Assembly (NCBI RefSeq): GCF_003610555.1
Contig: NZ_RAPQ01000008.1
Span: forward strand, 1,542,490 to 1,606,489
Direction of reading: 5' to 3'
Length of the DNA: 64,000 nucleotides
From: Marinifilum flexuosum
Lineage (GTDB): Bacteria; Bacteroidota; Bacteroidia; Bacteroidales; Marinifilaceae
In this document: positions 1-64,000 of the stretch, piece by piece
Position numbering within the stretch: the first letter of the stretch is position 1
How the letters are laid out: the number at the start of each line of letters is the position of its first letter
The notes under the pieces: generated by a model
Databases searched by the model: none
Told to the model about the DNA's origin: nothing
What the model saw: the letters and a program-made list of their open reading frames with translations, nothing else
Program-made: the position numbers and the translations under genes

Positions 1-419
1 ACACCTTCTGCAATTGAAATTTCAGCAATGTTGTTATATGACTCGATTAATTGTTTTACAGGTGTTGGCGAATTAAATTCTAATTCGTACCAAAGGTGTA
101 AGCCAAATTTTTTGTGTCGAGCTTCGTGTTTACCTGCATGACGGTAAACTCTTTTCATTTTGTGTGCTTTGAATTGTTCATTAACCCTGTTGACACTTTC
201 AAAATTGGTTTTAACAAAAGCTGGTTTTTGCTTGAGCTTAACATCTTTAGCTTCTTGAAGAAGTTGATGTAAGGTTTGAACTTTTTGGTCTTCAGTTTGT
301 TCAAATTTAATTCGAATAATTCCTTTGTATTTTCCCTCTGAATTAATTTCTTTTTCTTGGCTATAAGTAAAGCCAGTTAGAAATATGAAACAAAGAAATA
401 GAGTAAAAAATTTTTTCAT
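1..419 (-). CDS. N-terminal part of a secreted peptidase, probably S8 (subtilisin) family; runs off the left edge
   Basis: The reading frame begins at the ATG complementary to 417-419 and stays open to the window edge, giving 139 residues. It starts with a Sec signal peptide (MKKFFTLFLCF..., likely cut near TYSQ). The mature start contains KMKRVYRHAGKHEARH and FGLHLWYELEF, a pattern I associate with the pro-region of Bacteroidota secreted subtilisin-like proteases. The catalytic domain would lie outside the window, so no Asp/His/Ser triad can be seen and the family call is an inference. The gene is divergent from the helicase gene at 776, with 356 bp between them. Confidence 0.6.
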   Translation of the reverse strand, partial: MKKFFTLFLCFIFLTGFTYSQEKEINSEGKYKGIIRIKFEQTEDQKVQTLHQLLQEAKDVKLKQKPAFVKTNFESVNRVNEQFKAHKMKRVYRHAGKHEARHKKFGLHLWYELEFNSPTPVKQLIESYNNIAEISIAEG

Positions 420-775
420 AACTGCTTGGTTTAAAGTGAATGTTTTAGAAAACTTTCAATAAGTTAATTAAAAATGATTAATGATACAATATCAAATAGT
501 TAGGTGGGTTTGTTTGAGTTTTTGTATTAAAACTATTGTTAACTTATTGAAGATGTTATCCAATAGTGTAGGATTATTTGTTATTATTTGCTTGCAGAGA
601 TTTTTGTTTAATTTCAATTGATTATTTAAAATTAAACTATTTAGGATATTAGGTTAATGAAATTTATTTATCAAAAAGATGAATTTTACAATTAAAGGAT
701 CTGATATTAATTTTATAGTTTATTAAGAACTGTACTGAAAAGATTATTTGTATTTTCGGCATAAAGCAATTTTGA
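420..775. other. AT-rich divergent intergenic region, no gene seen
   Basis: This spacer separates the divergent protease and helicase-nuclease genes. Several TATTTG-like strings occur (for example near 573-590 and 743-750), but none fits TAnnTTTG exactly. I see no strong hairpin, RNA gene or plausible coding frame. Promoters for both neighbours should lie here. Confidence 0.5.
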
Positions 776-3700
776 ATGTCACAACTTAATATATATAGAG
801 CTTCAGCAGGCTCAGGAAAAACGTATACACTTACTGGTGAGTTTTTAAGCATCGTTTTCAGCGATCCTTTAAGTTATAAGAATATTTTAGCGGTTACTTT
901 CACAAATAAGGCTACCGATGAAATGAAATCGAGAATCTTAAAAGAGATTCATATTATCTCATCCGGAAAAAAATCGCCATATGTCCAACAATTGTGTGAG
1001 GCGAATCAACTTAATGCTGAAGAGTTGAAAAGGAGAGCAAATGAGATATTGAATCGAATGCTTCATGATTATTCGAGATTCTCAGTAACTACCATTGATA
1101 GTTTTTTTCAAAAGGTTGTGCGTTCTTTTACGCGCGAGATAGGTTTGCAAATGGGTTATAATATCGAGTTGGATCAAAACTCTGTTTTGAGTGATGTTGT
1201 AGATCATTTGTTGCAAGATGTTGATAAAGATTCGCAATTAAGAAATTGGCTATCTTCCTTTGCAGAATCCAAGATCAGGGATGGAAAAACCTGGAATTTT
1301 AAGCAGGATATTTTAACGCTTGGAAGTGAAGTGTTCAAGGAGGATTTCCAAAACTTCTCGAACAGTTTGATCGAAAAATTATCTGATAAAAAGTTTCTAA
1401 GTTCTTACCGAAAAATCCTGAATGAGATTAAGGAGGAATTTGAACAATTTTTTGCCCAAAAAGGTGAAGAAGCAACACGAATTATGGAGAATCACTCTTT
1501 AAATGTTGCTGATTTTTCATACGGTAAAACTGGAGTAGCTGGCTATTTGGAACGATTGGGAAAGGGAGGAAAGTATGAACCTGGTGCAAGAGCCAGAGCA
1601 GCAATTGATACTCCGCAAAAATGGGTTGCCGGTAAAGCTGGAAAAGAAACCAAGATGGCTGTTGAAGCAGCAGTTTCAGCTGGCCTGAATGATGTTCTTA
1701 AAGCTGTAGTGAATTATTACGATGAGCAATCAATGTTGTACAATTCAACCGAAAAAACACTAAGCTACATCTATACTTTAGGAATTCTTACTGACCTTTC
1801 GAAAAAAGTTCGTGAGTACTCCGAAGAGGAGAATATCTTTCTTTTATCAGATGCAAGCAGGTTGTTAAGAGACATTATCGGAAATAATGATTCTCCTTTC
1901 ATTTACGAGAAAATTGGTAATGTGTACAAGCACTTTATGATTGACGAGTTTCAGGATACATCATCTATGCAGTGGGATAATTTCAGACCATTGGTTGGAA
2001 ATTCTTTGGCTGAAGATCAACACTCACTTGTTGTAGGTGATGTAAAGCAATCCATTTACCGATGGCGAAATGGAGATTGGAAATTGTTGGCAAATCAATT
2101 GGATACTGATTTTAGTGGTTATGGAGTGAATGGTTTAAGCTTAAATTACAATTGGAGAAGTAGTAGGAATGTTATTGATTTTAACAATGCAACCTTCGCA
2201 CTAGGAGCTCAAATTATGCAAAATCAATACAATGAATCGATTCCTGCCGAGATTTCTGATCGAATGGAGGATGAGAAACAAAAAATTGTAAGCGCTTACC
2301 AGGATGTATATCAGCATATCCCTGATAAAGGGGAAGGAGTATCAGGATATGTTAAAGCACATTTTCTGGAAAAGGAAAATGAATCGGATTGGGTAGAGCA
2401 GGTTTTGGAAGATTTACCTTTGAAAATAGAAGAATTACAATCCAGTGGTTACAAGGCACGAGACATTTCAATTTTGGTTAGAAATGGCAAAGAGGGAGGT
2501 TTGGTAGCTGATACCTTAATGGCCTATCGCGCAAGTGAAAAAGCAAAAGAGAATATCAATTACGATGTTATTTCCAATGATTCCCTTTATTTAAAGAACT
2601 CATCGACTGTAAATTTTTTAGTGCATCTGCTTCATTATTTGGTTTATCCTGATGATAAAATTAACATTGGCTTCTTAAAACAAGAGTATAGTTTGTACGT
2701 TAAGGAATCTGTGAAAACAAGTACTGATGATTTGTATGTGATTATCGATGAGAATTTTGATTCCACTTTTCCACAGGAATTTATAAATCATATTGGAGAG
2801 TTAAAACGTCAGCCATTATATGATTTAACTGAGAAGCTAATTAAAATATTTGGCTTGAATCAAAATTCAGATGATTATCCTTTCCTGGAAGCATTTCAAG
2901 ATTTGGTTTTAGGGTTTACAAAAAGTGATTCACCAGATTTGAATTCCTTTGTACAGTATTGGGAGGAGAGAAAAGACAAAGAGGTAATTTCGGTATCAGA
3001 TGAACAGGATGCCATCCGAATCATGACAATTCATAAATCTAAAGGTTTGGAATTTAAAGCTGTGATTTTGCCTTTTGCAAATTGGGATTTGGATAATACC
3101 CGACATACCAATATTTTATGGTGCCAGCCTAGGGTTGAAGGCTTTGATATTTTAGATGTTTTGCCCGTTCGCTACAGCAGTTCCTTGCGCGAAACCATAT
3201 ATTATCAGGAATACTTCGAGGAGAAGTTACAGTCATACATTGATAATCTGAATTTATTGTATGTGGCTCAAACCAGGGCAGAAGAGGTATTTATTAGCTA
3301 CTCGCCAATAAATAAAAACAAAGAGCTAAAAACAGTAGCAGATTTGTTACATTTTGTTTTTAAGGAAGCAAATGAGTTTTCAACTGATTTTTATGGCGAC
3401 AAAATAGTATCTCTTGGTGAGTTTTGGAACGAGGAAGATAAAAGTTTTGAGATGGGGAATTTACCAAGTCAGGAGAATAAAAGTATCCCAGCTCCAAAAG
3501 AAAAGTCGATAGAATATCCAGCTTCATTATTGGATGATAGGTTAAAGTTAAGGTCTCATTCTGCCGATTATTTTGATTTTTCAGAAGCAGAATCAGTGGA
3601 GTCTTTTTCTCCTGTGAGTAGAGGTAATATTTTGCATCAGCTTTTCCAATTAATAGAGTATGCTGAAGATTTGGACCAGGCAGTTTCACAACTTCAATTT

Positions 3701-4033
3701 GAAGGAAAGTTAGATGATAAACAAGCTAGCGAAGTCTTGGCATTTGCAAAAACATTGCTGGCTGATGATCGGGTTGCGAAATGGTTCTCTAAAGATTGGG
3801 AAGTTGTGAATGAAAGAGATATTCTAAAAGGGAATGGTGAAGTCTATCGTCCTGATAGGGTGATCCGAAAAGGAAAAAATGCCATTGTGATTGATTATAA
3901 GTTTGGAAAAAAGAAATTAAAATCTCACGAAAAACAAGTATCGGTATATAAAAAACTGGTTGAATCCTTAGGTTTCGATCGAGTTGAAGGATATGTGTTG
4001 TATGGAAAATTATCTGAAATTGTAAGTGTTTAG
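776..4033 (+). CDS. UvrD-type helicase with C-terminal RecB-like nuclease domain (AddA-like)
   Basis: 1085 residues, likely a DNA double-strand-end processing helicase-nuclease that prepares ends for recombination. All superfamily 1A motifs are visible: Walker A ASAGSGKT (Lys15), TFTNKAT (Ia), DEFQDTSS (Walker B, Asp390-Glu391), GDVKQSIYRWR (III), NYNWRSS (IV), MTIHKSKGLEF (V) and YVAQTRAEE (VI). The C-terminus has GNILHQLFQ and a PD-(D/E)XK-type site RPDRV...IDYKFGK (Asp1027, Asp1040, Lys1042), followed by a QVSVYK motif typical of RecB nucleases. The length suits AddA. An AddB partner is not adjacent: upstream is a divergent protease and downstream a lipoprotein. A stand-alone RecB-like enzyme is the alternative. 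Confidence 0.9.
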   Translation: MSQLNIYRASAGSGKTYTLTGEFLSIVFSDPLSYKNILAVTFTNKATDEMKSRILKEIHIISSGKKSPYVQQLCEANQLNAEELKRRANEILNRMLHDYSRFSVTTIDSFFQKVVRSFTREIGLQMGYNIELDQNSVLSDVVDHLLQDVDKDSQLRNWLSSFAESKIRDGKTWNFKQDILTLGSEVFKEDFQNFSNSLIEKLSDKKFLSSYRKILNEIKEEFEQFFAQKGEEATRIMENHSLNVADFSYGKTGVAGYLERLGKGGKYEPGARARAAIDTPQKWVAGKAGKETKMAVEAAVSAGLNDVLKAVVNYYDEQSMLYNSTEKTLSYIYTLGILTDLSKKVREYSEEENIFLLSDASRLLRDIIGNNDSPFIYEKIGNVYKHFMIDEFQDTSSMQWDNFRPLVGNSLAEDQHSLVVGDVKQSIYRWRNGDWKLLANQLDTDFSGYGVNGLSLNYNWRSSRNVIDFNNATFALGAQIMQNQYNESIPAEISDRMEDEKQKIVSAYQDVYQHIPDKGEGVSGYVKAHFLEKENESDWVEQVLEDLPLKIEELQSSGYKARDISILVRNGKEGGLVADTLMAYRASEKAKENINYDVISNDSLYLKNSSTVNFLVHLLHYLVYPDDKINIGFLKQEYSLYVKESVKTSTDDLYVIIDENFDSTFPQEFINHIGELKRQPLYDLTEKLIKIFGLNQNSDDYPFLEAFQDLVLGFTKSDSPDLNSFVQYWEERKDKEVISVSDEQDAIRIMTIHKSKGLEFKAVILPFANWDLDNTRHTNILWCQPRVEGFDILDVLPVRYSSSLRETIYYQEYFEEKLQSYIDNLNLLYVAQTRAEEVFISYSPINKNKELKTVADLLHFVFKEANEFSTDFYGDKIVSLGEFWNEEDKSFEMGNLPSQENKSIPAPKEKSIEYPASLLDDRLKLRSHSADYFDFSEAESVESFSPVSRGNILHQLFQLIEYAEDLDQAVSQLQFEGKLDDKQASEVLAFAKTLLADDRVAKWFSKDWEVVNERDILKGNGEVYRPDRVIRKGKNAIVIDYKFGKKKLKSHEKQVSVYKKLVESLGFDRVEGYVLYGKLSEIVSV

Positions 4034-4090
4034 TTTTATTTATGATAATTTTAATTAACTTGTGAAGCCAACTAACCAACTAACATTTAA

Positions 4091-4897
4091 ATGAAAAAAA
4101 TAATTCTTTTGTCCCTTGTTGTCATCATGTTTAGCTCATGTGATCTAATTGTTTCAGCAGTTGATTCCATTAAAACCATTAATCGTGAAACAAAAAAGCA
4201 AGAAGAAGTAAAAAAGGAAAACCAAGTTATTTACAAGCAACCCAAAAATGGTGTCAAGAAGTACAAGTACGATAATGGGAATATCAAATCCATTGTAACT
4301 TTTAAGGATGGCAAAAAAGTGGGTGTAAGTAATACGTTTTATAAGAGTGGAGAAAAACAATATGATATTCCTTATCAAGATGGTAAAAAGCATGGTAAGG
4401 TAATTTGGTATTACAAAAGTGGAAAAGTATATAGAGAAACTGATTACAAACTTGGTAAGAAGGATGGATATCAGAGGAAATATTGGGAATCTGGAAACTT
4501 AAAATCCGAGATGGTATATAAGGATAATATGTTTTCGAAGGGGTTAAAAGAAATCAATAATTCCAATAAAGTTAAATCTACTCCAAAAATTCTTGTTGAT
4601 GAGATTGATAGAGTAAAAACAACAGGAGAGTATATTTTAAGATTTAGTTTAAGCAACGATAGAAAAAAAGTAGTTTACTACATTGGAGAACTGGTAGAAG
4701 GAAAATATTTTCCTGAAGATGGCAAGGGTTTTATGGAACTGCCTTCCAAAAATGGTATTGCAGAATACAAATTCAAAGTTGGCAAAGGAACTCAGCTGAT
4801 AAAGAATGTGAAGCTTGTTGCCATAGAATCTACATCATATAAAAATAAAAGAGTATTATCGGTTAGTGTACCTATATCGGTTCGGAATCCACAATAG
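4091..4897 (+). CDS. MORN-repeat (YwqK-like) lipoprotein
   Basis: 268 residues with a lipoprotein signal peptide; the lipobox is MFSSC with Cys17. After a charged linker, residues about 55-145 contain four or more short repeats of the form YDNGNIKSIVTFKDGKKVG, YKSGEKQYDIPYQDGKKHG, YKSGKVYRETDYKLGKKDG and WESGNLKSEMVYKDN, which is the MORN/YwqK 'antitoxin-like' repeat. A separate beta-rich tail of about 110 residues follows and I do not recognise it. The protein is probably anchored to the periplasmic or outer face of a membrane. The specific role is unknown. It lies 57 bp after the helicase gene and is closed by its own terminator. Confidence 0.7.
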   Translation: MKKIILLSLVVIMFSSCDLIVSAVDSIKTINRETKKQEEVKKENQVIYKQPKNGVKKYKYDNGNIKSIVTFKDGKKVGVSNTFYKSGEKQYDIPYQDGKKHGKVIWYYKSGKVYRETDYKLGKKDGYQRKYWESGNLKSEMVYKDNMFSKGLKEINNSNKVKSTPKILVDEIDRVKTTGEYILRFSLSNDRKKVVYYIGELVEGKYFPEDGKGFMELPSKNGIAEYKFKVGKGTQLIKNVKLVAIESTSYKNKRVLSVSVPISVRNPQ

Positions 4898-4910
4898 AAT
4901 GTATTTAATT

Positions 4911-4940
4911 ATAAGCTCCTCAAAAGGGAGCTTATTTTTG
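4911..4940 (+). terminator. Intrinsic terminator after the MORN lipoprotein gene
   Basis: ATAAGCTCC / GGGAGCTTAT stem with a TCAAAA-type loop, followed by ATTTTTG on the + strand. It lies between two convergent genes and can serve both. Confidence 0.85.
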
Positions 4941-4952
4941 TTTTAAATCAGA

Positions 4953-5528
4953 CTATTTTTTTAAGATTGCTCCAACACTACTCACATATTCGGGTATGAT
5001 ATTTTTTGCTGCCCATTTTAATTCATGTTTAAACAAATCAGTGAGTATTTTTCCTACATTAAATCCGAAAGCTACCAGGTTATAGCGCATTTTTACAGGG
5101 AAATAACATGATTTTCCTTTGATTATTGAGCAGGTAGTACAAATTTCACAACTGTTGGCTGCTATCATTTTACCATCAACGGGTTCATTTATGCGTAGGT
5201 AACTTTGTAGCTCTTCTTTGGTAAAATTATATGCTTCAAGTGAACACTCTTCTTCAGGCAGAAAATCAAATTGTTTTGTTGAAGTAACAAATAGGAACAA
5301 TTGGATTTTTGAATAAGATTCGGAGTAATCTTCGAAATTTGGACAGTTGGGCGGACAAGTCCATTTGCGATTGTGGTTTGGACAAGCATTTCTACAATTT
5401 GAATTGAACTCTTCTTTGTTCAGAAAATGTAATATTTCTGATTTTGAAATTTCCAATACTTTTCTTTCAATTTTGATTTTCTGATTTTTATAATGCTTAA
5501 CAATTGTATCTGTCTTAACCTCTATCAT
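4953..5528 (-). CDS. DUF2284 family metal-binding protein
   Basis: 191 residues from the chosen start (MIEVKTD...). Cysteine motifs include CRNACPNH, KWTCPPNCP and CEICTTC, the set typical of DUF2284 proteins, which are thought to bind a metal or Fe-S centre; their function is not established. The open frame extends 21 codons upstream to 5591. A good TAnnTTTG promoter element (5548-5555) lies inside that extension, so initiation at 5528 is far more likely. The gene is divergent from the SLC13 permease gene. Confidence 0.8.
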   Translation of the reverse strand: MIEVKTDTIVKHYKNQKIKIERKVLEISKSEILHFLNKEEFNSNCRNACPNHNRKWTCPPNCPNFEDYSESYSKIQLFLFVTSTKQFDFLPEEECSLEAYNFTKEELQSYLRINEPVDGKMIAANSCEICTTCSIIKGKSCYFPVKMRYNLVAFGFNVGKILTDLFKHELKWAAKNIIPEYVSSVGAILKK

Positions 5529-5547
5529 AGTAATATTCAATTTATCA

Positions 5548-5555
5548 CAAAAGTA
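5548..5555 (-). promoter_or_regulatory. Bacteroidota -7 element for the DUF2284 gene
   Basis: TACTTTTG on the minus strand, an exact TAnnTTTG match, about 20 nt before the start codon at 5528. No clear upstream TTTG box is present. The element argues against the longer N-terminus. Confidence 0.6.
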
Positions 5556-5629
5556 TAATAATTGTTCTCGTAAAAATAGCTTGTATAACATTTGTGCAAA
5601 GGTGTGAGAAAGACATCCGTACCTGAAGG

Positions 5630-5637
5630 TATTTTTG
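5630..5637 (+). promoter_or_regulatory. Bacteroidota -7 element for the SLC13-cysQ unit
   Basis: TATTTTTG matches TAnnTTTG and lies 37 bp before the permease ATG at 5675. The -33 box is not obvious. Confidence 0.55.
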
Positions 5638-5674
5638 TATATTCGTATCTTGAATTGTACCCAAAAATTTATCT

Positions 5675-7456
5675 ATGCTCTCACTTGATGCGATCATTGT
5701 ATTAATCGTATTGGTTTTTATTCTTATTTCCTTCTACAAAGAATGGATTGGTCCTGCCTTTACATTCTTAATAGGTGTGGTGATTTTAGGAATAAGTGGG
5801 ATTTTAACACCTTCAGAAATTCTTAGTGGGTTTGCCAACGATCAGGTGGTCGTTATTCTAATGTTGCTTCTTATTGGTGATATTATTAGGGATTTGGGAA
5901 TTGTAGAAACTCTCTTCGATAAAGTGTTTCAACGAGCGAATGGCTACAAAGCTTTTATGGTCCGAATGATGCTTTTGGTTGGAGGATTTTCGGCATTCTT
6001 AAATAATACTCCATTGGTTGCTGTAATGATGCCATACGTGCACAGTTGGAGCAAGCGAAACAATATTTCTCCTTCAAAATTACTAATTCCGCTTTCCTAT
6101 GCAGCCATTTTGGGTGGTTGTATAACTCTTATAGGAACATCAACAAACCTAATAGTAAACGGTATGGTTAAAGACCAAACCATTGTAACGGGTTTGGAAT
6201 CCTTAAGCATGTTTAGTTTTGCTTATGTGGGAGTGCCAATGATGTTTATTGGGTCAGCTTATTTATTGTTTGTAAGTAAAAAATTACTTCCTGAGAAGGA
6301 GGATATTTTAGGCGATTTTTCGGAAAATACCAGGAAATATATCGTAGAAGCACACGTTAAACCCAATTCCGATTTGATTGGAAAATCCATTGAAGAGGCA
6401 GACCTTAGAAACTTAAAAGGACTTTATCTTTTCCAGATTAATAGAGGAGGAGTAAGAGTTGCAGCAGTTTCGCATGAATTTAGATTGGAGGAAGGAGATA
6501 GACTATTATTTGCTGGCGATACGGAAACCATTGCAGATTTGGTGTTGCCAAATTCAGGTTTAACGCTTCCAACAGTAGGTATGCTTACTCATAAAAAGCA
6601 TATCGAGGTTGTTGAAATTGTAATTTCTCACAATTCAACCCTGATTTCAAAAACTGTAAAAGAGGCCAATTTTAGAGGGCAATTCGATGCTGCTGTAATT
6701 GGAATCCATAGAAATGGAGGCAGAGTTAGTGGAAAAATTGGAGAGGTAAAATTACGTGCAGGAGACGTTTTGTTACTGCTTGGTGGTGATGACTTTGTGG
6801 AAAGAACGCATCGTATTCAAGATTTTTACTTTATCTCTAAAGTAAAAGAATTCAGAAAGCAGGAAGGATATAAAATTGGTTTATTGCTGGGAGGTACAGT
6901 CTTGGCAGTAATATTATCCGCTTTAAATATAGTACCACTCTTTATGACCTTGATTGTAATGATCATTGTAATTTTGGGCTTGAAGATATCCAACCCTAAG
7001 GATATTGCCAGAATGGTAGATTTTAATTTGGCACTGATCATATCCCTCTCACTGGCTTTTGGAACCGCCATGATAAAATCAGGATTGGCAGAGATTATTG
7101 CAGATTTATTAATATCCGTATTTCTTCCATTGGGTAAGGTGGGAGTGTTGTTTGGGATTTACTTGATCACCTCTGTTTTAGCGGCTTACATCACCAATAA
7201 GGCAGCTGTGGCAATTGTTTTCCCAATTTCATTAGCAATGGCCTTAAGCTTGCATTTGGACCCCGAACCATTTGTGCTAATTGTGGCTTTTGCAGCTGCA
7301 GCTAACTTTATGACTCCTATTGGATATCAAACGAATATCATGGTCTACGGTCCGGGAGGTTATTCGTTTAAAGATTTCTTCAAAATAGGATTTCCCCTAA
7401 CAATCATTTACATGATTTTTACAGTTTTGATTCTGTCATACATTTATTTTTATTAA
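5675..7456 (+). CDS. SLC13 family permease with two TrkA-C (RCK_C) domains, possible sulfate transporter
   Basis: 593 residues. Hydrophobic segments occupy about 1-205 and 400-593, separated by a cytosolic insert with two RCK_C-like domains; the first includes FRLEEGDRLLFAGD and the second includes VKLRAGDVLLLLGGDD. Transport signatures NNTPLVA and GTSTNLIVNG fit the SLC13/DASS group of divalent-anion permeases. cysQ follows 43 bp downstream. SLC13 permeases with RCK_C inserts occur next to cys genes in Bacteroidota, so sulfate uptake is a reasonable inference; dicarboxylate, citrate or arsenite transport cannot be excluded. Confidence 0.85.
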   Translation: MLSLDAIIVLIVLVFILISFYKEWIGPAFTFLIGVVILGISGILTPSEILSGFANDQVVVILMLLLIGDIIRDLGIVETLFDKVFQRANGYKAFMVRMMLLVGGFSAFLNNTPLVAVMMPYVHSWSKRNNISPSKLLIPLSYAAILGGCITLIGTSTNLIVNGMVKDQTIVTGLESLSMFSFAYVGVPMMFIGSAYLLFVSKKLLPEKEDILGDFSENTRKYIVEAHVKPNSDLIGKSIEEADLRNLKGLYLFQINRGGVRVAAVSHEFRLEEGDRLLFAGDTETIADLVLPNSGLTLPTVGMLTHKKHIEVVEIVISHNSTLISKTVKEANFRGQFDAAVIGIHRNGGRVSGKIGEVKLRAGDVLLLLGGDDFVERTHRIQDFYFISKVKEFRKQEGYKIGLLLGGTVLAVILSALNIVPLFMTLIVMIIVILGLKISNPKDIARMVDFNLALIISLSLAFGTAMIKSGLAEIIADLLISVFLPLGKVGVLFGIYLITSVLAAYITNKAAVAIVFPISLAMALSLHLDPEPFVLIVAFAAAANFMTPIGYQTNIMVYGPGGYSFKDFFKIGFPLTIIYMIFTVLILSYIYFY

Positions 7457-7499
7457 TAGATAAGCGCACAGAATAAAGTAATATTACGACAATCTATTC

Positions 7500-8309
7500 A
7501 TGAATTTTATTAGAAGAAAAAAGCTTTTGATTGAAGCCATTTCGGCATCATTATTGGCAGGTGAAGAAATCCTGAAAGTGTATCAATCCGAAGATTTCGA
7601 GATACAATTAAAATCGGATAATACACCTTTAACCATAGCTGACCAAAGAGCTCATAATGCCATTGTTTCTGTTATCGAAAACTTGGGAATTCCTATTTTA
7701 AGCGAGGAAGGTGAGCATTTGAATTATGAGGAGAGGCAGAAATGGGAGCAATGTTGGATTGTTGATCCGCTTGACGGAACCAAAGAATTCATAAAACGGA
7801 ATGATGAATTTACGGTGAATATTGCTCTGGTTATTAAGGAAACCCCAGTGGTAGGTGTGATATACGTTCCTGTATATGAACAGCTGTATTTTGCCGATAT
7901 GGAATTAGGTGCTTATCGAGTGGATAAGATAAGAGATTGGGATAAAGATTTAGATGCCTTGGTTCAAAAAGCTCACAAATTACCTTTGGCGCAAAATCGT
8001 AATGAAACGCTTATTGTTGGTTCCCGATCGCATATGAATGAAGAAACCAAACAGTTTATTGAGAATTGGAAGCAAGATAAAAAAGAGGTGAAGTTAATTT
8101 CGAAAGGAAGTTCACTAAAACTTTGTATGATTGCGGAAAATGGGGCAGATGTTTATCCAAGGTTTGGTCCGATTATGGAGTGGGATACAGCTGCTGGTCA
8201 TGCAATTGTTAAAGCCTCGGGAGGTAAAGTATTGCAATATAATACCAATATTGAATTAAAATATAACAAGAAGGACTTGATGAATCCGAGCTTTATTTGT
8301 ACTCGTTAG
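7500..8309 (+). CDS. cysQ: 3'(2'),5'-bisphosphate nucleotidase CysQ
   Basis: 269 residues of the inositol-monophosphatase fold. It should hydrolyse 3'-phosphoadenosine 5'-phosphate, the by-product of PAPS-dependent sulfation or sulfate reduction, to AMP. Metal-binding motifs are visible: SEEGEH (first Glu site), DPLDGTKEFI (Asp89, Asp92) and EWDTAAGHAI (Asp229). It follows the SLC13 permease gene by 43 bp and was probably co-transcribed with it. No cysD/N/C/H genes are in the window, so the rest of sulfate activation must be encoded elsewhere. Confidence 0.9.
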   Translation: MNFIRRKKLLIEAISASLLAGEEILKVYQSEDFEIQLKSDNTPLTIADQRAHNAIVSVIENLGIPILSEEGEHLNYEERQKWEQCWIVDPLDGTKEFIKRNDEFTVNIALVIKETPVVGVIYVPVYEQLYFADMELGAYRVDKIRDWDKDLDALVQKAHKLPLAQNRNETLIVGSRSHMNEETKQFIENWKQDKKEVKLISKGSSLKLCMIAENGADVYPRFGPIMEWDTAAGHAIVKASGGKVLQYNTNIELKYNKKDLMNPSFICTR

Positions 8310-8355
8310 ATTCATTGGAAATTAACCTATAAATCAACCTACAACTAAAAAACAA

Positions 8356-11157
8356 ATGAAAAATTTATTAAAAGCCGTATTGGTCTTTTTGCTTATGGCT
8401 CAGGCAACAGCTTATGCGCAAAAAGTTCCATTGAAGCATACCGATTACGATGGATGGAAAAATTTAAAGAACCAGCAGGTTTCTGCCAATGGTGAATGGA
8501 TATCTTATGAAGTAAATCCACAAAAGGGGGATGGATTTCTTTATCTATATCAGGTAAAAACGAAAAAGTTAGATTCTATTGCCAGAGGTTTTAATGCTGA
8601 ATTTTCACCAAAATCGGAAACCTTAACTTTTAGAATTAAAGCTCAGTATGACACAGTTCGTCAGGCTAAATTAGATAAAGTTGACAAGAAGGATTTACCA
8701 AAAGATTCTATTGGAATTTGGAATTTAAGCAATAAAGAATTGGTGAAATTACCAGAGTTAAAGTCTTTCCAAATGCCTGAGGAAAAAGGGGAGTGGATGG
8801 CTTACTACCTGGAAATGCCAAAGGAGGAAAAAGACAGTTTAGCGAAGGACTCGGTAGAAGTTAAAAAGCCTAAGAAAAAGAATGGTAAAGACAAGATTAA
8901 AAAGGGTAAGCTTATTATCAAGAACTTTGTAAATGGTAAGGAATTTAACTTTGAAGATGTAACCAATTATGCGCTATCCAGAAATGGAAATGCTGTAAAC
9001 TTTATTCAGTCGGTTGGCGATAGCACACAAACTGTAATGGTTAAAACCTTTGATGGAAAAGCAGAGAAAATAAACCAGGTTTTCGAGAAAGAGGGAGAAG
9101 CGGATAAAGCGACCATTTCGGCAAACGGAGATCAGATTTCCTTTATTTTTACTGCAGATACAACAAAAAACAAATGTTACGAATTGTATTATGGCAATTT
9201 AGCAAACAATAGCAAACGTATTGTTGATACTTTATCTCGTGAGATTCAAGAGAATTGGACAGTGAGCAAAAATGGAAGACTTTCTTTCTCAAGAGATGGA
9301 GAGAAATTATTCTTTGGTGTTGCTCCAAAGCCAGAAAAAGAGGTGAAAGATAGCTTGTTGGATGAGGAAAAATACCATGTTGATGTATGGAACTGGAAAG
9401 ATCCATTGTTGCAGCCACAGCAAAAAGTTCAGGCTGAGAAAGAGAAAAAGCGCACATGGATGGCTGTTTATCATACCAAAAACAACAAACTGGTTCAGTT
9501 GGCTGATAAAGATATGCGTAGTGTCGAATTGTATGATCGTGGAAACTCTGAATTGGCATTGGGAAGTTCACCTCTTCCATATCAGCAATTAACTTCGTGG
9601 GACGATTGGTATTCCGATTATTACCTTGTAAATACCAGCACTGGCAAAAGAGAATTAATCCTTGAAAAGAAAAATTCAGATGTGAGAATTTCTCCTGCGC
9701 AGAAATATCTATTGTGGTACGAAACGCAGGATAGTATTTGGTATTCATATCAGATTGAAAGCAAAAAAACAGTTGCATTAACAAAAAAAATCAATGCGAA
9801 TTTCTACAGCGAAACTCACGATACTCCAAACGATCCAAATCCATATGGAATAGTAGGGTGGACCAAAGGCGATAAGAATGTAATTATTCAGGATCGTTAT
9901 GATTTTTGGATGATTGATCCGGCGGGAGTGAAACCAGCAGTGAATCTTACCAATGGCTTTGGCCGCAGAAACAATATCCGTTTTGATTACGTGAAATTGG
10001 ATGATGAGGAGTTGTTTATTGATTTGAAAAAGCCAGTTCTGTTAAGCGCATTTCATGAGTTCAATAAAAAATCGGGCTATTATCAACTAAAAAAAGAAGA
10101 TGATCCGAAGCAAATTGTGTTCGAAGATGCAAAGTTATATGGTGTAGAAAAGGCAAAATCTGCGGAGCAAATCATGTTTAAACGATCAACTTTCGTTGAT
10201 TATCCAAACCTTTGGACCAGTAACTTGAATTTTGCTAATCAAACACAAGTGTCTGATGCCAATCCACAACAGAAGAATATCAACTGGGGAAGTGTTGAAT
10301 TGGTTGATTGGACATCGGGAGATGGTGAAAAACTACAGGGCTTACTTTATAAACCAGAAGATTTCGACCCAAACAAAAAATACCCAATGTTGGTGTATTT
10401 TTACGAAAGAACTTCCGATCGTTTACACAATTACCATGTGCCACAACCAAACTGGTCTATCATTAATCCAAGTTATTGTGTAAGTAATGGCTACCTTATT
10501 TTCATGCCAGATATCACTTATCACAAGGTTGGATATCCGGGCGAATCGGCATATAGCTCAATTGTAACAGGAACATTGGCAATGATGGATCGTTATGATT
10601 TTATCGATAAGGAAAATATTGCTTTACAAGGGCAAAGCTGGGGTGGATATCAAATTGCTTATCTGGTAACCAGAACCGATTTGTATAAATGTGCAATGGC
10701 GGGAGCTCCTGTAAGTAATATGACGTCAGCATATGGTGGAATTCGTTGGGGAAGTGGAATGAGCCGTATGTTCCAATACGAGCGCACACAAAGTAGAATT
10801 GGAGGAACACTTTGGAACAGTACTTTGCAGTATATCGAAAATTCGCCGGTTTTCTTCGCACCAAAAATTAAAACTCCGCTTTTAATCATGCATAATGATA
10901 ATGATGGTGCGGTGCCATGGTATCAAGGAATTGAATTGTTTGTAGCAATGCGTCGTTTGCAGAAACCATGTTGGATGCTAACCTACAACAACGAGGAGCA
11001 TAACCTAAGAAAACGTCCTAATAGAATGGACTTATCGATTAGAACCATGCAATTCTTCGATTATTATTTGAAAGGAAAACCTGCTCCGGTTTGGATGACT
11101 GATGGTATTCCAGCAGTTAAAAAAGGAAAAATGGATGGTTACGAGTTAAAGAAATAG
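8356..11157 (+). CDS. Secreted S9 family (prolyl-oligopeptidase-type) serine peptidase
   Basis: 933 residues with a Sec signal peptide ending AYAQ. Residues of about 25-650 form the beta-propeller-type N-terminal domain, with a Lys-rich insert near 165-185. The C-terminal alpha/beta-hydrolase domain has the nucleophile motif GQSWGGYQ (Ser761), the Asp region HNDNDGAVPW and the His region NNEEHNL. This suits a periplasmic oligopeptidase that degrades short peptides. It is longer than classic DPP4/POP enzymes, as in many Bacteroidota S9 paralogues. It sits 46 bp after cysQ and ends with a clear terminator. Confidence 0.9.
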   Translation: MKNLLKAVLVFLLMAQATAYAQKVPLKHTDYDGWKNLKNQQVSANGEWISYEVNPQKGDGFLYLYQVKTKKLDSIARGFNAEFSPKSETLTFRIKAQYDTVRQAKLDKVDKKDLPKDSIGIWNLSNKELVKLPELKSFQMPEEKGEWMAYYLEMPKEEKDSLAKDSVEVKKPKKKNGKDKIKKGKLIIKNFVNGKEFNFEDVTNYALSRNGNAVNFIQSVGDSTQTVMVKTFDGKAEKINQVFEKEGEADKATISANGDQISFIFTADTTKNKCYELYYGNLANNSKRIVDTLSREIQENWTVSKNGRLSFSRDGEKLFFGVAPKPEKEVKDSLLDEEKYHVDVWNWKDPLLQPQQKVQAEKEKKRTWMAVYHTKNNKLVQLADKDMRSVELYDRGNSELALGSSPLPYQQLTSWDDWYSDYYLVNTSTGKRELILEKKNSDVRISPAQKYLLWYETQDSIWYSYQIESKKTVALTKKINANFYSETHDTPNDPNPYGIVGWTKGDKNVIIQDRYDFWMIDPAGVKPAVNLTNGFGRRNNIRFDYVKLDDEELFIDLKKPVLLSAFHEFNKKSGYYQLKKEDDPKQIVFEDAKLYGVEKAKSAEQIMFKRSTFVDYPNLWTSNLNFANQTQVSDANPQQKNINWGSVELVDWTSGDGEKLQGLLYKPEDFDPNKKYPMLVYFYERTSDRLHNYHVPQPNWSIINPSYCVSNGYLIFMPDITYHKVGYPGESAYSSIVTGTLAMMDRYDFIDKENIALQGQSWGGYQIAYLVTRTDLYKCAMAGAPVSNMTSAYGGIRWGSGMSRMFQYERTQSRIGGTLWNSTLQYIENSPVFFAPKIKTPLLIMHNDNDGAVPWYQGIELFVAMRRLQKPCWMLTYNNEEHNLRKRPNRMDLSIRTMQFFDYYLKGKPAPVWMTDGIPAVKKGKMDGYELKK

Positions 11158-11177
11158 AACCTGAAATTTAAATATAA

Positions 11178-11210
11178 GGATGCGTCTCAGTTATGAGGCG
11201 CATTTTTTTA
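11178..11210 (+). terminator. Intrinsic terminator of the S9 peptidase gene
   Basis: ATGCGTCTCA pairs with TGAGGCGCAT (one G-U) around a 4-nt loop, followed by six or more T residues. Confidence 0.85.
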
Positions 11211-11235
11211 TGCAATGATTTTTTTGGAAAAAAAG

Positions 11236-11600
11236 ACAAGTTTTGGATTTTGGGGAAGTCAATTTTGAAAAAAAACGCCTTCCCCAAGTTGGGGAGAGCC
11301 CGTTCAAAAAAAAGAGACCTTCCCCAGCTTGGGGAAACTCGAACAGAAAAAAAGAAAGGCCTCCCCAGCTTGGGAAAAGAAGAAAACGAAAAAAGAGAGC
11401 CGTTCCCAGCTTGGGAAAGCTCGAATTGAAAATAATAAGCCTTTCCCAGCTTGGGGAAATGCAAAATGAAAAAAAAGAAAGCTTTCCCAGCTTGGGGAGA
11501 CTTGTATTTGAAAAAAATAGTCCTTCCCCAGAATGGGGAAGCTTAAAATGGAAAAAATATAGCCTTTCTCCAATGGGGATTGTGCATTAAAAAAAACACC
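11236..11600. repeat. Tandem array of about eight 40-42 bp units, each carrying a TTCCCCAGCTTGGGGAA palindrome
   Basis: Units begin at 11278, 11318, 11360, 11400, 11440, 11481, 11522 and 11563 (mean period about 40.7 bp). A degenerate right half of an earlier unit is visible near 11248. Each unit has an imperfect palindrome centred on AGCT followed by an A-rich run (GAAAAAAA) on the + strand. Read on the minus strand, every unit is a G/C hairpin followed by a T run, i.e. terminator-like. Frames stay open across the array on both strands only because of this repetition; the unit length is not a multiple of three and the 'proteins' are repetitive, so I do not call genes here. Confidence 0.85.
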
Positions 11601-11626
11601 TTTATCCTGAGAGAATAAAGGTGTTT
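11589..11626 (-). terminator. Strong minus-strand intrinsic terminator with no visible gene upstream
   Basis: The perfect stem ACACCTTTAT (11596-11605) / ATAAAGGTGT (11615-11624) has a 9-nt loop. On the minus strand it is followed by eight T residues. On the + strand the flank is T-poor. No minus-strand gene lies between here and 11865, so it may end a small RNA or antisense transcript. The 10-mer TAACCCTAAT sits next to it at 11631-11640. Confidence 0.7.
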
Positions 11627-11823
11627 ATATTAACCCTAATTGTTAGTTAAGTGTGTTGTGTTTGTTTAGCTATTAAATAGCCGACATTATATGAGTATTT
11701 GTTGTTGTTTCCAGTGTTATATACTGACAAAGTAAAGGTCTTTCCGATAAAAAACATAGTGTTTTTGTTCAAATAAGTAAAATTTACCGATATTGTGACA
11801 CTTAATAGATAAAACTACTTTTA

Positions 11824-11839
11824 CGTTTCCGCAAACGTT
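11824..11839. promoter_or_regulatory. Inverted repeat, candidate operator of the Lrp/AsnC regulator
   Basis: ACGTTT-CCGC-AAACGT is a perfect 6-bp inverted repeat ending 25 bp before the regulator's start codon. Its position suits autoregulation, which is common in this family. The site assignment is an inference from symmetry and location. Confidence 0.45.
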
Positions 11840-11864
11840 ATAAATCAGAGTAAAAATTTCTTTT

Positions 11865-12326
11865 ATGGATAAGCTTGATCAAACTGATAAAACGATTCTT
11901 AGAATATTGCAAACCGACTCAAAGAAAACAGCAAAAGAGATTGCAAGTATGCTGAATTTAACTCCTTCGCCAGTGTATGAGAGAATCAGAAGATTGGAGA
12001 ATCAGGGGTTCATTAAAAAATACGTGGCCATTCTCGATAAAAAAAGAATTGAGCGAAGTGTAACAGCCATTTGTCAGGTTTCAATGCGCTATCATGATGA
12101 GACTTTTATTGATGAATTTGAGGAGCAAATTCAGGATTTAAAGGAAGTTCAAGAGTGTTACCACATGGCAGGTCAGGTTGATTTTATTTTAAAGATTCAT
12201 GTAAAAAGCCTTGAGGAGTATCATGAATTCGTTCGTTATAAGCTATCTAAAATAAAAAACATTGGTGTGCTAAATAGTACATTCGTTATTAAAGAAATAA
12301 AGCATAGTTCCGAATACTACATCTAA
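11865..12326 (+). CDS. Lrp/AsnC family transcriptional regulator
   Basis: 153 residues. Residues of about 4-60 form the winged HTH (LDQTDKTILRILQ...TAKEIASMLNLTPSPVYERIRRLENQGFI) and about 65-150 the RAM/AsnC ligand-binding domain, including CYHMAGQVDFILKI. Members bind DNA as dimers to octamers and usually respond to amino acids or related metabolites. The target is unknown. The gene is monocistronic, with a palindrome upstream and a terminator downstream. Confidence 0.92.
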   Translation: MDKLDQTDKTILRILQTDSKKTAKEIASMLNLTPSPVYERIRRLENQGFIKKYVAILDKKRIERSVTAICQVSMRYHDETFIDEFEEQIQDLKEVQECYHMAGQVDFILKIHVKSLEEYHEFVRYKLSKIKNIGVLNSTFVIKEIKHSSEYYI

Positions 12327-12377
12327 TGACATTTACATTTTAATATGACTGAAGTCTAATATCGTATTGAGTAAATT

Positions 12378-12418
12378 AAAGATCAATAACAATCGTAGTG
12401 AAGTTATTGGTCTTTTTT
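12378..12418 (+). terminator. Intrinsic terminator of the Lrp/AsnC gene
   Basis: AAAGATCAATAAC pairs with GTTATTGGTCTTT (one G-U) and is followed by a T run. Confidence 0.8.
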
Positions 12419-12535
12419 ATATTGCATTGGGTATAACTTCCCCTCAAACTCTTTTACCAATTAGATTAAATACTTGGCGCGATTTTTATTAACTTAGTAT
12501 GGACTGCGAATTTTGTATCTAATGTAAAATCAGGA

Positions 12536-15500
12536 ATGTCGGAAAGTTTTGAGAATATATCGCCGGAAGAATTTGAAAAGCGAATGTTTGAGTGTCAGGA
12601 ACAGATAGAACAATTACAAAAACATTTATCTGCTCTCGATTCGGAAAATACCTATTTGGCAAATGAGCTCAAAAATACAAGAACCAACGACGAGTACAAT
12701 CTACTTTTTAAATCTACAGGACAAGGTATAATTATAAGAGATGCTGATGGAAAAATAAGCTATGCAAATCCCGCTGCATCGAAAATACTGGGACAACCGA
12801 TTAAAGATTTACTAGGAGTAGACAGCTTCGAACCTAGGATAAATAATATTTTACCCGATGGCTCTCTAATGGATGCAAATGCTCATCCTGCAAAAGTAGC
12901 GCTGGATACAAGAAAAGAAATTACGAGGTCTACTTTGGGGGTGTTCAATCCTGAAAAACAGGATTATATTTGGATTAGTGTAACTGCAACGCCAATGTTG
13001 GATAGACAAACCAATAAGCCAACGAAAGTTTTTACAATTTTTGAAGATATTACTACAAAAATAGATGCTGATCTGCAGATAAAAAATAGCGAAGCAAAAG
13101 CCAAAGCTTTGTTGGAAACCATACCTGATTTAATTATACGAATTACTCGTGATGGAAAAATAATAGACTTACATGGAAAGCCTAATGGATTATTTACATA
13201 TCCCAAGAGTATAGATAATGTGAATATAAGAAGCCTTTTTGATCAAGAGTTGCGAGAGAAATTCTCCAATGCAATGGAAGAGGCTTTTGATTCAAGGCTG
13301 GTTCAAATATTTGATTATCGAAAAAATGTTGAGAATAAGGGTGTTTGCTTTTACGAGTTTCGTCTAAGTTCGATCGGAGAAAGAGAAGTTACGGTAATTA
13401 TACGCGATATCACGGAGCAAAAACGTTCACAGCGTAAAGTGATTGAAGCTACAAGAAGGTTAACCACTTTAATTGGAAATCTGAAAGGGATGGCATATCG
13501 CTGTTTGGTTGATGAATACTGGACGATGTTGTTTGTAAGTGAAGGAGTGAATGAACTCACAGGTTATACTTCTGAAGAGTTGAATTACAATGCGAGTATA
13601 TCTTATAATGACGTTATTCACCCCGATGATAGGGAATATGTAAGTAAAGAAGTTGATGAGGCTGGAGAAAAAGACCAACGATTTTCTCTAGAATATAGAA
13701 TCATTACAAAATCAGGGAAACTAAAGTGGGTTTTCGAGCAAGGACTAACCATAAAAGATCGTATGGGTAGACCTTTGTTTATAGAAGGATATATTGCTGA
13801 TATAACGGATAGAAAATTAGTAGAGCAAAAGCTGACATTGAGCGAGAGTAAGTTTCGTTTGTTGTTTAATTCCTTAAATGAAGCAGTTTTTGTACATCCA
13901 TGGAAAGGTGAAGGTCTTGAGAATTTTATTGAAGTAAATGATACAGCTGTTGATCGTTATGGTTATACCAAAGAGGAATTTAGAAGTCTAAGTCCAAAAG
14001 ATATTGTTCGCAAAGGTGTATTGAGCAAAGATAAAGTTTCTGAAATAAGAGAAATTATTGAGGAATTGGGTAGTTTCTTTATGCGTACATGGCATTGCAC
14101 TAAGGATGGTTTGGAGTTTCCTGTCGAGTTAACGGCAAACCTTATCGATCTTAATGGGGAAAAGTATATTCAGACAGTAGTTCGCGACATTAGCAAGCAG
14201 AAAAAAGCAGAGAGTGAATTGGCCCGAAAGACAAGGATCGAAAAACTTCTCAGTAAAATATCTGCCGAGCTAGTGAGTGCTTCTGTTGAGGATATTAATA
14301 AAGCGATTGATTCCGCAATAGAGAAAATTGCCAGCCATACAAAGGCTGATAGAGCATATATGTACTTGGTAAGCAAGAATCAAAAATATTTGGAAAGAAC
14401 ACATGAATGGTTTTCCAATGAAAAGGTAGCTCGGTTTGATAACCCAAAATTGATGTTGAGCGAGGGATTTTCTTGGTGGATAGAAAGGTTTCGAAAGCAT
14501 AAAAATTTTGTAGTAAATGATATTAAAAAATTACCATCTCATGCATTTGGGAATTTCGAATATGATCCTAGGAAAGTAGTAAAATCACTGTTGGTATTTC
14601 CGTTAATTACCCAGGAAAATATACTTGGCTGTGTAGTGTTTGATGTAGTAACTCAATCAAAAAAATGGAATAAAACCGATGTGATTCACATTAAAACTTT
14701 TGCAGATATGTTGGCTGGTGTTCTTAGTAGAAAGAGATACGAACAGGAACTGATATTTGCAAAAGAAAAGGCAGAAGAGAGTGATCAGTTAAAATCAACA
14801 TTTTTAGCTTCAATGTCTCATGAGTTAAGAACGCCTTTGAATGCGATTATTGGGTTTAGTACATTGTTGAAACCGGAATCGCCACCCGATAAAATTGAGA
14901 AATGGAATGGTATTGTGAAAGCCAGTGGCAAACACCTGCTAAAAATTATTGAATCAATTTTCGATGTTTCGTTATTGCAAGCTAAGGAGGTGAAATTAAA
15001 TATTGATCAGTTTTCATTGCTTGAAATGTTTAATACCATCCAGCAGTATGTAAAAGCTGAGGTGAAAAAGTTCAATAAAACAGAATTGGGAATCAACTTT
15101 AAGTCTTGCAGCGAATGTGATATTTTTATTACCTCGGATAGGACCAAGGTAATGCAGATGATAACAAACCTTTTGAATAACGCCATTAAGTATACAGATT
15201 CAGGACAAATTGATTATGGATGCAAGATTCATGATAATAATATTGTATTCTTTGTGTCGGATACTGGAATTGGTATTTCTGAAGAGCATAAAGAAGTTAT
15301 ATTTGATATTTTCCGCCAGGTAGAAGAGCCATATTGGGGATTGCAATCTGGTGTTGGCCTTGGTTTGGCAATTTGTAAAGAAATAGCAAATTTATTGGGT
15401 GGTGAACTTTGGTTGGAGTCTGAAAAAGGCAAAGGATCGTGTTTCTATTTTAAATTAAACGATGTGGTAACCATACCTGACTCTAAGGAATGCGAAATGC

Positions 15501-15895
15501 TAAGCTCTATAAAGCCGCCAAACTTGAAAAGTAAAAGTATTTTGATTGTCGAGGATGTTGAGATAAATTTTGATTTACTGGAAGAGATATTAATTCCTAC
15601 CCAAGCAAAGATATTGTGGGCAAAGAACGGTATTACTGCAGTAGGTATGGTGCAATCGCATCCGGAAATTGATTTGGTTTTGATGGATGTTAAAATGCCT
15701 CATTTGGATGGATATCATGCAACTAAAAAAATATTGGAACAAAAACCAAGTGTGCCAATTATTGCACAAACGGCTTATGCATTAAAAGGAGATAGGCAAA
15801 AAGCAATAGATTCTGGTTGTGTCGCATATATTACAAAGCCCATCGATAGAGTTAAGCTTTTTGAGTTGTTGCAAAATCATATTGCAGATATTTAG
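12536..15895 (+). CDS. Hybrid sensor histidine kinase with multiple PAS domains, GAF, HisKA, HATPase and receiver
   Basis: 1119 residues without evident membrane segments, so probably cytosolic. After a short coiled coil (about 10-50) there are about four PAS/PAC modules (roughly 55-185, 187-295, 303-427, 430-557), then a GAF domain (about 570-740). The phosphoacceptor motif is MSHELRTPLNAIIGFS with His762. The ATPase domain shows NLLNNAIKYT, DTGIGISEEH and GVGLGLAICKEI. The C-terminal receiver has VEDVE near 1005, phosphoacceptor Asp1051 in LVLMDVKMPHLDG, and KPID. The signal sensed is unknown. No response regulator lies beside it, so output may go through a remote phosphotransfer partner. 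Confidence 0.93.
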   Translation: MSESFENISPEEFEKRMFECQEQIEQLQKHLSALDSENTYLANELKNTRTNDEYNLLFKSTGQGIIIRDADGKISYANPAASKILGQPIKDLLGVDSFEPRINNILPDGSLMDANAHPAKVALDTRKEITRSTLGVFNPEKQDYIWISVTATPMLDRQTNKPTKVFTIFEDITTKIDADLQIKNSEAKAKALLETIPDLIIRITRDGKIIDLHGKPNGLFTYPKSIDNVNIRSLFDQELREKFSNAMEEAFDSRLVQIFDYRKNVENKGVCFYEFRLSSIGEREVTVIIRDITEQKRSQRKVIEATRRLTTLIGNLKGMAYRCLVDEYWTMLFVSEGVNELTGYTSEELNYNASISYNDVIHPDDREYVSKEVDEAGEKDQRFSLEYRIITKSGKLKWVFEQGLTIKDRMGRPLFIEGYIADITDRKLVEQKLTLSESKFRLLFNSLNEAVFVHPWKGEGLENFIEVNDTAVDRYGYTKEEFRSLSPKDIVRKGVLSKDKVSEIREIIEELGSFFMRTWHCTKDGLEFPVELTANLIDLNGEKYIQTVVRDISKQKKAESELARKTRIEKLLSKISAELVSASVEDINKAIDSAIEKIASHTKADRAYMYLVSKNQKYLERTHEWFSNEKVARFDNPKLMLSEGFSWWIERFRKHKNFVVNDIKKLPSHAFGNFEYDPRKVVKSLLVFPLITQENILGCVVFDVVTQSKKWNKTDVIHIKTFADMLAGVLSRKRYEQELIFAKEKAEESDQLKSTFLASMSHELRTPLNAIIGFSTLLKPESPPDKIEKWNGIVKASGKHLLKIIESIFDVSLLQAKEVKLNIDQFSLLEMFNTIQQYVKAEVKKFNKTELGINFKSCSECDIFITSDRTKVMQMITNLLNNAIKYTDSGQIDYGCKIHDNNIVFFVSDTGIGISEEHKEVIFDIFRQVEEPYWGLQSGVGLGLAICKEIANLLGGELWLESEKGKGSCFYFKLNDVVTIPDSKECEMLSSIKPPNLKSKSILIVEDVEINFDLLEEILIPTQAKILWAKNGITAVGMVQSHPEIDLVLMDVKMPHLDGYHATKKILEQKPSVPIIAQTAYALKGDRQKAIDSGCVAYITKPIDRVKLFELLQNHIADI

Positions 15896-15966
15896 TTGGC
15901 TTATTCTAAATATTTTTAATATTCGATAAAAATTCACAGATTTGCCTCTCACTAAAACAACATATT

Positions 15967-16893
15967 GTGAAATACTATATCTACACACTAAGCCTGTTAG
16001 TTATTTTATTGGTTTCTTGCCGTCAATCTTCTCAAGTAAATAAAGAGGAATTAATAAGTGGTGAGAAAGAAAATTACAACTGGGTAAAATACAATCCAAT
16101 TTTACTTTCAGATCAACTGCCAAAGAAGGTAGATGAGCAATCGGGAATGATTTGGCATAATGATTTGATTTGGGTGAATAATGATAGTGGAGGAGCTGCT
16201 ACTTTATATGCTTACAATAAAAATGGAGAGTTAAAGCAACAACTGCATATCGAGGGAGGTTCGAATCTGGACTGGGAGGCTTTGGCTGAAGACGAGAAAT
16301 ATTTTTACATTGGAGAATTTGGAAATAATAATGGAACTCGCAAGAATTTAAAAGTTTTTAGAGTAGAAAAATCTAAAATTAATGATAAGCCTGAGGTAAG
16401 TATTATTGCTGATGAGATTGGTTTTACATGGGCTGATCAGAAGGACTTCAAGCGTAAAAAGCACAATCATAACTTTGATTGTGAAGCTTTCTTATCTTAT
16501 GGAAATTCTTTGTATTTCTTTACCAAGAATTGGGAAAATCATAAAACCAGAATGTATGTGATGGAAAAATCTGTTAAGCATCACGATTTGAGTCCAAAAG
16601 CCGAATTTGATACCGATTTTATGGTTACGGGAGCAGATATTAGTCGAGATGGTAAGATTGTAGCTTTGATTGGCTATAAAAACTATAGAACCTACATGAT
16701 TCTTTATTACAACTTTATTGGTTCAGATTTCTTTGGCGGAGAACATGTTCGACTAGATTTGAGTACTTTGGGAGGAGCTCAAACAGAAGGTGTTGTTTTT
16801 ACTGATAACAATGAGTTGCTTATAAATACAGAGGCAACAAAGCAGGCACAAGCTGTATATAAAATTGATTGGAAGCAATTGATTAAGAATTAA
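15967..16893 (+). CDS. Uncharacterised lipoprotein, probable beta-propeller
   Basis: 308 residues. The lipobox is LLVSC (Cys18). The mature part contains repeated beta-strand patterns such as LIWVNNDSGGAATLYAYN, DWEALAEDEKYFYIGEFGNN and SLYFFTKNW, reminiscent of propeller proteins of the phytase-like/SdiA-regulated type. I do not recognise a defined family and can assign no function. It follows the histidine kinase gene by 71 bp. Confidence 0.6.
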   Translation: MKYYIYTLSLLVILLVSCRQSSQVNKEELISGEKENYNWVKYNPILLSDQLPKKVDEQSGMIWHNDLIWVNNDSGGAATLYAYNKNGELKQQLHIEGGSNLDWEALAEDEKYFYIGEFGNNNGTRKNLKVFRVEKSKINDKPEVSIIADEIGFTWADQKDFKRKKHNHNFDCEAFLSYGNSLYFFTKNWENHKTRMYVMEKSVKHHDLSPKAEFDTDFMVTGADISRDGKIVALIGYKNYRTYMILYYNFIGSDFFGGEHVRLDLSTLGGAQTEGVVFTDNNELLINTEATKQAQAVYKIDWKQLIKN

Positions 16894-16930
16894 GCTTGGA
16901 GGTGATATATCAAATAATCTCTTGCTTTGA

Positions 16931-16961
16931 TTTTGAATTCCTTAAAAAGCTTCTAATTTTG
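16931..16961 (+). promoter_or_regulatory. Bacteroidota promoter for queE
   Basis: A TTTTG box ending at 16935 and TAATTTTG at 16954-16961 (TAnnTTTG) are separated by 18 bp. The transcript would start near 16968. That leaves almost no leader for a TTG at 16971 and supports a start further downstream. Confidence 0.65.
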
Positions 16962-17021
16962 TAGCCCAATTTGCTAAACAGCCACAGCTTTAAAATTGTT
17001 TTACAAGAAAAGAAGAAGGTT

Positions 17022-17657
17022 TTGAAAGACAAGTACAAAGAAATATTCGACAAAGGAACAGATTTACCTCTGGTTGAGGATTTCTATACCATTCAAGGTG
17101 AGGGGTATCATACCGGTAAGCCTGCATATTTTATTCGTATTGGTGGTTGTGATATTGGATGTCGTTGGTGTGATAGTAAAATCTCATGGAATCCTGCAGA
17201 ACATAGACTAATTTCAGTTGAGGAGGTGGTGAGAAAAGCAGTTGAATCTCCTGCTAAATCGGTGGTTGTAACTGGTGGTGAACCATCTTTGTATAACTTG
17301 GAGCCTTTGTGTACGGAACTAAAGAAACACAATATTGAGAATTTCCTTGAAACTTCCGGGGCATACGAAATTAGTGGAGAATGGGATTGGATTTGTTTAT
17401 CGCCAAAGAGAAATAAGTTGCCAGTACCATCGTCCTATCAAAAAGCCAATGAGCTTAAGGTTATTATTTACGATTTGGAAAAAGATTTTGAATGGGCAGA
17501 AGAGTTGGCTGAAAATGTAGGTGATGATTGCCTTCTGTATCTTCAGTCTGAGTGGAGTCAGTATGTTCATAATGTGAAACCAATAGTGGAGTATGTGAAG
17601 AATAATCCTAAATGGAATATTTCTTTGCAATCTCATAAGTTTATGAGAATACCATAA
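17022..17657 (+). CDS. queE: 7-carboxy-7-deazaguanine synthase QueE
   Basis: A radical SAM enzyme converting 6-carboxytetrahydropterin to 7-carboxy-7-deazaguanine on the route to queuosine. Visible signatures are FYTIQGEGYHTGKPAYF, the cluster motif CDIGCRWC (CX3CX2C), VVTGGEPSLY and LSPKRNKLP. The frame is open from a TTG at 16971, but the promoter lies at 16954-16961. I prefer the TTG at 17022, preceded by AAGAAGG, because it gives an N-terminus (KDKYKEIFDKGTDLP) of the usual length. No ATG is available upstream of the conserved region. No other queuosine gene is adjacent. Confidence 0.88.
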   Translation: MKDKYKEIFDKGTDLPLVEDFYTIQGEGYHTGKPAYFIRIGGCDIGCRWCDSKISWNPAEHRLISVEEVVRKAVESPAKSVVVTGGEPSLYNLEPLCTELKKHNIENFLETSGAYEISGEWDWICLSPKRNKLPVPSSYQKANELKVIIYDLEKDFEWAEELAENVGDDCLLYLQSEWSQYVHNVKPIVEYVKNNPKWNISLQSHKFMRIP

Positions 17658-17678
17658 AGGATATATAAAAAACAAGAG

Positions 17679-17714
17679 AGAAGGGCATTCAAAATTTTGA
17701 ATGCCCTTCTTTGT
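17679..17714. terminator. Bidirectional terminator between queE and the outer-membrane protein gene
   Basis: AGAAGGGCATTCAAAA (17679-17694) is immediately followed by its exact reverse complement (17695-17710), then TTTG. The 16-bp arms sit between convergent genes. Confidence 0.85.
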
Positions 17715-17753
17715 CCTAAGCTAATATATTAAATAATTGGAAAAATATTGCGA

Positions 17754-18503
17754 TTAAAATGATACTCCAAACACTAAAAATAGATTTTCGGACATTGGGT
17801 TAGCAATAACAGAAGCTGAAAGTGGAAGTGAAAACTTTTCTGTAATTGCTACTTCCTTTGATGCAGTAAAGCCTAAGTTTACAAAACCAGCTGTATCCCC
17901 GTAAAAACCGGATTCTCCTTTGTCCTCATCTGCATCGATAGGAGTGAAGCCTGCAAATAAGTCAATATTTACATCTTTATAGGTAAAGCTATGTCCTAGT
18001 TCAATGTATAAGGAATATTGCTGATCACCATTTGCATTTTGATCTGCTCCCCAAAAGTTCATTGCTGCCATAATACTAATGGGAAAACTTTTCGTGCCAT
18101 TAAAGGCAATGCTTCCTTCAAGAATATGATCTGTTGATTCTTTTTTGAAATCGAAATAAGAGTTGTTTGCTGCAATCTGATCATTTGGGAAGAAATAATC
18201 GGTAAGGCTTACTGTAAATAAATCGTCTGCAAAACGATACGAAACGTAAATGTCTGCTTCTGCTCCGTCATTATCACCGTCGAAGGAGTAAGATCCCCAT
18301 GCGCCAATTGCGAATGCTCCCTTACTGTATTCAATTCCTGGTTGAATTACGGGACCAGTTGAAAATTGAGTACCTCTCCAAATGTATCTGCTCATAAGGT
18401 CAGCCCCCAGGGAAATTTCGCCTTTTTCATTTTGAGCAAATAAGGAGCTTGTGCTTATAATAACTCCAATGAGTAAGGTGGTTAATTCTTTAGTTCTCGT
18501 CAT
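17754..18503 (-). CDS. Outer-membrane beta-barrel protein, TorF-like putative porin
   Basis: 249 residues with a Sec signal peptide ending SLFAQ. The mature protein alternates short amphipathic strands (for example GADLMSRYIWRGTQF, ADIYVSYRFADDLFTVSL, YSLYIELGHSF) and ends with a C-terminal aromatic residue (VFGVSF), as outer-membrane barrels do. The SRYIWRG motif resembles TorF-type putative porins. Substrate unknown. Its upstream region contains an unusual terminator hairpin (18571-18616) and a promoter (18668-18700). Confidence 0.7.
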   Translation of the reverse strand: MTRTKELTTLLIGVIISTSSLFAQNEKGEISLGADLMSRYIWRGTQFSTGPVIQPGIEYSKGAFAIGAWGSYSFDGDNDGAEADIYVSYRFADDLFTVSLTDYFFPNDQIAANNSYFDFKKESTDHILEGSIAFNGTKSFPISIMAAMNFWGADQNANGDQQYSLYIELGHSFTYKDVNIDLFAGFTPIDADEDKGESGFYGDTAGFVNLGFTASKEVAITEKFSLPLSASVIANPMSENLFLVFGVSF

Positions 18504-18570
18504 AATAATGGGTTTTAGATTAATAATTAAGGTAAATAGTTATATCTCGATTAAATAAATTGTGGTTTTT

Positions 18571-18616
18571 TTACTAAAAAAATAACACTTACCCCTTTAC
18601 AAAAGGGGTAAGTGTT
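18571..18616 (-). terminator. Perfect 15-bp hairpin plus T run on the minus strand, upstream of the outer-membrane protein gene
   Basis: AACACTTACCCCTTT (18584-18598) and AAAGGGGTAAGTGTT (18602-18616) pair perfectly across a 3-nt loop. On the minus strand ATTTTTTTAG follows, a textbook intrinsic terminator. It lies in the 5' region of the minus-strand porin gene with no minus gene before it, so it is either an attenuator in that gene's leader or the 3' end of a short RNA. TAACCCTAAT sits at 18643-18652. Confidence 0.75.
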
Positions 18617-18986
18617 GGTGCAAATCAACTAATTTCTAATTCTAACCCTAATGAATGGGGTGTGATTCAAAAATAATCAAAAAATATTCAAAACGTCAAA
18701 TAAAAATAGGGGGTATATTTAATAAAAACACTAAAAATTTAACGCAAAGGTTTTAAAAGTAGGGGTAGTAGAATGGAAAAGTACTTTTTTTGAAACATCT
18801 TCATTTTTGAAGGACTTAACAAAAATACATTGTGTATTTCCAGACTAACTTTTCTTAAAATCAGGCTTGATTTACATGCTAAGCTTTTTTGTAATCAGTA
18901 TAAATTGTTTGATTAGTATTGGATTTCTTTTATGTTGAAGTAAAAAATCAAGATATTCGTATAACAGAATTAAAAAAAATAATACC
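18617..18986. other. Intergenic region between the porin and rubrerythrin genes
   Basis: About 370 bp, AT-rich. It holds the minus-strand promoter candidate at 18668-18700, a second CAAAAATA (TATTTTTG on the minus strand) at 18820-18827 without a clear -33 box, and presumably the rubrerythrin promoter, which I could not pin down. No coding frame is convincing. Confidence 0.5.
18668..18700 (-). promoter_or_regulatory. Minus-strand Bacteroidota promoter upstream of the 18.6-kb hairpin
   Basis: On the minus strand TTTG (18697-18700) is followed 21 bp later by TATTTTTG (18668-18675). Transcription would begin near 18662 and meet the terminator hairpin after about 45 nt, predicting a transcript of roughly 85-90 nt unless it is read through. 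Confidence 0.5.
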
Positions 18987-19565
18987 ATGGAAAAAAGTAT
19001 AAAAGGAACCGAAACGGAAAAGAACCTTTTGAAAGCATTTGCTGGTGAATCTCAAGCTAGAGGTAGATATACTTACTTTGCGAAGCAGGCAAAAAAGGAA
19101 GGTTACGAGCAAATTGCAGCTTTGTTTTTAGAAACTGCAGAGCAGGAAATGCAACATGCTAAGCGCTTTTTTAGCTTTTTAGAAGGTGGTGATGTAGAAA
19201 TTACAGCTGCTTATCCAGCTGGAAAAGTAGGTACAACAGCAGAAAACTTAAAAGCGGCAGCTTGTGGAGAAAACGAAGAGTATACTGAATTGTATCCTGA
19301 GTTTGCACGTATCGCAGAAGAGGAAGGATTTAAAAAAGTTGCTACTGCATTTAAATTGATTGCTAAGGTTGAGCAAATGCATGAAGAGAGATACTTAAAG
19401 CTTTTAAGTAATCTTGAAGCAGAGAAAGTATTCGAATCGGAAGAAGAGGAAGAGTGGTATTGCCGCAAATGTGGTTACGTACATAAAGGTAGTAAAGCTC
19501 CTAAAAACTGTCCTGCATGTGAACATCCTCAAGCATATTTCGAGAAAAAAGCAAAAAACTATTAA
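18987..19565 (+). CDS. rbr: Rubrerythrin
   Basis: 192 residues. A ferritin-like diiron domain (about 1-145) carries the conserved Glu/His ligands in FAGESQARGRYTYFA, ETAEQEMQHAKRFF and KVEQMHEERY. The C-terminal rubredoxin domain has CRKCG and CPACEHP. Rubrerythrin reduces hydrogen peroxide in the cytosol of anaerobes and microaerophiles, which suits a low-oxygen lifestyle. It is monocistronic, preceded by a long AT-rich spacer and followed by a terminator. Confidence 0.97.
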   Translation: MEKSIKGTETEKNLLKAFAGESQARGRYTYFAKQAKKEGYEQIAALFLETAEQEMQHAKRFFSFLEGGDVEITAAYPAGKVGTTAENLKAAACGENEEYTELYPEFARIAEEEGFKKVATAFKLIAKVEQMHEERYLKLLSNLEAEKVFESEEEEEWYCRKCGYVHKGSKAPKNCPACEHPQAYFEKKAKNY

Positions 19566-19573
19566 TAAAAAGA

Positions 19574-19600
19574 AAAGGCTCCTTTAAGGAGCCTTTCTTA
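19574..19600. terminator. Terminator between rbr and trmD
   Basis: AAAGGCTCC / GGAGCCTTT with a TTTAA loop, followed by a short pyrimidine run. It lies between convergent genes and slightly overlaps the trmD stop codon. Confidence 0.8.
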
Positions 19601-20275
19601 TTCATCCAATAAATCAGGACGTAATTTTTTAGTTCTTAAATAGGCTTGTTCTTCTTGCCATTGCTCAATTTTTTTATGGTCTCCCGAAAGTAAAATTTCA
19701 GGTACTTTCCATCCTCTAAACTCAGCAGGTCTGGTATAGATTGGTGGCGACAACAAGTTATCTTGGAAAGAGTCGGTAAGAGCTGAAGTTTCATCGTTCA
19801 TTGCTCCAGGAATCAAACGAACAACACTGTCTGTAATTACTGCAGCAGCAAGTTCACCTCCGGTAAGAACAAAGTCTCCTATCGAAATTTCTTTGGTAAT
19901 AAAATGATCTCTGATTCTTTGATCAATTCCTTTATAGTGGCCACAAAGGATTATTATATTCTCTTTTAGTGATAATGTATTTGCAGTTTTTTGTTCGAAC
20001 TGTTCACCATCTGGAGTAGTAAAAATAATTTCATCATACTCCCTTTGATCGGTTAAATGTTCAATTGCCTTAACAACTGGCTCTAATCGCATTACCATAC
20101 CAGCTCCGCCACTAAATGCGTAATCATCAACTTTATTGTGTTTGTCTTCCGAAAAATCACGGATGTTGTGTATGTGTATTTCAACTACGCCTTTATCTTT
20201 TGCTCGTTGAATTATAGAATGATTCAAAGGACTTTCCAATAATTCTGGAACAACAGTTAATATATCGATTCTCAT
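19598..20275 (-). CDS. trmD: tRNA (guanine-N1)-methyltransferase TrmD
   Basis: 225 residues beginning [13 protein letters not shown], the standard TrmD N-terminus. It methylates G37 of tRNAs with SAM. Motifs of the knotted SPOUT fold are visible: [38 protein letters not shown] and [11 protein letters not shown]. The open frame extends 71 codons upstream, but that extension is unlike any TrmD and is not used. In many bacteria trmD lies with rpsP-rimM-rplS; here it stands alone. Confidence 0.96.
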
Positions 20276-20545
20276 TAATTCTAAATTTTGTGTAAAAGTA
20301 TATATCACATACAAGTGATGCAAGAAAATAGAAAATGAAGATGATAAATCATTCAAAGCGGACAATGTGACATGAGGTTTTGTGTAAACAAAGACAATAT
20401 GGCATAGTGTAGTGAGTGATAAACTGACGATTTGAATTGTTTTTAGTGATGGTATGCCATTTGAAGATTGGTCATCGAATTTGAACAAGTAAACAATCGG
20501 AATCCGGAGCCGAAGAATTAATAAAAAGTATAGGAGATTAGAGTT

Positions 20546-20983
20546 ATGACATTATTAAGATATGGAAAAAGACCAAATGATTTTTTTACAAATCAATTAA
20601 TGAATCAATTGTTTAAAGAAACTCAAGATAGTTTTAAAGCTGCTGTTGAAAGAGAAAGTGGTTTTCGCCCAGCGACTAATGTTGTCGAAGAGGAAGATTA
20701 CTATTTGATAGAGGTTTCTATTCCTGGTTTCGCAAAAGAAGATGTGAGCATTAAGGTGGAGAATGGTTCTATTAAAATCTCGGTAGAGAAGAAAGATGCA
20801 AAGGAAGATAAAAAGTACTTAAGAAGGGAATTCGGAGTGTGCAAATTTGAACGTAGCTTTAAGTTGGTTGATACAATCAATCAACAGAATATTTCTGCCG
20901 AAGTATTAAATGGGATATTAAATATTGTTCTTCCAAAAGTTGAAGAAAAAAAGCCTGAAGTTCATAATATCGAGATCAAATAA
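20546..20983 (+). CDS. Small heat-shock protein, Hsp20/alpha-crystallin family
   Basis: 145 residues. The alpha-crystallin domain spans about 43-135 ([35 protein letters not shown] ... [11 protein letters not shown]), with the C-terminal I-X-I motif as IEIK. It is an ATP-independent holdase that binds unfolding proteins in the cytosol. A good Shine-Dalgarno sequence (TAGGAG) lies about 10 nt before the ATG. It is monocistronic, divergent from trmD, and closed by a terminator. Confidence 0.95.
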
Positions 20984-21100
20984 AGGAAACGATAAAAGGT
21001 TTGAATAGGTAATATTCATAATAAAGAGTAAGGTTTAAAGAAGAAGGATTTTTCCGGATATAAGGAGGAATTTAGGTTAGTTAATTAGTTTGTTTTGGTT

Positions 21101-21133
21101 AAGAGGTTCATGTAATGCATGAACCTCTTTGTT
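21101..21133 (+). terminator. Intrinsic terminator of the hsp20 gene
   Basis: AAGAGGTTCATG (21101-21112) pairs with CATGAACCTCTT (21118-21129), followed by TGTTTT. The stem is about 120 bp after the stop codon; the interval holds nothing else I recognise. Confidence 0.8.
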
Positions 21134-21277
21134 TTAAAGGGTAAGAAAATATTTAAAATCTTTGAGGATTAGCACTTAATTAGTTAAATTCGTAAGAGTA
21201 GGCTTAAAAGTTTTCTTTTAGGTGGTATTGTTAACGCGAGTTTTGCCTTGTTCGAAACTTAATCTAACTCAATTTAC

Positions 21278-23200
21278 ATGAAAGCACCAGACCTGTCAAA
21301 TCCCTCACATGAGAATGAATTGAATGAAAATTTAGAAGCGAAAGATAATGTTGCAGATTCTCATGAAACCGAAAATTTAAAAGAAGATAACGTTAGTGAA
21401 GAAACTTCGGAATCTAAACTGGATGGCAATACAGAAGATAATTCTGATTCTGCTTCAGAAATGGATTCTGAACTTCAGAAAGAACCTGACTATACATCAA
21501 TGGAGAAAGGTGAACTGAAGAATCGCTTGGCATTACTTCTCGAAAATGAATCCTTATCGGCAATAAAAGAAAAAGTGGAGGCCATAAAACAAAACTTTTA
21601 TAAAAAGCACAAAGAAGAAGTTGAAGCTGCGAAGCAAAAGTTTCTTGCAGATGGTGGTGTTGAAGAGGAATTTGATTTTGGTACGGATGAGTTAGAAGTT
21701 CATGTTCGTGAAATGTTGCAAAAGTTTAAGGAGAAAAAGTCAGAATTAAACCGCAATGTAGAACAGGAAAAGGAAGATAATTTAAAAAAGAAATACCAGA
21801 TAATTGAGGATATTAAAGAGCTGGTAAACCGAAAAGAATCATTCGATAAAACCTTCCATGAATTTAGAGTTTTGCAAAAGAAGTGGCATGAGATTGGAAT
21901 GGTACCTCAACAGGCATTAAAAAACTTGTGGGATAATTACCACCATCATGTAGAGAATTTCTATGATTATATTAAAATCAACAAAGAACTTCGGGATCTG
22001 GATTTGAAAAAGAACATGGCTTCGAAAATAAAACTTTGTGAAGAAGCAGAAAAATTGTTGAATGAGTCTTCGGTAGTAAAGGCATTTAATACGCTTCAAA
22101 AGTACCATGAACAGTGGAGAGAGATTGGTCCTGTTCCACGAGAAGACAAAGAAAAATTATGGGCAAGATTTAAAGAAGCTACAACAGTTATCAATCGTAA
22201 ACATCAGGAATATTACGAGGGCTTAAAATCCGAGCAGAAAAATAACTTAGCTCAAAAGACTGTTCTTTGTGAAAAAGCAGAAGAAATTGCCAATCGAGTG
22301 ATAGGTTCTCATAAAGAATGGAATTCTAGCTCGACAGAAATTATTGATCTTCAGAAAGAATGGAGAACCATTGGTTTTGCTCCAAAAAAAGAAAACAACA
22401 GAATTTATCAAAGATTTAGAGCGGCCTGCGATCTGTATTTCGATAGGAAGCGTGACTTTTACATGGCTTTGAAAGAGAAGTTGAATGTGAATTTGGAGAA
22501 AAAGAAGGAGCTATGTGCCATTGCGGAAAGTCTACAAGATAGTCAGGATTGGAAAGGGACCACGGAAAAATTGATTGCCATACAGAAAGAATGGAAGAAT
22601 ATTGGCCCTGTACCTAGAAAAGTTTCTGAGGATCTTTGGGTTCGTTTTCGTGCGGCTTGCGATAAGTTTTTTAATAACAAATCGGAACATTTCGATAATG
22701 CAGATGCCGGACAAGTGGAGAACTTGAAGTTGAAAGAAGCATTAATAGAAGAAGTGAAGGGATTCGAACTTGGAGAAGATAATGATAGCAACTTAAATGC
22801 TTTGCGCCAGTTCCAAAAAGAGTGGTCGAATATTGGTCATGTGCCTTACAAGAAGAAGGATAAGGTACAGGAATCTTTCAGAAAAGCCATTAATGGCTTG
22901 TATGATAGAATGAATATGGATAGTGACAACAAGGAGGTGCAGAAATTTAAGTCGAAGATTGATACTTTCTTGACCATGAGCAATTCTGAAGATAAGATCA
23001 TTATTGAGAGAAATAAGATTGTAAATAAAATCAGGCAATTGGAAAGTGATATTGCCCTATGGGAAAACAATGTTGGGTTTTTCTCTTCATCAAAGAATTC
23101 GAGTGTTGTAAGCGAAATTGAAGAGAAGATTGAGAGAGGAAAACAAAATCTTGCTATCTTAAATGAAAAGCTCAAGGTTATTGACGGTTTAGTTTCATAA
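21278..23200 (+). CDS. DUF349 repeat protein
   Basis: 640 residues. The first 75 or so are acidic and low-complexity. A helical coiled-coil body follows, with five DUF349 units recognisable by W-x-x-I-G-x-x-P: WHEIGMVP, WREIGPVP, WRTIGFAP, WKNIGPVP and WSNIGHVP near residues 202, 279, 362, 439 and 516 (spacing 77-83). No signal peptide or membrane segment. DUF349 proteins are common in Bacteroidota and Actinobacteria with no settled function. The gene stands alone between hsp20 and pyrG. Confidence 0.88.
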   Translation: MKAPDLSNPSHENELNENLEAKDNVADSHETENLKEDNVSEETSESKLDGNTEDNSDSASEMDSELQKEPDYTSMEKGELKNRLALLLENESLSAIKEKVEAIKQNFYKKHKEEVEAAKQKFLADGGVEEEFDFGTDELEVHVREMLQKFKEKKSELNRNVEQEKEDNLKKKYQIIEDIKELVNRKESFDKTFHEFRVLQKKWHEIGMVPQQALKNLWDNYHHHVENFYDYIKINKELRDLDLKKNMASKIKLCEEAEKLLNESSVVKAFNTLQKYHEQWREIGPVPREDKEKLWARFKEATTVINRKHQEYYEGLKSEQKNNLAQKTVLCEKAEEIANRVIGSHKEWNSSSTEIIDLQKEWRTIGFAPKKENNRIYQRFRAACDLYFDRKRDFYMALKEKLNVNLEKKKELCAIAESLQDSQDWKGTTEKLIAIQKEWKNIGPVPRKVSEDLWVRFRAACDKFFNNKSEHFDNADAGQVENLKLKEALIEEVKGFELGEDNDSNLNALRQFQKEWSNIGHVPYKKKDKVQESFRKAINGLYDRMNMDSDNKEVQKFKSKIDTFLTMSNSEDKIIIERNKIVNKIRQLESDIALWENNVGFFSSSKNSSVVSEIEEKIERGKQNLAILNEKLKVIDGLVS

Positions 23201-23223
23201 ATTTGTATTAAATAGATGCGTTT

Positions 23224-23257
23224 AAAAGCATTTCTCAACACGGGGAATGCTTTTTTC
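23224..23257 (+). terminator. Intrinsic terminator of the DUF349 gene
   Basis: AAAAGCATT / AATGCTTTT stem with a 13-nt loop, followed by TT. Confidence 0.75.
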
Positions 23258-23339
23258 ATGTTTAAGAATTTATTCTTTGCGCAAAGAAATCAACAAATGA
23301 TAGTTTGAAACATTGAATTTGTTTCCTAAAAACCTATAA

Positions 23340-24989
<1,650 letters not shown>

Positions 24990-25035
24990 TCTGTAGATTA
25001 TAACACATTACTTAGAAAAGATTAAATAATAGAAT

Positions 25036-26898
25036 ATGGATAGAAATTCGATTTGGGGCTTGGTTATCATCGGTGCGATTTTGATTGGGTATACATACCT
25101 GACAAAACCATCGGAGGAAGAAATCAAAGCCATGCAGACCAGAGATTCAATTGCCCGTGTTGAAAGATTGCGTAATGAGCAATTGGAAACGGAAAGAGTC
25201 GAGGCCTTAAAAAAGCAGTACGCAGAAAAGAAACAAGATACTGCCGCACTTCAAAGTGAATATGGAGCATTTGCCGGAGCAGTTCAGCAAAAAGAAGAAA
25301 TTATTACCCTTGAAAACAAATTGGTGAAAATTAGCATCAATACTTTAGGGGGTAAGATTGCTAACGTTGAGTTGAAAGATTACAAAACTCACGATGCAGA
25401 GAAGTTGATGCTTTGGGGTGAGAAAAATTCCAAATTCGGATTGGCTTTCTATGCTCAGAACAAAGCAATGAATACTCAGGATTTGTATTTTACTCCTGTT
25501 AACTCGGTTAAAACAGTTGATGCTTCAACAGCTCAACAAGTGGTTAACATGCGCTTAAATGCAGGAGAAGGCAAATACATTGAGTACAAGTATTCATTAG
25601 AGCCAGATTCTTACATGCTTGGTTTTGATATCAATGTTGTAGGAATGCAGGATGTAATTGCTTTGAATCAAAGAGATTTGACCTTTAACTGGGCAGCTGA
25701 TATTCCTAGCCAGGAAAAAGGACGCAAGTTCGAAAATCAGTATACAAATATCTACTATAAGTTTTTCGAAGATGATGTAGATAACATGTCAGCTTCTGGA
25801 GAAGATGAGGAAAGTTTATCTACAAAAGTAAAGTGGATTGGCTTTAAGCAACAATTTTTCTCTTCTGTTTTAATTGCTGATGACTCATTCAAAGGAATCG
25901 AGTTGAAGTCGGTTGACATGGATGAAACTTCTCCAATCTTGAAGAACTTCTCAGCTTCAATTTCATTGCCATACCAGGGATCTCAATTAGAGAACTACCC
26001 AATGAATTTCTACTTTGGTCCGAACAAGTATAAGACCATGAGAAAGTATGGTAAGGATATAGAATTGCACGCATTGGTTGATTTGGGATGGAAAATGTTT
26101 GCCTGGGTAAACAAGTGGTTTGTAATTCCTATTTTCAACTTCTTGGAAAATCACATTGCAAGTTATGGTATCATCATCTTGATTTTAACAATCATCATCA
26201 AGCTGATTTTAGCGCCATTAACTTACAAGTCGTACATGTCGACTGCAAAGATGAAGGTGTTGAAGCCACAAATCGATGAGATCAACGAAAGAATCCCTAA
26301 GGATAAGGCAATGGAGCGCCAGCAGGCAACCATGGCATTGTACAAAAAAGCAGGAGTGAACCCAATGGGTGGATGTTTACCTATGCTGGTACAGTTCCCA
26401 ATCCTGATTGCACTGTTCCGATTCTTCCCATCCTCTATCGAGCTTCGTCAGAAGAGCTTCTTATGGGCTGAGGATTTATCATCATTTGATGCCATTGTAA
26501 GTTGGGATGCTCACATTCCATTGTTGAGTACTTTTTATGGAAATCACATCAGTTTATTCTGTTTGTTGATGGCAATTACCAACTTGGTATACACTCGTAT
26601 GAACAGCCAAATGCAGTCTACCAATCAAATGCCTGGTATGCAAACCATGATGTACTTAATGCCACTAATGTTCCTATTCTGGTTCAATAGTTATGCATCA
26701 GGTCTTTCGTACTACTACTTTATTGCAACATTATTTACTGTAGCTCAAACTTGGGCAATCCGTAAGTACATGGTTGACGAAGACAAAGTATTGGCAACTA
26801 TCGAGGCAAACAAGAAGAAGCCAGTTAAGAAATCGAAATTCCAACAGCGTTTGGAAGAAGCTGCAAAGCAAAGAGGTTACAAGCCTCCTAAAAAATAA
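25036..26898 (+). CDS. yidC: Membrane protein insertase YidC
   Basis: 620 residues. An N-terminal signal anchor (IWGLVIIGAILIGYTYL) precedes a large periplasmic beta-sandwich domain (about 75-350). The conserved 60KD_IMP transmembrane core (about 365-585) includes YGIIILILTIIIKLILAPLTYKS, NPMGGCLPMLVQFPILIALF and MPLMFLFWFNSYASGLSYYYF. The tail is Lys-rich (KKPVKKSKFQQRLEEAAKQRG). It inserts and folds inner-membrane proteins with or without SecYEG. It follows pyrG, a common pairing in Bacteroidota, and ends at a strong terminator. Confidence 0.97.
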   Translation: MDRNSIWGLVIIGAILIGYTYLTKPSEEEIKAMQTRDSIARVERLRNEQLETERVEALKKQYAEKKQDTAALQSEYGAFAGAVQQKEEIITLENKLVKISINTLGGKIANVELKDYKTHDAEKLMLWGEKNSKFGLAFYAQNKAMNTQDLYFTPVNSVKTVDASTAQQVVNMRLNAGEGKYIEYKYSLEPDSYMLGFDINVVGMQDVIALNQRDLTFNWAADIPSQEKGRKFENQYTNIYYKFFEDDVDNMSASGEDEESLSTKVKWIGFKQQFFSSVLIADDSFKGIELKSVDMDETSPILKNFSASISLPYQGSQLENYPMNFYFGPNKYKTMRKYGKDIELHALVDLGWKMFAWVNKWFVIPIFNFLENHIASYGIIILILTIIIKLILAPLTYKSYMSTAKMKVLKPQIDEINERIPKDKAMERQQATMALYKKAGVNPMGGCLPMLVQFPILIALFRFFPSSIELRQKSFLWAEDLSSFDAIVSWDAHIPLLSTFYGNHISLFCLLMAITNLVYTRMNSQMQSTNQMPGMQTMMYLMPLMFLFWFNSYASGLSYYYFIATLFTVAQTWAIRKYMVDEDKVLATIEANKKKPVKKSKFQQRLEEAAKQRGYKPPKK

Positions 26899-26919
26899 GA
26901 TCATTACGATTCTATATAC

Positions 26920-26950
26920 AGCCCCGCATTTTATGTGGGGCTTTTTTGTT
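26920..26950 (+). terminator. Intrinsic terminator of pyrG-yidC
   Basis: AGCCCCGCAT / ATGTGGGGCT stem (one G-U) followed by TTTTTTG. Confidence 0.88.
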
Positions 26951-26956
26951 TTTATG

Positions 26957-26992
26957 CCTCATTCCACTCCCAATGAATGACTAGGGTGAGGT
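26957..26992. repeat. Degenerate palindromic repeat, left outer copy beside the DUF559 gene
   Basis: CCTCATTCCACTCCC ... AGGGTGAGGT: the two ends match the family seen at 27012-27058 and 27530-27630, but the centre has decayed. It overlaps TGCCTCAT at 26955-26962, which is the inverted partner of ATGAGGCA at 27638-27645. Confidence 0.7.
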
Positions 26993-27011
26993 ATTTGATG
27001 GAAAAGGAAAG

Positions 27012-27058
27012 ACCTCATCCCCAACCCCTTCTCCTTAAGGAGAGGGTTAGGGTGAGGT
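27012..27058. repeat. Intact 47-bp palindromic repeat left of the DUF559 gene
   Basis: Begins ACCTCATCCCCAACCCC, has the inner palindrome CTCCTTAAGGAG and ends GGGTTAGGGTGAGGT. It is a REP-like element ending 12 bp before the 3' end of the DUF559 gene. The same half-sequences recur at 27530-27630. Confidence 0.85.
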
Positions 27059-27070
27059 GAGAAAAAATAT

Positions 27071-27460
27071 TTACAAAGAATCCATATTATTAATAAATTC
27101 CTCCAGACGCCTTAAAGCTCCCTTAATATCACAATCTATTTCTTCATTCGTAAACCTAATTACTTGGACACCCAAATATCTAAGTTCAGCAGTTCTTCCT
27201 TCATCATATTCTTGATTCTCACTTGTGTTGTGAATTTTCCCATCAAGTTCGATTATCAATTTTAATTCATGACAGTAGAAATCGGCTATAAATATATCTA
27301 TGGGGTGTTGTCTGCGAAACTTTAATCCTTTGAATCTTCTATTTCTTATGTATTCCCAAAGGATTTTTTCTGTATCAGTCATGTTTTTTCTGAGTTCTTT
27401 TGCTCTTTTATGAATCTCAGGAGGGGCATTGTAAAACAAACATTCCTTATAGTCAACCAT
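27071..27460 (-). CDS. DUF559 protein, Vsr/restriction-endonuclease-like fold
   Basis: 129 residues. Family signatures: ELRKNMTDTEKILWEYIRNRRFKGLKFRRQHPI, then IFIADFYCHELKLIIELDGKIH and LGVQVIRFTNEEI. The D...E-L-D arrangement is the acidic site of a Vsr-like PD-(D/E)XK nuclease fold; biochemical function for DUF559 proteins is not settled. It is a single-gene unit packed between three copies of a palindromic repeat family, with matching 8-bp inverted ends outside them. It reads against both neighbours. Confidence 0.88.
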   Translation of the reverse strand: MVDYKECLFYNAPPEIHKRAKELRKNMTDTEKILWEYIRNRRFKGLKFRRQHPIDIFIADFYCHELKLIIELDGKIHNTSENQEYDEGRTAELRYLGVQVIRFTNEEIDCDIKGALRRLEEFINNMDSL

Positions 27461-27529
27461 GTTGTAGTAAGTTAGGTATAGAAAATTAATGATAATTATT
27501 GAATTTTGTTACTCATTTTTTTGATTAAT

Positions 27530-27630
27530 ACCTCATCCCCCAACCCCTTCTCCTCGAGGAGAAGGGGAGTACACTGCAAATCCTTGGCAGTTCCAGTTCC
27601 CTCTCCTTAAGGAGAGGGTTAGGGTGAGGT
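27530..27630. repeat. Composite 101-bp palindromic repeat upstream of the DUF559 gene
   Basis: The left half (ACCTCATCCCCCAACCCC plus CTCCTCGAGGAG hairpin) and right half (CTCCTTAAGGAG hairpin plus GGGTTAGGGTGAGGT) are the two ends of the 27012-27058 element. They are separated by about 30 bp of unrelated sequence, so the unit looks like two REPs in inverted orientation (REPIN-like). Confidence 0.85.
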
Positions 27631-27692
27631 ATTTCGCATGAGGCAATCATCCAATTTATCACTATCTTACACCTACCTTTAATACCATTTAT

Positions 27693-27720
27693 AAAAAAAA
27701 GAGAGCTATTTTAAGCTCTC
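27693..27720 (-). terminator. Minus-strand terminator-like hairpin with no gene upstream
   Basis: GAGAGCT / AGCTCTC stem with a 6-nt loop. On the minus strand eight T residues follow. A second small hairpin, TAATGCC / GGCATTA (27735-27741, 27758-27764), lies just upstream in the same orientation. No minus-strand gene precedes it, so a short antisense or small RNA of about 100 nt from the M20 gene's 5' region is possible. Confidence 0.5.
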
Positions 27721-27825
27721 GAATAGTTTAGGTATAATGCCGATATATAATTTATTAGGCATTAGAAGTGAAGCGTACTAATGGCTTTTACAAATTAATA
27801 ATCGGTATAACACAAACCACATAAA

Positions 27826-28956
27826 ATGAACACAAAACTCGTTGCTTTAAGGCACCAATTGCATTCACAACCCGAATTATCGAACAAAGAATACAAAACC
27901 GCTCAAATTATTGTCGATTTTGTGGAAGATTATCAACCTCATGAAATCATTCATTTGGGAGATACGGGTAGAGCATTTGTATTTAAGGGAGCCGAGGCGG
28001 GCAAGACTACCGTATTTCGCGCAGAGTTGGATGCATTGCCAATAGAGGAAAATACGAGGCTAAAGTATGCCTCGATTTACAATGGAGTGGCACATGCCTG
28101 CGGGCACGATGGACACATGGCGATACTGGCTGGAATGGCTCAGCAATTGTCAGAAAATCCACCGCGAAAAGGCAAGGTAATTCTGCTTTTTCAACCAGCC
28201 GAGGAGGTAGAGCAGGGAGCAAGGGATGTACTGTTGCATCCTAAATTTGCCGATCTGAATCCCGATTACATGTTTGCCCTGCACAATGTTCCCGGGCAGG
28301 AAACCAATACCATATTGTTGCGACGCGGAAGTTTTTCTGCGGCATCGAAAGGAATGACCATTCGATTGAAAGGAAAAACATCGCATGCTGCAGAGCCTGA
28401 GAAAGGAAGAAACCCGGCCATAGCCATCTCAAAAATCAGTCGTGAGTTAAACGATTTGCTCAACAATAAAGCCCTGTTTACCGATCTTACACTGCTTACA
28501 TTTATCTACATCCGTATGGGTGAGCAGTCTTTTGGAACCTCGGCAGGAAATGGCGAAATGGGCATCACCCTGCGCTCTTTCGAGAATGCCGATATGAAGG
28601 TTCTAACCCAAAAATCGGAAGAAATTGTAAACAGAATTGCTGCCGAAGAAAATCTGGAATGCAGCATTGCCTATCACGAAGAATTTCCGGCAACGGTAAA
28701 TCAAGATGAATGTGTAGATATGCTTCAGGATTTGGCCGAAGAGCACAATTTGTCGTATCAATATCTGGACAAACCCTTCAAGTGGTCCGAAGATTTTGGC
28801 TATTTCTCTCAGAAATACACCTGTGGATTTTTTGGCTTGGGAGCTGGCATCGATCAGGCAGCCTTGCATCATCCCGATTATGATTTTCCCGACGAAATTA
28901 TCGAAACAGGACTTACGATCTTTACAGGTTTGTATCAAAAAATAAATGGAAAATAA
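27826..28956 (+). CDS. M20 family amidohydrolase (M20D, aminoacyl-amide hydrolase type)
   Basis: 376 residues. Motifs of zinc-dependent M20D hydrolases: RAELDALPI, HACGHDGHMAIL (metal ligands), FQPAEEVEQGARDVL (catalytic Glu) and LHHPDYDFPDE near the C-terminus (last His ligand). The dimerisation domain lies at about 175-290. The group removes acyl groups from N-acyl amino acids or related amides; the substrate here is unknown. No signal peptide, so cytosolic. The gene looks a little more GC-rich than its neighbours and lies between two repeat-filled spacers. Confidence 0.9.
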   Translation: MNTKLVALRHQLHSQPELSNKEYKTAQIIVDFVEDYQPHEIIHLGDTGRAFVFKGAEAGKTTVFRAELDALPIEENTRLKYASIYNGVAHACGHDGHMAILAGMAQQLSENPPRKGKVILLFQPAEEVEQGARDVLLHPKFADLNPDYMFALHNVPGQETNTILLRRGSFSAASKGMTIRLKGKTSHAAEPEKGRNPAIAISKISRELNDLLNNKALFTDLTLLTFIYIRMGEQSFGTSAGNGEMGITLRSFENADMKVLTQKSEEIVNRIAAEENLECSIAYHEEFPATVNQDECVDMLQDLAEEHNLSYQYLDKPFKWSEDFGYFSQKYTCGFFGLGAGIDQAALHHPDYDFPDEIIETGLTIFTGLYQKINGK

Positions 28957-28975
28957 AGTACGCAGCCTTCCCAAC

Positions 28976-29306
28976 GCTCACCCTTCGATTCCCTAAAGGG
29001 AACAGCGCGCAGGAAAAGCCCCTTTAGGCATACGCGTTAACTTAAGCCGTAAGGTTTATATTTTCAGGAAATTGTACACCCCTCTGTCCTGTCGGACATC
29101 TCCCCTGAAAAGGGAGAACGCAACAAATCAAGGTGCTGCTGTAGTTTGAATTGTGAACTATCGTTGAATCTTAGCCTCTTTCCCTTACAGGGAAAGTGCC
29201 GACAGGCGAAAGGGTGAAATCGAAATGCAAAAACAACTTCGATGATTATCAAACTTATATGTGTATTAAGTTGACGCATATGCCCCTTTAGGGGTTTGGG
29301 GTAATA
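28976..29306. repeat. Nested inverted repeats (REPIN-like) filling the M20-M23 spacer
   Basis: The inner pair is ACACCCCTCTGTCCTGTCGG... with hairpin CTCCCCTGAAAAGGGAG (29076-29118) and its diverged inverted partner ending GCCGACAGGCGAAAGGGTG (29177-29219). The outer pair is GCCCCTTTAGGCATACGCG (about 29018-29036) and CGCATATGCCCCTTTAGGGG (about 29274-29296), also inverted. Another hairpin, TTCCCTAAAGGGAA, lies at about 28989-29002. The whole spacer is built from these elements. Frames crossing it are repeat translations, not genes. Confidence 0.75.
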
Positions 29307-29375
29307 GTAAAAGGGAAAAAATACCTACAATAAATAATATTGAGAACAAAAGCTAAAACAATAAACCAACACCAA

Positions 29376-30050
29376 ATGCTAAAAGAACTTTTACAAAACA
29401 ATCAACACCTCTTTACCGATATTTTCCCATTCAACTTAAATCAAGAGAAACATCACAAGCTCGATCTTTCCATCGATAATCAAGCCCTGTATTCCATTGA
29501 TTTGAGTTCGGTGGAGGCATTACAGCAATACATTTCGGATTGCTTAAGGCAGACTGGCGCCAAATATGCCATTGGCGGATACAACGAGGACAGGCTGATT
29601 TATCGCAAGAGCAAACACTTTGGCGAGGGCGAAGATGCACGAAGCATTCACTTGGGAACCGACGTTTGGTTGGCAGCCAATACCAGCCTTTCTGCACCTA
29701 TTGATGGTAAAATTCATAGCTTTAAAAACAACGATGTATTTGGCGATTACGGCCCAACCATCATACTCGAGCATTGCATCGAAGGAACTACTTTCTACAC
29801 CCTTTACGGACATCTATCTGTAGATTCCTTAAAAGGGAAAAGTGTAGGGCAAGAGATAAAGCAAGGCCAGCTCTTTGCCGAACTGGGCAACGATCAGGAG
29901 AACGGCAATTGGCCATGCCATCTGCATTTCCAGATCATGGCCGATATGAATGGGCGAGAGGGAGATTTTCCAGGCGTATCCAATCAGGCCGATCGCGAAA
30001 ATTACCTTAAGACCTGTCCCGATCCCAATTTGATTTTGAAGCTGAAGTGA
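29376..30050 (+). CDS. M23 family (LytM-type) metallopeptidase
   Basis: 224 residues. The LytM zinc site is visible as HLGTDVWLAA (first His and Asp) and CHLHFQI (HxH), with the usual APIDGKI and YGHLS strands between. Such enzymes cut peptide bridges in peptidoglycan, but no signal peptide is seen, so this one may act in the cytosol or be a divergent member. The frame is open from a TTG at 29340; I chose the ATG at 29376 (MLKELLQNN). It stands alone between repeat clusters. Confidence 0.85.
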   Translation: MLKELLQNNQHLFTDIFPFNLNQEKHHKLDLSIDNQALYSIDLSSVEALQQYISDCLRQTGAKYAIGGYNEDRLIYRKSKHFGEGEDARSIHLGTDVWLAANTSLSAPIDGKIHSFKNNDVFGDYGPTIILEHCIEGTTFYTLYGHLSVDSLKGKSVGQEIKQGQLFAELGNDQENGNWPCHLHFQIMADMNGREGDFPGVSNQADRENYLKTCPDPNLILKLK

Positions 30051-30071
30051 TTGAATTGCAATAGAAAGCTT

Positions 30072-30255
30072 TAGCAAGACAAAAGCCTACATCAACAAGA
30101 CAGGCAGTCAGTTGCTCCAAGACACAAAAAATGAGCTCCAAGACCGCCGTAAGGTGCTCCAAGACATAGAAGAACCTTCTCCAAGACAAGAGGCAGGTGC
30201 AAAAAGACAGGTGGGTGAAGCCTCCAAGACAGGTTTGACACTCTCCAAGACCGAA
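30072..30255. repeat. Helically phased array of nine CTCCAAGAC-type motifs every 21-22 bp
   Basis: Motif starts are 30072, 30093, 30115, 30136, 30157, 30179, 30200, 30222 and 30243, so spacings are 21 or 22 (mean 21.4). Six copies read CTCCAAGAC exactly; the others are TAGCAAGAC, CAACAAGAC and CAAAAAGAC. The intervening 12-13 bases are not conserved. It begins 22 bp after the M23 stop codon. Frames on either strand give heptad-like peptides that lose phase at the 22-bp steps, so it is not called as coding. Confidence 0.85.
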
Positions 30256-30304
30256 GACTGGAAACTACTGTTGTCTTTTTCATCTTATTTCCTGTCTTGC
30301 CGGC

Positions 30305-30336
30305 ATAAAAAAGAGGGAATCCGCAGATTCCCTCTC
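30305..30336 (-). terminator. Terminator of the minus-strand gene at 30370
   Basis: GAGGGAATC (30313-30321) and GATTCCCTC (30326-30334) pair across CGCA. On the minus strand CTTTTTTA follows. Confidence 0.85.
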
Positions 30337-30369
30337 AAGTGTAAAACTCAAAACCCGTATTTATGAACA

Positions 30370-31134
30370 TTAACTTACTGTTTCTTCTTGTGTATTTTCT
30401 TCTTCTTTTTTCTTACGGCGGTATTCAGCTTTTTTGTTTCTCAGGTACTTACTAGAATAAAGCATTGCATGTTCCTCTTCGTCTCTAAATACAAATTGTC
30501 CGTATTCCTTTAAATCATCGGCATAATGCTTCACCAAAGAGTATGCTTTGTCGCGGATTACCTTTCTGTCATCGTCAACATACAACGAGCCGTTTACTTC
30601 AGCCAAGAGAGCTCCCATGCGTTCCGATTCGCTAATTGCAGTGTTACATTTTGCGATATCGAATCCAATACCTGTTAATGGTTCTTGATTATTATTTCCC
30701 AGTGTCCCTAGCCTTAATAAATCCATTACAGCATCTGCATTGGAGTCACCTTCGTTTATTTCATCAAGAATTTCTTGTAATTCATCGTTCTTGCGATAAG
30801 CAAAGCGCATATTATCATTTAAATCACGTATTAGCTCAAACATGGCAGGTGCATCCTTTTGCCATTTTTTCTGAGCATCTTTCTGCGCCGTTAATTGGGT
30901 ATCCCAAATGGCCTGAGCAATAGAAAGTGCTCCCGTTAAAACTTCAAGTTTGGTAAGGTTTTCTGCTGTATAGCCAACAGGGGTCAACAAAGGCAAGTCT
31001 TCTTTTGCCACATGAATCATAGCTTTAATCTCTTGAATGTACATTCCAACAGGCATGCTGCAATGTTTTACATTTTCGTTTTTCACAGCTTTAATTTCTA
31101 CCAAGCTGTCGTCATAGTTTTGTTGTTCTGACAT
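30370..31134 (-). CDS. Uncharacterised helical protein
   Basis: 254 residues, no signal peptide, membrane segment or recognised motif. The sequence is almost entirely predicted helix, with a very basic/acidic C-terminus (KYLRNKKAEYRRKKKEEENTQEE). I do not recognise a family. It has its own terminator and a long upstream spacer, so it is a single-gene unit. A structural or DNA/RNA-associated role cannot be argued from sequence alone. Confidence 0.7.
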   Translation of the reverse strand: MSEQQNYDDSLVEIKAVKNENVKHCSMPVGMYIQEIKAMIHVAKEDLPLLTPVGYTAENLTKLEVLTGALSIAQAIWDTQLTAQKDAQKKWQKDAPAMFELIRDLNDNMRFAYRKNDELQEILDEINEGDSNADAVMDLLRLGTLGNNNQEPLTGIGFDIAKCNTAISESERMGALLAEVNGSLYVDDDRKVIRDKAYSLVKHYADDLKEYGQFVFRDEEEHAMLYSSKYLRNKKAEYRRKKKEEENTQEETVS

Positions 31135-31660
31135 TTTAGTAATGTTTAAAGATTAATTATTTCCTCCGCACTAATCCTTCTACAATAACTTCTGCTCTGA
31201 TTCTACTGCTTTCATGGTTGACAAATCGATAATGAATTTATGAAACAATATCGAAAATTAAAAACAATATGATGATTAATTGATAAGGAATTAAGTTTAT
31301 ACTGCGTATTGAATTCTACCTCTCCCTGCGAATTTAAAGGCGTAGAGCGAACTTAGATTTCTTTGAAAAAAATGTTATTGATATGGTAAAGTTGAATGTT
31401 AAGGTGTTGATGTATATAAACGACTTAGGTGATGTGTAATAGCTGATAAGAGGTTTGTAATACCTGATAAGGGTAATTTATTGCATTTGCATTGTGTGGG
31501 TTTATTTGTTAAGTGCGAATTGATGAGTTGCTTTCAGAATGGGCTTATTTGGAATGAGGATGGATTGTTGGATAGGGTTGGGGATTTTTGTTTATATGGT
31601 TAATTTAGAGTGGTTTGATTAAATAGATAATAGATAGTTATTTCTTCTAAAATTATACAA
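31135..31660. other. Long spacer between divergent genes, with a 21-bp-spaced direct repeat
   Basis: About 526 bp between the uncharacterised minus-strand gene and the S41 peptidase gene. It contains the direct repeat TGTAATAGCTGATAAG (31435-31450) / TGTAATACCTGATAAG (31456-31471), exactly 21 bp apart. No TAnnTTTG promoter, RNA gene or coding frame was convincing. Confidence 0.5.
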
Positions 31661-33019
31661 ATGAAAAGTGTATTGATCTCGATTGTTTTTTCTGTTTTTA
31701 TATTCCAATCTGCAACAGCACAAGAGTACAAACCCACTTACTTTCAAAAGAAAGAACTGATAGAAGATTTATCTTTCATGATGGCGAAGGTGGAAACAAT
31801 GCATCCCATGTTGTTGGATGAGGCACTTGATGTGAAGTGGTACAAATCTGGACTTAAAATAGAAGAAGAATTGCCCGATAGTATGTCGATCAACCAATTC
31901 TATGTACAAATGGCTGAGCTGATGGGCGAATTGGAGGATACTCATACTGGCATCTCTTTTCCATACAGCGAAAGAAAAAAGTACATGATTGATGGAGGAG
32001 GTGTAAGCATGCCTTTTTCCATAACTGTTAAGGATCATAAGCTGTATGTAAACGAATATATTGGTGAAGATCGCTCGCATGATATTGCAGGCAAGCAAAT
32101 ATTGGCCATTAACAACATTACTTCGGATCAGATTCTGCAGGACATGAGAAGTACAGTAGGAGTGAGAGGTCGGGAATGTGGAGATCGATCTGTGGAGAAG
32201 ATGTTTGCCATGTCGTTCTGGGCTTTGTATGGCGAAACCAATGTTTATCGTTTAAAATTAATGGGAGAGGATACGCCGCTTGTCATAAGTGGAGTTAGCA
32301 ATGCCAAATACTTCGAGTTGAAGAAAAAATACGGCTCTCAGCAAAATCCAGAGAAGTATCGCTTGGCTTTTTCTGAGGATCAGCAACTGGCAAAGATGAG
32401 CATTGCCTCTTTTTATGGGGATGAGCAATATTATCAATTTTTGAAAGATGCTTTTCAAGAGATCAAAAGCAAAGGCAGCAAGCAGTTGATTATTGATGTT
32501 AGAAATAATCCGGGAGGAAGAAGTCGCGCGGTAGATAGTTTACTGAATTACTTAACGGATAAAAGCTACTCACAATACAAAAGCATAGGAATTAGGGTAA
32601 GCGAGGAGCTGAAAGCAAACTACAAGCAAAAGCGACCTGAATTATATGCTCGTATCGAAAAACTGCCCAACGATACATTGTTCTATATGGATAGTACTGC
32701 CTATAAACACGAACCCAATTACAAGGAATCGGCCTTTACAGGGGAGGTATATGTTCTAATTAATGAGCGATCGAATAGTGCTGCAGCTACCTTTGCAGGT
32801 GTGGTAAAAGAGAAGGGTTTGGGAAGCATTGTAGGCAACAAAGCTACAGGTGAAAACATACGCTACTATGGTGATTTCCTGATGTACAAATTGCCCAATA
32901 CTAAAATCACGTTCTATGTTTCGCCAAAGGAATTTATACAATATGGTGGTACAAAGCTGAACCAGGGCGTTGAACCTGATGTATTGATTCGAGATTTTAA
33001 GTATAAAGATATCCTTTAG
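31661..33019 (+). CDS. Secreted S41 family (tail-specific protease-like) peptidase
   Basis: 452 residues with a Sec signal peptide (cut near SATAQ). The C-terminal TSPc domain (about 230-450) contains LIIDVRNNPGG and the nucleophile region NERSNSAAATFAGV (Ser373 is the likely catalytic residue), with a later NQGVEPDV. The N-terminal part resembles the helical/PDZ-like region of Bacteroidota S41 proteins but no clear PDZ motif is evident. It probably degrades proteins or peptides in the periplasm. Monocistronic, with two hairpins downstream. Confidence 0.88.
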   Translation: MKSVLISIVFSVFIFQSATAQEYKPTYFQKKELIEDLSFMMAKVETMHPMLLDEALDVKWYKSGLKIEEELPDSMSINQFYVQMAELMGELEDTHTGISFPYSERKKYMIDGGGVSMPFSITVKDHKLYVNEYIGEDRSHDIAGKQILAINNITSDQILQDMRSTVGVRGRECGDRSVEKMFAMSFWALYGETNVYRLKLMGEDTPLVISGVSNAKYFELKKKYGSQQNPEKYRLAFSEDQQLAKMSIASFYGDEQYYQFLKDAFQEIKSKGSKQLIIDVRNNPGGRSRAVDSLLNYLTDKSYSQYKSIGIRVSEELKANYKQKRPELYARIEKLPNDTLFYMDSTAYKHEPNYKESAFTGEVYVLINERSNSAAATFAGVVKEKGLGSIVGNKATGENIRYYGDFLMYKLPNTKITFYVSPKEFIQYGGTKLNQGVEPDVLIRDFKYKDIL

Positions 33020-33077
33020 TGTAGGGCATGCCAAGCATCTCAAAGATGCCAGGCATGTTTATGATATTACTCTAAGA

Positions 33078-33112
33078 AACCGCCAAAGATTTCATGCTTT
33101 GGCGGTTTTTTG
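33078..33112 (+). terminator. Intrinsic terminator of the S41 peptidase gene
   Basis: AACCGCCAAAG (33078-33088) pairs with CTTTGGCGGTT (33097-33107), then TTTTG. A second hairpin, CATGCC..GCATCT / AGATGC..GGCATG (about 33027-33057), precedes it. Confidence 0.85.
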
Positions 33113-33119
33113 TGTTTGC

Positions 33120-33420
33120 ACTCACCTCATCCCCAAGTTCCAGACAATAAGGGGAGTGTTCTTAAATGGTAGTAAATATTCCAAAATATTAATAGGTTCT
33201 TGTAAATCAGACTGAAAGTCTGGTTTAATTTAGCCAGAAGCAACGCCTCTGGGTGTTAAGCTATTTTTGAATACGTCCTGAAAGGACAACTTAATTTTAA
33301 ACTGTCCTTTCAGGACGCATTTTCCTTAATGAAACTACCCAAGGCGTTGCCTTGAGGCTGAAATAATCTGCCACTTTGTGGCGATATCTTGAAAAATCAT
33401 TGAATTTGAACTAAAACAAC
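33120..33420. repeat. Cluster of inverted repeats between the S41 and malic enzyme genes
   Basis: It starts with a decayed copy of the DUF559-associated repeat (CACCTCATCCCCAAG ... AAGGGGAGTG, about 33123-33160). Then come AGACTGAAAGTCT (about 33209-33221), GCAACGCC with its inverted partner GGCGTTGC (about 33240 and 33342), the pair CGTCCTGAAAGGACA (33274-33288) / TGTCCTTTCAGGACG (33303-33317), and CCACTTTGTGG (about 33372-33382). The nested order suggests one large fold of REP type. The remaining 220 bp to the malic enzyme gene show nothing further. Confidence 0.7.
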
Positions 33421-33641
33421 AACAGTGTAATTCTTAAAACCATGTTGAACAACATGAATTTACATCTTTCCATTGAGAACAGAATGTCGGAATTTTAATA
33501 GAGTAAAACCCACCCAAGAAAGGACCGTGAAGTTGAGTCGTTTTACGAGTGTACCTCATAGCTTCGTCTATTAGTCCTCTTTATCTTGCGTTCTGCAAGC
33601 CTGCAAAATCAAAAACAATTGCGCTCAAACTAACACTTATC

Positions 33642-35900
33642 ATGGCAAAATTTACCAAAGAGGATGCACTTCGGTATCACGAAGGCAAACGTCCAGGGAA
33701 AATCGAGGTGATCCCAACCAAACCACATTCCACACAATTGGATTTATCGCTTGCTTACTCTCCAGGTGTGGCAGAGCCTTGTTTGCAGATCGAGGCAAAT
33801 CCAAAAGATGTATACAAGTATACCGCCAAAGGTAACCTGGTAGCGGTAATTTCGAATGGTACAGCTGTTTTGGGCTTGGGCGATATCGGTGCAGAAGCCG
33901 GTAAGCCTGTGATGGAAGGGAAGGGCTTGCTGTTTAAAATCTTTGCAGATATTGATGTATTCGATATTGAGGTGGATAGCAAGGATGTAGATGAGTTCGT
34001 GAAAATTGTAAAAGGGATTGCTCCAACTTTTGGCGGAATTAACCTGGAAGACATTAAAGCACCAGAGTGTTTTGCCATTGAGGACAGGTTGAAAAAGGAA
34101 TTGGACATTCCTATCATGCACGATGATCAGCATGGTACGGCAATCATATCGGCAGCCGGATTGTTGAATGCTGTTGAGATACAAAAGAAAAAGCTAAGCG
34201 ATATAAAAATTGTAGTGAATGGAGCAGGTGCATCGGCAGTTGCTTGTACTCGCCTTTACATTGCATTGGGTGTGAAGAAAAAGAACATCATCATGCTCGA
34301 TAGCAAAGGAGTAATTCACAAATCGCGTACTGATTTAAGCGATATCAAAAAGGAGTTTGTTACATCGATTAATGTGAAAACCCTGGAAGATGCCATGGAT
34401 GGTGCCGATATGTTTTTAGGCTTATCGGTAGCCAATGTGCTTAAGCCAAGCATGGTAAAAAGCATGGCCGATAGACCTATTGTATTTGCTTTGGCCAATC
34501 CTAATCCTGAAATCGCCTACGAACTGGCTATGAAAACACGTAAGGATCTGGTGATGGCAACGGGTCGATCTGATCACCCGAACCAGGTAAACAACGTGTT
34601 GGGGTTCCCATTTATTTTCCGCGGCGCATTGGATGTTAAAGCTACAGGCATAAATGAGGAAATGAAAATTGCTGCCGTAAAAGCATTGGCAAAACTGGCA
34701 AAAGAGGATGTTCCTGATATCGTAAATACGGCATATCACGAAATGAATCTTAGCTATGGAAAGGATTACATTATTCCGAAACCACTTGATCCGAGATTGC
34801 TGACTGTGGTAGCTCCTGCTGTGGCTAAGGCAGCTATGGATTCTGGCATTGCAAAAGCTCCAATTCACAATTGGGAGGAGTACAAAAACCTGCTGGAACA
34901 AAGGTTGGGTAGAGACAACAAGCTGCTGCGAGCTTTAACCGACAAAGCCAAGCGAAATCCGAAACGTGTTGTATTTGCCGAAGGTGCTAATTTTAAAGTT
35001 TTAAAAGCTGCACAAACAGTTCTTCACGAGGGTATTGCAGTGCCAATATTGTTAGGTAATCCTGAGCACATCCACAAAGTAATCCAAGAGAATGATTTGG
35101 ATCTGGATGGTGTACCAATCATCAATTGGAGAGGGGCGGAAGAACGCTCAAGAAGAGAGGAGTATGCGAAAATATTGTTCCGAAAGCGCAACCGCAAAGG
35201 ACTAACCTACAACGAGGCAGTTGATAAGATGACTAACCGAAATTATTTTGGTGCCATGATGGTAGAAACTGGTGAAGCTGATGCTTTCATTAGTGGATCA
35301 ACATCGAAATATGCCGATACCATTAAGCCTGCAATCCAAACTGTGGGAATCAAATCCGACATCAATCACATTGCTGGTATGTATTTGTTGATGACCAAGC
35401 AAGGACCAATCTTCTTCTCGGATACAACGGTAAACCCTCGTCCCGATGCCCAAACTTTGGTGGATACCACCTTACTAACGGCTGAGGCAGTGCGCAAGTT
35501 TAATATTGAACCTGTAATTGCAATGGTTTCTTATTCCAATTTTGGTTCCATTAGAGATGGTAGTCCGGTTCGAGTACAAAAAGCAGTTGAGATTCTTCAT
35601 CACGAACATCCAGAATTGATTGTGGATGGTGATATTCAGATGAATTTTGCTTTAAATCCTGAGCTTAGAACCAAAATGTTTCCTTTCTCGAAATTGGGTT
35701 GGCGCAGGGTGAATACCATCATATTCCCGAACCTGAGTAGTGGTAATATTGCTTACAAAATGATGCAGGAGATTGGTGGAGCCGAAGCCATTGGACCAAT
35801 TCTTTTGGGTATGAATAAATCCATTCACATTGTACCATTGGAAAGTTCGGTTCGCGAGATTGTAAATATGGTAACCATTGCTGTGGTAGATGCGCAATAA
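33642..35900 (+). CDS. maeB: NADP-dependent malic enzyme fused to a phosphate acetyltransferase-like domain
   Basis: 752 residues starting MAKFTKEDALRYHEGKRPGK; a longer frame from 33549 adds 31 residues unlike the family. The malic enzyme part (about 1-410) shows SLAYSPGVAEPC, HDDQHGTAIISAAGLLNA and the NAD(P) loop NGAGASAVA, and would decarboxylate malate to pyruvate. The C-terminal part (about 425-750) matches the PTA_PTB fold (VVFAEGANFKVLKAAQ, DGDIQMNFALNP) and is probably regulatory, as in the MaeB group. It is cytosolic and closed by a terminator. Confidence 0.95.
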   Translation: MAKFTKEDALRYHEGKRPGKIEVIPTKPHSTQLDLSLAYSPGVAEPCLQIEANPKDVYKYTAKGNLVAVISNGTAVLGLGDIGAEAGKPVMEGKGLLFKIFADIDVFDIEVDSKDVDEFVKIVKGIAPTFGGINLEDIKAPECFAIEDRLKKELDIPIMHDDQHGTAIISAAGLLNAVEIQKKKLSDIKIVVNGAGASAVACTRLYIALGVKKKNIIMLDSKGVIHKSRTDLSDIKKEFVTSINVKTLEDAMDGADMFLGLSVANVLKPSMVKSMADRPIVFALANPNPEIAYELAMKTRKDLVMATGRSDHPNQVNNVLGFPFIFRGALDVKATGINEEMKIAAVKALAKLAKEDVPDIVNTAYHEMNLSYGKDYIIPKPLDPRLLTVVAPAVAKAAMDSGIAKAPIHNWEEYKNLLEQRLGRDNKLLRALTDKAKRNPKRVVFAEGANFKVLKAAQTVLHEGIAVPILLGNPEHIHKVIQENDLDLDGVPIINWRGAEERSRREEYAKILFRKRNRKGLTYNEAVDKMTNRNYFGAMMVETGEADAFISGSTSKYADTIKPAIQTVGIKSDINHIAGMYLLMTKQGPIFFSDTTVNPRPDAQTLVDTTLLTAEAVRKFNIEPVIAMVSYSNFGSIRDGSPVRVQKAVEILHHEHPELIVDGDIQMNFALNPELRTKMFPFSKLGWRRVNTIIFPNLSSGNIAYKMMQEIGGAEAIGPILLGMNKSIHIVPLESSVREIVNMVTIAVVDAQ

Positions 35901-35944
35901 GTTGAATTAATCCATTAACCATACTCAGCTTATTAATATTATTT

Positions 35945-35979
35945 AAACCTGTTGGATTATTTATTTCTAACAGGTTTTT
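35945..35979 (+). terminator. Intrinsic terminator of maeB
   Basis: AAACCTGTT (35945-35953) pairs with AACAGGTTT (35969-35977), then TTA. Confidence 0.75.
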
Positions 35980-36182
35980 ATTTTCAAACCGTCTGTTTTT
36001 CGTTTGAAAAATATTATAGATAAACTACCTAAAGTCGTGATAAATAGTGGGTTTAAGAATTGTTAATACCTATATTGTTTAAGGAAAAATAAAACAAGGC
36101 AGGATGTTTAATTTTTCTTAGCTACTGATTGTCAGGTTAAAGTGAAGGTTGATCATGCGAGATGATACTCTTACCAAAATAA

Positions 36183-36218
36183 CTTAGACTCAATCTAAGT
36201 AATGATAGGGTATATTTG
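36183..36218 (+). promoter_or_regulatory. Promoter of the polysaccharide locus with an inverted repeat in the -33 region
   Basis: TATATTTG at 36211-36218 matches TAnnTTTG. The expected -33 box is absent; in its place lies CTTAGA-CTCAA-TCTAAG (36183-36199), a perfect inverted repeat that could bind an activator or repressor. Transcription would begin near 36224. No inverted repeats bracket the promoter in the way seen in phase-variable Bacteroides capsule promoters. Confidence 0.5.
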
Positions 36219-36223
36219 TTCAA

Positions 36224-36584
36224 CTCAGAAAATCTTACGAAATTTTATTTACCGTTTAAAAAATACGAGAAAGAAAAATCTGGTGTTTTTACGGTTTACA
36301 TGAAGATACGACCCAGCTTTATGTAATGAAATTAATTACTACCCAAACCAACTATCATCCGCCCAGGAAAAGCTTTGAGCTTTTCGAATTTTAATGTGCA
36401 AAAAATGAATCGGCATAACTGTTTTCTGTGACCGAGGAAGCGAAGCTGTGCCGAGACATCATATAATATAATAAGAACGCTATTCGCTGATAGAATGATT
36501 TTAGGGCTTCAACCACCCTTCAACCAGAATCATTTTAGAGGCAGATCTTTTATTCACTAGTATAAACCTTAAACTCAATCAACC
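36224..36584 (+). other. Long untranslated leader of the polysaccharide operon, with hairpin and direct repeats
   Basis: About 360 nt with no coding frame. It includes the hairpin GAAAAGCT-TTG-AGCTTTTC (36367-36385) followed by GAATTTT, which could act as a leader terminator. Close to the gene are the direct repeats AGAAT(G/C)ATTTTAG (36492-36504, 36526-36538) and CTTCAACC (36507-36514, 36518-36525; 11 bp apart). UpxY proteins act on the 5' leaders of their own operons, so these are candidate loading or pause elements. Confidence 0.5.
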
Positions 36585-37109
36585 ATGCAAGCCTTAAGAA
36601 GGCCTTATCTTTGGCACGCGATTTATACCAAATCGCGTGCAGAAAAGAGGCTGTACAAAGAACTGTGCTCGAAGAATATTGAGTGCTACCTTCCTTTAAA
36701 AAAAGAGCTTCGTCAGTGGAGCGATCGAACCAAGTGGGTTGAAGAACCATTGATTCGATCTTATTTGTTTGTGAAAGTCAGTGAAAGGGAGTATTACAAC
36801 GTAATCAATTCTGCTTACGCTGTTGGATATGTAACTTTTGGTGGCAAAGCTGTGCCTATACCTGAACATCAGATTCAGGCTCTTCGAATTTTTCTGGATG
36901 ATGAAAATCGCAAGGTGGATTTAAGTCATGAGAATTTGGAAAAAGGAGAATTGGTAGAGATCATGGGTGGTCCTTTCAAGGGAATCAAGGGCGAGATCAT
37001 GCAAATAAAAGGCAAGGATCGTATTGTTATCCGATTCGATTCTTTGGGAACTTGTGTTTATACTGATATTTCGTTAGACAAGATTAAACAAGTTCAACCC
37101 GTCGCTTGA
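36585..37109 (+). CDS. UpxY-like NusG-family transcription antiterminator
   Basis: 174 residues. The NGN domain (about 8-105) includes WHAIYTKSRAEKRLYKEL and PLIRSYLFVKV; the KOW motif is KGELVEIMGGPFKGIKGEI near 121-140. Its place as the first gene of a capsule-type operon, after a long leader, matches the UpxY proteins of Bacteroides that keep RNA polymerase elongating through their own polysaccharide operon. An UpxZ partner is not present next to it. Confidence 0.92.
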   Translation: MQALRRPYLWHAIYTKSRAEKRLYKELCSKNIECYLPLKKELRQWSDRTKWVEEPLIRSYLFVKVSEREYYNVINSAYAVGYVTFGGKAVPIPEHQIQALRIFLDDENRKVDLSHENLEKGELVEIMGGPFKGIKGEIMQIKGKDRIVIRFDSLGTCVYTDISLDKIKQVQPVA

Positions 37110-37305
37110 TACAAAGAAACTGTTTAAAGTTATCCATCAGTTTTTTTATATGAATAAATGAAGTCTAACTTCGTTAAATTCTATTTAAATAGAACCACTA
37201 TTTAAATAAAATTTGTCTGGTTACTTTTCTTTTTCATCGATAAAAAACTCTAAAAACAAATTTAAACAGCTTCTGATTACAGTATCGCAGAAATCAGAAA
37301 TTTTT

Positions 37306-38592
37306 ATGAGTAAGTTTGAAGTAGTTACCACAATTGGATTGGGGTATATCGGACTTCCTACGGCCTCACTTATTGCTAGAAGTGGGATTCGTGTGCAAGG
37401 AGTAGATGTAAATCCAAAGGTAGTAGAGGCAGTAAATTTGGGTGAAATTATTATTGTAGAACCCGATTTGGATGAGTTGGTGCATCAGGTTGTAGAGGAC
37501 AATTTGCTTTCCGCTCATACCGAAGTGCAGGAAGCTGATGTTTATACCATTGCGGTTCCAACTCCTTTTAAGGGAAATCACGAACCCGATATTTCATATG
37601 TATTGGATGCCACCAAGGCAGCAATTCCGGTATTAAAAGAAGGCGATTTATTCATTATTGAATCCACATCACCGGTTGGAACTACCGAGAAGGTGAGAGA
37701 TTTAATATATACCAAGCGCCCTGAGCTGGAAGATCGAATATTCATCGCCTATTGTCCGGAACGTGTACTTCCTGGGAATATCATTTACGAGTTGGAACAC
37801 AACGATAGAGTAATTGGTGGGATTGATGAAATGTCGACAGAAATGGCATGCGAGTTCTTCCGAAACTTTGTGGTAGGTGAACTTCACAAAACAAACTCTC
37901 GAACTGCCGAAATGTGTAAGTTGGTTGAGAATTCTTCTCGCGACGTACAAATCGCATTTGCCAACGAACTATCAGTGATTTGCGAAAAGGCAGGAATTAA
38001 TGTTTGGGAGTTGATTGAATTGGCCAACAAGCATCCAAGGGTAAATATACTTAGTCCGGGTTGTGGTGTAGGTGGTCATTGCATTGCTGTAGATCCTTAC
38101 TTTATTGTTTCTGAATATCCTTTGGAAAGTCAAATCATTGGTAAAGCACGCGAAATCAATAATTACAAGGCATTTTGGTGTGTCGAGAAAATTAAAAATG
38201 CACGATTGCAGTTTCAGTTAGATCGTGGGTATGAACCCAAAATTGCAGTAATGGGATTGGCTTTTAAGCCTAATATCGATGATTTAAGAGAATCGCCAGC
38301 CATGTATATCGCCAATAAAATTACGCAATCGCAACAGGATGATTACTTAATTGTTGAGCCTAATATTGAAGAGCATTCAAGCTTCCAGATTTGTGATTAC
38401 CAGATTGCTTTCGATATGGCAGATATGATTGTTTATTTGGTGGCACACAATGAGTTCAAAAACCTTCCATTTTCTGATGAGAAAGTAATTCTCGATTTCT
38501 GCGGAGTTACCAATCATCAGGAGAAAATCTTTAATGAAATTCCTGTTGAAATTCCTAAGCCAAGGGAGAACAAAAGGAAGAAGTTAAGATAA
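37306..38592 (+). CDS. wecC: UDP-N-acetyl-D-mannosamine dehydrogenase
   Basis: 428 residues from [18 protein letters not shown]; an open extension to 37213 is not family-like. It oxidises UDP-ManNAc to UDP-ManNAcA with NAD. The Rossmann motif [10 protein letters not shown], the [15 protein letters not shown] loop, and the catalytic cysteine in [17 protein letters not shown] (Cys253 in CGVGG; the nucleophile is one of the two Cys here) identify the UDP-sugar dehydrogenase family, and the HCIAVDPYF form favours WecC. wecB follows 26-38 bp later, giving the two-step route from UDP-GlcNAc. Confidence 0.92.
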
Positions 38593-38618
38593 TACGGCTA
38601 CTACTTTTTTACCATCTA

Positions 38619-39854
38619 ATGATTAAGAAAATGAGTGATAATAATAAATATAGAGTATTGTTGGTTTTTGGTACTCGGCCAGAAGCTATTAAAATGGCAC
38701 CTTTGGTTAAGGAGTTTCAGAAATATCCGGAACAGTTTGAAACCATAGTATGTGTAACAGGCCAACACCGCGAGATGTTGGATCAGGTGTTAAATCTTTT
38801 CGAAATCGTACCTGAATATGATTTGCAAATCATGAAATCAGGTCAGGATTTATACGATGTTACCAGCCGAGTTTTAATAGGTATGAGAGATGTATTGAAA
38901 GTGGCAGATCCAGATTTGGTTCTGGTTCATGGCGATACTACCACATCATCCACAACGGCTTTGGCGGCTTATTATCAGCAAATTCCTGTGGCTCATATCG
39001 AGGCAGGTTTGCGTACCAATAATTTGTATTCTCCTTGGCCCGAGGAAGCCAACAGACAGATTACAGGTCGTTTGGCTCAGTGGCATTTTGCACCAACCAT
39101 AATGGCACAAAAGAATTTAATGGATGAAGGAATTTCAAAAAGCAGAATTGTGGTTACTGGCAATACTGTGATTGATGCGCTTCAGCTTACGCTTACAAAA
39201 ATACATCGCTCTTCGAAAGTGGTTATGGATATTGTGAATGTGTTGCAAGCCAAAGGAATTTCTACCGGTCGGGTTGCCGAGTGGGTATATCGAACCCGCA
39301 AAATGGTATTGATTACAGGACATAGAAGGGAAAATTTTGGAAGAGGATTTTTAAATATATGTGAGTCAATTAAGTTTTTAGCTGAGAAACATCCAGAAGT
39401 AGATTTTGTATATCCGGTTCATTTGAATCCTAATGTTCAAAAACCAGTTTATGATATTTTAGGACAAGGAGCAGATTCAGAAAGCAACTCAAATAACAAT
39501 ATCTTCCTGATTGATCCGATTGATTATTTGCCATTTGTTTACCTGATGGATTTATCTTATTTGATACTTACCGATTCGGGAGGCATTCAGGAAGAAGCTC
39601 CATTCCTGGGCAAACCTGTATTGGTAATGAGGGATACAACGGAAAGACCGGAAGCTTTAACTGCTGGTACAGTAAAGTTGGTTGGTACGGATTCTCAGAA
39701 AATCATAGAATCGGTTGACTTGTTGTTCCATGAAGATGCAACCTATCGAAAAATGGCTCAGGCCATCAATCCATATGGTGATGGGAAAGCTTGCATCAGG
39801 ATTGTACAGGAATTGAAAAAAGCATCATCCATTCGGGAACGTATTGTTGCCTAG
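38619..39854 (+). CDS. wecB: UDP-N-acetylglucosamine 2-epimerase (non-hydrolysing)
   Basis: 411 residues. It interconverts UDP-GlcNAc and UDP-ManNAc. Signatures: [75 protein letters not shown] and [29 protein letters not shown] (UDP-binding). An insert near 215-225 ([15 protein letters not shown]) precedes the [11 protein letters not shown] strand. An alternative ATG lies four codons downstream (38631) and may be the true start. Confidence 0.95.
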
Positions 39855-39866
39855 CTTTACAAAAGC

Positions 39867-41327
39867 ATGTCTGATTTAAAGAGCAAAACCATTAAAGGTG
39901 TTTTCTGGAGCTTTGTGGAAAAGTTTGGGAGTCAATTTATCCTTTTGATATCGCAAATTATTTTGGCCAGATTGTTAGAGCCCCGGGATTTTGGTTTACT
40001 TGGGATGCTTGCCATTTTTATCGCGGTATCGCAGGCCTTTATCGATAGTGGTTTTGATAATGCTTTGATTCAGAAAAAGAATGCTAATCAAACAGATTTT
40101 TCAACGGTATTCTTCTTTAATATTAGCATAGGAATTGTTCTTTACCTGATCTTGTTTTTTGCAGCTCCTCTGATTGCTGATTTTTTTAGAAGTCCGGAAC
40201 TGGTGGATCTTACAAGAGTAGTTTGCTTGATTTTGGTGATCAACTCTTTTGGCTTGATACAATTTGTAAAGTTCAAGATCGACATGAATTTTAAAGCCAT
40301 TGCACAAGTGGTTGTAGCAGCAAATATTTTGTCGGCAATATTAGGAGTTAGCTTGGCATTATTGAATTTTGGAGTATGGGCTTTGGCTGCACAGGTAATG
40401 GGTATATATGTATTTAGAACCCTATTGTTTTGGATCAGGAGTTCCTGGCGACCAAGTCTGGTTTTTTCAATCAAATCATTTAAAGGTTTATTCAATTTTG
40501 GATCGAAATTGTTACTGTCAGGATTGATTAGTCAAACATTTGAAAACATTTATTTGCTGGTAATTGGTAGAATGTTCTCAGCTACGGCATTGGGTTTTTA
40601 CGATCAGGCTAAAAAATTTCAGCAAGTACCCGTTGCTACTTTGGCACAGGTTGTTGGCAACGTTACATTTCCTGCTTTTTCTAAAATTCAGGATGAGGAT
40701 GAACGCCTTCGAATGGGGTTCAGAAAACTCATTAAGCTTTTGGTCTTTATCAATTTTCCATTGATGATTGGACTGGCTGTAATGGCTGAACCATTGTTCT
40801 CAATTGTTTTGGGAGAAAAATGGATGCCTTCTGTTCCTTACTTTCAACTCCTGTGTATTGCAGGTATGATCTACACATTGCATTCATCAAACTTGAACAT
40901 TCTTAAGGTAAAAGGACGATCCGATTTATTTCTTTACCTGGAAATCATTAAAAAAGTATTTGTTGTATTGGCAATTGTTATTGGTTTGCAATGGGGTATT
41001 ATGGGATTAATTGTTGGACAAATTGTAACCTCTTTCATAAGCTTTTTTATCAATGCCTATTATACAGGGAAGTTAATTTCCTACTCAACTATCAACCAAA
41101 TTAAAGACGTGAGTCAAACCTTTTTAATCACTCTTGTGACTGCTGCAGTTATGAGCATTGGTTGGTTGATACAAAATCAGATTCTTTCACTCTCTTTTCA
41201 GATACTGGCAGGTATCGGTACATACCTACTATTGGCTTGTGCTACAAAACAAGAAGCAGTTAGCGATGGTATTTCAATTCTTAAAGAAATTATACCGACA
41301 CGAAGATGGAAAAACGTAAAATATTAG
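39867..41327 (+). CDS. Wzx-type polysaccharide flippase (MOP superfamily, WzxC-like)
   Basis: 486 residues with 12-14 hydrophobic segments. The N-terminus (KTIKGVFWSFVEKFGSQFILLISQIILARLLEPRDFGLLGM, here split by the membrane topology) is typical of lipopolysaccharide-biosynthesis flippases of the WzxC/TuaB type. It should translocate the undecaprenyl-linked repeat unit across the inner membrane. Its last 22 bp overlap the following aminotransferase gene. Confidence 0.92.
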   Translation: MSDLKSKTIKGVFWSFVEKFGSQFILLISQIILARLLEPRDFGLLGMLAIFIAVSQAFIDSGFDNALIQKKNANQTDFSTVFFFNISIGIVLYLILFFAAPLIADFFRSPELVDLTRVVCLILVINSFGLIQFVKFKIDMNFKAIAQVVVAANILSAILGVSLALLNFGVWALAAQVMGIYVFRTLLFWIRSSWRPSLVFSIKSFKGLFNFGSKLLLSGLISQTFENIYLLVIGRMFSATALGFYDQAKKFQQVPVATLAQVVGNVTFPAFSKIQDEDERLRMGFRKLIKLLVFINFPLMIGLAVMAEPLFSIVLGEKWMPSVPYFQLLCIAGMIYTLHSSNLNILKVKGRSDLFLYLEIIKKVFVVLAIVIGLQWGIMGLIVGQIVTSFISFFINAYYTGKLISYSTINQIKDVSQTFLITLVTAAVMSIGWLIQNQILSLSFQILAGIGTYLLLACATKQEAVSDGISILKEIIPTRRWKNVKY

Positions 41328-42490
41328 TAACAAGACCTCAATTGCCACCTCTTAACGAGTTTATTCCTTTATTGGCTGACATTTGGGATAGCAGGTGGCT
41401 TACCAATAATGGAAAGTATCATCAGGAATTTGAAAAGGCGTTGGCAAACTACTTGGGAGTTCCCTATGTTGTATTGTTTGCAAATGGCACCTTGGCTTTA
41501 ATGGCTGCGCTGCAGTGTTTAAGAATAAAGGGAGAGGTAATTACCACACCTTATAGTTTTGTGGCTACAACGCATTCATTATGGTGGAACGATATCAAGC
41601 CTGTTTTTGTAGATATAGAGCCTGACTATTGCAATTTGGATCCCGAGAGAATTGAGGCTGCCATAACACCGGCAACTACTGCCATTCTTCCGGTTCATGT
41701 GTATGGTAATCCTTGTGAGGTAGACAAAATTCAGGACATGGCAGATTACTATGGCTTAAAGGTAATTTATGATGCAGCTCATGCCTTTGGAGTTCGATTA
41801 AAGGGCTCAAGTGTTCTGAATTATGGAGATTTATCAATTGTTAGCTTCCATGCTACCAAGGTATTCAATACCATTGAAGGTGGAGCGATTATTTGTCATG
41901 ATATCAAGACCAAGAAACGATTGGATTACCTTAAGAATTTTGGAATTGCGAACGAAACCACAGTAGTTGCTCCGGGAATTAATGCTAAAATGAATGAATT
42001 GCAGGCGGCTTATGGATTGTTACAATTGAAATATTTCGATACCGTAATTGATGGGCGTAAGCATATTACAGAAAAATATAAGCAGGGATTGAAGAATATT
42101 CCTGGAGTAAGATATCTGGATGAACCACAGGAGGTAGATTACAATTATTCTTATTTTCCAATATTTATTGACGAGTCGGAATTTGGCAGAAGTAGAGATG
42201 ATTTGTTTGAAGAATTAAAGAAACATGGAATTTATGGACGAAGATATTTTTACCCATTGATAAGTGAGTTTCCAACCTATAGAGGTTTGCCTTCGGCCAA
42301 AGGCTTAGGTATTGCCTATGAGGTATCAAGGCAGATTATTTGCTTGCCTTTGTATCCTGATTTGGCAGACGAAATCGTTGATTTGATTATTTCCATTATT
42401 TCTGAAATGGTACAAGTTGATTCAAATAAAGTACCAGTAAAGGTTCTGAAAACCTATAAAGAGAAAAGAAAATTCCCTAAAGAAAAATAA
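41306..42490 (+). CDS. DegT/DnrJ/EryC1/StrS family sugar aminotransferase
   Basis: 394 residues. The PLP-binding lysine is Lys185 in SIVSFHATKVFNTIEGGAI; FANGTLALMAALQ and DAAHAFGVRLKG are further family motifs. It would transaminate a nucleotide keto-sugar to give an amino sugar. No 4,6-dehydratase or other keto-sugar maker is visible in the window, so the substrate is probably made elsewhere. It starts inside the wzx gene (22-bp overlap), implying coupled translation. Confidence 0.92.
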   Translation: MEKRKILVTRPQLPPLNEFIPLLADIWDSRWLTNNGKYHQEFEKALANYLGVPYVVLFANGTLALMAALQCLRIKGEVITTPYSFVATTHSLWWNDIKPVFVDIEPDYCNLDPERIEAAITPATTAILPVHVYGNPCEVDKIQDMADYYGLKVIYDAAHAFGVRLKGSSVLNYGDLSIVSFHATKVFNTIEGGAIICHDIKTKKRLDYLKNFGIANETTVVAPGINAKMNELQAAYGLLQLKYFDTVIDGRKHITEKYKQGLKNIPGVRYLDEPQEVDYNYSYFPIFIDESEFGRSRDDLFEELKKHGIYGRRYFYPLISEFPTYRGLPSAKGLGIAYEVSRQIICLPLYPDLADEIVDLIISIISEMVQVDSNKVPVKVLKTYKEKRKFPKEK

Positions 42491-42499
42491 ACGAGTCCT

Positions 42500-43462
42500 A
42501 TGGATAAGCCTTTGGTAAGTGTAAAAACCATAACCTACAATCACGAGAAATACATTGCTCGGTGTATTGAAGGAATCTTGAATCAGAAAACAGATTTTGA
42601 TTTCGAATATATTATCGGCGAAGATTGCAGTACGGATAAAACTATGGAGATAATACAGGAATATGCTGTGAAATATCCTGATATTATTCGAGTAATAACA
42701 AGTGAGAAAAATGTAGGAGCAACTATTAATGATCAAAGAACCGATGAGGCTTGTCGGGGAAAGTATGTAGCTTTTTGTGAGGGTGATGATTATTGGACTG
42801 ATCCTTATAAACTGCAAAAGCAGGTTGATTTTCTGGAAGCAAATCCGGATTATGGACTGGTGCATACCAATTTTTCATGTCAGAAAGGAGATAAATTCTT
42901 AAGAGGGATTAGAAATGGTAAGAATTTGCCGTGTGGAAATGTTCTTTCAGATTTAATAAGAGGGAATCACATTGCCACAGCATCGGTTTGTATGCGAAAT
43001 GATTTGTTGCAGACCATTCGAATTGGAGAACCAATCAGGAAACATAACTGGAGAATGGGTGATTATCCTTTGTGGATAGAATCTGCTGCCAGGATGAAAA
43101 TTCATTATTTGGCCGATGATACCATTACCTATCGTATTCATGGAACTTCTGCTACTCATGGACTGGATGTGATGGGTGATTTCAGATTCTTTAGTGATCG
43201 ATATGATATTAAGAGACACTACATCAGGAAGTTTGGATGTGAAGATTTAGAACCATTTATCAACAAAATGTATCATCGTGAATTGCTAAAGTTTGCCATT
43301 TTCTTGAAGGATGAGGAGTTGAGAGAAAAGTGTCAGCAGTTTTTTAAGGATTCATCGGTTGGAGAAAGCTTTCCGTATTTAATGCTTTCGCAATATCCTA
43401 TATTCGATCCGCTGTATTGCTTTGTATATACTACCCGTAAAAAATTGAAAATGGTAGTTTGA
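42500..43462 (+). CDS. Family 2 glycosyltransferase
   Basis: 320 residues. The GT-A N-terminal domain shows VSVKTITYNHEKYIARCIEGIL, IIGEDCSTDKTMEI and the metal-binding region FCEGDDYWTDPYKLQ. It resembles GT2 transferases in polysaccharide loci whose members add one sugar to the lipid-linked repeat unit; donor and acceptor cannot be told. It lies 9 bp after the aminotransferase gene. Confidence 0.9.
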   Translation: MDKPLVSVKTITYNHEKYIARCIEGILNQKTDFDFEYIIGEDCSTDKTMEIIQEYAVKYPDIIRVITSEKNVGATINDQRTDEACRGKYVAFCEGDDYWTDPYKLQKQVDFLEANPDYGLVHTNFSCQKGDKFLRGIRNGKNLPCGNVLSDLIRGNHIATASVCMRNDLLQTIRIGEPIRKHNWRMGDYPLWIESAARMKIHYLADDTITYRIHGTSATHGLDVMGDFRFFSDRYDIKRHYIRKFGCEDLEPFINKMYHRELLKFAIFLKDEELREKCQQFFKDSSVGESFPYLMLSQYPIFDPLYCFVYTTRKKLKMVV

Positions 43463-43468
43463 TATCTT

Positions 43469-44233
43469 ATGAGACCAAGTTCGTATCAAAAATTAGAGAA
43501 TCAGGTAAAAACCTGCGAATTTCCACTTCCGGGAAGTGTTGCGATTATTCAACCTTATGTATTTCCTTATTTGGGATATTTTCAATTGCTTCACGCTGTT
43601 GAGAATGTAGTTTTTTACGATGATGTAAATTTTATTAAACGCGGCTGGATCAACAGAAATCAAATACTGGTGAATGGAAAGGAATTCATGTTTACCATTC
43701 CTTTGCGAAAAGCAAGTCAAAACAAACTCATCAATGAAATTGAACTGGTAGAAAAGCAATTGTTTATTCAAAAATTTCGTCATCAACTAAAGTTAGCATA
43801 CGCAAAAGCACCCTATTACCACGATGTTAAGGAGGTAATAGAATCTGTGTTTGTTGGGGATTATTCAAATATAGGAGATTTTGCCATTGTAAGTATTCTT
43901 GCCGTTTACAGGTATTTGAATATGGATTTGAACTGGATGAAATCATCCGAAGAGTTTTGCGAAACAAAAGGACAAGAAAAAGCTGATAGATTGATTCATA
44001 TCAGTAAGATGCTTGCTTGTGATACCTATATTAATCCGGTTGGAGGAAAATCTCTTTACCACAAAGATTATTTTGCAAAGCATGGCATAGATTTGGGCTT
44101 TATAGAATCGGGAAAAGTGAATTATAAGCAGTTTGAAAATGACTTTGTTCCATACCTTTCAATTATTGATGTACTGATGTTTAATAACAAAGCCGCGGTG
44201 ATAGAATTATTGAACAATTTCAAAATCGGATGA
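43469..44233 (+). CDS. WbqC-like family protein
   Basis: 254 residues. The family signature is clear: IQPYVFPYLGYFQLLHAVENVVFYDDVNFIKRGWINRN (here cited in part), then FTIPLRKASQNKLINEIEL and a C-terminal LSIIDVLMFNNK. WbqC proteins occur in O-antigen and capsule loci and have been suggested to act with aminotransferase products; the reaction is not established. The next gene is an ATP-grasp protein 19 bp away. Confidence 0.88.
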   Translation: MRPSSYQKLENQVKTCEFPLPGSVAIIQPYVFPYLGYFQLLHAVENVVFYDDVNFIKRGWINRNQILVNGKEFMFTIPLRKASQNKLINEIELVEKQLFIQKFRHQLKLAYAKAPYYHDVKEVIESVFVGDYSNIGDFAIVSILAVYRYLNMDLNWMKSSEEFCETKGQEKADRLIHISKMLACDTYINPVGGKSLYHKDYFAKHGIDLGFIESGKVNYKQFENDFVPYLSIIDVLMFNNKAAVIELLNNFKIG

Positions 44234-44252
44234 TTTAATTTCTGATCACATC

Positions 44253-45458
44253 ATGCAAAATCAAACAAAAAAAATACTAATTCTTGGGGGAACATCCTTT
44301 CAAATTCCTTGCATTAAATATGCAAAGGCTAAGGGTTTTCATGTGATTACTTGTGATTATAATCCAGATAATCCCGGACACAAATATTCCGATGAGTTTT
44401 ATAATATTAGCACCACGGATTTGAAGGCGGTTTTAAAATTGGGACGAAAGTTGGAAATAGATGGTATTTTGGCTTATGCATCAGATCCGGCAGCACCTAC
44501 CGCAGCTTATGTGGCAGAGAAAATGGGATTGCCGGGAAATCCATACAAATCGGTTAAGACACTTTCAGAAAAGGATTTGTACAAAAGTTTTTTAAGATTA
44601 AAGAAATTCAATACGCCATCGTACGGAGCTTATGGAAGTTTAAAAGACTTTTCGGGTTCCAGTGATGAATTCAGGTATCCTATCATTGTAAAGCCAGTTG
44701 ACTCAAGTGGGAGTAAAGGGATTAGTGCTGTAAATGACTTTTGGGAAATGGATAAGGCAATTGATTATGCCATGAAATTCTCGCGATGTAAAAGGTTTAT
44801 TGTTGAAGAGTTTATTGAAAAGAAATATCCGCAATTGGATGGGGATATTTTTGTGTATGATGGTAAAATTATTGCTTACTACCTGGGAGACCAGAGGAAC
44901 GATGTTGAGGTAAACCCCTTTGTTCCTTCAAGTATTAATTACCCATCCATGTTACCGGAACACATTCATGCTAAAATTCAATCGGACTTGCAGCGGGCTA
45001 TCGATTTGCTGAAAATAAAGTTTGGCGGCTTTAATATTGAAGTGATTGTGGATGAAAATGATGAGGTGTTCTTGATTGAGATTGGCGCGAGAAATGGTGG
45101 CAATTGTATTCCGGATATCATTAAATGTGCCAGTAATGTTGATATGATAAAAATGAGCGTGGATGCTTGCATGGGAGAAGAACCAAGAATTCACAACCGT
45201 AAGGATATTGATAAGTTTTATACAACTTATGTAATTCATTCCAATGTGGATGGAAAATTTAAATCGGTTAAGGTTCATGAAAATATAAGCGACTATGTTC
45301 TTGACATCAGGTTGATGGTTGAAAAGGGTGGAGATGTCTTCACGTTTAAGGGATCGAACTGTACAGTTGGAATTGGACTTCTGGAATTTCCAAACCTTGA
45401 GATACGCAACGAAATGATGGATAAGATTGAAGAATTTATAGCAGTTGAACTCGAATAG
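44253..45458 (+). CDS. ATP-grasp protein, carboxylate-amine/thiol ligase type (first copy)
   Basis: 401 residues. The N-terminal pre-ATP-grasp Rossmann region is KILILGGTSFQIPCIKYAK. The ATP-grasp core includes YPIIVKPVDSSGSKGI (ATP-binding lysine), FIVEEFIE and the metal site FLIEIGARNGGN. Such enzymes form amide or ester-like bonds through acyl-phosphates. In this setting a likely job is attaching an amino acid or acyl group to a sugar or precursor, but substrate evidence is lacking. It lies 3 bp from the next gene. Confidence 0.85.
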   Translation: MQNQTKKILILGGTSFQIPCIKYAKAKGFHVITCDYNPDNPGHKYSDEFYNISTTDLKAVLKLGRKLEIDGILAYASDPAAPTAAYVAEKMGLPGNPYKSVKTLSEKDLYKSFLRLKKFNTPSYGAYGSLKDFSGSSDEFRYPIIVKPVDSSGSKGISAVNDFWEMDKAIDYAMKFSRCKRFIVEEFIEKKYPQLDGDIFVYDGKIIAYYLGDQRNDVEVNPFVPSSINYPSMLPEHIHAKIQSDLQRAIDLLKIKFGGFNIEVIVDENDEVFLIEIGARNGGNCIPDIIKCASNVDMIKMSVDACMGEEPRIHNRKDIDKFYTTYVIHSNVDGKFKSVKVHENISDYVLDIRLMVEKGGDVFTFKGSNCTVGIGLLEFPNLEIRNEMMDKIEEFIAVELE

Positions 45459-45461
45459 GAT

Positions 45462-46421
45462 ATGGTTAGGGCTATTGGTGGATATTTTGAGTTGGAGAAC
45501 CGATTCGAATCGGAGTACTATCCGAATTTAATTCGTTTAAATACCGGACGAAACTGCTTGGAATACATCCTGAGAGCTCGAGCATATAAAAAAATATATT
45601 TGCCTGAATACTCTTGTGATGCAGTAATGGAGCCCATTTTAAAATTGGGGCTGGAATATGAAAAGTATCCAATTAATATGCAGTTGGAACCAGATCAACT
45701 CATTTATCCAGAAAAGGATGAGGCCTTTTTGGTAATCAATTACTTTGGATTAAAAGGGAGATATGTGAACTTTTTAACGAGGCGTATGCACAATTTAATA
45801 GTGGACAATTCTCAGGCCTTTTTTGAAGTCCCAGTAAAAGGGTTTGATACTTTTTATTCGGCAAGAAAGTTTTTTGGTGTAAGCGATGGAGCTTATTTGA
45901 GTACCGATAGTGCTTCATATATGGATTTTAAGCAAGAAGTATCCTGGAAAAGAAGTGAGCATTTGTTGCGAAGACTGGAGAATGGTCCTAATGATGGATA
46001 TCTGGCATTCAAAAGAAATGAAGAGTATTTGTGTGGTCAGGAGATAAAATTGATGTCGGATTTAACCTACAGAATTCTATCGAGTATTGACTATGCTGCA
46101 GTTAAAAGCAGAAGGAATCGTAATTTTCAATACCTGCACTTAAAGTTGAAAGAATACAATGGCTTAAGCATTAATGATGCGGATATTGATGGGCCAATGG
46201 TTTATCCTTTTTATGTGGAAAATGATGATTTACGAAAGGAATTAATGCTGCAGGAAATCTATACCGCAAGCTATTGGCCAAGTGTGACCCAAAATGTAGA
46301 ATCGGATAAACTAGAATATAAATTGGCTAAATATATGATTCCACTTCCTGTAGATCAGCGCTACGGATTATTAGATATGGATAGGATTTGCAAATTGATC
46401 ATACAATTGTTGAAGCAATGA
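45462..46421 (+). CDS. Short DegT-like PLP-dependent aminotransferase-fold protein
   Basis: 319 residues, shorter than a standard DegT protein (about 370-400). The fold is suggested by LNTGRNCLEYILRARAYKKIYLPEYSCDAV, VDNSQAFFE (Asp of the PLP pyridine ring) and FYSARKFFGVSDGAYL, where Lys136 would be the Schiff-base lysine. The start of the large domain and much of the small domain are reduced. Active aminotransferase or non-classical PLP enzyme cannot be distinguished. Its stop overlaps the next start as ATGA. Confidence 0.7.
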   Translation: MVRAIGGYFELENRFESEYYPNLIRLNTGRNCLEYILRARAYKKIYLPEYSCDAVMEPILKLGLEYEKYPINMQLEPDQLIYPEKDEAFLVINYFGLKGRYVNFLTRRMHNLIVDNSQAFFEVPVKGFDTFYSARKFFGVSDGAYLSTDSASYMDFKQEVSWKRSEHLLRRLENGPNDGYLAFKRNEEYLCGQEIKLMSDLTYRILSSIDYAAVKSRRNRNFQYLHLKLKEYNGLSINDADIDGPMVYPFYVENDDLRKELMLQEIYTASYWPSVTQNVESDKLEYKLAKYMIPLPVDQRYGLLDMDRICKLIIQLLKQ

Positions 46422-47683
46422 AGTATATCGAAATTGCATTTTGGTTTCTCATCTTTTTTGTAGCCTTTTACCTAAAAGGGTTTACAGTTGGTGGACAAGA
46501 GATGGTTTACTTGTGGAAACTGCCTTTACTGTTGTTCTTGATATCACGAGTAGTTGGTCAGGAAACAAAGCATGCCTTTTTGGTTTTGGCTTATTTGTTT
46601 GCAGCAAAGAATTTGGTGAATGTATCATTCTTTAAGTTTCCAGTAGATTCTATTATCAATTTTATAAAGTATCTAACCATACCGGTTTTTGTTCATTGGA
46701 TTTATCTAAATATTAATAGTGCAAGTACATTAAAAAAGTTAAGGTTGGTGCCTGTATACATGGCAGCCTTTTTTATAGTGTGCAACATTCCTTACTATCT
46801 GGGAGTGTTTGCTGCACCAGTAACCACAATGTTATGGATGGAGGACACACAAATTGATGGATTAATTGGAATGTTGGGAGCACCACATTATACGTCGGCT
46901 GTACTGGCAGTTGCAAGTGTTGTGCTTCTTGATTTTGTGGCTAATAAAAGAGGGAACATTAAAGTGAATCTTATCGTGATTCCCATCCTGATTATAGGTG
47001 TGTTTTTTCTTTTTAAAACCTATACAAGAACAGGTTGGATGATGTTTCTGGTTGGTGTTGTCGTTTTGTTTGCCAGAAAAGTATCTTTTAAAAACTTAGG
47101 GAAAATTGCTGCTTTTGGAGTACTGATGGCAATTGGTTTGTCGGTATTGTTTCAAACCAACGAGGGATTTCGAAGAAGGATTATGGATGAACGAGCCGGA
47201 CAGGAGGACAAGTCTGCCTATGAGACAGTTGGATCAGGGCGATTGCAAATTGCTGATATTTATCTGACCAATCTTTATGAAAGCAACTTTGTTACCTATC
47301 TGTTTGGCATGGGAATGGAAGAATCGATGCGAAGGTATGAACAGAAAGATGGCATGCCTTTGTTTGCTCACAATGGCTTTATTCAAACCTTAGTTGACAA
47401 TGGAATTATTGGTTTCATGTTGTATATGTTATTTCTGATCACACTTTACAGGGCCATTGCAGGGGCCGAAAGTAGTCACAATCAATTGACAATGGCAATG
47501 TTTTTTATGTTTCTGTCATGTTTGGCTACTCAGCAAGCCAATTATTTTCTGGTGGATGTATTTCTTTCCATTTACATTGGAATTGCTTTGATTGAATCGA
47601 GGGTAAATCGTTATATCGATTTTAAAAGGAAATCTGACATTTACAAAAACATGAAGCCCTCATATCCTTTCTATAAAAGATAA
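46418..47683 (+). CDS. O-antigen polymerase/ligase-like membrane protein (Wzy candidate)
   Basis: 421 residues from MKYIEIAFWFL, whose ATG overlaps the preceding stop (ATGA); the upstream frame extension to 46388 is not needed. About ten or more hydrophobic segments, with a large periplasmic loop before FAHNGFIQTLVDNGIIGFMLY, the H-N-x-(Y/F/I) signature of the O-antigen ligase/polymerase (Wzy_C/WaaL) superfamily. As the only such gene in the locus, it is the likely polymerase of the repeat unit. Confidence 0.85.
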   Translation: MKYIEIAFWFLIFFVAFYLKGFTVGGQEMVYLWKLPLLLFLISRVVGQETKHAFLVLAYLFAAKNLVNVSFFKFPVDSIINFIKYLTIPVFVHWIYLNINSASTLKKLRLVPVYMAAFFIVCNIPYYLGVFAAPVTTMLWMEDTQIDGLIGMLGAPHYTSAVLAVASVVLLDFVANKRGNIKVNLIVIPILIIGVFFLFKTYTRTGWMMFLVGVVVLFARKVSFKNLGKIAAFGVLMAIGLSVLFQTNEGFRRRIMDERAGQEDKSAYETVGSGRLQIADIYLTNLYESNFVTYLFGMGMEESMRRYEQKDGMPLFAHNGFIQTLVDNGIIGFMLYMLFLITLYRAIAGAESSHNQLTMAMFFMFLSCLATQQANYFLVDVFLSIYIGIALIESRVNRYIDFKRKSDIYKNMKPSYPFYKR

Positions 47684-47693
47684 GATCACGTAA

Positions 47694-48836
47694 ATGTATA
47701 GCTTTAGTTTAATTACATTAGAAGACCTTCAGCAGATTGAGTATTCCAGTAAGTTTCCGGGGACTCAGACTTCTTGGATTGCAGATTGGTATCATACATT
47801 CAAAAAGCATAACGATAATCATTTCGGGCTTGACAAAAAAGCTTACATCGTTACTGCTTATGAGGGAAATAAGTTGGTTGCCATTGTTCCATTGATGAGG
47901 CTAACGCGAACTTATTTCAAATACTTTAAATTGCAGTTTCTTGAATTTCTTGGACAGCAATGGTCGGGAATGGGGCATGATATTATTGTAATCAGGGAGC
48001 TAGAAGCTGGTTTTGTTGAAGAGTTGTTTTATTGGATCAAAAGAAATATTTCCTATCATTTTTTATTTCTTAAATATCTTCCATCGAGTAGTAGGTTAAA
48101 ATCTAAGTTTCGTTTTTATAGATACGCTGGCGCTCCGTTTGTTCAAACATCTTCTTTTTCTGATTACGAAAGATTTCGATTAAAAGTGTACTCCAGAAAA
48201 TTCAGAGAAGATCTTCGCAGAACCTATCGAAGAATTAAAAGAGATGGATTTAAAATGGAGGTAGAACAACATGAAATTGATGAATACAGTTTAGCGGCCA
48301 TTAGGAATATCTCGGCAAGTAAAACTACTGATGGGAAAAGTGATTTGTATGAGAACAAACTCAAAGAAGATTTTCATTTAAAGATATATAGACAGAATCC
48401 ATCTAAAGTGGTTTTTATAAAGTTTAATGGCGAAGCCGTAGCTTATGGTACTTTAATAGATATTAATGGACAAAGGATTGGTGTTGACTCTGCTTTTGAT
48501 AGAAAATTCAGAAAATATGGAGTCGGAATTCATTGTATTGACCAGGTAATTCGTGATGGCTTTGAAGACAATGTTCAAAAATTATCATTCGGATTGGGAA
48601 TGGATACCTATAAGTTTCAATTTACCAATTGCATAGAAGAGTTTTTTATGTGCTATGACTTTAAAATCAGACTGAAGTCATTATTGGTATTGCCTTATTT
48701 TCATTACCGAATAAAAAAAATGAATCAGGATGTTTCTTTGGTGATGGAGAGAAACAAACAGCAAGTAATAACAGATGCAGAGAATAATAAAACCTCTAAT
48801 GACAAATTCAATTTTGTTGAAAGTGTTGAGATATAG
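47694..48836 (+). CDS. GNAT/FemAB-like acyltransferase, paralogue 1 of 3 (CelD/BcsL type)
   Basis: 380 residues. The pattern (WIADWYHTF near the N-terminus, AIVPLM, EFLGQQWSG, KFREDLRRTYRRIKRDG, AVAYGTLIDINGQRIGVDSAFDRKFRKYGVG, then LSFGLGMDTYKFQFTN) fits the Acetyltransf_6/CelD group of the GNAT fold, related to FemAB. It probably transfers an acyl group to a sugar amine in the cytosol. It is the first of three adjacent paralogues separated by 38-39 bp. Confidence 0.82.
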   Translation: MYSFSLITLEDLQQIEYSSKFPGTQTSWIADWYHTFKKHNDNHFGLDKKAYIVTAYEGNKLVAIVPLMRLTRTYFKYFKLQFLEFLGQQWSGMGHDIIVIRELEAGFVEELFYWIKRNISYHFLFLKYLPSSSRLKSKFRFYRYAGAPFVQTSSFSDYERFRLKVYSRKFREDLRRTYRRIKRDGFKMEVEQHEIDEYSLAAIRNISASKTTDGKSDLYENKLKEDFHLKIYRQNPSKVVFIKFNGEAVAYGTLIDINGQRIGVDSAFDRKFRKYGVGIHCIDQVIRDGFEDNVQKLSFGLGMDTYKFQFTNCIEEFFMCYDFKIRLKSLLVLPYFHYRIKKMNQDVSLVMERNKQQVITDAENNKTSNDKFNFVESVEI

Positions 48837-48875
48837 ATTTATTATACGCAAAGAAGTTTAATGCCCTAGGTTCTA

Positions 48876-50054
48876 ATGTATCGTTTCGAAACCATTTCGA
48901 TTGAAGAACTCGAAAATTTTCAATACAACACCAATTGTCCTAGCTGTAGATTCGAATGGATTTATAGTTGGTATCAGGTTTTTGAGAAAGTAGAAAACAA
49001 TATTGTTGGGTTTAAAAAGAAGCCCTTCATCATTCTTGTTTATAAGGAGGAGAAGTTAACTGCGATTATTCCTTTATTAAAATTAGTGAGGATATACTTA
49101 AAGTTTATTCGCATATCCTTTCTTGAATTCTTTGGTCAACAATGGTCTAGCTTAGGGAATGATATTTTGATTGTTGAGGAAGTTGATAAACTGTTTTATC
49201 GTGAATTGAGGCATTGGATCAGGAAAAATATTTCCTATGATATCATTTTTCTAAAGTACATACCAAAGCAGTCTGAATTGGTAAAGTGTTTCCGATTGTT
49301 TCATTATTCAGTAGCTCCTTGTGTACAATTAAATCGATATGAAGGATATCAGGATTTTACTAAAAAAGTATACTCTAAAAAGTTTAGAGAAGAACTTAAA
49401 CGTACCGCAAGAAAGTTGGCAAGAGAAAATTTGGAATATACTATAGAGGTTAGAGCGGTTAGTAAAGAAAATTTAAAATTGATTAAGCATATCTCAAAAT
49501 CAAAAGAGATAGATGGCAAAAGTTTTTTATATGGAAACTTCGAAAAAGAAGCCTTTCATTTAAGTATTTATGAGAGTTTTCCATCTCAGATAATATTGCT
49601 AAAGCTCAATGATGAGATTGTTGCCTATTCTACATCAATTGATTGGCAAGGGAAACGATTGGCAATAGACTCATCCTTTAATAGAAGATTTCGAAAATAT
49701 GGTATTGGGATTCACTGCGTAGATTCTTTTATCAGGAATGCATTTGATGATAAGATGAAGAAATTATCATTGGGTATGGGACATGATTCGTACAAGTACA
49801 GGTTTTGTGACGATATGGATCAATTTTTTATGTGTTTTGATTACAAAATCAGTTGGAAATCTTTATTGGCTTTGCCCTACATTAAGTATAGATTGATCAA
49901 AACAGACAAAGAGATTCTAGCAAAAAACCAAAAGATATCCGCAATTATAGAAAAGAATAAGCAAAAGAGCAGAAATAAGGAAGAATTAAAAATAAAGACG
50001 AACCATAAAACCTCTATTAATAAAATTAATATTTCTGAACGTGTTGAAATGTAG
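48876..50054 (+). CDS. GNAT/FemAB-like acyltransferase, paralogue 2 of 3
   Basis: 392 residues, collinear with the genes on either side: ETISIEELENFQYN, FEWIYSWYQVFEKVENN, FLEFFGQQWSSLGND, KKFREELKRTARKLARE, DSSFNRRFRKYGIGIHCVDS and LSLGMGHDSYKYRFCDD. It carries a longer Lys/Asn-rich tail (about 345-392) than copy 3 and shares the tail ending (S-E/R-V-E) with copy 1. The upstream spacer also resembles the one before copy 3, so the duplicated unit included the 5' region. Confidence 0.82.
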   Translation: MYRFETISIEELENFQYNTNCPSCRFEWIYSWYQVFEKVENNIVGFKKKPFIILVYKEEKLTAIIPLLKLVRIYLKFIRISFLEFFGQQWSSLGNDILIVEEVDKLFYRELRHWIRKNISYDIIFLKYIPKQSELVKCFRLFHYSVAPCVQLNRYEGYQDFTKKVYSKKFREELKRTARKLARENLEYTIEVRAVSKENLKLIKHISKSKEIDGKSFLYGNFEKEAFHLSIYESFPSQIILLKLNDEIVAYSTSIDWQGKRLAIDSSFNRRFRKYGIGIHCVDSFIRNAFDDKMKKLSLGMGHDSYKYRFCDDMDQFFMCFDYKISWKSLLALPYIKYRLIKTDKEILAKNQKISAIIEKNKQKSRNKEELKIKTNHKTSINKINISERVEM

Positions 50055-50092
50055 AATGGTATTATTCTAAAGAGTTTAAACCCTAAAATCTA

Positions 50093-51169
50093 ATGTATAA
50101 TTTTGAAACCATTTCAATTAAAGAACTTGAGAACCTTGAGTATAAAGCAAATTTTCCTAGCAATAGATTCGAATGGATTTATAGTTGGTATGAGGTTTTC
50201 GAGAAAGTGGAAAACAATGTAATAGGTTTTCAGAAGCAAGCTTATATTGTAACTGCTTATGAAAATAACCAATTGGTTGCCATTATTCCTCTTGTAAAGC
50301 TAATTCGTAAGTTTTGTAAATGTATAAAGCTTGAATTTGTTGAGTTTCTTGGACAGCAATGGTCCTGCATTGGACATGATTTAATCGTACTCAAAGAATT
50401 AGATTCTAGTTTTACGAAACAGCTTCTTAGCTGGATCAAAAAGAACATTCGTTATCATTTCATCTTTTTCAAGTATGTTCCTAAAAAATCGATTCTGACA
50501 AAAAACTTTAAGATGTATCGATACTCGGGAGCTCCCATGATTTGCATTTCGGATTACAGAGATTACAATGAGTTTGCTAAAAAGGTTTATGCAAAGAAGT
50601 TTCGGAAGAAGTTAGAGAGAACCTTACGAAAGATTGAAAAAGATGGATTTCGTTTAAGCTTGTCCTACGAGGAAATCAACTCATCCAATTTTGAGACCAT
50701 TAAAAGAATATCAAAATCAAAAATGCTGGATGGAAAAAGCTTTGTATATGATGATGTAAACAAGGAAAAGTTTCATAAAAGTCTGTACCATAAGTTTCCA
50801 TCGCATGTGATGTTCGCCAAGTTTAATGATTACCCGGTTGCCTATGTGGCAAATATAGATTGTGATAATGCAAGGATTGCCATTGATTGTGCTTTCGATC
50901 GCGATTATAGAATTTATGGAGTAGGTGTTCAGTGCATGGATTGTAACATTCGAAAGTCATTTTCGCTGAACAAGGAGAAATACTCTTTCGGAGTTGGCAT
51001 GGATGTATATAAGTTCCAGTTCACAAAGACTGCAATGCCATTTTACATGTGTTTCGGCCTACAGAATAGACTGAAATCATTTTTAGCAAAGCCATTTGTT
51101 TTGTATAGAGCAAAGAAATCTGATCAGAAATCCAAGCAAGAATTTGAAGGAGTAGAAGAATACGTATGA
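50093..51169 (+). CDS. GNAT/FemAB-like acyltransferase, paralogue 3 of 3
   Basis: 358 residues. Its first 50 residues are very close to copy 2 (ETISIKELENLEYK, FEWIYSWYEVFEKVENN). Core motifs VEFLGQQWSCIGHD, KKFRKKLERTLRKIEKDG, CAFDRDYRIYGVG and FGVGMDVYKFQFTK are kept. The last four bases ATGA start the deacetylase gene. Divergence in the middle of the chain suggests different acyl donors or acceptors rather than redundancy. Confidence 0.82.
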   Translation: MYNFETISIKELENLEYKANFPSNRFEWIYSWYEVFEKVENNVIGFQKQAYIVTAYENNQLVAIIPLVKLIRKFCKCIKLEFVEFLGQQWSCIGHDLIVLKELDSSFTKQLLSWIKKNIRYHFIFFKYVPKKSILTKNFKMYRYSGAPMICISDYRDYNEFAKKVYAKKFRKKLERTLRKIEKDGFRLSLSYEEINSSNFETIKRISKSKMLDGKSFVYDDVNKEKFHKSLYHKFPSHVMFAKFNDYPVAYVANIDCDNARIAIDCAFDRDYRIYGVGVQCMDCNIRKSFSLNKEKYSFGVGMDVYKFQFTKTAMPFYMCFGLQNRLKSFLAKPFVLYRAKKSDQKSKQEFEGVEEYV

Positions 51170-52077
51170 AGAAACTAATTGCCAACATACTAGGATATCT
51201 ATTGCTGTTGATATTTGGAAAGTCAGCTTTAAAGCAGTTCGATAAACAGGTGTTATCCATCTATTTTCACGATCCTTCGCTTTTGCTTTTTAAAGGAATC
51301 ATTGGCTTTTTGCTTTCGAAAGGCTTCAGGTTTATTTCGGAGGAAGAATATTTTCAAATCATTAGTGGAGAGAAGAATGTAGAAGGAAGAACAGCCTTTA
51401 TTTCTTTTGATGATGGGTGGAAAGGCAATTTAAAATTGATTCCAATTCTTGAGAAATATCAAATACCAGCAACTTTCTTTATTCCCGTTCGACCTGTAAT
51501 GACTGGAAATTTTTGGTGGGAGTTTGCCGCTCAGTTTGTGGAGGAAAACGAGGAATTTAAATCTGTTGAAGAACTGAAGAAATTGCCAAACGATAGAAGG
51601 ATGCAGTTGATTCGAGGTGCTGCAGGCAGATATGATTTAAAGAGATCTTGTATTGAACTGTCAGAGTTAAAACGCTTAAACGAGAATCCATTCATTACAA
51701 TTGGATCTCATACCTATCATCATCCGATTACCATACAATGTTCGGATGAGGAATTGGATTTTGAATATCGTGAATCTAAAAAAACATTGGAAGAGTGGTT
51801 ATCGGTAGAAATTAATTCTTTTTCCTTTCCCAATGGCGACTATAACCAAAGAGATTTGGACTTACTGAAGAAGTACAATTACAAGATGGCTTTTACTGTG
51901 AATCCTGAATTGAATTTGAATTTCATCTCTGAGTTCCAGATTCCAAGAGTATCCATCAATTCGAATGGAGGAAAATATGAGAACATTGCACGAATGCTTC
52001 GTGTTTGGCACAAATTTGTTCAGCCGCTGCAGCAAAAGCAAGCATTGTTATTCAATCCTAAATTATCAGGAAGTTAA
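51166..52077 (+). CDS. Polysaccharide deacetylase (NodB homology domain)
   Basis: 303 residues. NodB motifs are present: SFDDGWKGN (catalytic Asp and metal Asp), SHTYHHP (H-x3-H metal site) and SFPNGDYN. It removes N-acetyl groups from a sugar in the repeat unit or polymer. A hydrophobic N-terminus (KKLIANILGYLLLLIFG) may anchor it in the inner membrane. Coupled by ATGA to the third GNAT gene, which suggests deacetylation followed by re-acylation by the neighbouring transferases. Confidence 0.9.
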   Translation: MKKLIANILGYLLLLIFGKSALKQFDKQVLSIYFHDPSLLLFKGIIGFLLSKGFRFISEEEYFQIISGEKNVEGRTAFISFDDGWKGNLKLIPILEKYQIPATFFIPVRPVMTGNFWWEFAAQFVEENEEFKSVEELKKLPNDRRMQLIRGAAGRYDLKRSCIELSELKRLNENPFITIGSHTYHHPITIQCSDEELDFEYRESKKTLEEWLSVEINSFSFPNGDYNQRDLDLLKKYNYKMAFTVNPELNLNFISEFQIPRVSINSNGGKYENIARMLRVWHKFVQPLQQKQALLFNPKLSGS

Positions 52078-52091
52078 TATCAATTAAACGG

Positions 52092-53174
52092 ATGAAAGAG
52101 GTTCTATACATAGCACCGGGTAATCAGAATTCGAAAGGTGGAATTGGATTGTGTGTAAACAATTATTCGAAACACATGTCCGACTTTAAGGTTTTGGTTA
52201 CGCATCGGTTTACATCCAAATTGATGAACACTTTATGGTTCCCGATTTGCATTGTGGAGTTGTTGTGGATTCTGATTAAAGATCGGGATATTAAAATTCT
52301 TCACATTCATGGGGCATCGAAAGGTAGTTTTTACAGGAAGTACATTTTGTATGCATTTGCAAGAGCATTTTCCAATAAGAAAATTATCTATCACATACAT
52401 GGAGGAGGTTTTCGGGACTTTTACCTGGGATCATCAAAGTTTATACAGCGTAGAATTCGATATTTAATTAATACTGCAGATTTGGTGATTTGCTTGTCGG
52501 AAAAATGGAAGCACTTTTACACCAGTGCCTTTAAGCCAAAACAGATCAGAATCTTAAATAATATGATTCTTCCTCCGTTTAATACTGAAAGAAAGCTATC
52601 CAAGGATAAGTTTAGGTTGTTTTTCCTGGGATTGATTGGTGATAACAAAGGCATTTTCGACTTGATTAAGATTATTGCAAAAAACAGAAGTCAATTTGAG
52701 GATAAACTGGAGCTTGTGATCGCTGGAAATGGGGAAGTGGATCGATTGACCAATACCATTTCGAAATGGAAGATGCAGAAAATCGTTCATTTTAAAGGTT
52801 GGGCCAACGAAGAAAAGAAAGAAGAGCTTTTTCGATCATCGGATGCATTTATTCTGCCATCCTATAAAGAAGGTTTGCCTTTATCCATTCTTGAAGCCAT
52901 GAGCTATGGATTGCCTATAATATCAAGTAAAGTGGGAGGGATTCCAGATTTGATTCACAAAGGGAAAAATGGAATACTTGTGGTTCCCGGTAATCAAAGA
53001 GCCATTAAAAATGCAATCGTCAAGTTGATGACAAACCAAGCTCTTTGCATAAACTACTCACAAAATTCAACAAGAGCAGTTGTTGATTTTTATCCAGATC
53101 GTGTATTAAAAACATTATTCTCAATCTACCATGAATTACAGGGGAATAAGGGATTACTTTTTGAGCAAAATTAA
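52092..53174 (+). CDS. Family 4 glycosyltransferase
   Basis: 360 residues with the GT-B fold. The N-terminal half has PGNQNSKGGIGLCVNNYSKHM; the C-terminal half has LFFLGLIGDNKGIFDLIKII and the donor-binding EX7E region PSYKEGLPLSILEAMSYGLPIISSKVGGIPD (cited in part). It adds a sugar to the growing repeat unit. Its 3' end overlaps the next gene by 44 bp. Confidence 0.92.
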   Translation: MKEVLYIAPGNQNSKGGIGLCVNNYSKHMSDFKVLVTHRFTSKLMNTLWFPICIVELLWILIKDRDIKILHIHGASKGSFYRKYILYAFARAFSNKKIIYHIHGGGFRDFYLGSSKFIQRRIRYLINTADLVICLSEKWKHFYTSAFKPKQIRILNNMILPPFNTERKLSKDKFRLFFLGLIGDNKGIFDLIKIIAKNRSQFEDKLELVIAGNGEVDRLTNTISKWKMQKIVHFKGWANEEKKEELFRSSDAFILPSYKEGLPLSILEAMSYGLPIISSKVGGIPDLIHKGKNGILVVPGNQRAIKNAIVKLMTNQALCINYSQNSTRAVVDFYPDRVLKTLFSIYHELQGNKGLLFEQN

Positions 53175-54459
53175 ATTCGGTATCGGGTTTGAAAGGGAAT
53201 TGAAAAGAATTAAGGAGCTATACTCAATTAGTGAATCCCAATTGTCAGAATTAAAAAACAAAGAATTTGTAAAGCAGTATCGAAATGCCTACCTAAACTC
53301 CAAGTTCTACAATGAGTTGTATCGAAAGCATGGCTTAAGTGTACATTCGGTAAAATCGATTGACGACGCAGAGAAAATACCAATCATTACAAAAGATGAT
53401 ATTAGGCATCGTGTTGATGATTTGTTGACGACAAACCGTTTGTTTGTTTACAAAGCTTTTACAAGTGGAACAACAGGTTCGCCATTAAAACTGTATCGCG
53501 ATTATCGGTCGGTTTGCAAGGAATACTCCTACGGATACTATTTTCAGAATATCCATGGATACAAGCTAGGCGATAAGGTGATATCCATAAAAGGAGATTT
53601 GGACAAGGATGAAATTTCGAGGTTTGACAAGGCCTTGAATACATTGCATTTATCGAGTTATAACCTGAACGAGAAGAACATCCTAAGGTATTATGAATTA
53701 ATTAAGGAGTTTGAACCAAAAGTGGTTAAGGCTTATCCTAGTTCGTTGCAGATTTTATCGACAGAATTGTACAAAAAAGGATTGGATTTGTACATTCCGA
53801 TTGCATTTACTTCATCTGAAGTATTGCACGATTGGCAAAGACGAATTATTGAAAGGATACTGCATTCCAAAGTGATTGATTGGTATGGAAATTCGGAGCA
53901 AACCATTGCTTTGGGACAGGTAAAAGAAAACTTGTATCAGGATGCTCCATTGTATGGACACATTGAGGTAAAAGAGAACCACATCATCACCACTGGGTTC
54001 ATCAATAAATCATTCCCATTGATTCGTTACCAGGTAGATGATATTATCAAGTTAAAGTGTGATGCGAGTTGTATTCGTTGTTGCACCGAACGAATAATTG
54101 GACGCGATAACCAATATGTAAGGTTAAAGAATGGACAGCAGGTTGGCTTGCTCGATCATGCATTTAATTTCAGCAACATTAAAAATATCCTGGCTGCACA
54201 AATTGTTCAGAAAGTGCCAGGCGAAATCGATTTGAATATTATACCTGATTACAATTTTACAGAGCAAGATAAAGAAGAATTGCTAAAGAATCTTACGCAG
54301 TTGGTAACAGAAGATTGTAAGATTCATTACAATGAGATAAGCGAAGATCAGATTATAAGAACAAAGGCTGGAAAGTTTAATTTGATGGTTTCCTATTTGG
54401 ACACCAAGGATAAGGATGCTGCGGCGAAGGAGATCTTGAAGGAGATTGATACAGCTTAA
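53131..54459 (+). CDS. CapK/PaaK-like adenylate-forming protein, paralogue 1
   Basis: 442 residues of the phenylacetate-CoA ligase family. The AMP-binding P-loop-like motif is FTSGTTGSPLKLYRD; later PSSLQILSTELYKK, FTSSEVLHDWQRRIIE, DWYGNSEQTIALGQ and FPLIRYQVDDIIKL are typical. The start at 53131 overlaps the GT4 gene by 44 bp, yet aligns residue for residue with the start of paralogue 2 (MNYRGIRDYFLSKIKF against MAVQLIKDLIAYKIKF), which supports it. CapK-type proteins occur in capsule loci and probably activate a carboxylate for transfer to the glycan. Confidence 0.88.
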   Translation: MNYRGIRDYFLSKIKFGIGFERELKRIKELYSISESQLSELKNKEFVKQYRNAYLNSKFYNELYRKHGLSVHSVKSIDDAEKIPIITKDDIRHRVDDLLTTNRLFVYKAFTSGTTGSPLKLYRDYRSVCKEYSYGYYFQNIHGYKLGDKVISIKGDLDKDEISRFDKALNTLHLSSYNLNEKNILRYYELIKEFEPKVVKAYPSSLQILSTELYKKGLDLYIPIAFTSSEVLHDWQRRIIERILHSKVIDWYGNSEQTIALGQVKENLYQDAPLYGHIEVKENHIITTGFINKSFPLIRYQVDDIIKLKCDASCIRCCTERIIGRDNQYVRLKNGQQVGLLDHAFNFSNIKNILAAQIVQKVPGEIDLNIIPDYNFTEQDKEELLKNLTQLVTEDCKIHYNEISEDQIIRTKAGKFNLMVSYLDTKDKDAAAKEILKEIDTA

Positions 54460-54470
54460 AAGATTTGTAA

Positions 54471-54567
54471 ACCACGAATTTTACAGATTACACGAATAGA
54501 TTCATATTTTGGTTTATGTGAATTATTTGATGATTGATAATTCGTGAAAATTGGTAAAATTCGTGGT
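54471..54567. repeat. Inverted repeat ACCACGAATTTTAC / GTAAAATTCGTGGT between the CapK paralogues
   Basis: Exact 14-bp arms at 54471-54484 and 54554-54567, with inner partly paired CACGAAT / ATTCGTG. It resembles the 'CCACGAATTACACGAAT' intergenic repeat I associate with Bacteroidota genomes. It interrupts an otherwise closely packed operon. Confidence 0.75.
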
Positions 54568-54573
54568 TCATAC

Positions 54574-54600
54574 AAAGGTAATAAAGGTAATAAAGGTAAT
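54574..54600. repeat. Three tandem copies of AAAGGTAAT
   Basis: Three exact 9-bp units immediately before the second CapK gene, ending 18 bp before its ATG. A variable copy number here would change the distance to the start codon. Confidence 0.75.
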
Positions 54601-54618
54601 TCGTAGTTAGTTGAAGAT

Positions 54619-55884
54619 ATGGCAGTACAGTTAATAAAAGATTTGATTGCCTATAAAATAAAATTTGGCAGAGCATTCGAGCGTGAATTGCGACGGATTA
54701 TTGAACTGGATCAAATGTCTAAAGCTGAGATTTTAGAATTGAAAAGTGAAGAGTTCGTGAAGCAATATCGTAATGCTTATACCAATGCTGAATTCTACAA
54801 ACAATTCTACAAAAAGCATGGATTGAATCTTTATTCAGTAAAGGATTTGTCTGATAAGAACAAACTACCCATTATTTCGAAGGTGGATGTTCGTAATCAT
54901 GCCAAGACGATGTTGACTAAACCAAAATTGTGCGTGTTTAAAGCTTATTCGAGTGGAACAACAGGTACACCATTACAGGTTTACAGAGATTTTTCCTCTA
55001 CAATAAAAGAGTATGCTTACGGTCACTTCTTTCAGCAAATGCATGGCTATCATTTGGGTGATCCGGTAATATCCTTACGAGGAACTTTAAACCGAAATAC
55101 ATTTTCTTATTACGATAAGAGCAATAATGTATTGTATTTGTCATCTTATCACTTAAAGTCGGAAAGAATTGATGAATACTACAAGCTAATTAAGGATTTT
55201 AATCCCAAGGTAATTAAGGCCTATCCGAGTTCCATGCACATTCTGGCGACAGAATTGCACAAGAAAGATTTGAGTTTAGACATTCCGATTGCTTTTACAT
55301 CATCGGAGGTTTTGCATGGATTCCAGAAAGATATTGTTGAGAAAACCCTGAATACAAAAATATACGATTGGTATGGCAATGCAGAGCAAACAGTCGCTTT
55401 GGGGCAGTTCGAGGATGAATTGTATCGTGAGTTTCCATTGTATTCTCATACCGAGTTTGAAGATGACCATTTGATTACCACAAGTTTTATTAACTCAGCT
55501 TTTCCGTTGATTCGTTATCGAGTAGATGATGTGGTGCAATTGGCTGAATGTAGCAATGGTATTTGCGTGATCAAAAAGATTGAAGGCAGAGATGATGATT
55601 ACATTGTTTTAAAGGATGGACAACGAATTGGTCGGCTTGATTTGGCCTTTAAAAAAGCTAAGAATTTGTTAGCTGCTCAAATTGTGCAAGATGAACCTGG
55701 CATTATTCGGGTAAACCTGATTCCGGACAAGAGATTTGATAAAAGTGATTTGGATGCAATAGAATTGAACTTGCGTGATTTACTTGGGGATGAATGCATG
55801 ATTCGTTTTGATAAGATAGAAACAGATCAGTTGATTAGAACAGCCAAAGGGAAATTTAATCTTGTGGTTTCCCAACTTAAATAA
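54619..55884 (+). CDS. CapK/PaaK-like adenylate-forming protein, paralogue 2
   Basis: 421 residues, collinear with paralogue 1: YSSGTTGTPLQVYRD, PSSMHILATELHKKD, FTSSEVLHGFQKDIVE, DWYGNAEQTVALGQ and FPLIRYRVDDVVQL. The CxxC-type cysteines near the paralogue 1 C-terminal domain (CDASCIRCC) are replaced here by CSNGIC. The duplication implies two activated acyl groups or a donor-acceptor division of labour. Repeats flank the gene on both sides. Confidence 0.87.
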   Translation: MAVQLIKDLIAYKIKFGRAFERELRRIIELDQMSKAEILELKSEEFVKQYRNAYTNAEFYKQFYKKHGLNLYSVKDLSDKNKLPIISKVDVRNHAKTMLTKPKLCVFKAYSSGTTGTPLQVYRDFSSTIKEYAYGHFFQQMHGYHLGDPVISLRGTLNRNTFSYYDKSNNVLYLSSYHLKSERIDEYYKLIKDFNPKVIKAYPSSMHILATELHKKDLSLDIPIAFTSSEVLHGFQKDIVEKTLNTKIYDWYGNAEQTVALGQFEDELYREFPLYSHTEFEDDHLITTSFINSAFPLIRYRVDDVVQLAECSNGICVIKKIEGRDDDYIVLKDGQRIGRLDLAFKKAKNLLAAQIVQDEPGIIRVNLIPDKRFDKSDLDAIELNLRDLLGDECMIRFDKIETDQLIRTAKGKFNLVVSQLK

Positions 55885-55892
55885 TTTTAGTT

Positions 55893-56006
55893 ACGGTGCT
55901 CTGCACCTTTAAGATGCTATATATATTAAGCTATAAATATTGTGCAGCGCTGCTGCTTAAAGCATTAAAAAAGGCCAACTAAATTGTTATAGGTGCAGAG
56001 CACCGT
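55893..56006. repeat. Inverted repeat with 16-bp arms ACGGTGCTCTGCACCT / AGGTGCAGAGCACCGT
   Basis: Perfect arms at 55893-55908 and 55991-56006, each itself a small hairpin (GGTGC..GCACC). The 82-bp centre contains another palindrome, GCAGCGCTGC-type. A related TAGGTACAGCGTACCGTTAT follows at about 56040-56060. REP/REPIN-like, filling the gap before the ATP-grasp gene. Confidence 0.75.
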
Positions 56007-56077
56007 ACTATTTATAGGAAGCAGATTAGTTAGCAGCGATAGGTACAGCGTACCGTTATATTCCGCCATCAATACCA

Positions 56078-57178
56078 ATGAAAAATTATTCAGAGAAAAT
56101 ACTAGTTGTAGGAGCAGGACCTCAGGCCTTGTTTTTGGTGCGGGAGTTTAGTCGTTTGAATTACCATGTAATTTTAGTTGGCAGAAAAAACGAAATTGCC
56201 ATGCATTCGAAGTATGGGGAGAAAAAAGCGATTCGTAGCGAGGAGTATTTGGTATTGGAATTGAATTCATTGGCAAATACTTATCCCAAGTTAAAAGCCT
56301 ATGTCGCCAGTGGATTTTATTTGGCCTTCTTAATGAATCATTTTCCACGCTTCTTTCAGTTGTACCAGGTGATGCCGGGACATAAAGTGTCGATAGAACA
56401 ATTGATGACCAAAAACAAAACTTACAAGCTTGCAAAAAATGTTGCGGTGTTGTTTCCCCAGACCCATATTTTGAAGGATGTAGAAAATCAGAAATTGGTG
56501 AATCAACTCCATTATCCTCAGATCGTGAAATGGAACAAGGATATCTTTCTGTTTGAAAAACCCAGATTTAAAACTCAATTGATTGAGAATATTGCAGAAA
56601 TGATTGATCTGCTTAAAATATTAAGTGAGCAGGAAAAGACATCGCTCATTACACAGGACTTTTTAGGTGCGGATTTAAAAAACAATTTTTCATATGGCGC
56701 TTATGTGCATGAGGGAGAGGTGAAGTTGGATATTTGTGTAAACGAGGTTCGTCATTTCCGATCGGGCGTTTCATCGGTGGTTGAGGAGTATGTTGGAGGC
56801 TATGCCAAGGAAATTAAACAACAAGCAGAGGCAGTTCTGAATCAAACCAAGTTTACTGGCTTTTTAGATGTAGAGTTTAAAATTAGAGATGGACAATTGT
56901 ATTTGCTTGAGGTGAACCCTCGACCTTTTGGTTTCATTAAAATCATGAAGAAGAAATATCCTGAATTGATTCCTTATGTGATGGGGCATAAGCAGGTAGC
57001 TTATAAAAATCCGAAAACAGTAAAATGGATTAATGTACTTCGCGATATGGTATTGATTTTAAAGAATCCAAGTGAAGCCATTCACATGCTAAAAGTTCTG
57101 TTCGACTTTAACAAGCGAACCTTCGATGTTTGGGACATTTATGATCCCTTGCCATTCTTTTATCAGATGAAGCGATAG
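56078..57178 (+). CDS. ATP-grasp protein (second copy, divergent)
   Basis: 366 residues. The N-terminus is a Rossmann-like KILVVGAGPQALFLVREFSRL. The ATP-grasp part ends in FTGFLDVEFKIRDGQLYLLEVNPRPFG, the metal-binding E-x-N-P-R-P motif. The glycine-rich ATP loop is weaker than usual (KTSLITQDFLGADL region). It may ligate a carboxylate to an amine on the glycan or its precursor. It is only distantly like the ATP-grasp protein at 44253, and follows a repeat-filled spacer. Confidence 0.8.
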   Translation: MKNYSEKILVVGAGPQALFLVREFSRLNYHVILVGRKNEIAMHSKYGEKKAIRSEEYLVLELNSLANTYPKLKAYVASGFYLAFLMNHFPRFFQLYQVMPGHKVSIEQLMTKNKTYKLAKNVAVLFPQTHILKDVENQKLVNQLHYPQIVKWNKDIFLFEKPRFKTQLIENIAEMIDLLKILSEQEKTSLITQDFLGADLKNNFSYGAYVHEGEVKLDICVNEVRHFRSGVSSVVEEYVGGYAKEIKQQAEAVLNQTKFTGFLDVEFKIRDGQLYLLEVNPRPFGFIKIMKKKYPELIPYVMGHKQVAYKNPKTVKWINVLRDMVLILKNPSEAIHMLKVLFDFNKRTFDVWDIYDPLPFFYQMKR

Positions 57179-57600
57179 TTAATATAAACTAAGATAAGGG
57201 TTTAGGGTTGTTGTGGTATCGGAGTTTAATGTAAAAAATGACTGTGTAAATGGGCAAAATATGCATGTAAATGCAATTGGAGTGAATGTAAATGTATTTG
57301 TAGTAGCATTAACAGGACTTGTTGGCAGATGAAGAGCATCTGGAGTAGCATTAACAGGACATGTTGACAGATGAAGAGCATCTGGAGTAAGTGTAAGAGT
57401 ACAAAACACACTTGTAAATGTATCTGGAGTAGATGTAAGGCAATGTAAATTAAATGTAAGTGTATTCAAATCATTATGAACTGGCTGTGTTGAAAGATGA
57501 AGATCACTTGGAATTGATGTAAAAGAACAGAAAGTTAGTGTTAGGAAGTAAAACAAGTATGTAAATGTATCTGGAATAGATGTAAGTGTATTTGTTAATC
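57179..57600. repeat. Tandem 42-bp repeat array and related GTAAATGTA-type repeats
   Basis: Two near-identical 42-bp units (57303-57344 and 57345-57386; 2 mismatches by eye) begin GTAGCATTAACAGGAC and end AAGAGCATCTGGA. A third diverged 42-bp unit (57387-57428) also ends TCTGGA. GTAAATGTATCTGGA-(G/A)TAGATGTAA recurs at about 57414 and 57561, and related GTAAATG strings at about 57267-57297. A minus-strand frame stays open for 125 codons across it because 42 is a multiple of three, but the peptide is a simple repeat with no signal or motif. About 130 bp of AT-rich DNA remains before the next gene, with no clear promoter. Confidence 0.8.
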
Positions 57601-57730
57601 GAATTCAGGGTATAATAAAGTTAATCTTATTTGAATTATTATTTGACAATTCCATTCATTAATTACATCAGCATTATACCCAATAAATAAGTCTACCTTT
57701 TTAGTTGAAGTAGTATAAGAATACTTAAGA

Positions 57731-58819
57731 ATGATCTCACTTTGTTTGACATTAGATTATGAACTGTTTGGATCGGGAAAAGGTAATGTGTTTACGCATA
57801 TAATAGAGCCTACCAACCGCTTACTCGCCATTTGTTCTAAGTATGGAATGAAACTCACCATATTCTTCGAGGTGATAGAGTATTGGAAACTGAAGGAAGT
57901 ATATGAAAGCGGTGAGTCGATGGGATACGAAAGAAATCCTGCCGAAGCCATGGCCAATCAGATTAAGAAAGCTCATCAGTTGGGGCATGATATTCAACTG
58001 CACCTTCATCCACAATGGATTGATGCCCAATATCAGAATGGAGAGTGGCAACTGAATATGGATTACTGGAGATTGCCAGAAGTGCCGGATCAGGCCAATG
58101 AGAAAATCAGTATGGGATTGAGCAAATTGATTCGCAAAGGCAAAGAGGAGTTGGAAAATATGCTACGGCCAATTAATCCATTATACAAATGCAATGTATT
58201 GCGGGCAGGAGGTTACAATATCGATCCATCGGAACGTTTGTTAAAAGCATTAAAAGAGAATGAATTTATAGCCGATAGCTCGGTTTATTATGGTGGAAAA
58301 GCCGAAAGTGAACTGTCGAAATACGACTATAGTCGTGTAAAAAAGGAAATTCCTTATTGGTTTACCAATGGTTCTTTGTTAGCAGTCAGCAAGAGTGATA
58401 AGGAGTTTGTGGAGTTGCCTGTTTTTGCAAAAAAAATCAGAAGAATTTCGAAATACGATTTAGTGAGGATTCGATCAGCTTTAAAGAACAAGGCGAATTC
58501 TATTGAAAAGTTTAAGAACAACAGTACTAAGAAAACCAAATGGGAAATCCTCCAATTTTTAATGGATAAAGAAGCCGTTACATGGGATTTTTGCCTGTTC
58601 TCGAAATCGAAAATGCGGAAGTTTCTTAATGCAGCCATCAAGATCAAGGAAAGTTCCAATACATCCTTTCATCCTTTTGTATTGGTGGGACATCCGAAAG
58701 ATTTCTACTACTCCGATGCCATTGAGTTTTTGGCAATGAAAGCGTCAGGAGGGAAGTTAAAGTTCTTCACGATTAGTGAAGCTATTGTTCAAATTAAAGA
58801 AACACACACGAATAAATGA
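57731..58819 (+). CDS. Polysaccharide deacetylase-like protein (WalW-like NodB fold)
   Basis: 362 residues. Metal-site candidates are SLCLTLDYELFG (Asp9, Glu11) and HDIQLHLHPQW (His-x-His), the pattern of divergent NodB-fold proteins such as WalW rather than classic chitin-oligosaccharide deacetylases. RAGGYNI and HPFVLVGHPKDFY are further conserved-looking stretches. Probably cytosolic or peripheral; no signal peptide. It ends with ATGA overlapping the next gene, so the two are translationally coupled. Confidence 0.78.
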   Translation: MISLCLTLDYELFGSGKGNVFTHIIEPTNRLLAICSKYGMKLTIFFEVIEYWKLKEVYESGESMGYERNPAEAMANQIKKAHQLGHDIQLHLHPQWIDAQYQNGEWQLNMDYWRLPEVPDQANEKISMGLSKLIRKGKEELENMLRPINPLYKCNVLRAGGYNIDPSERLLKALKENEFIADSSVYYGGKAESELSKYDYSRVKKEIPYWFTNGSLLAVSKSDKEFVELPVFAKKIRRISKYDLVRIRSALKNKANSIEKFKNNSTKKTKWEILQFLMDKEAVTWDFCLFSKSKMRKFLNAAIKIKESSNTSFHPFVLVGHPKDFYYSDAIEFLAMKASGGKLKFFTISEAIVQIKETHTNK

Positions 58820-60018
58820 TAGCACAAAGTCTCGAAAAACTTCGAGTTTATGTAGAAGACCAAGAATACAAAGGTTGGGATCCTTATGATGGATTAAACT
58901 CCAAACTTTTTCAGTCGATTCCTTTTTTGAACAAGAGTCGATTGATGAGATTGATATGGATTCAGGCCTTTAAAAGAAATCCAATGAATTTCCGGGATCT
59001 TGCAGGGATTAAGAAAGCTTATAATCCTAAAGGTCTTGGTTTATTTCTTAGTGGTTATTGTAAGCTTTATCAGCTTGATCGCACACAGGAGGTAAGATCC
59101 CGGATCCTTTTTTTAAGTCAGAAGATATTGGAATTGCAATCGACAGGATGGTCGGGAGCTTGTTGGGGATACAACTTCGATTGGCAAGCCAGGGCATTTT
59201 TTCAACCCAAAGGAACACCTTCGGTTGTGGTTACATCATATGTTACCAACGCTTTGCTGGATGCCTACGAAATATTGGATGATAAAGAATTGTTGGAAGC
59301 AGCCATTAGCGCGAAAGATTTTATTTTGAACGATTTGCATCGCAGCTACGATGGAAATGGTGATTTTTGTTTTTCCTATTCACCACTAGATGAAACAAGA
59401 GTTTTTAATGCTTCATTACTGGGAAGTAAAACTTTAGCTCGAATTTATTCCATTACCAAAGATGAGGAGTTGGCTGAGGAAGCGAAAAAGTCAGTTCAGT
59501 TTAGTATTAATTTTCAGCATGCAGATGGATCGTGGGCATATGGAACTTTACCTTATCATCAGTGGATTGATAATTTCCATACTGGATTTAACCTGGAGGC
59601 TTTAGCCGATTACCAGAAATACACAGAGGATGAATCCTTCCAGGAGAATATAGAAAAAGGACTGGAATATTACTTGAATCATTTCTTTACAGAAGAGGGG
59701 ATTCCTAAATACTTTAACAATTCAACTTACCCTGTAGATATCCATTGTCCGGCACAATTGCCAATTACTTTAAGTAAGCTTGGTGCTTTTCAATCACAGA
59801 AGGAGTTGATAGATCGGGTATTGAATTGGACCATTTCAAACCTGCAAAGTCCTGAAGGATATTTCTATTTCAGAACAGGAAAGAATTTTAAAACAAAAAT
59901 ACCATACATCCGTTGGGCTCAAGCTTGGATGTTTTTGGCTTTATCAACCTATTTATTAGAAACCTTTAAAACACCGGAATATGAGAAAACGAGTTACAAT
60001 AATGAATTCGCCGGTTGA
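58816..60018 (+). CDS. Predicted (alpha/alpha)6-toroid protein of polysaccharide loci, function unknown
   Basis: 400 residues. The chain is a series of helical hairpins with WSGACWGYNFDWQAR, TSYVTNALLDAYE, DGNGDFCFSYSP, HADGSWAYGTLPYHQWIDNFHTGF (cited in part) and IRWAQAWMFLALS. This layout resembles six-hairpin glycosidases, lyases and glucuronyl-epimerase C-terminal domains. No signal peptide, so it would act on cytosolic lipid-linked intermediates unless exported otherwise. Similar proteins are sometimes named delta-aminolevulinic acid dehydratase in databases, which the sequence does not support. It overlaps wecG by 38 bp. Confidence 0.65.
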   Translation: MIAQSLEKLRVYVEDQEYKGWDPYDGLNSKLFQSIPFLNKSRLMRLIWIQAFKRNPMNFRDLAGIKKAYNPKGLGLFLSGYCKLYQLDRTQEVRSRILFLSQKILELQSTGWSGACWGYNFDWQARAFFQPKGTPSVVVTSYVTNALLDAYEILDDKELLEAAISAKDFILNDLHRSYDGNGDFCFSYSPLDETRVFNASLLGSKTLARIYSITKDEELAEEAKKSVQFSINFQHADGSWAYGTLPYHQWIDNFHTGFNLEALADYQKYTEDESFQENIEKGLEYYLNHFFTEEGIPKYFNNSTYPVDIHCPAQLPITLSKLGAFQSQKELIDRVLNWTISNLQSPEGYFYFRTGKNFKTKIPYIRWAQAWMFLALSTYLLETFKTPEYEKTSYNNEFAG

Positions 60019-60730
60019 TGTTTTAACAATGCGAGAAACCATTGATATTATCGATGATTCCATTCGCGAAAGAAAATCAATTCAACACATTGTAGTTAAT
60101 GCAGCCAAGCTGGTTAATATGCAAGAAGATGAGGAATTGTATCAGTCGGTAGTTGATAGTGATATTATTAATGCTGATGGAATGGCAGTGGTATGGGCTG
60201 CAAGTTTGTTGGGTAAACCATTGCCCGAACGAGTGGCCGGGGTTGATTTAATGCAAGAGCTTGTAATTCTTGCTTCTGAGAAAAAGTATAGGATTTTCTT
60301 TTTTGGCGGAAGGGAAGAGGTCGTTTCCGAGGTAGTTAGAAAATATACTACGGTATTTGGAAAGGAAATCATAGCAGGATATCGCAACGGATATTTTAAA
60401 AAAAATCAGGAAGCCAATATTGCAGCTCAAATTGCAGAATCGAAAGCTGATATTTTGTTTGTAGCCATTAGCTCACCGACCAAAGAGATTTTTTTAAACA
60501 CCTATAAAGACAGATTGAAAGTACCCTTCATTATGGGTGTTGGAGGATCGTTTGATGTAGTTGCAGGCAAAGTAAAAAGAGCACCTGTTTGGATGCAAAA
60601 AACAGGTTTGGAATGGTTCTACAGATTCTTGCAAGAACCCGGAAGAATGTGGAAAAGATACCTGGTAACCAATTCGCTATTTATTTACTATGTACTGAGG
60701 GAGAGATTTTCAGTGAACAGTAATCAGTGA
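59981..60730 (+). CDS. WecG/TagA/CpsF family glycosyltransferase, likely ManNAcA transferase
   Basis: 249 residues (GT26). Motifs: NAAKLVNMQEDEELYQSV, INADGMAVVWAASLLG, RVAGVDLM and FIMGVGGSFDVVAGKVKRAPVWMQKTGLEW (cited in part). With wecB and wecC in the same operon, transfer of ManNAcA to an undecaprenyl-linked sugar, as by WecG of enterobacterial common antigen, is the best inference; a ManNAc transferase (TagA-like) is the alternative. Its last five codons and stop lie in a CAGT-type repeat. Confidence 0.88.
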   Translation: MRKRVTIMNSPVDVLTMRETIDIIDDSIRERKSIQHIVVNAAKLVNMQEDEELYQSVVDSDIINADGMAVVWAASLLGKPLPERVAGVDLMQELVILASEKKYRIFFFGGREEVVSEVVRKYTTVFGKEIIAGYRNGYFKKNQEANIAAQIAESKADILFVAISSPTKEIFLNTYKDRLKVPFIMGVGGSFDVVAGKVKRAPVWMQKTGLEWFYRFLQEPGRMWKRYLVTNSLFIYYVLRERFSVNSNQ

Positions 60731-60757
60731 TCAGTTATCAGTAAACAGTTATCAGTT
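60711..60757. repeat. CAGTTATCAGTAAACAGT-type short repeat overlapping the 3' end of the WecG-like gene
   Basis: Five CAGT(G/A/T)A(A/T)-type units in 47 bp, with near 8-10 bp periodicity. The stop codon of the WecG-like gene (60728-60730) lies inside. A related cluster is at 62242-62282. Confidence 0.8.
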
Positions 60758-60843
60758 GCGCGATTAAAATGCAGCTGCCAAAGCGTAAAACAATATAAAA
60801 TAAGCATAAATAAATTCACTTTATAACCTTAAATAAACCGAGC

Positions 60844-62247
60844 ATGATTAAAGGAAGAGAAAAAACACTGGCAAGGATAAGCACCATAGTTCAGGTTGCT
60901 TTATCCTTAGGCTGCTATTGGTTTGTTGCTTGGGCAACAAACAATTATATGCGGCCAGTTGAAATAGCTGCTCACGATACCAATATTGTTTATTTAATGA
61001 TTATCGCAATATGGTACACTCTTATTAAAGAATTCAATTTGGGAAAGATGCTAAGGGTAAAAACCTATTCCGAATTGTTTGCCGAATATTTTGCAATGGT
61101 ATTCATCAGTTCAGGCTTGTTGTATTTGGGAAGCTTGTTTTTAACCGATACTGTTCCGGTATTAATTCTGGCTTTGTTTGCCTGTTTGAATATGGCAGTT
61201 TTGTTCAGCTTTAGAATGTTGAGCTATACCATTTTCAAGAAAATTAGAGGAAAGGGATATAATACGCGCAATGTATTGATTGTAGCTGATGATGAATCAT
61301 ACCTGCACTTTATTGATAGAATGTTATTTATTCGTGATTGGGGATATCGTGTTTGGGCAATCATGTCTGATGGGAAGCACATCAAAAACAAATACGATTC
61401 GCATGTAAGAGTACTGCATGAGCATTTCCAATTGAATGAGATTATTGATGCCAATGTAGTGGATGAGGTGATTTACTGTAAAGGAAAATTTAATAATGAC
61501 GAAGTGCGTGCATTAATCTATGCCTGTTCGGAAGTTGGAGTAACTTTTAGGGTATACTCCGAACTTTTAAGTGTGGTTAGTATGCGTTCTCATTTGACTT
61601 ACTTTAAGGAACTTCCATTTTTGACATTCGCTAACAATACCAAAAATTATTTTGCTCTAAAAGTGAAGGAGATTCTCGATTTTGTATTTTCATTCTTCAT
61701 TGTTGTATTGATTTCTCCGGTGTTACTAGGCATAGCCATTGCAATTAAAATTGAGGATGGCGGTTCCATCTTTTTCAAACAAGAAAGAGTTGGTTTAAAC
61801 GGACGATTGTTCAAGTGTTTAAAGTTTAGAACAATGGTTGAGAATGCAGAGGCTCTTAGAGTGAAACTGGAAAATATGAATGAACAATCGGGACCTGTTT
61901 TTAAGATTAAAAACGACCCAAGGGTTACTCGTGTTGGAAGGTTTCTGCGCAAAACATCACTGGATGAGCTTCCACAATTCTTTAATGTATTAAAGGGTGA
62001 GATGTCGATTGTAGGTCCTCGTCCTCCAATTCCTTCTGAGGTACAGCAGTATCAGCGTTGGCAAAGACGCCGATTGAGTATGAAGCCAGGAATTACCTGT
62101 ATCTGGCAAGTTTCAGGAAGAAACAACATTCCATTCGATGAGTGGATGAGATTAGACATGATGTACATAGATACCTGGTCGTTAAAGCTTGACTTAATGC
62201 TTTTTCTTAGCACCATTAAAGTAGTTCTTACTGGGGATGGACAGTAG
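60844..62247 (+). CDS. Polyprenyl-phosphate sugar phosphotransferase (WcaJ/WbaP type), initiating enzyme
   Basis: 467 residues. Four N-terminal membrane helices and a CoA-binding-like domain (about 135-260) precede the bacterial sugar-transferase domain (about 275-467), which has KFRTMVENAE, DPRVTRVGRFLRKTSLDELPQFFNVL (cited in part), GEMSIVGPRPP, KPGITCIWQVSGRN and DMMYIDTWSLKLD. It attaches the first sugar-1-phosphate to undecaprenyl phosphate and so starts the repeat unit; the sugar cannot be told. It follows a repeat spacer and ends inside another. Confidence 0.94.
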   Translation: MIKGREKTLARISTIVQVALSLGCYWFVAWATNNYMRPVEIAAHDTNIVYLMIIAIWYTLIKEFNLGKMLRVKTYSELFAEYFAMVFISSGLLYLGSLFLTDTVPVLILALFACLNMAVLFSFRMLSYTIFKKIRGKGYNTRNVLIVADDESYLHFIDRMLFIRDWGYRVWAIMSDGKHIKNKYDSHVRVLHEHFQLNEIIDANVVDEVIYCKGKFNNDEVRALIYACSEVGVTFRVYSELLSVVSMRSHLTYFKELPFLTFANNTKNYFALKVKEILDFVFSFFIVVLISPVLLGIAIAIKIEDGGSIFFKQERVGLNGRLFKCLKFRTMVENAEALRVKLENMNEQSGPVFKIKNDPRVTRVGRFLRKTSLDELPQFFNVLKGEMSIVGPRPPIPSEVQQYQRWQRRRLSMKPGITCIWQVSGRNNIPFDEWMRLDMMYIDTWSLKLDLMLFLSTIKVVLTGDGQ

Positions 62248-62282
62248 GCAGTTATCAGTGAACAGTAAGCAGTAAACAGTTG
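62242..62282. repeat. Second CAGTTATCAGTGAACAGT-type repeat cluster
   Basis: CAGTAGGCAGTTATCAGTGAACAGTAAGCAGTAAACAGT-type sequence (41 bp). The last codon and TAG stop of the sugar transferase gene (CAG TAG) come from it, as with the WecG-like gene upstream. Confidence 0.75.
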
Positions 62283-62509
62283 AAAAAAATGCAGCTACCA
62301 AGATTCCCCTTTCAGGGGGGATTTATGGGGGTGTAATTCATTCGAAATATTATCAGTCACAAGAGAGAATTTAAATAAGATCTCCTGTAATTTATTCTCT
62401 CAGATCTTTATTGTAAGACACTCTGTCTTACAAGTATGAACAGGTATCTGATTCATAATTTATTCCCGATAACAATCGGAACCTAAAGAAATAAATAAAA
62501 ACCAAGACC
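62283..62509 (+). other. Spacer with hairpins before wza
   Basis: Contains ATTCCCCTTTCAGGGGGGAT (hairpin CCCCTTTCAGGGG, about 62305-62325) followed by GGGGGTGTAA, and a perfect 10-bp inverted repeat TTGTAAGACA-CTC-TGTCTTACAA (62411-62433). Both look like common REP-type intergenic elements, and the second could also pause transcription. No promoter consensus is evident. Confidence 0.6.
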
Positions 62510-63301
62510 ATGAATAAAAAATTAATTACCCTAATGAGCCTTGTTATAGTAATGGGTCTCATTTCCTGTCGATCGAGTAAAGATCTTGTTTATTTGCAAG
62601 ATGTTGATGCTGAAGTTTTGGCTCCTGAGTTTGTAATGAAGGTGCCTGAATACAAGATTAAAACCAACGATAACCTGTTTGTTAGTATAAAGTCGATGAA
62701 TCCAGAGATTAGTCAGCTTTACAATCCTGCTCAGGCCATAGGAGGTCAACAAGGAACACAAAACCTTTATAGCCAATTGCCCGATCAGTATTTGAATGGA
62801 TACCAGGTAGATTCCAATGGTAATATATCTTTGCCAATAATAGGAATCATTGGTGTTGCAGGCTTAACACAAAAAGAAGCTCAGTCAAAAGTTCAAGAAC
62901 ATGCCGATGAGTATTTGAAAGATGCAAGTGTTAAGGTGAAACTTCTGAATTTTAGAGTGACTGTTATGGGAGAAGTTACAACTCCCGGAGTTTATTACAA
63001 TTATAACAGCAGCTTAAGTATTCTGGAAGCACTAAGTATGGCCAATGGAATTACCGATCACGCCAAAATAAACAGGGTACTGGTAATTAGAACCAACAAT
63101 CAGGAAAGTAAAACTTACCGATTGGATTTGTCGAGTAAGAATTTTCTAAAATCGGAAGCTTTTTTTATTCAACCCAATGATGTGATTTACGTTGAGCCTC
63201 ATAAGATTAAAAATACTAACATGAACTCTAATGTATACAGTTTGTTGCTTTCAACAGTATCAACAGCTGTACTGATTACCAGTTTAATAATTTCCAATTA
63301 A
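62510..63301 (+). CDS. Outer-membrane polysaccharide export lipoprotein, Wza family
   Basis: 263 residues. The lipobox is GLISC (Cys20). The Poly_export domain (about 50-140: YKIKTNDNLFVSIKSMNPE ... GYQVDSNGNISLPIIGII, cited in part) and a SLBB domain (VTVMGEVTTPGVYY; about 155-230) are clear. A C-terminal hydrophobic helix (VYSLLLSTVSTAVLITSLII) follows, as in Bacteroidota Wza homologues. It forms the export channel with the tyrosine kinase/co-polymerase encoded next. Confidence 0.93.
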   Translation: MNKKLITLMSLVIVMGLISCRSSKDLVYLQDVDAEVLAPEFVMKVPEYKIKTNDNLFVSIKSMNPEISQLYNPAQAIGGQQGTQNLYSQLPDQYLNGYQVDSNGNISLPIIGIIGVAGLTQKEAQSKVQEHADEYLKDASVKVKLLNFRVTVMGEVTTPGVYYNYNSSLSILEALSMANGITDHAKINRVLVIRTNNQESKTYRLDLSSKNFLKSEAFFIQPNDVIYVEPHKIKNTNMNSNVYSLLLSTVSTAVLITSLIISN

Positions 63302-63313
63302 GATAGAATTGTT

Positions 63314-63391
63314 ATGAAACGAGCCATTAGAAAAATTTCTCACCAGAGGAATGACAAACTTGGCGAGTTCCATATGGCAATTGAAAAATAA
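63314..63391 (+). CDS. Possible 25-codon small ORF between wza and wzc
   Basis: ATG at 63314 to TAA at 63391, encoding MKRAIRKISHQRNDKLGEF... . It starts 13 bp after wza and ends 11 bp before the wzc start, so it fills the gap exactly. No family is recognised and the peptide is basic. It could be a leader peptide for coupling or simply chance. Confidence 0.25.
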   Translation: MKRAIRKISHQRNDKLGEFHMAIEK

Positions 63392-63402
63392 ATTCAAGAC
63401 AT

Positions 63403-64000
63403 ATGAAATACGTAGATGAAGTAATGGACTATTTCGACAAGAAGGATGGTCCTGACGTAAAAGATTTCCTCTACAGGATTTTATCTAAGTGGAAGATATT
63501 TGTAATCTGTGGAGTAATGGGGATATGTATTGCCTATTTGGTGAGTAAATATTCAACCCCTGTTTATATGATGCGAAGTAGTTTGTTGGTGCATGTGGAT
63601 CCTGATGAGACAAGTGCAAAGCAAATGTTCGAAGGGTATCAACTGCGAGATAAGGCAAACATTCAAAATCATGTGGAAATCTTAAAGTCTTTTACCATAA
63701 ACCGTAAAGCAATGGAGAATCTGGGCTGGACACAGTCCTGGTACAAGAAAACATGGTTTATGGACAAAGGATTGTATCGAAATGAACCTTTTGATGTCAT
63801 TCAACACGAAGGGACCAACCTTACTGATGTTCCTATTTTTATCGAACAGGTTGATGGTCATACCTATAAAATAATAGTTGATGGCGAAGCTGAATACAAA
63901 GGTGATGAGGTAAAGGTGAAGTTTGAAAAGGAAGGTTTTTTTAATCAGGCCTTTAAGAATAAGTACTTTCATTTTACGATCAAACCTAGGCATAAGAAAA
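63403..64000 (+). CDS. N-terminal part of a Wzc-type tyrosine autokinase/chain-length regulator; runs off the right edge
   Basis: 199 residues are visible, from MKYVDEVMDYFDKKDGPDVKD. The Wzz-type N-terminus has a membrane helix (WKIFVICGVMGICIAYLV) followed by YMMRSSLLV and a periplasmic region with KANIQNHVEILKSFTINRKAME. The kinase domain and Tyr-rich tail would lie beyond 64000. Together with Wza it forms the export machinery of a Wzx/Wzy-dependent polysaccharide. Confidence 0.88.
   Translation, partial: MKYVDEVMDYFDKKDGPDVKDFLYRILSKWKIFVICGVMGICIAYLVSKYSTPVYMMRSSLLVHVDPDETSAKQMFEGYQLRDKANIQNHVEILKSFTINRKAMENLGWTQSWYKKTWFMDKGLYRNEPFDVIQHEGTNLTDVPIFIEQVDGHTYKIIVDGEAEYKGDEVKVKFEKEGFFNQAFKNKYFHFTIKPRHKK

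Follow-up and report, generated by a model that had tools for sequence, protein, structure and literature searches.

The DUF559 nuclease gene of Marinifilum flexuosum and the composite palindromes that surround it probably constitute one two-part selfish system in which the nuclease serves its own repeat family as a dedicated partner, a reading to which we assign a probability of about 60%. On the best reading of our analyses, such a system would operate like RAYT/REPIN with another enzyme, without itself being a member of that group. The argument draws on an association between DUF559 genes and flanking repeats, a gene-specific pairing of the two, a link between repeat numbers and the presence of the gene, purifying selection on the nuclease, and units residing in frame within housekeeping genes. 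On a wider proposition our judgement is evenly balanced, namely that DUF559 nucleases are the mobility enzymes of the orphan triplex-type palindromic repeats of bacteria. Nuclease and cognate palindrome would then make up a separate class of mobile element, one that occurs in Bacteroidota, Cyanobacteriota and E. coli at the least and can establish itself in frame in essential genes. Within the portions of the non-subscription literature that were searched, we recognised no paper on a link between DUF559/YcjD and repeats or on the biochemistry of such a link.

The DUF559 gene and its surrounding repeats

The DNA analysed is a 64,000-nucleotide stretch (contig NZ_RAPQ01000008.1, positions 1,542,490 to 1,606,489), here called the window, and the features on which the argument depends are listed below by window position.

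26954..26992, unstranded: decayed copy reduced to its tails, containing TGCCTCAT (from sequence; counterpart in genome G001, ATACCTCATTCC...AGGGTGAGGT)
27012..27058, unstranded: collapsed 47-bp copy consisting of left tail, single hairpin and right tail, with the spacer missing (families D1, D2)
27071..27460, minus strand: DUF559 nuclease gene, 129 aa (PF04480, 124.7 bits; AlphaFold2 model; dN/dS)
27530..27630, unstranded: full composite repeat, 101 bp, made up of tail ACCTCATCCC, hairpin 1, spacer hairpin, hairpin 2 and inverted tail GGGTGAGGT (sequence, ssDNA fold)
27544..27567, unstranded: hairpin 1, CCCCTTCTCCTCGAGGAGAAGGGG (inverted-repeat pair I5)
27573..27591, unstranded: small central inverted repeat ACTGC...GCAGT in the spacer (sequence, ssDNA fold)
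27599..27618, unstranded: hairpin 2, CCCTCTCCTTAAGGAGAGGG (inverted-repeat pair I6)
33124..33160, unstranded: decayed stand-alone copy with no DUF559 gene (from sequence)

The first-pass annotation had described the gene as bracketed by palindromic copies and had reported a further, decayed copy lacking a DUF559 gene. Both descriptions hold: the full composite lies to the right of the gene, the collapsed and decayed copies lie to its left, and the stand-alone copy is found at 33124-33160. The neighbours of the gene we take, from sequence recognition, to be yidC and an amidohydrolase-like gene. The full composite begins with the tail ACCTCATCCCCC and ends with the inverted tail TTAGGGTGAGGT, and its two palindromes are both perfect, over 24 nt in hairpin 1 and 20 nt in hairpin 2. 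As single-stranded DNA, positions 27530-27634 are predicted to adopt a branched fold in which the outer tails pair (-25.7 kcal/mol, z -4.74). The repeats are no chance match, CCCTCTCCTTAAGGAGAGGG occurring twice in the window with up to three mismatches where 0.01 occurrences are expected and none of 100 shuffles yields two. Hairpin 2 together with the TTAGGGTGAGGT that follows it displays the TM triplex layout discussed below, including the TTA loop, with stems of 8 nt instead of 9 nt. No Rfam gathering score was reached by the window repeats. A sub-threshold match to the Rfam whalefall-1 RNA was seen at 27597-27631 (22.2 bits against a cut-off of 37, E 0.0038), and the whalefall-1 family may itself include repeats of the window's type.

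The encoded protein exceeds the curated cut-off of PF04480 (20.6 bits); its only other Pfam match, to PF18741, falls below the cut-off of that family, and PF01797, the Y1 HUH transposase family, is unmatched. The AlphaFold2 model (pLDDT 84.8, pTM 0.80) finds a structural match in 3HRL, an endonuclease-like protein (E 2e-7, with a sequence relation at E 1.4e-16), and another in the catalytic domain of I-Bth0305I (3r3p_B; probability 1.00, E 1.4e-3, target TM-score 0.75). As modelled, the protein resembles the catalytic-domain fold of the latter enzyme, an EDxHD homing endonuclease, and the accessible text of an earlier study reports that Vsr is detected by a YcjD profile at E 1e-5 (PMC1189080). 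Invariant residues of the family include E31, D60 and E71, which, judging from the fold, are probably catalytic. In PADLOC, the window protein gave a match to mREase_II at E 4.6e-5 and YcjD one to Hhe at E 0.039. Purifying selection acts on the nuclease, also where it lies inside LeuRS: dN/dS is 0.26 between the window gene and the Marinifilum breve copy and 0.07-0.30 in nine of ten DUF559 pairs, including pairs within LeuRS, with one pair saturated. Among viral contigs, 21 stretches fit one of two peptide patterns, and a relative was encoded in none of them.

Variation at the yidC-amidohydrolase site

The first-pass annotation had also placed the ends of a mobile unit at a pair of 8-bp inverted repeats and had envisaged its clean insertion as a 0.7-kb element. 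The octamers TGCCTCAT (26955-26962) and ATGAGGCA (27638-27645) are literally present, but they are unconserved as element ends, differing at the same site in other genomes, and were ruled out as a unit boundary. At the yidC-amidohydrolase site G001 lacks a DUF559 gene, and the left sequence there reads TATACCTCATTCC; judged by this counterpart, TGCCTCAT resembles a repeat tail (ACCTCAT) altered by point mutation. ATGAGGCA is situated beyond the right tail; it is found also in G001, and the bases at this position differ in M. breve and G002. The ends that do recur are the composite tails ACCTCATCCC...GGGTGAGGT, not the 8-mers.

The site was compared in the same-genus genomes G001-G004, in M. 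breve (L094) and in G011. None of the four genomes G001-G004 has a plainly empty site, and a clean 0.7-kb insertion was discarded as a candidate: G001 holds a decayed composite, G002 a composite containing other repeats, and G004 a short remnant at a contig edge, in a locus without yidC. In M. breve the DUF559 gene is preceded by two composites and followed by three. In G003 (L186), window-family composites bracket an ORF that by eye appears methyltransferase-like and unrelated, with no DUF559 gene. For the stand-alone composite L003, a clean empty site was likewise not found among G001-G003, G003 having the composite and G001 and G002 other repeats instead. Between L003 on the one hand and L267 and L268 on the other, the repeat families held by one intergenic stretch differ from species to species within a genus. 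At the three polymorphic sites read by eye (yidC, L003 and the E. coli tkt-ypfG interval), the alternative alleles differ by replacement and no target-site duplication was seen; what these sites exhibit in place of clean insertion is the exchange of intergenic DNA.

Association of DUF559 genes with flanking repeats

The DUF559-repeat association is general. In the flank test, the 500 bp on either side of a DUF559 domain were aligned locally, with a threshold score of 16. The 131 loci came from relatives, the phylum sample and the named-genome scan; after removal of L054 and L055, which gave no tblastn match, and of nine loci with flanks too short, 120 were testable, mostly from Bacteroidota. 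The sampled loci are not random, because those taken from genome searches, in Cyanobacteriota as well, are the best-scoring matches of each search. The flanks share a repeat at 79 of the 120 DUF559 loci, compared with 5 of 402 positions drawn at random from those loci, and 41 loci fall below the threshold. The window's own locus, at 17.5, is only just above it because the left copies have decayed. A gene-versus-gene comparison was made in 50 loci of at least 11 kb each, in which a score of at least 20 was reached by 31 of 50 DUF559 genes as against none of 81 small ORFs and 9 of 198 among all other ORFs of at least 100 aa. For Cyanobacteriota, 27 of 32 loci were long enough to test, the other five being too short, and 17 of the 27 reach a score of 16 versus none of 27 distal controls. 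Of the genomes sampled, 222 of 392 from Bacteroidota and 136 of 194 from Cyanobacteriota contain the family. The expectation set out in the first-pass annotation, that DUF559 genes should lie closer to repeats than other genes do, is thus strongly borne out in two phyla.

Cognate pairing and copy number

The pairing of gene and repeat is gene-specific. The pairwise analysis covered 125 loci after removal of four duplicates and counted a repeat as shared at a score of at least 20; pairs with homologous surroundings, defined by a BLAST match of at least 150 nt more than 650 bp from the domain, were excluded, and some shared sites may escape this exclusion because many loci are only 3 kb long. 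The fraction of pairs with a common repeat was 0/74 below 30% DUF559 identity or where no BLAST match was obtained, 5/1160 at 30-40% protein identity, 69/3322 at 40-50%, 232/1999 at 50-60%, 330/811 at 60-70%, 133/164 at 70-80%, 17/17 at 80-90% and 1/1 above 90%. Control windows 1 kb away gave 0 of 1528 pairs, the controls below 60% identity being an 8% sample of pairs. In 24 of 38 comparisons, the flank of a gene was more similar to that of its nearest relative in another genome than to that of a paralog in its own; 6 comparisons went the other way and 8 were ties. The genome to which the window belongs (G000) contains three DUF559 genes with three repeat families of similar layout and different sequence, namely ACCTCATCCCC...GGGTGAGGT in the window, ACCCCAAACCCC...GGGGATTTAGGGG at L007 and ACATCCCCCTGTATCCCCC...GGGGAGTGTT at L008, and flank similarity among the three genes (10.0, 16.5 and 12.5) is near background.

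Repeat numbers are also linked to the cognate gene. Matches to the window composite number 21, 11 and 36 in G000, G011 and G025, all of which carry it, and 8, 8, 8, 7, 4, 1, 1 and fifteen times 0 in 22 family members that lack it; these are counts of matches and not of elements, and palindromes can match both strands. G015 has eight composite matches and no DUF559 gene. Orphan repeats evidently persist when the gene is missing, because genomes lacking the cognate gene still hold matches. The analogy to RAYT transposases and REP elements drawn in the first-pass annotation finds support in the covariation of repeat sharing with protein identity, although the 8-bp boundary attached to it fails.

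E. coli ycjD and the TM(ECO)/PIT repeats

The accessible text of a 2015 survey describes the TM(ECO)/PIT repeat by the pattern CCCTCNCCC-N3-6-GGGNGAGGG-N3-GGGNGAGGG, with one mismatch allowed, and counts 23 repeats in MG1655 and 3610 in 262 proteobacterial genomes (PMC4666352). The same text gives 29 copies for strain 55989 and one for IHE3034, states that in inverted pairs a type A repeat is always joined with a type B repeat, reports an in vitro demonstration of the E. coli TM triplex, and relates that its authors had never found mobility genes near these repeats (PMC4666352).

The DUF559 gene of E. coli is ycjD. In MG1655, a TM copy downstream of ycjD fits the published pattern exactly, and a second copy, decayed and inverted, overlaps the 3' end of the gene; in GIMC1405, both copies at ycjD are exact and inverted, with the loops TTA and TTG. 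An exact TM repeat lies beside the gene in four of eight ycjD-positive loci (L165, L170, L172 and L173, in L170 twice and inverted), and the other four (L174-L177) gave no TM match to the exact pattern with zero mismatches allowed. The gene is present in 3364 of 5426 E. coli genomes at 80% query coverage. In 60 records sampled evenly down the ranking, the median number of TM places, uncorrected for ancestry, is 21 (13-28, n=37) in ycjD-positive strains, ycjD's own place included, versus 4 (1-21, n=23) in ycjD-negative strains, one of which has 21. According to the accessible text of one report, ycjD occurs in phylogroups A, B1 and C as well as in ST69 and ST182, its place being taken elsewhere by the eef efflux operon (PMC12817139). 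Because ycjD follows phylogroup, the strains are not independent and the correlation with TM number is confounded by ancestry. The ycjD/eef site was considered as an empty-site test and rejected, because its alternative allele carries the efflux operon and the site is a replacement, not an empty one. At another intergenic site, between tkt and ypfG (L198-L202 compared with L171), the alleles hold either a TM repeat or a REP/BIME-like array.

In-frame units inside host genes

At least 38 matches lie in open frames of at least 800 aa (38 among the 150 matches listed for the phylum sample). By Pfam and NCBIfam together, the in-frame hosts among the matches read are leucyl-tRNA synthetase (leuS), methionine synthase (metH), UvrC, HsdR, IspE and PriA, with units at the host end in PurL/PurQ glutamine amidotransferase and HydE; a DNA methylase is a further in-frame host by Pfam only. 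The flank test reached 16 in 2 of 11 leuS and metH units (L162 and L075), and because most fail this test the ends of in-frame units were judged by stems and by eye. For 21 in-frame loci hand-picked from those read, 28 of the 42 flanks contained a perfect stem of at least 7 within 200 bp, compared with 11 of 82 control stretches, and these flank stems are mostly GC-rich. One small genome assigned to Gastranaerophilales (G558) holds three DUF559 units (L233-L235), at ispE, hydE and priA, each in frame with its host gene and placed within it or at its end, as well as a fourth, weak match in a long frame.

In LeuRS, the unit occupies a loop of the editing domain. Among the 30 Flavobacteriaceae sequences nearest to L072, this loop measures 16 aa in 17, 20-24 aa in 6 and 35-37 aa in 2, and in the remaining 5 it carries a DUF559 unit of 148-169 aa. 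Across L203-L232, the loop (from NWIG[KR]S-GA to TTRPDT) also contains peptides of the SEAKQSH- and HSELDSES-type that look like translated repeats of other families, and because of these the loop may be a general in-frame trap for repeats. The DUF559 tree, although poorly resolved, contains a clade uniting leuS, metH and purL units (98/89), a clade of metH units alone (99/95) and a clade of hsdR units (100/99). It was built from 114 of 125 rows, those shorter than 75 aa or containing a stop symbol having been dropped, among them L006 of the window, which is absent because its stretch ended in a stop codon.

Proposed mechanism and alternative explanations

We infer recognition of the repeat, cleavage and copying, with insertion taking the form of replacement. 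The nuclease would recognise its own palindrome as a hairpin, cruciform or triplex when the strands open, and would nick or cut at repeats or at target DNA. Repair would then copy a repeat, or a whole unit of repeat, gene and repeat, into the break, at the expense of the sequence previously present; copying by repair is the simplest reading because the alternative alleles differ by replacement. Repeats without a gene could be carried along in trans, and units would land mostly between genes, with the capacity to settle in frame inside them.

Several other explanations must be set against this one. The nuclease might be a house-keeping partner that trims or resolves repeat hairpins and does not spread them, its adjacency to the repeats reflecting joint inheritance. 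Specific pairing and purifying selection would fit such a role, and the collapsed copies exemplified at 27012-27058 resemble trimmed hairpins, in line with the palindrome effect treated in the accessible text of the 2015 survey (PMC4666352). We nonetheless hold this to be unlikely, since trimming alone leaves the units in leuS, metH, uvrC, priA and others unexplained, and repeat numbers are higher where the gene is present, whereas a trimming enzyme should lower them. The DUF559 gene might instead be cargo lying between two composites that are moved by another enzyme, for example a Y1 (IS200/RAYT) transposase, much as composites at the yidC site of G003 enclose an unrelated gene. Of 20 DUF559-bearing genomes checked, 19 contain Y1_Tnp genes, with seven matches in G000, and their absence could therefore not serve as proof against this idea. 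What makes it a distinctly poor candidate is that G032, where two DUF559 units have matching repeats on their flanks, gave no Y1_Tnp match, that all Y1_Tnp places in G000 lie more than 6 kb from matches to the window repeat (the nearest at 6.2 kb), and that cargo should not own a repeat family that tracks its protein sequence.

Two further readings would dispense with a dedicated enzyme. Recombination hot-spots might gather repeats and mobile genes with no functional link between them, and repeat-rich intergenic stretches are indeed replaced wholesale between species and between E. coli strains; the gene-specific pairing and the failure of all 81 small ORFs in the same loci to score 20 or more render such hitch-hiking highly improbable. 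A reading of the palindromes as ordinary terminators of transcription or as small RNAs is scarcely credible: they are GC-rich hairpins adjoining genes, but the intact copy extends over 101 bp as a composite whose tails are inverted, related units lie in frame inside genes, and no Rfam gathering score was attained, even the whalefall-1 match falling short.

Significance and comparison with known systems

If a dedicated nuclease does partner these palindromes, it would explain the spread of the PIT/TM repeats, which have hitherto been without a partner enzyme, would provide a function for DUF559, a family that has so far had none assigned, and would extend the RAYT/REPIN idea to a second type of enzyme. 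The DUF559 nuclease may thus be the missing enzyme that spreads a partnerless repeat class, and the idea is testable in E. coli through ycjD.

RAYT genes lie between copies of their own repeat, and RAYT and repeat covary. The DUF559 systems are alike in that the partner gene sits between its own repeats, the repeat type follows the partner type, and an inverted pair of palindromes forms a short composite, as found in the window. They differ in the enzyme, a Vsr/EDxHD-like PD-(D/E)XK nuclease rather than an HUH tyrosine transposase, and in possessing in-frame units inside genes. Their repeats also number in the tens (21, 11 and 36 matches) and not in the hundreds, REPs being described in the accessible text of one study as usually exceeding 100 copies per genome (PMC2817692). 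With the EDxHD/Vsr-like homing endonuclease I-Bth0305I, DUF559 shares the modelled catalytic-domain fold, the logic of a selfish nuclease and the placement of units in conserved housekeeping genes. Unlike homing endonucleases, however, DUF559 units are bounded by palindromes and also occur as a free gene between genes, and neither an intron nor an intein was recognised in the DUF559 cases read.

Rickettsia palindromic elements are palindromes that lie in frame and are translated inside genes, a property shared by the DUF559 units, which differ in carrying a nuclease gene; Rickettsia palindromic elements are not known to carry one. MITEs are short elements with terminal inverted repeats and stand-alone copies. 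The window repeats are similarly short, with inverted ends and stand-alone copies, and depart from MITEs in having no target-site duplication at the three sites compared and in having a nuclease, not a transposase, as partner. The PIT/TM(ECO) repeats, which have been studied for triplex structure and genome instability, have a layout of C-stem, loop, G-stem, 3-nt loop and G-stem (PMC4666352) that hairpin 2 of the window with its following tail resembles, the TTA loop included. They likewise form inverted pairs of unequal halves, and in some E. coli strains exact copies adjoin ycjD. The window-family stems measure 8 or 10 nt and those of TM 9 nt, and whereas the PIT/TM repeats were described with no nearby mobility gene, it is the DUF559 nuclease that we propose here as their partner.
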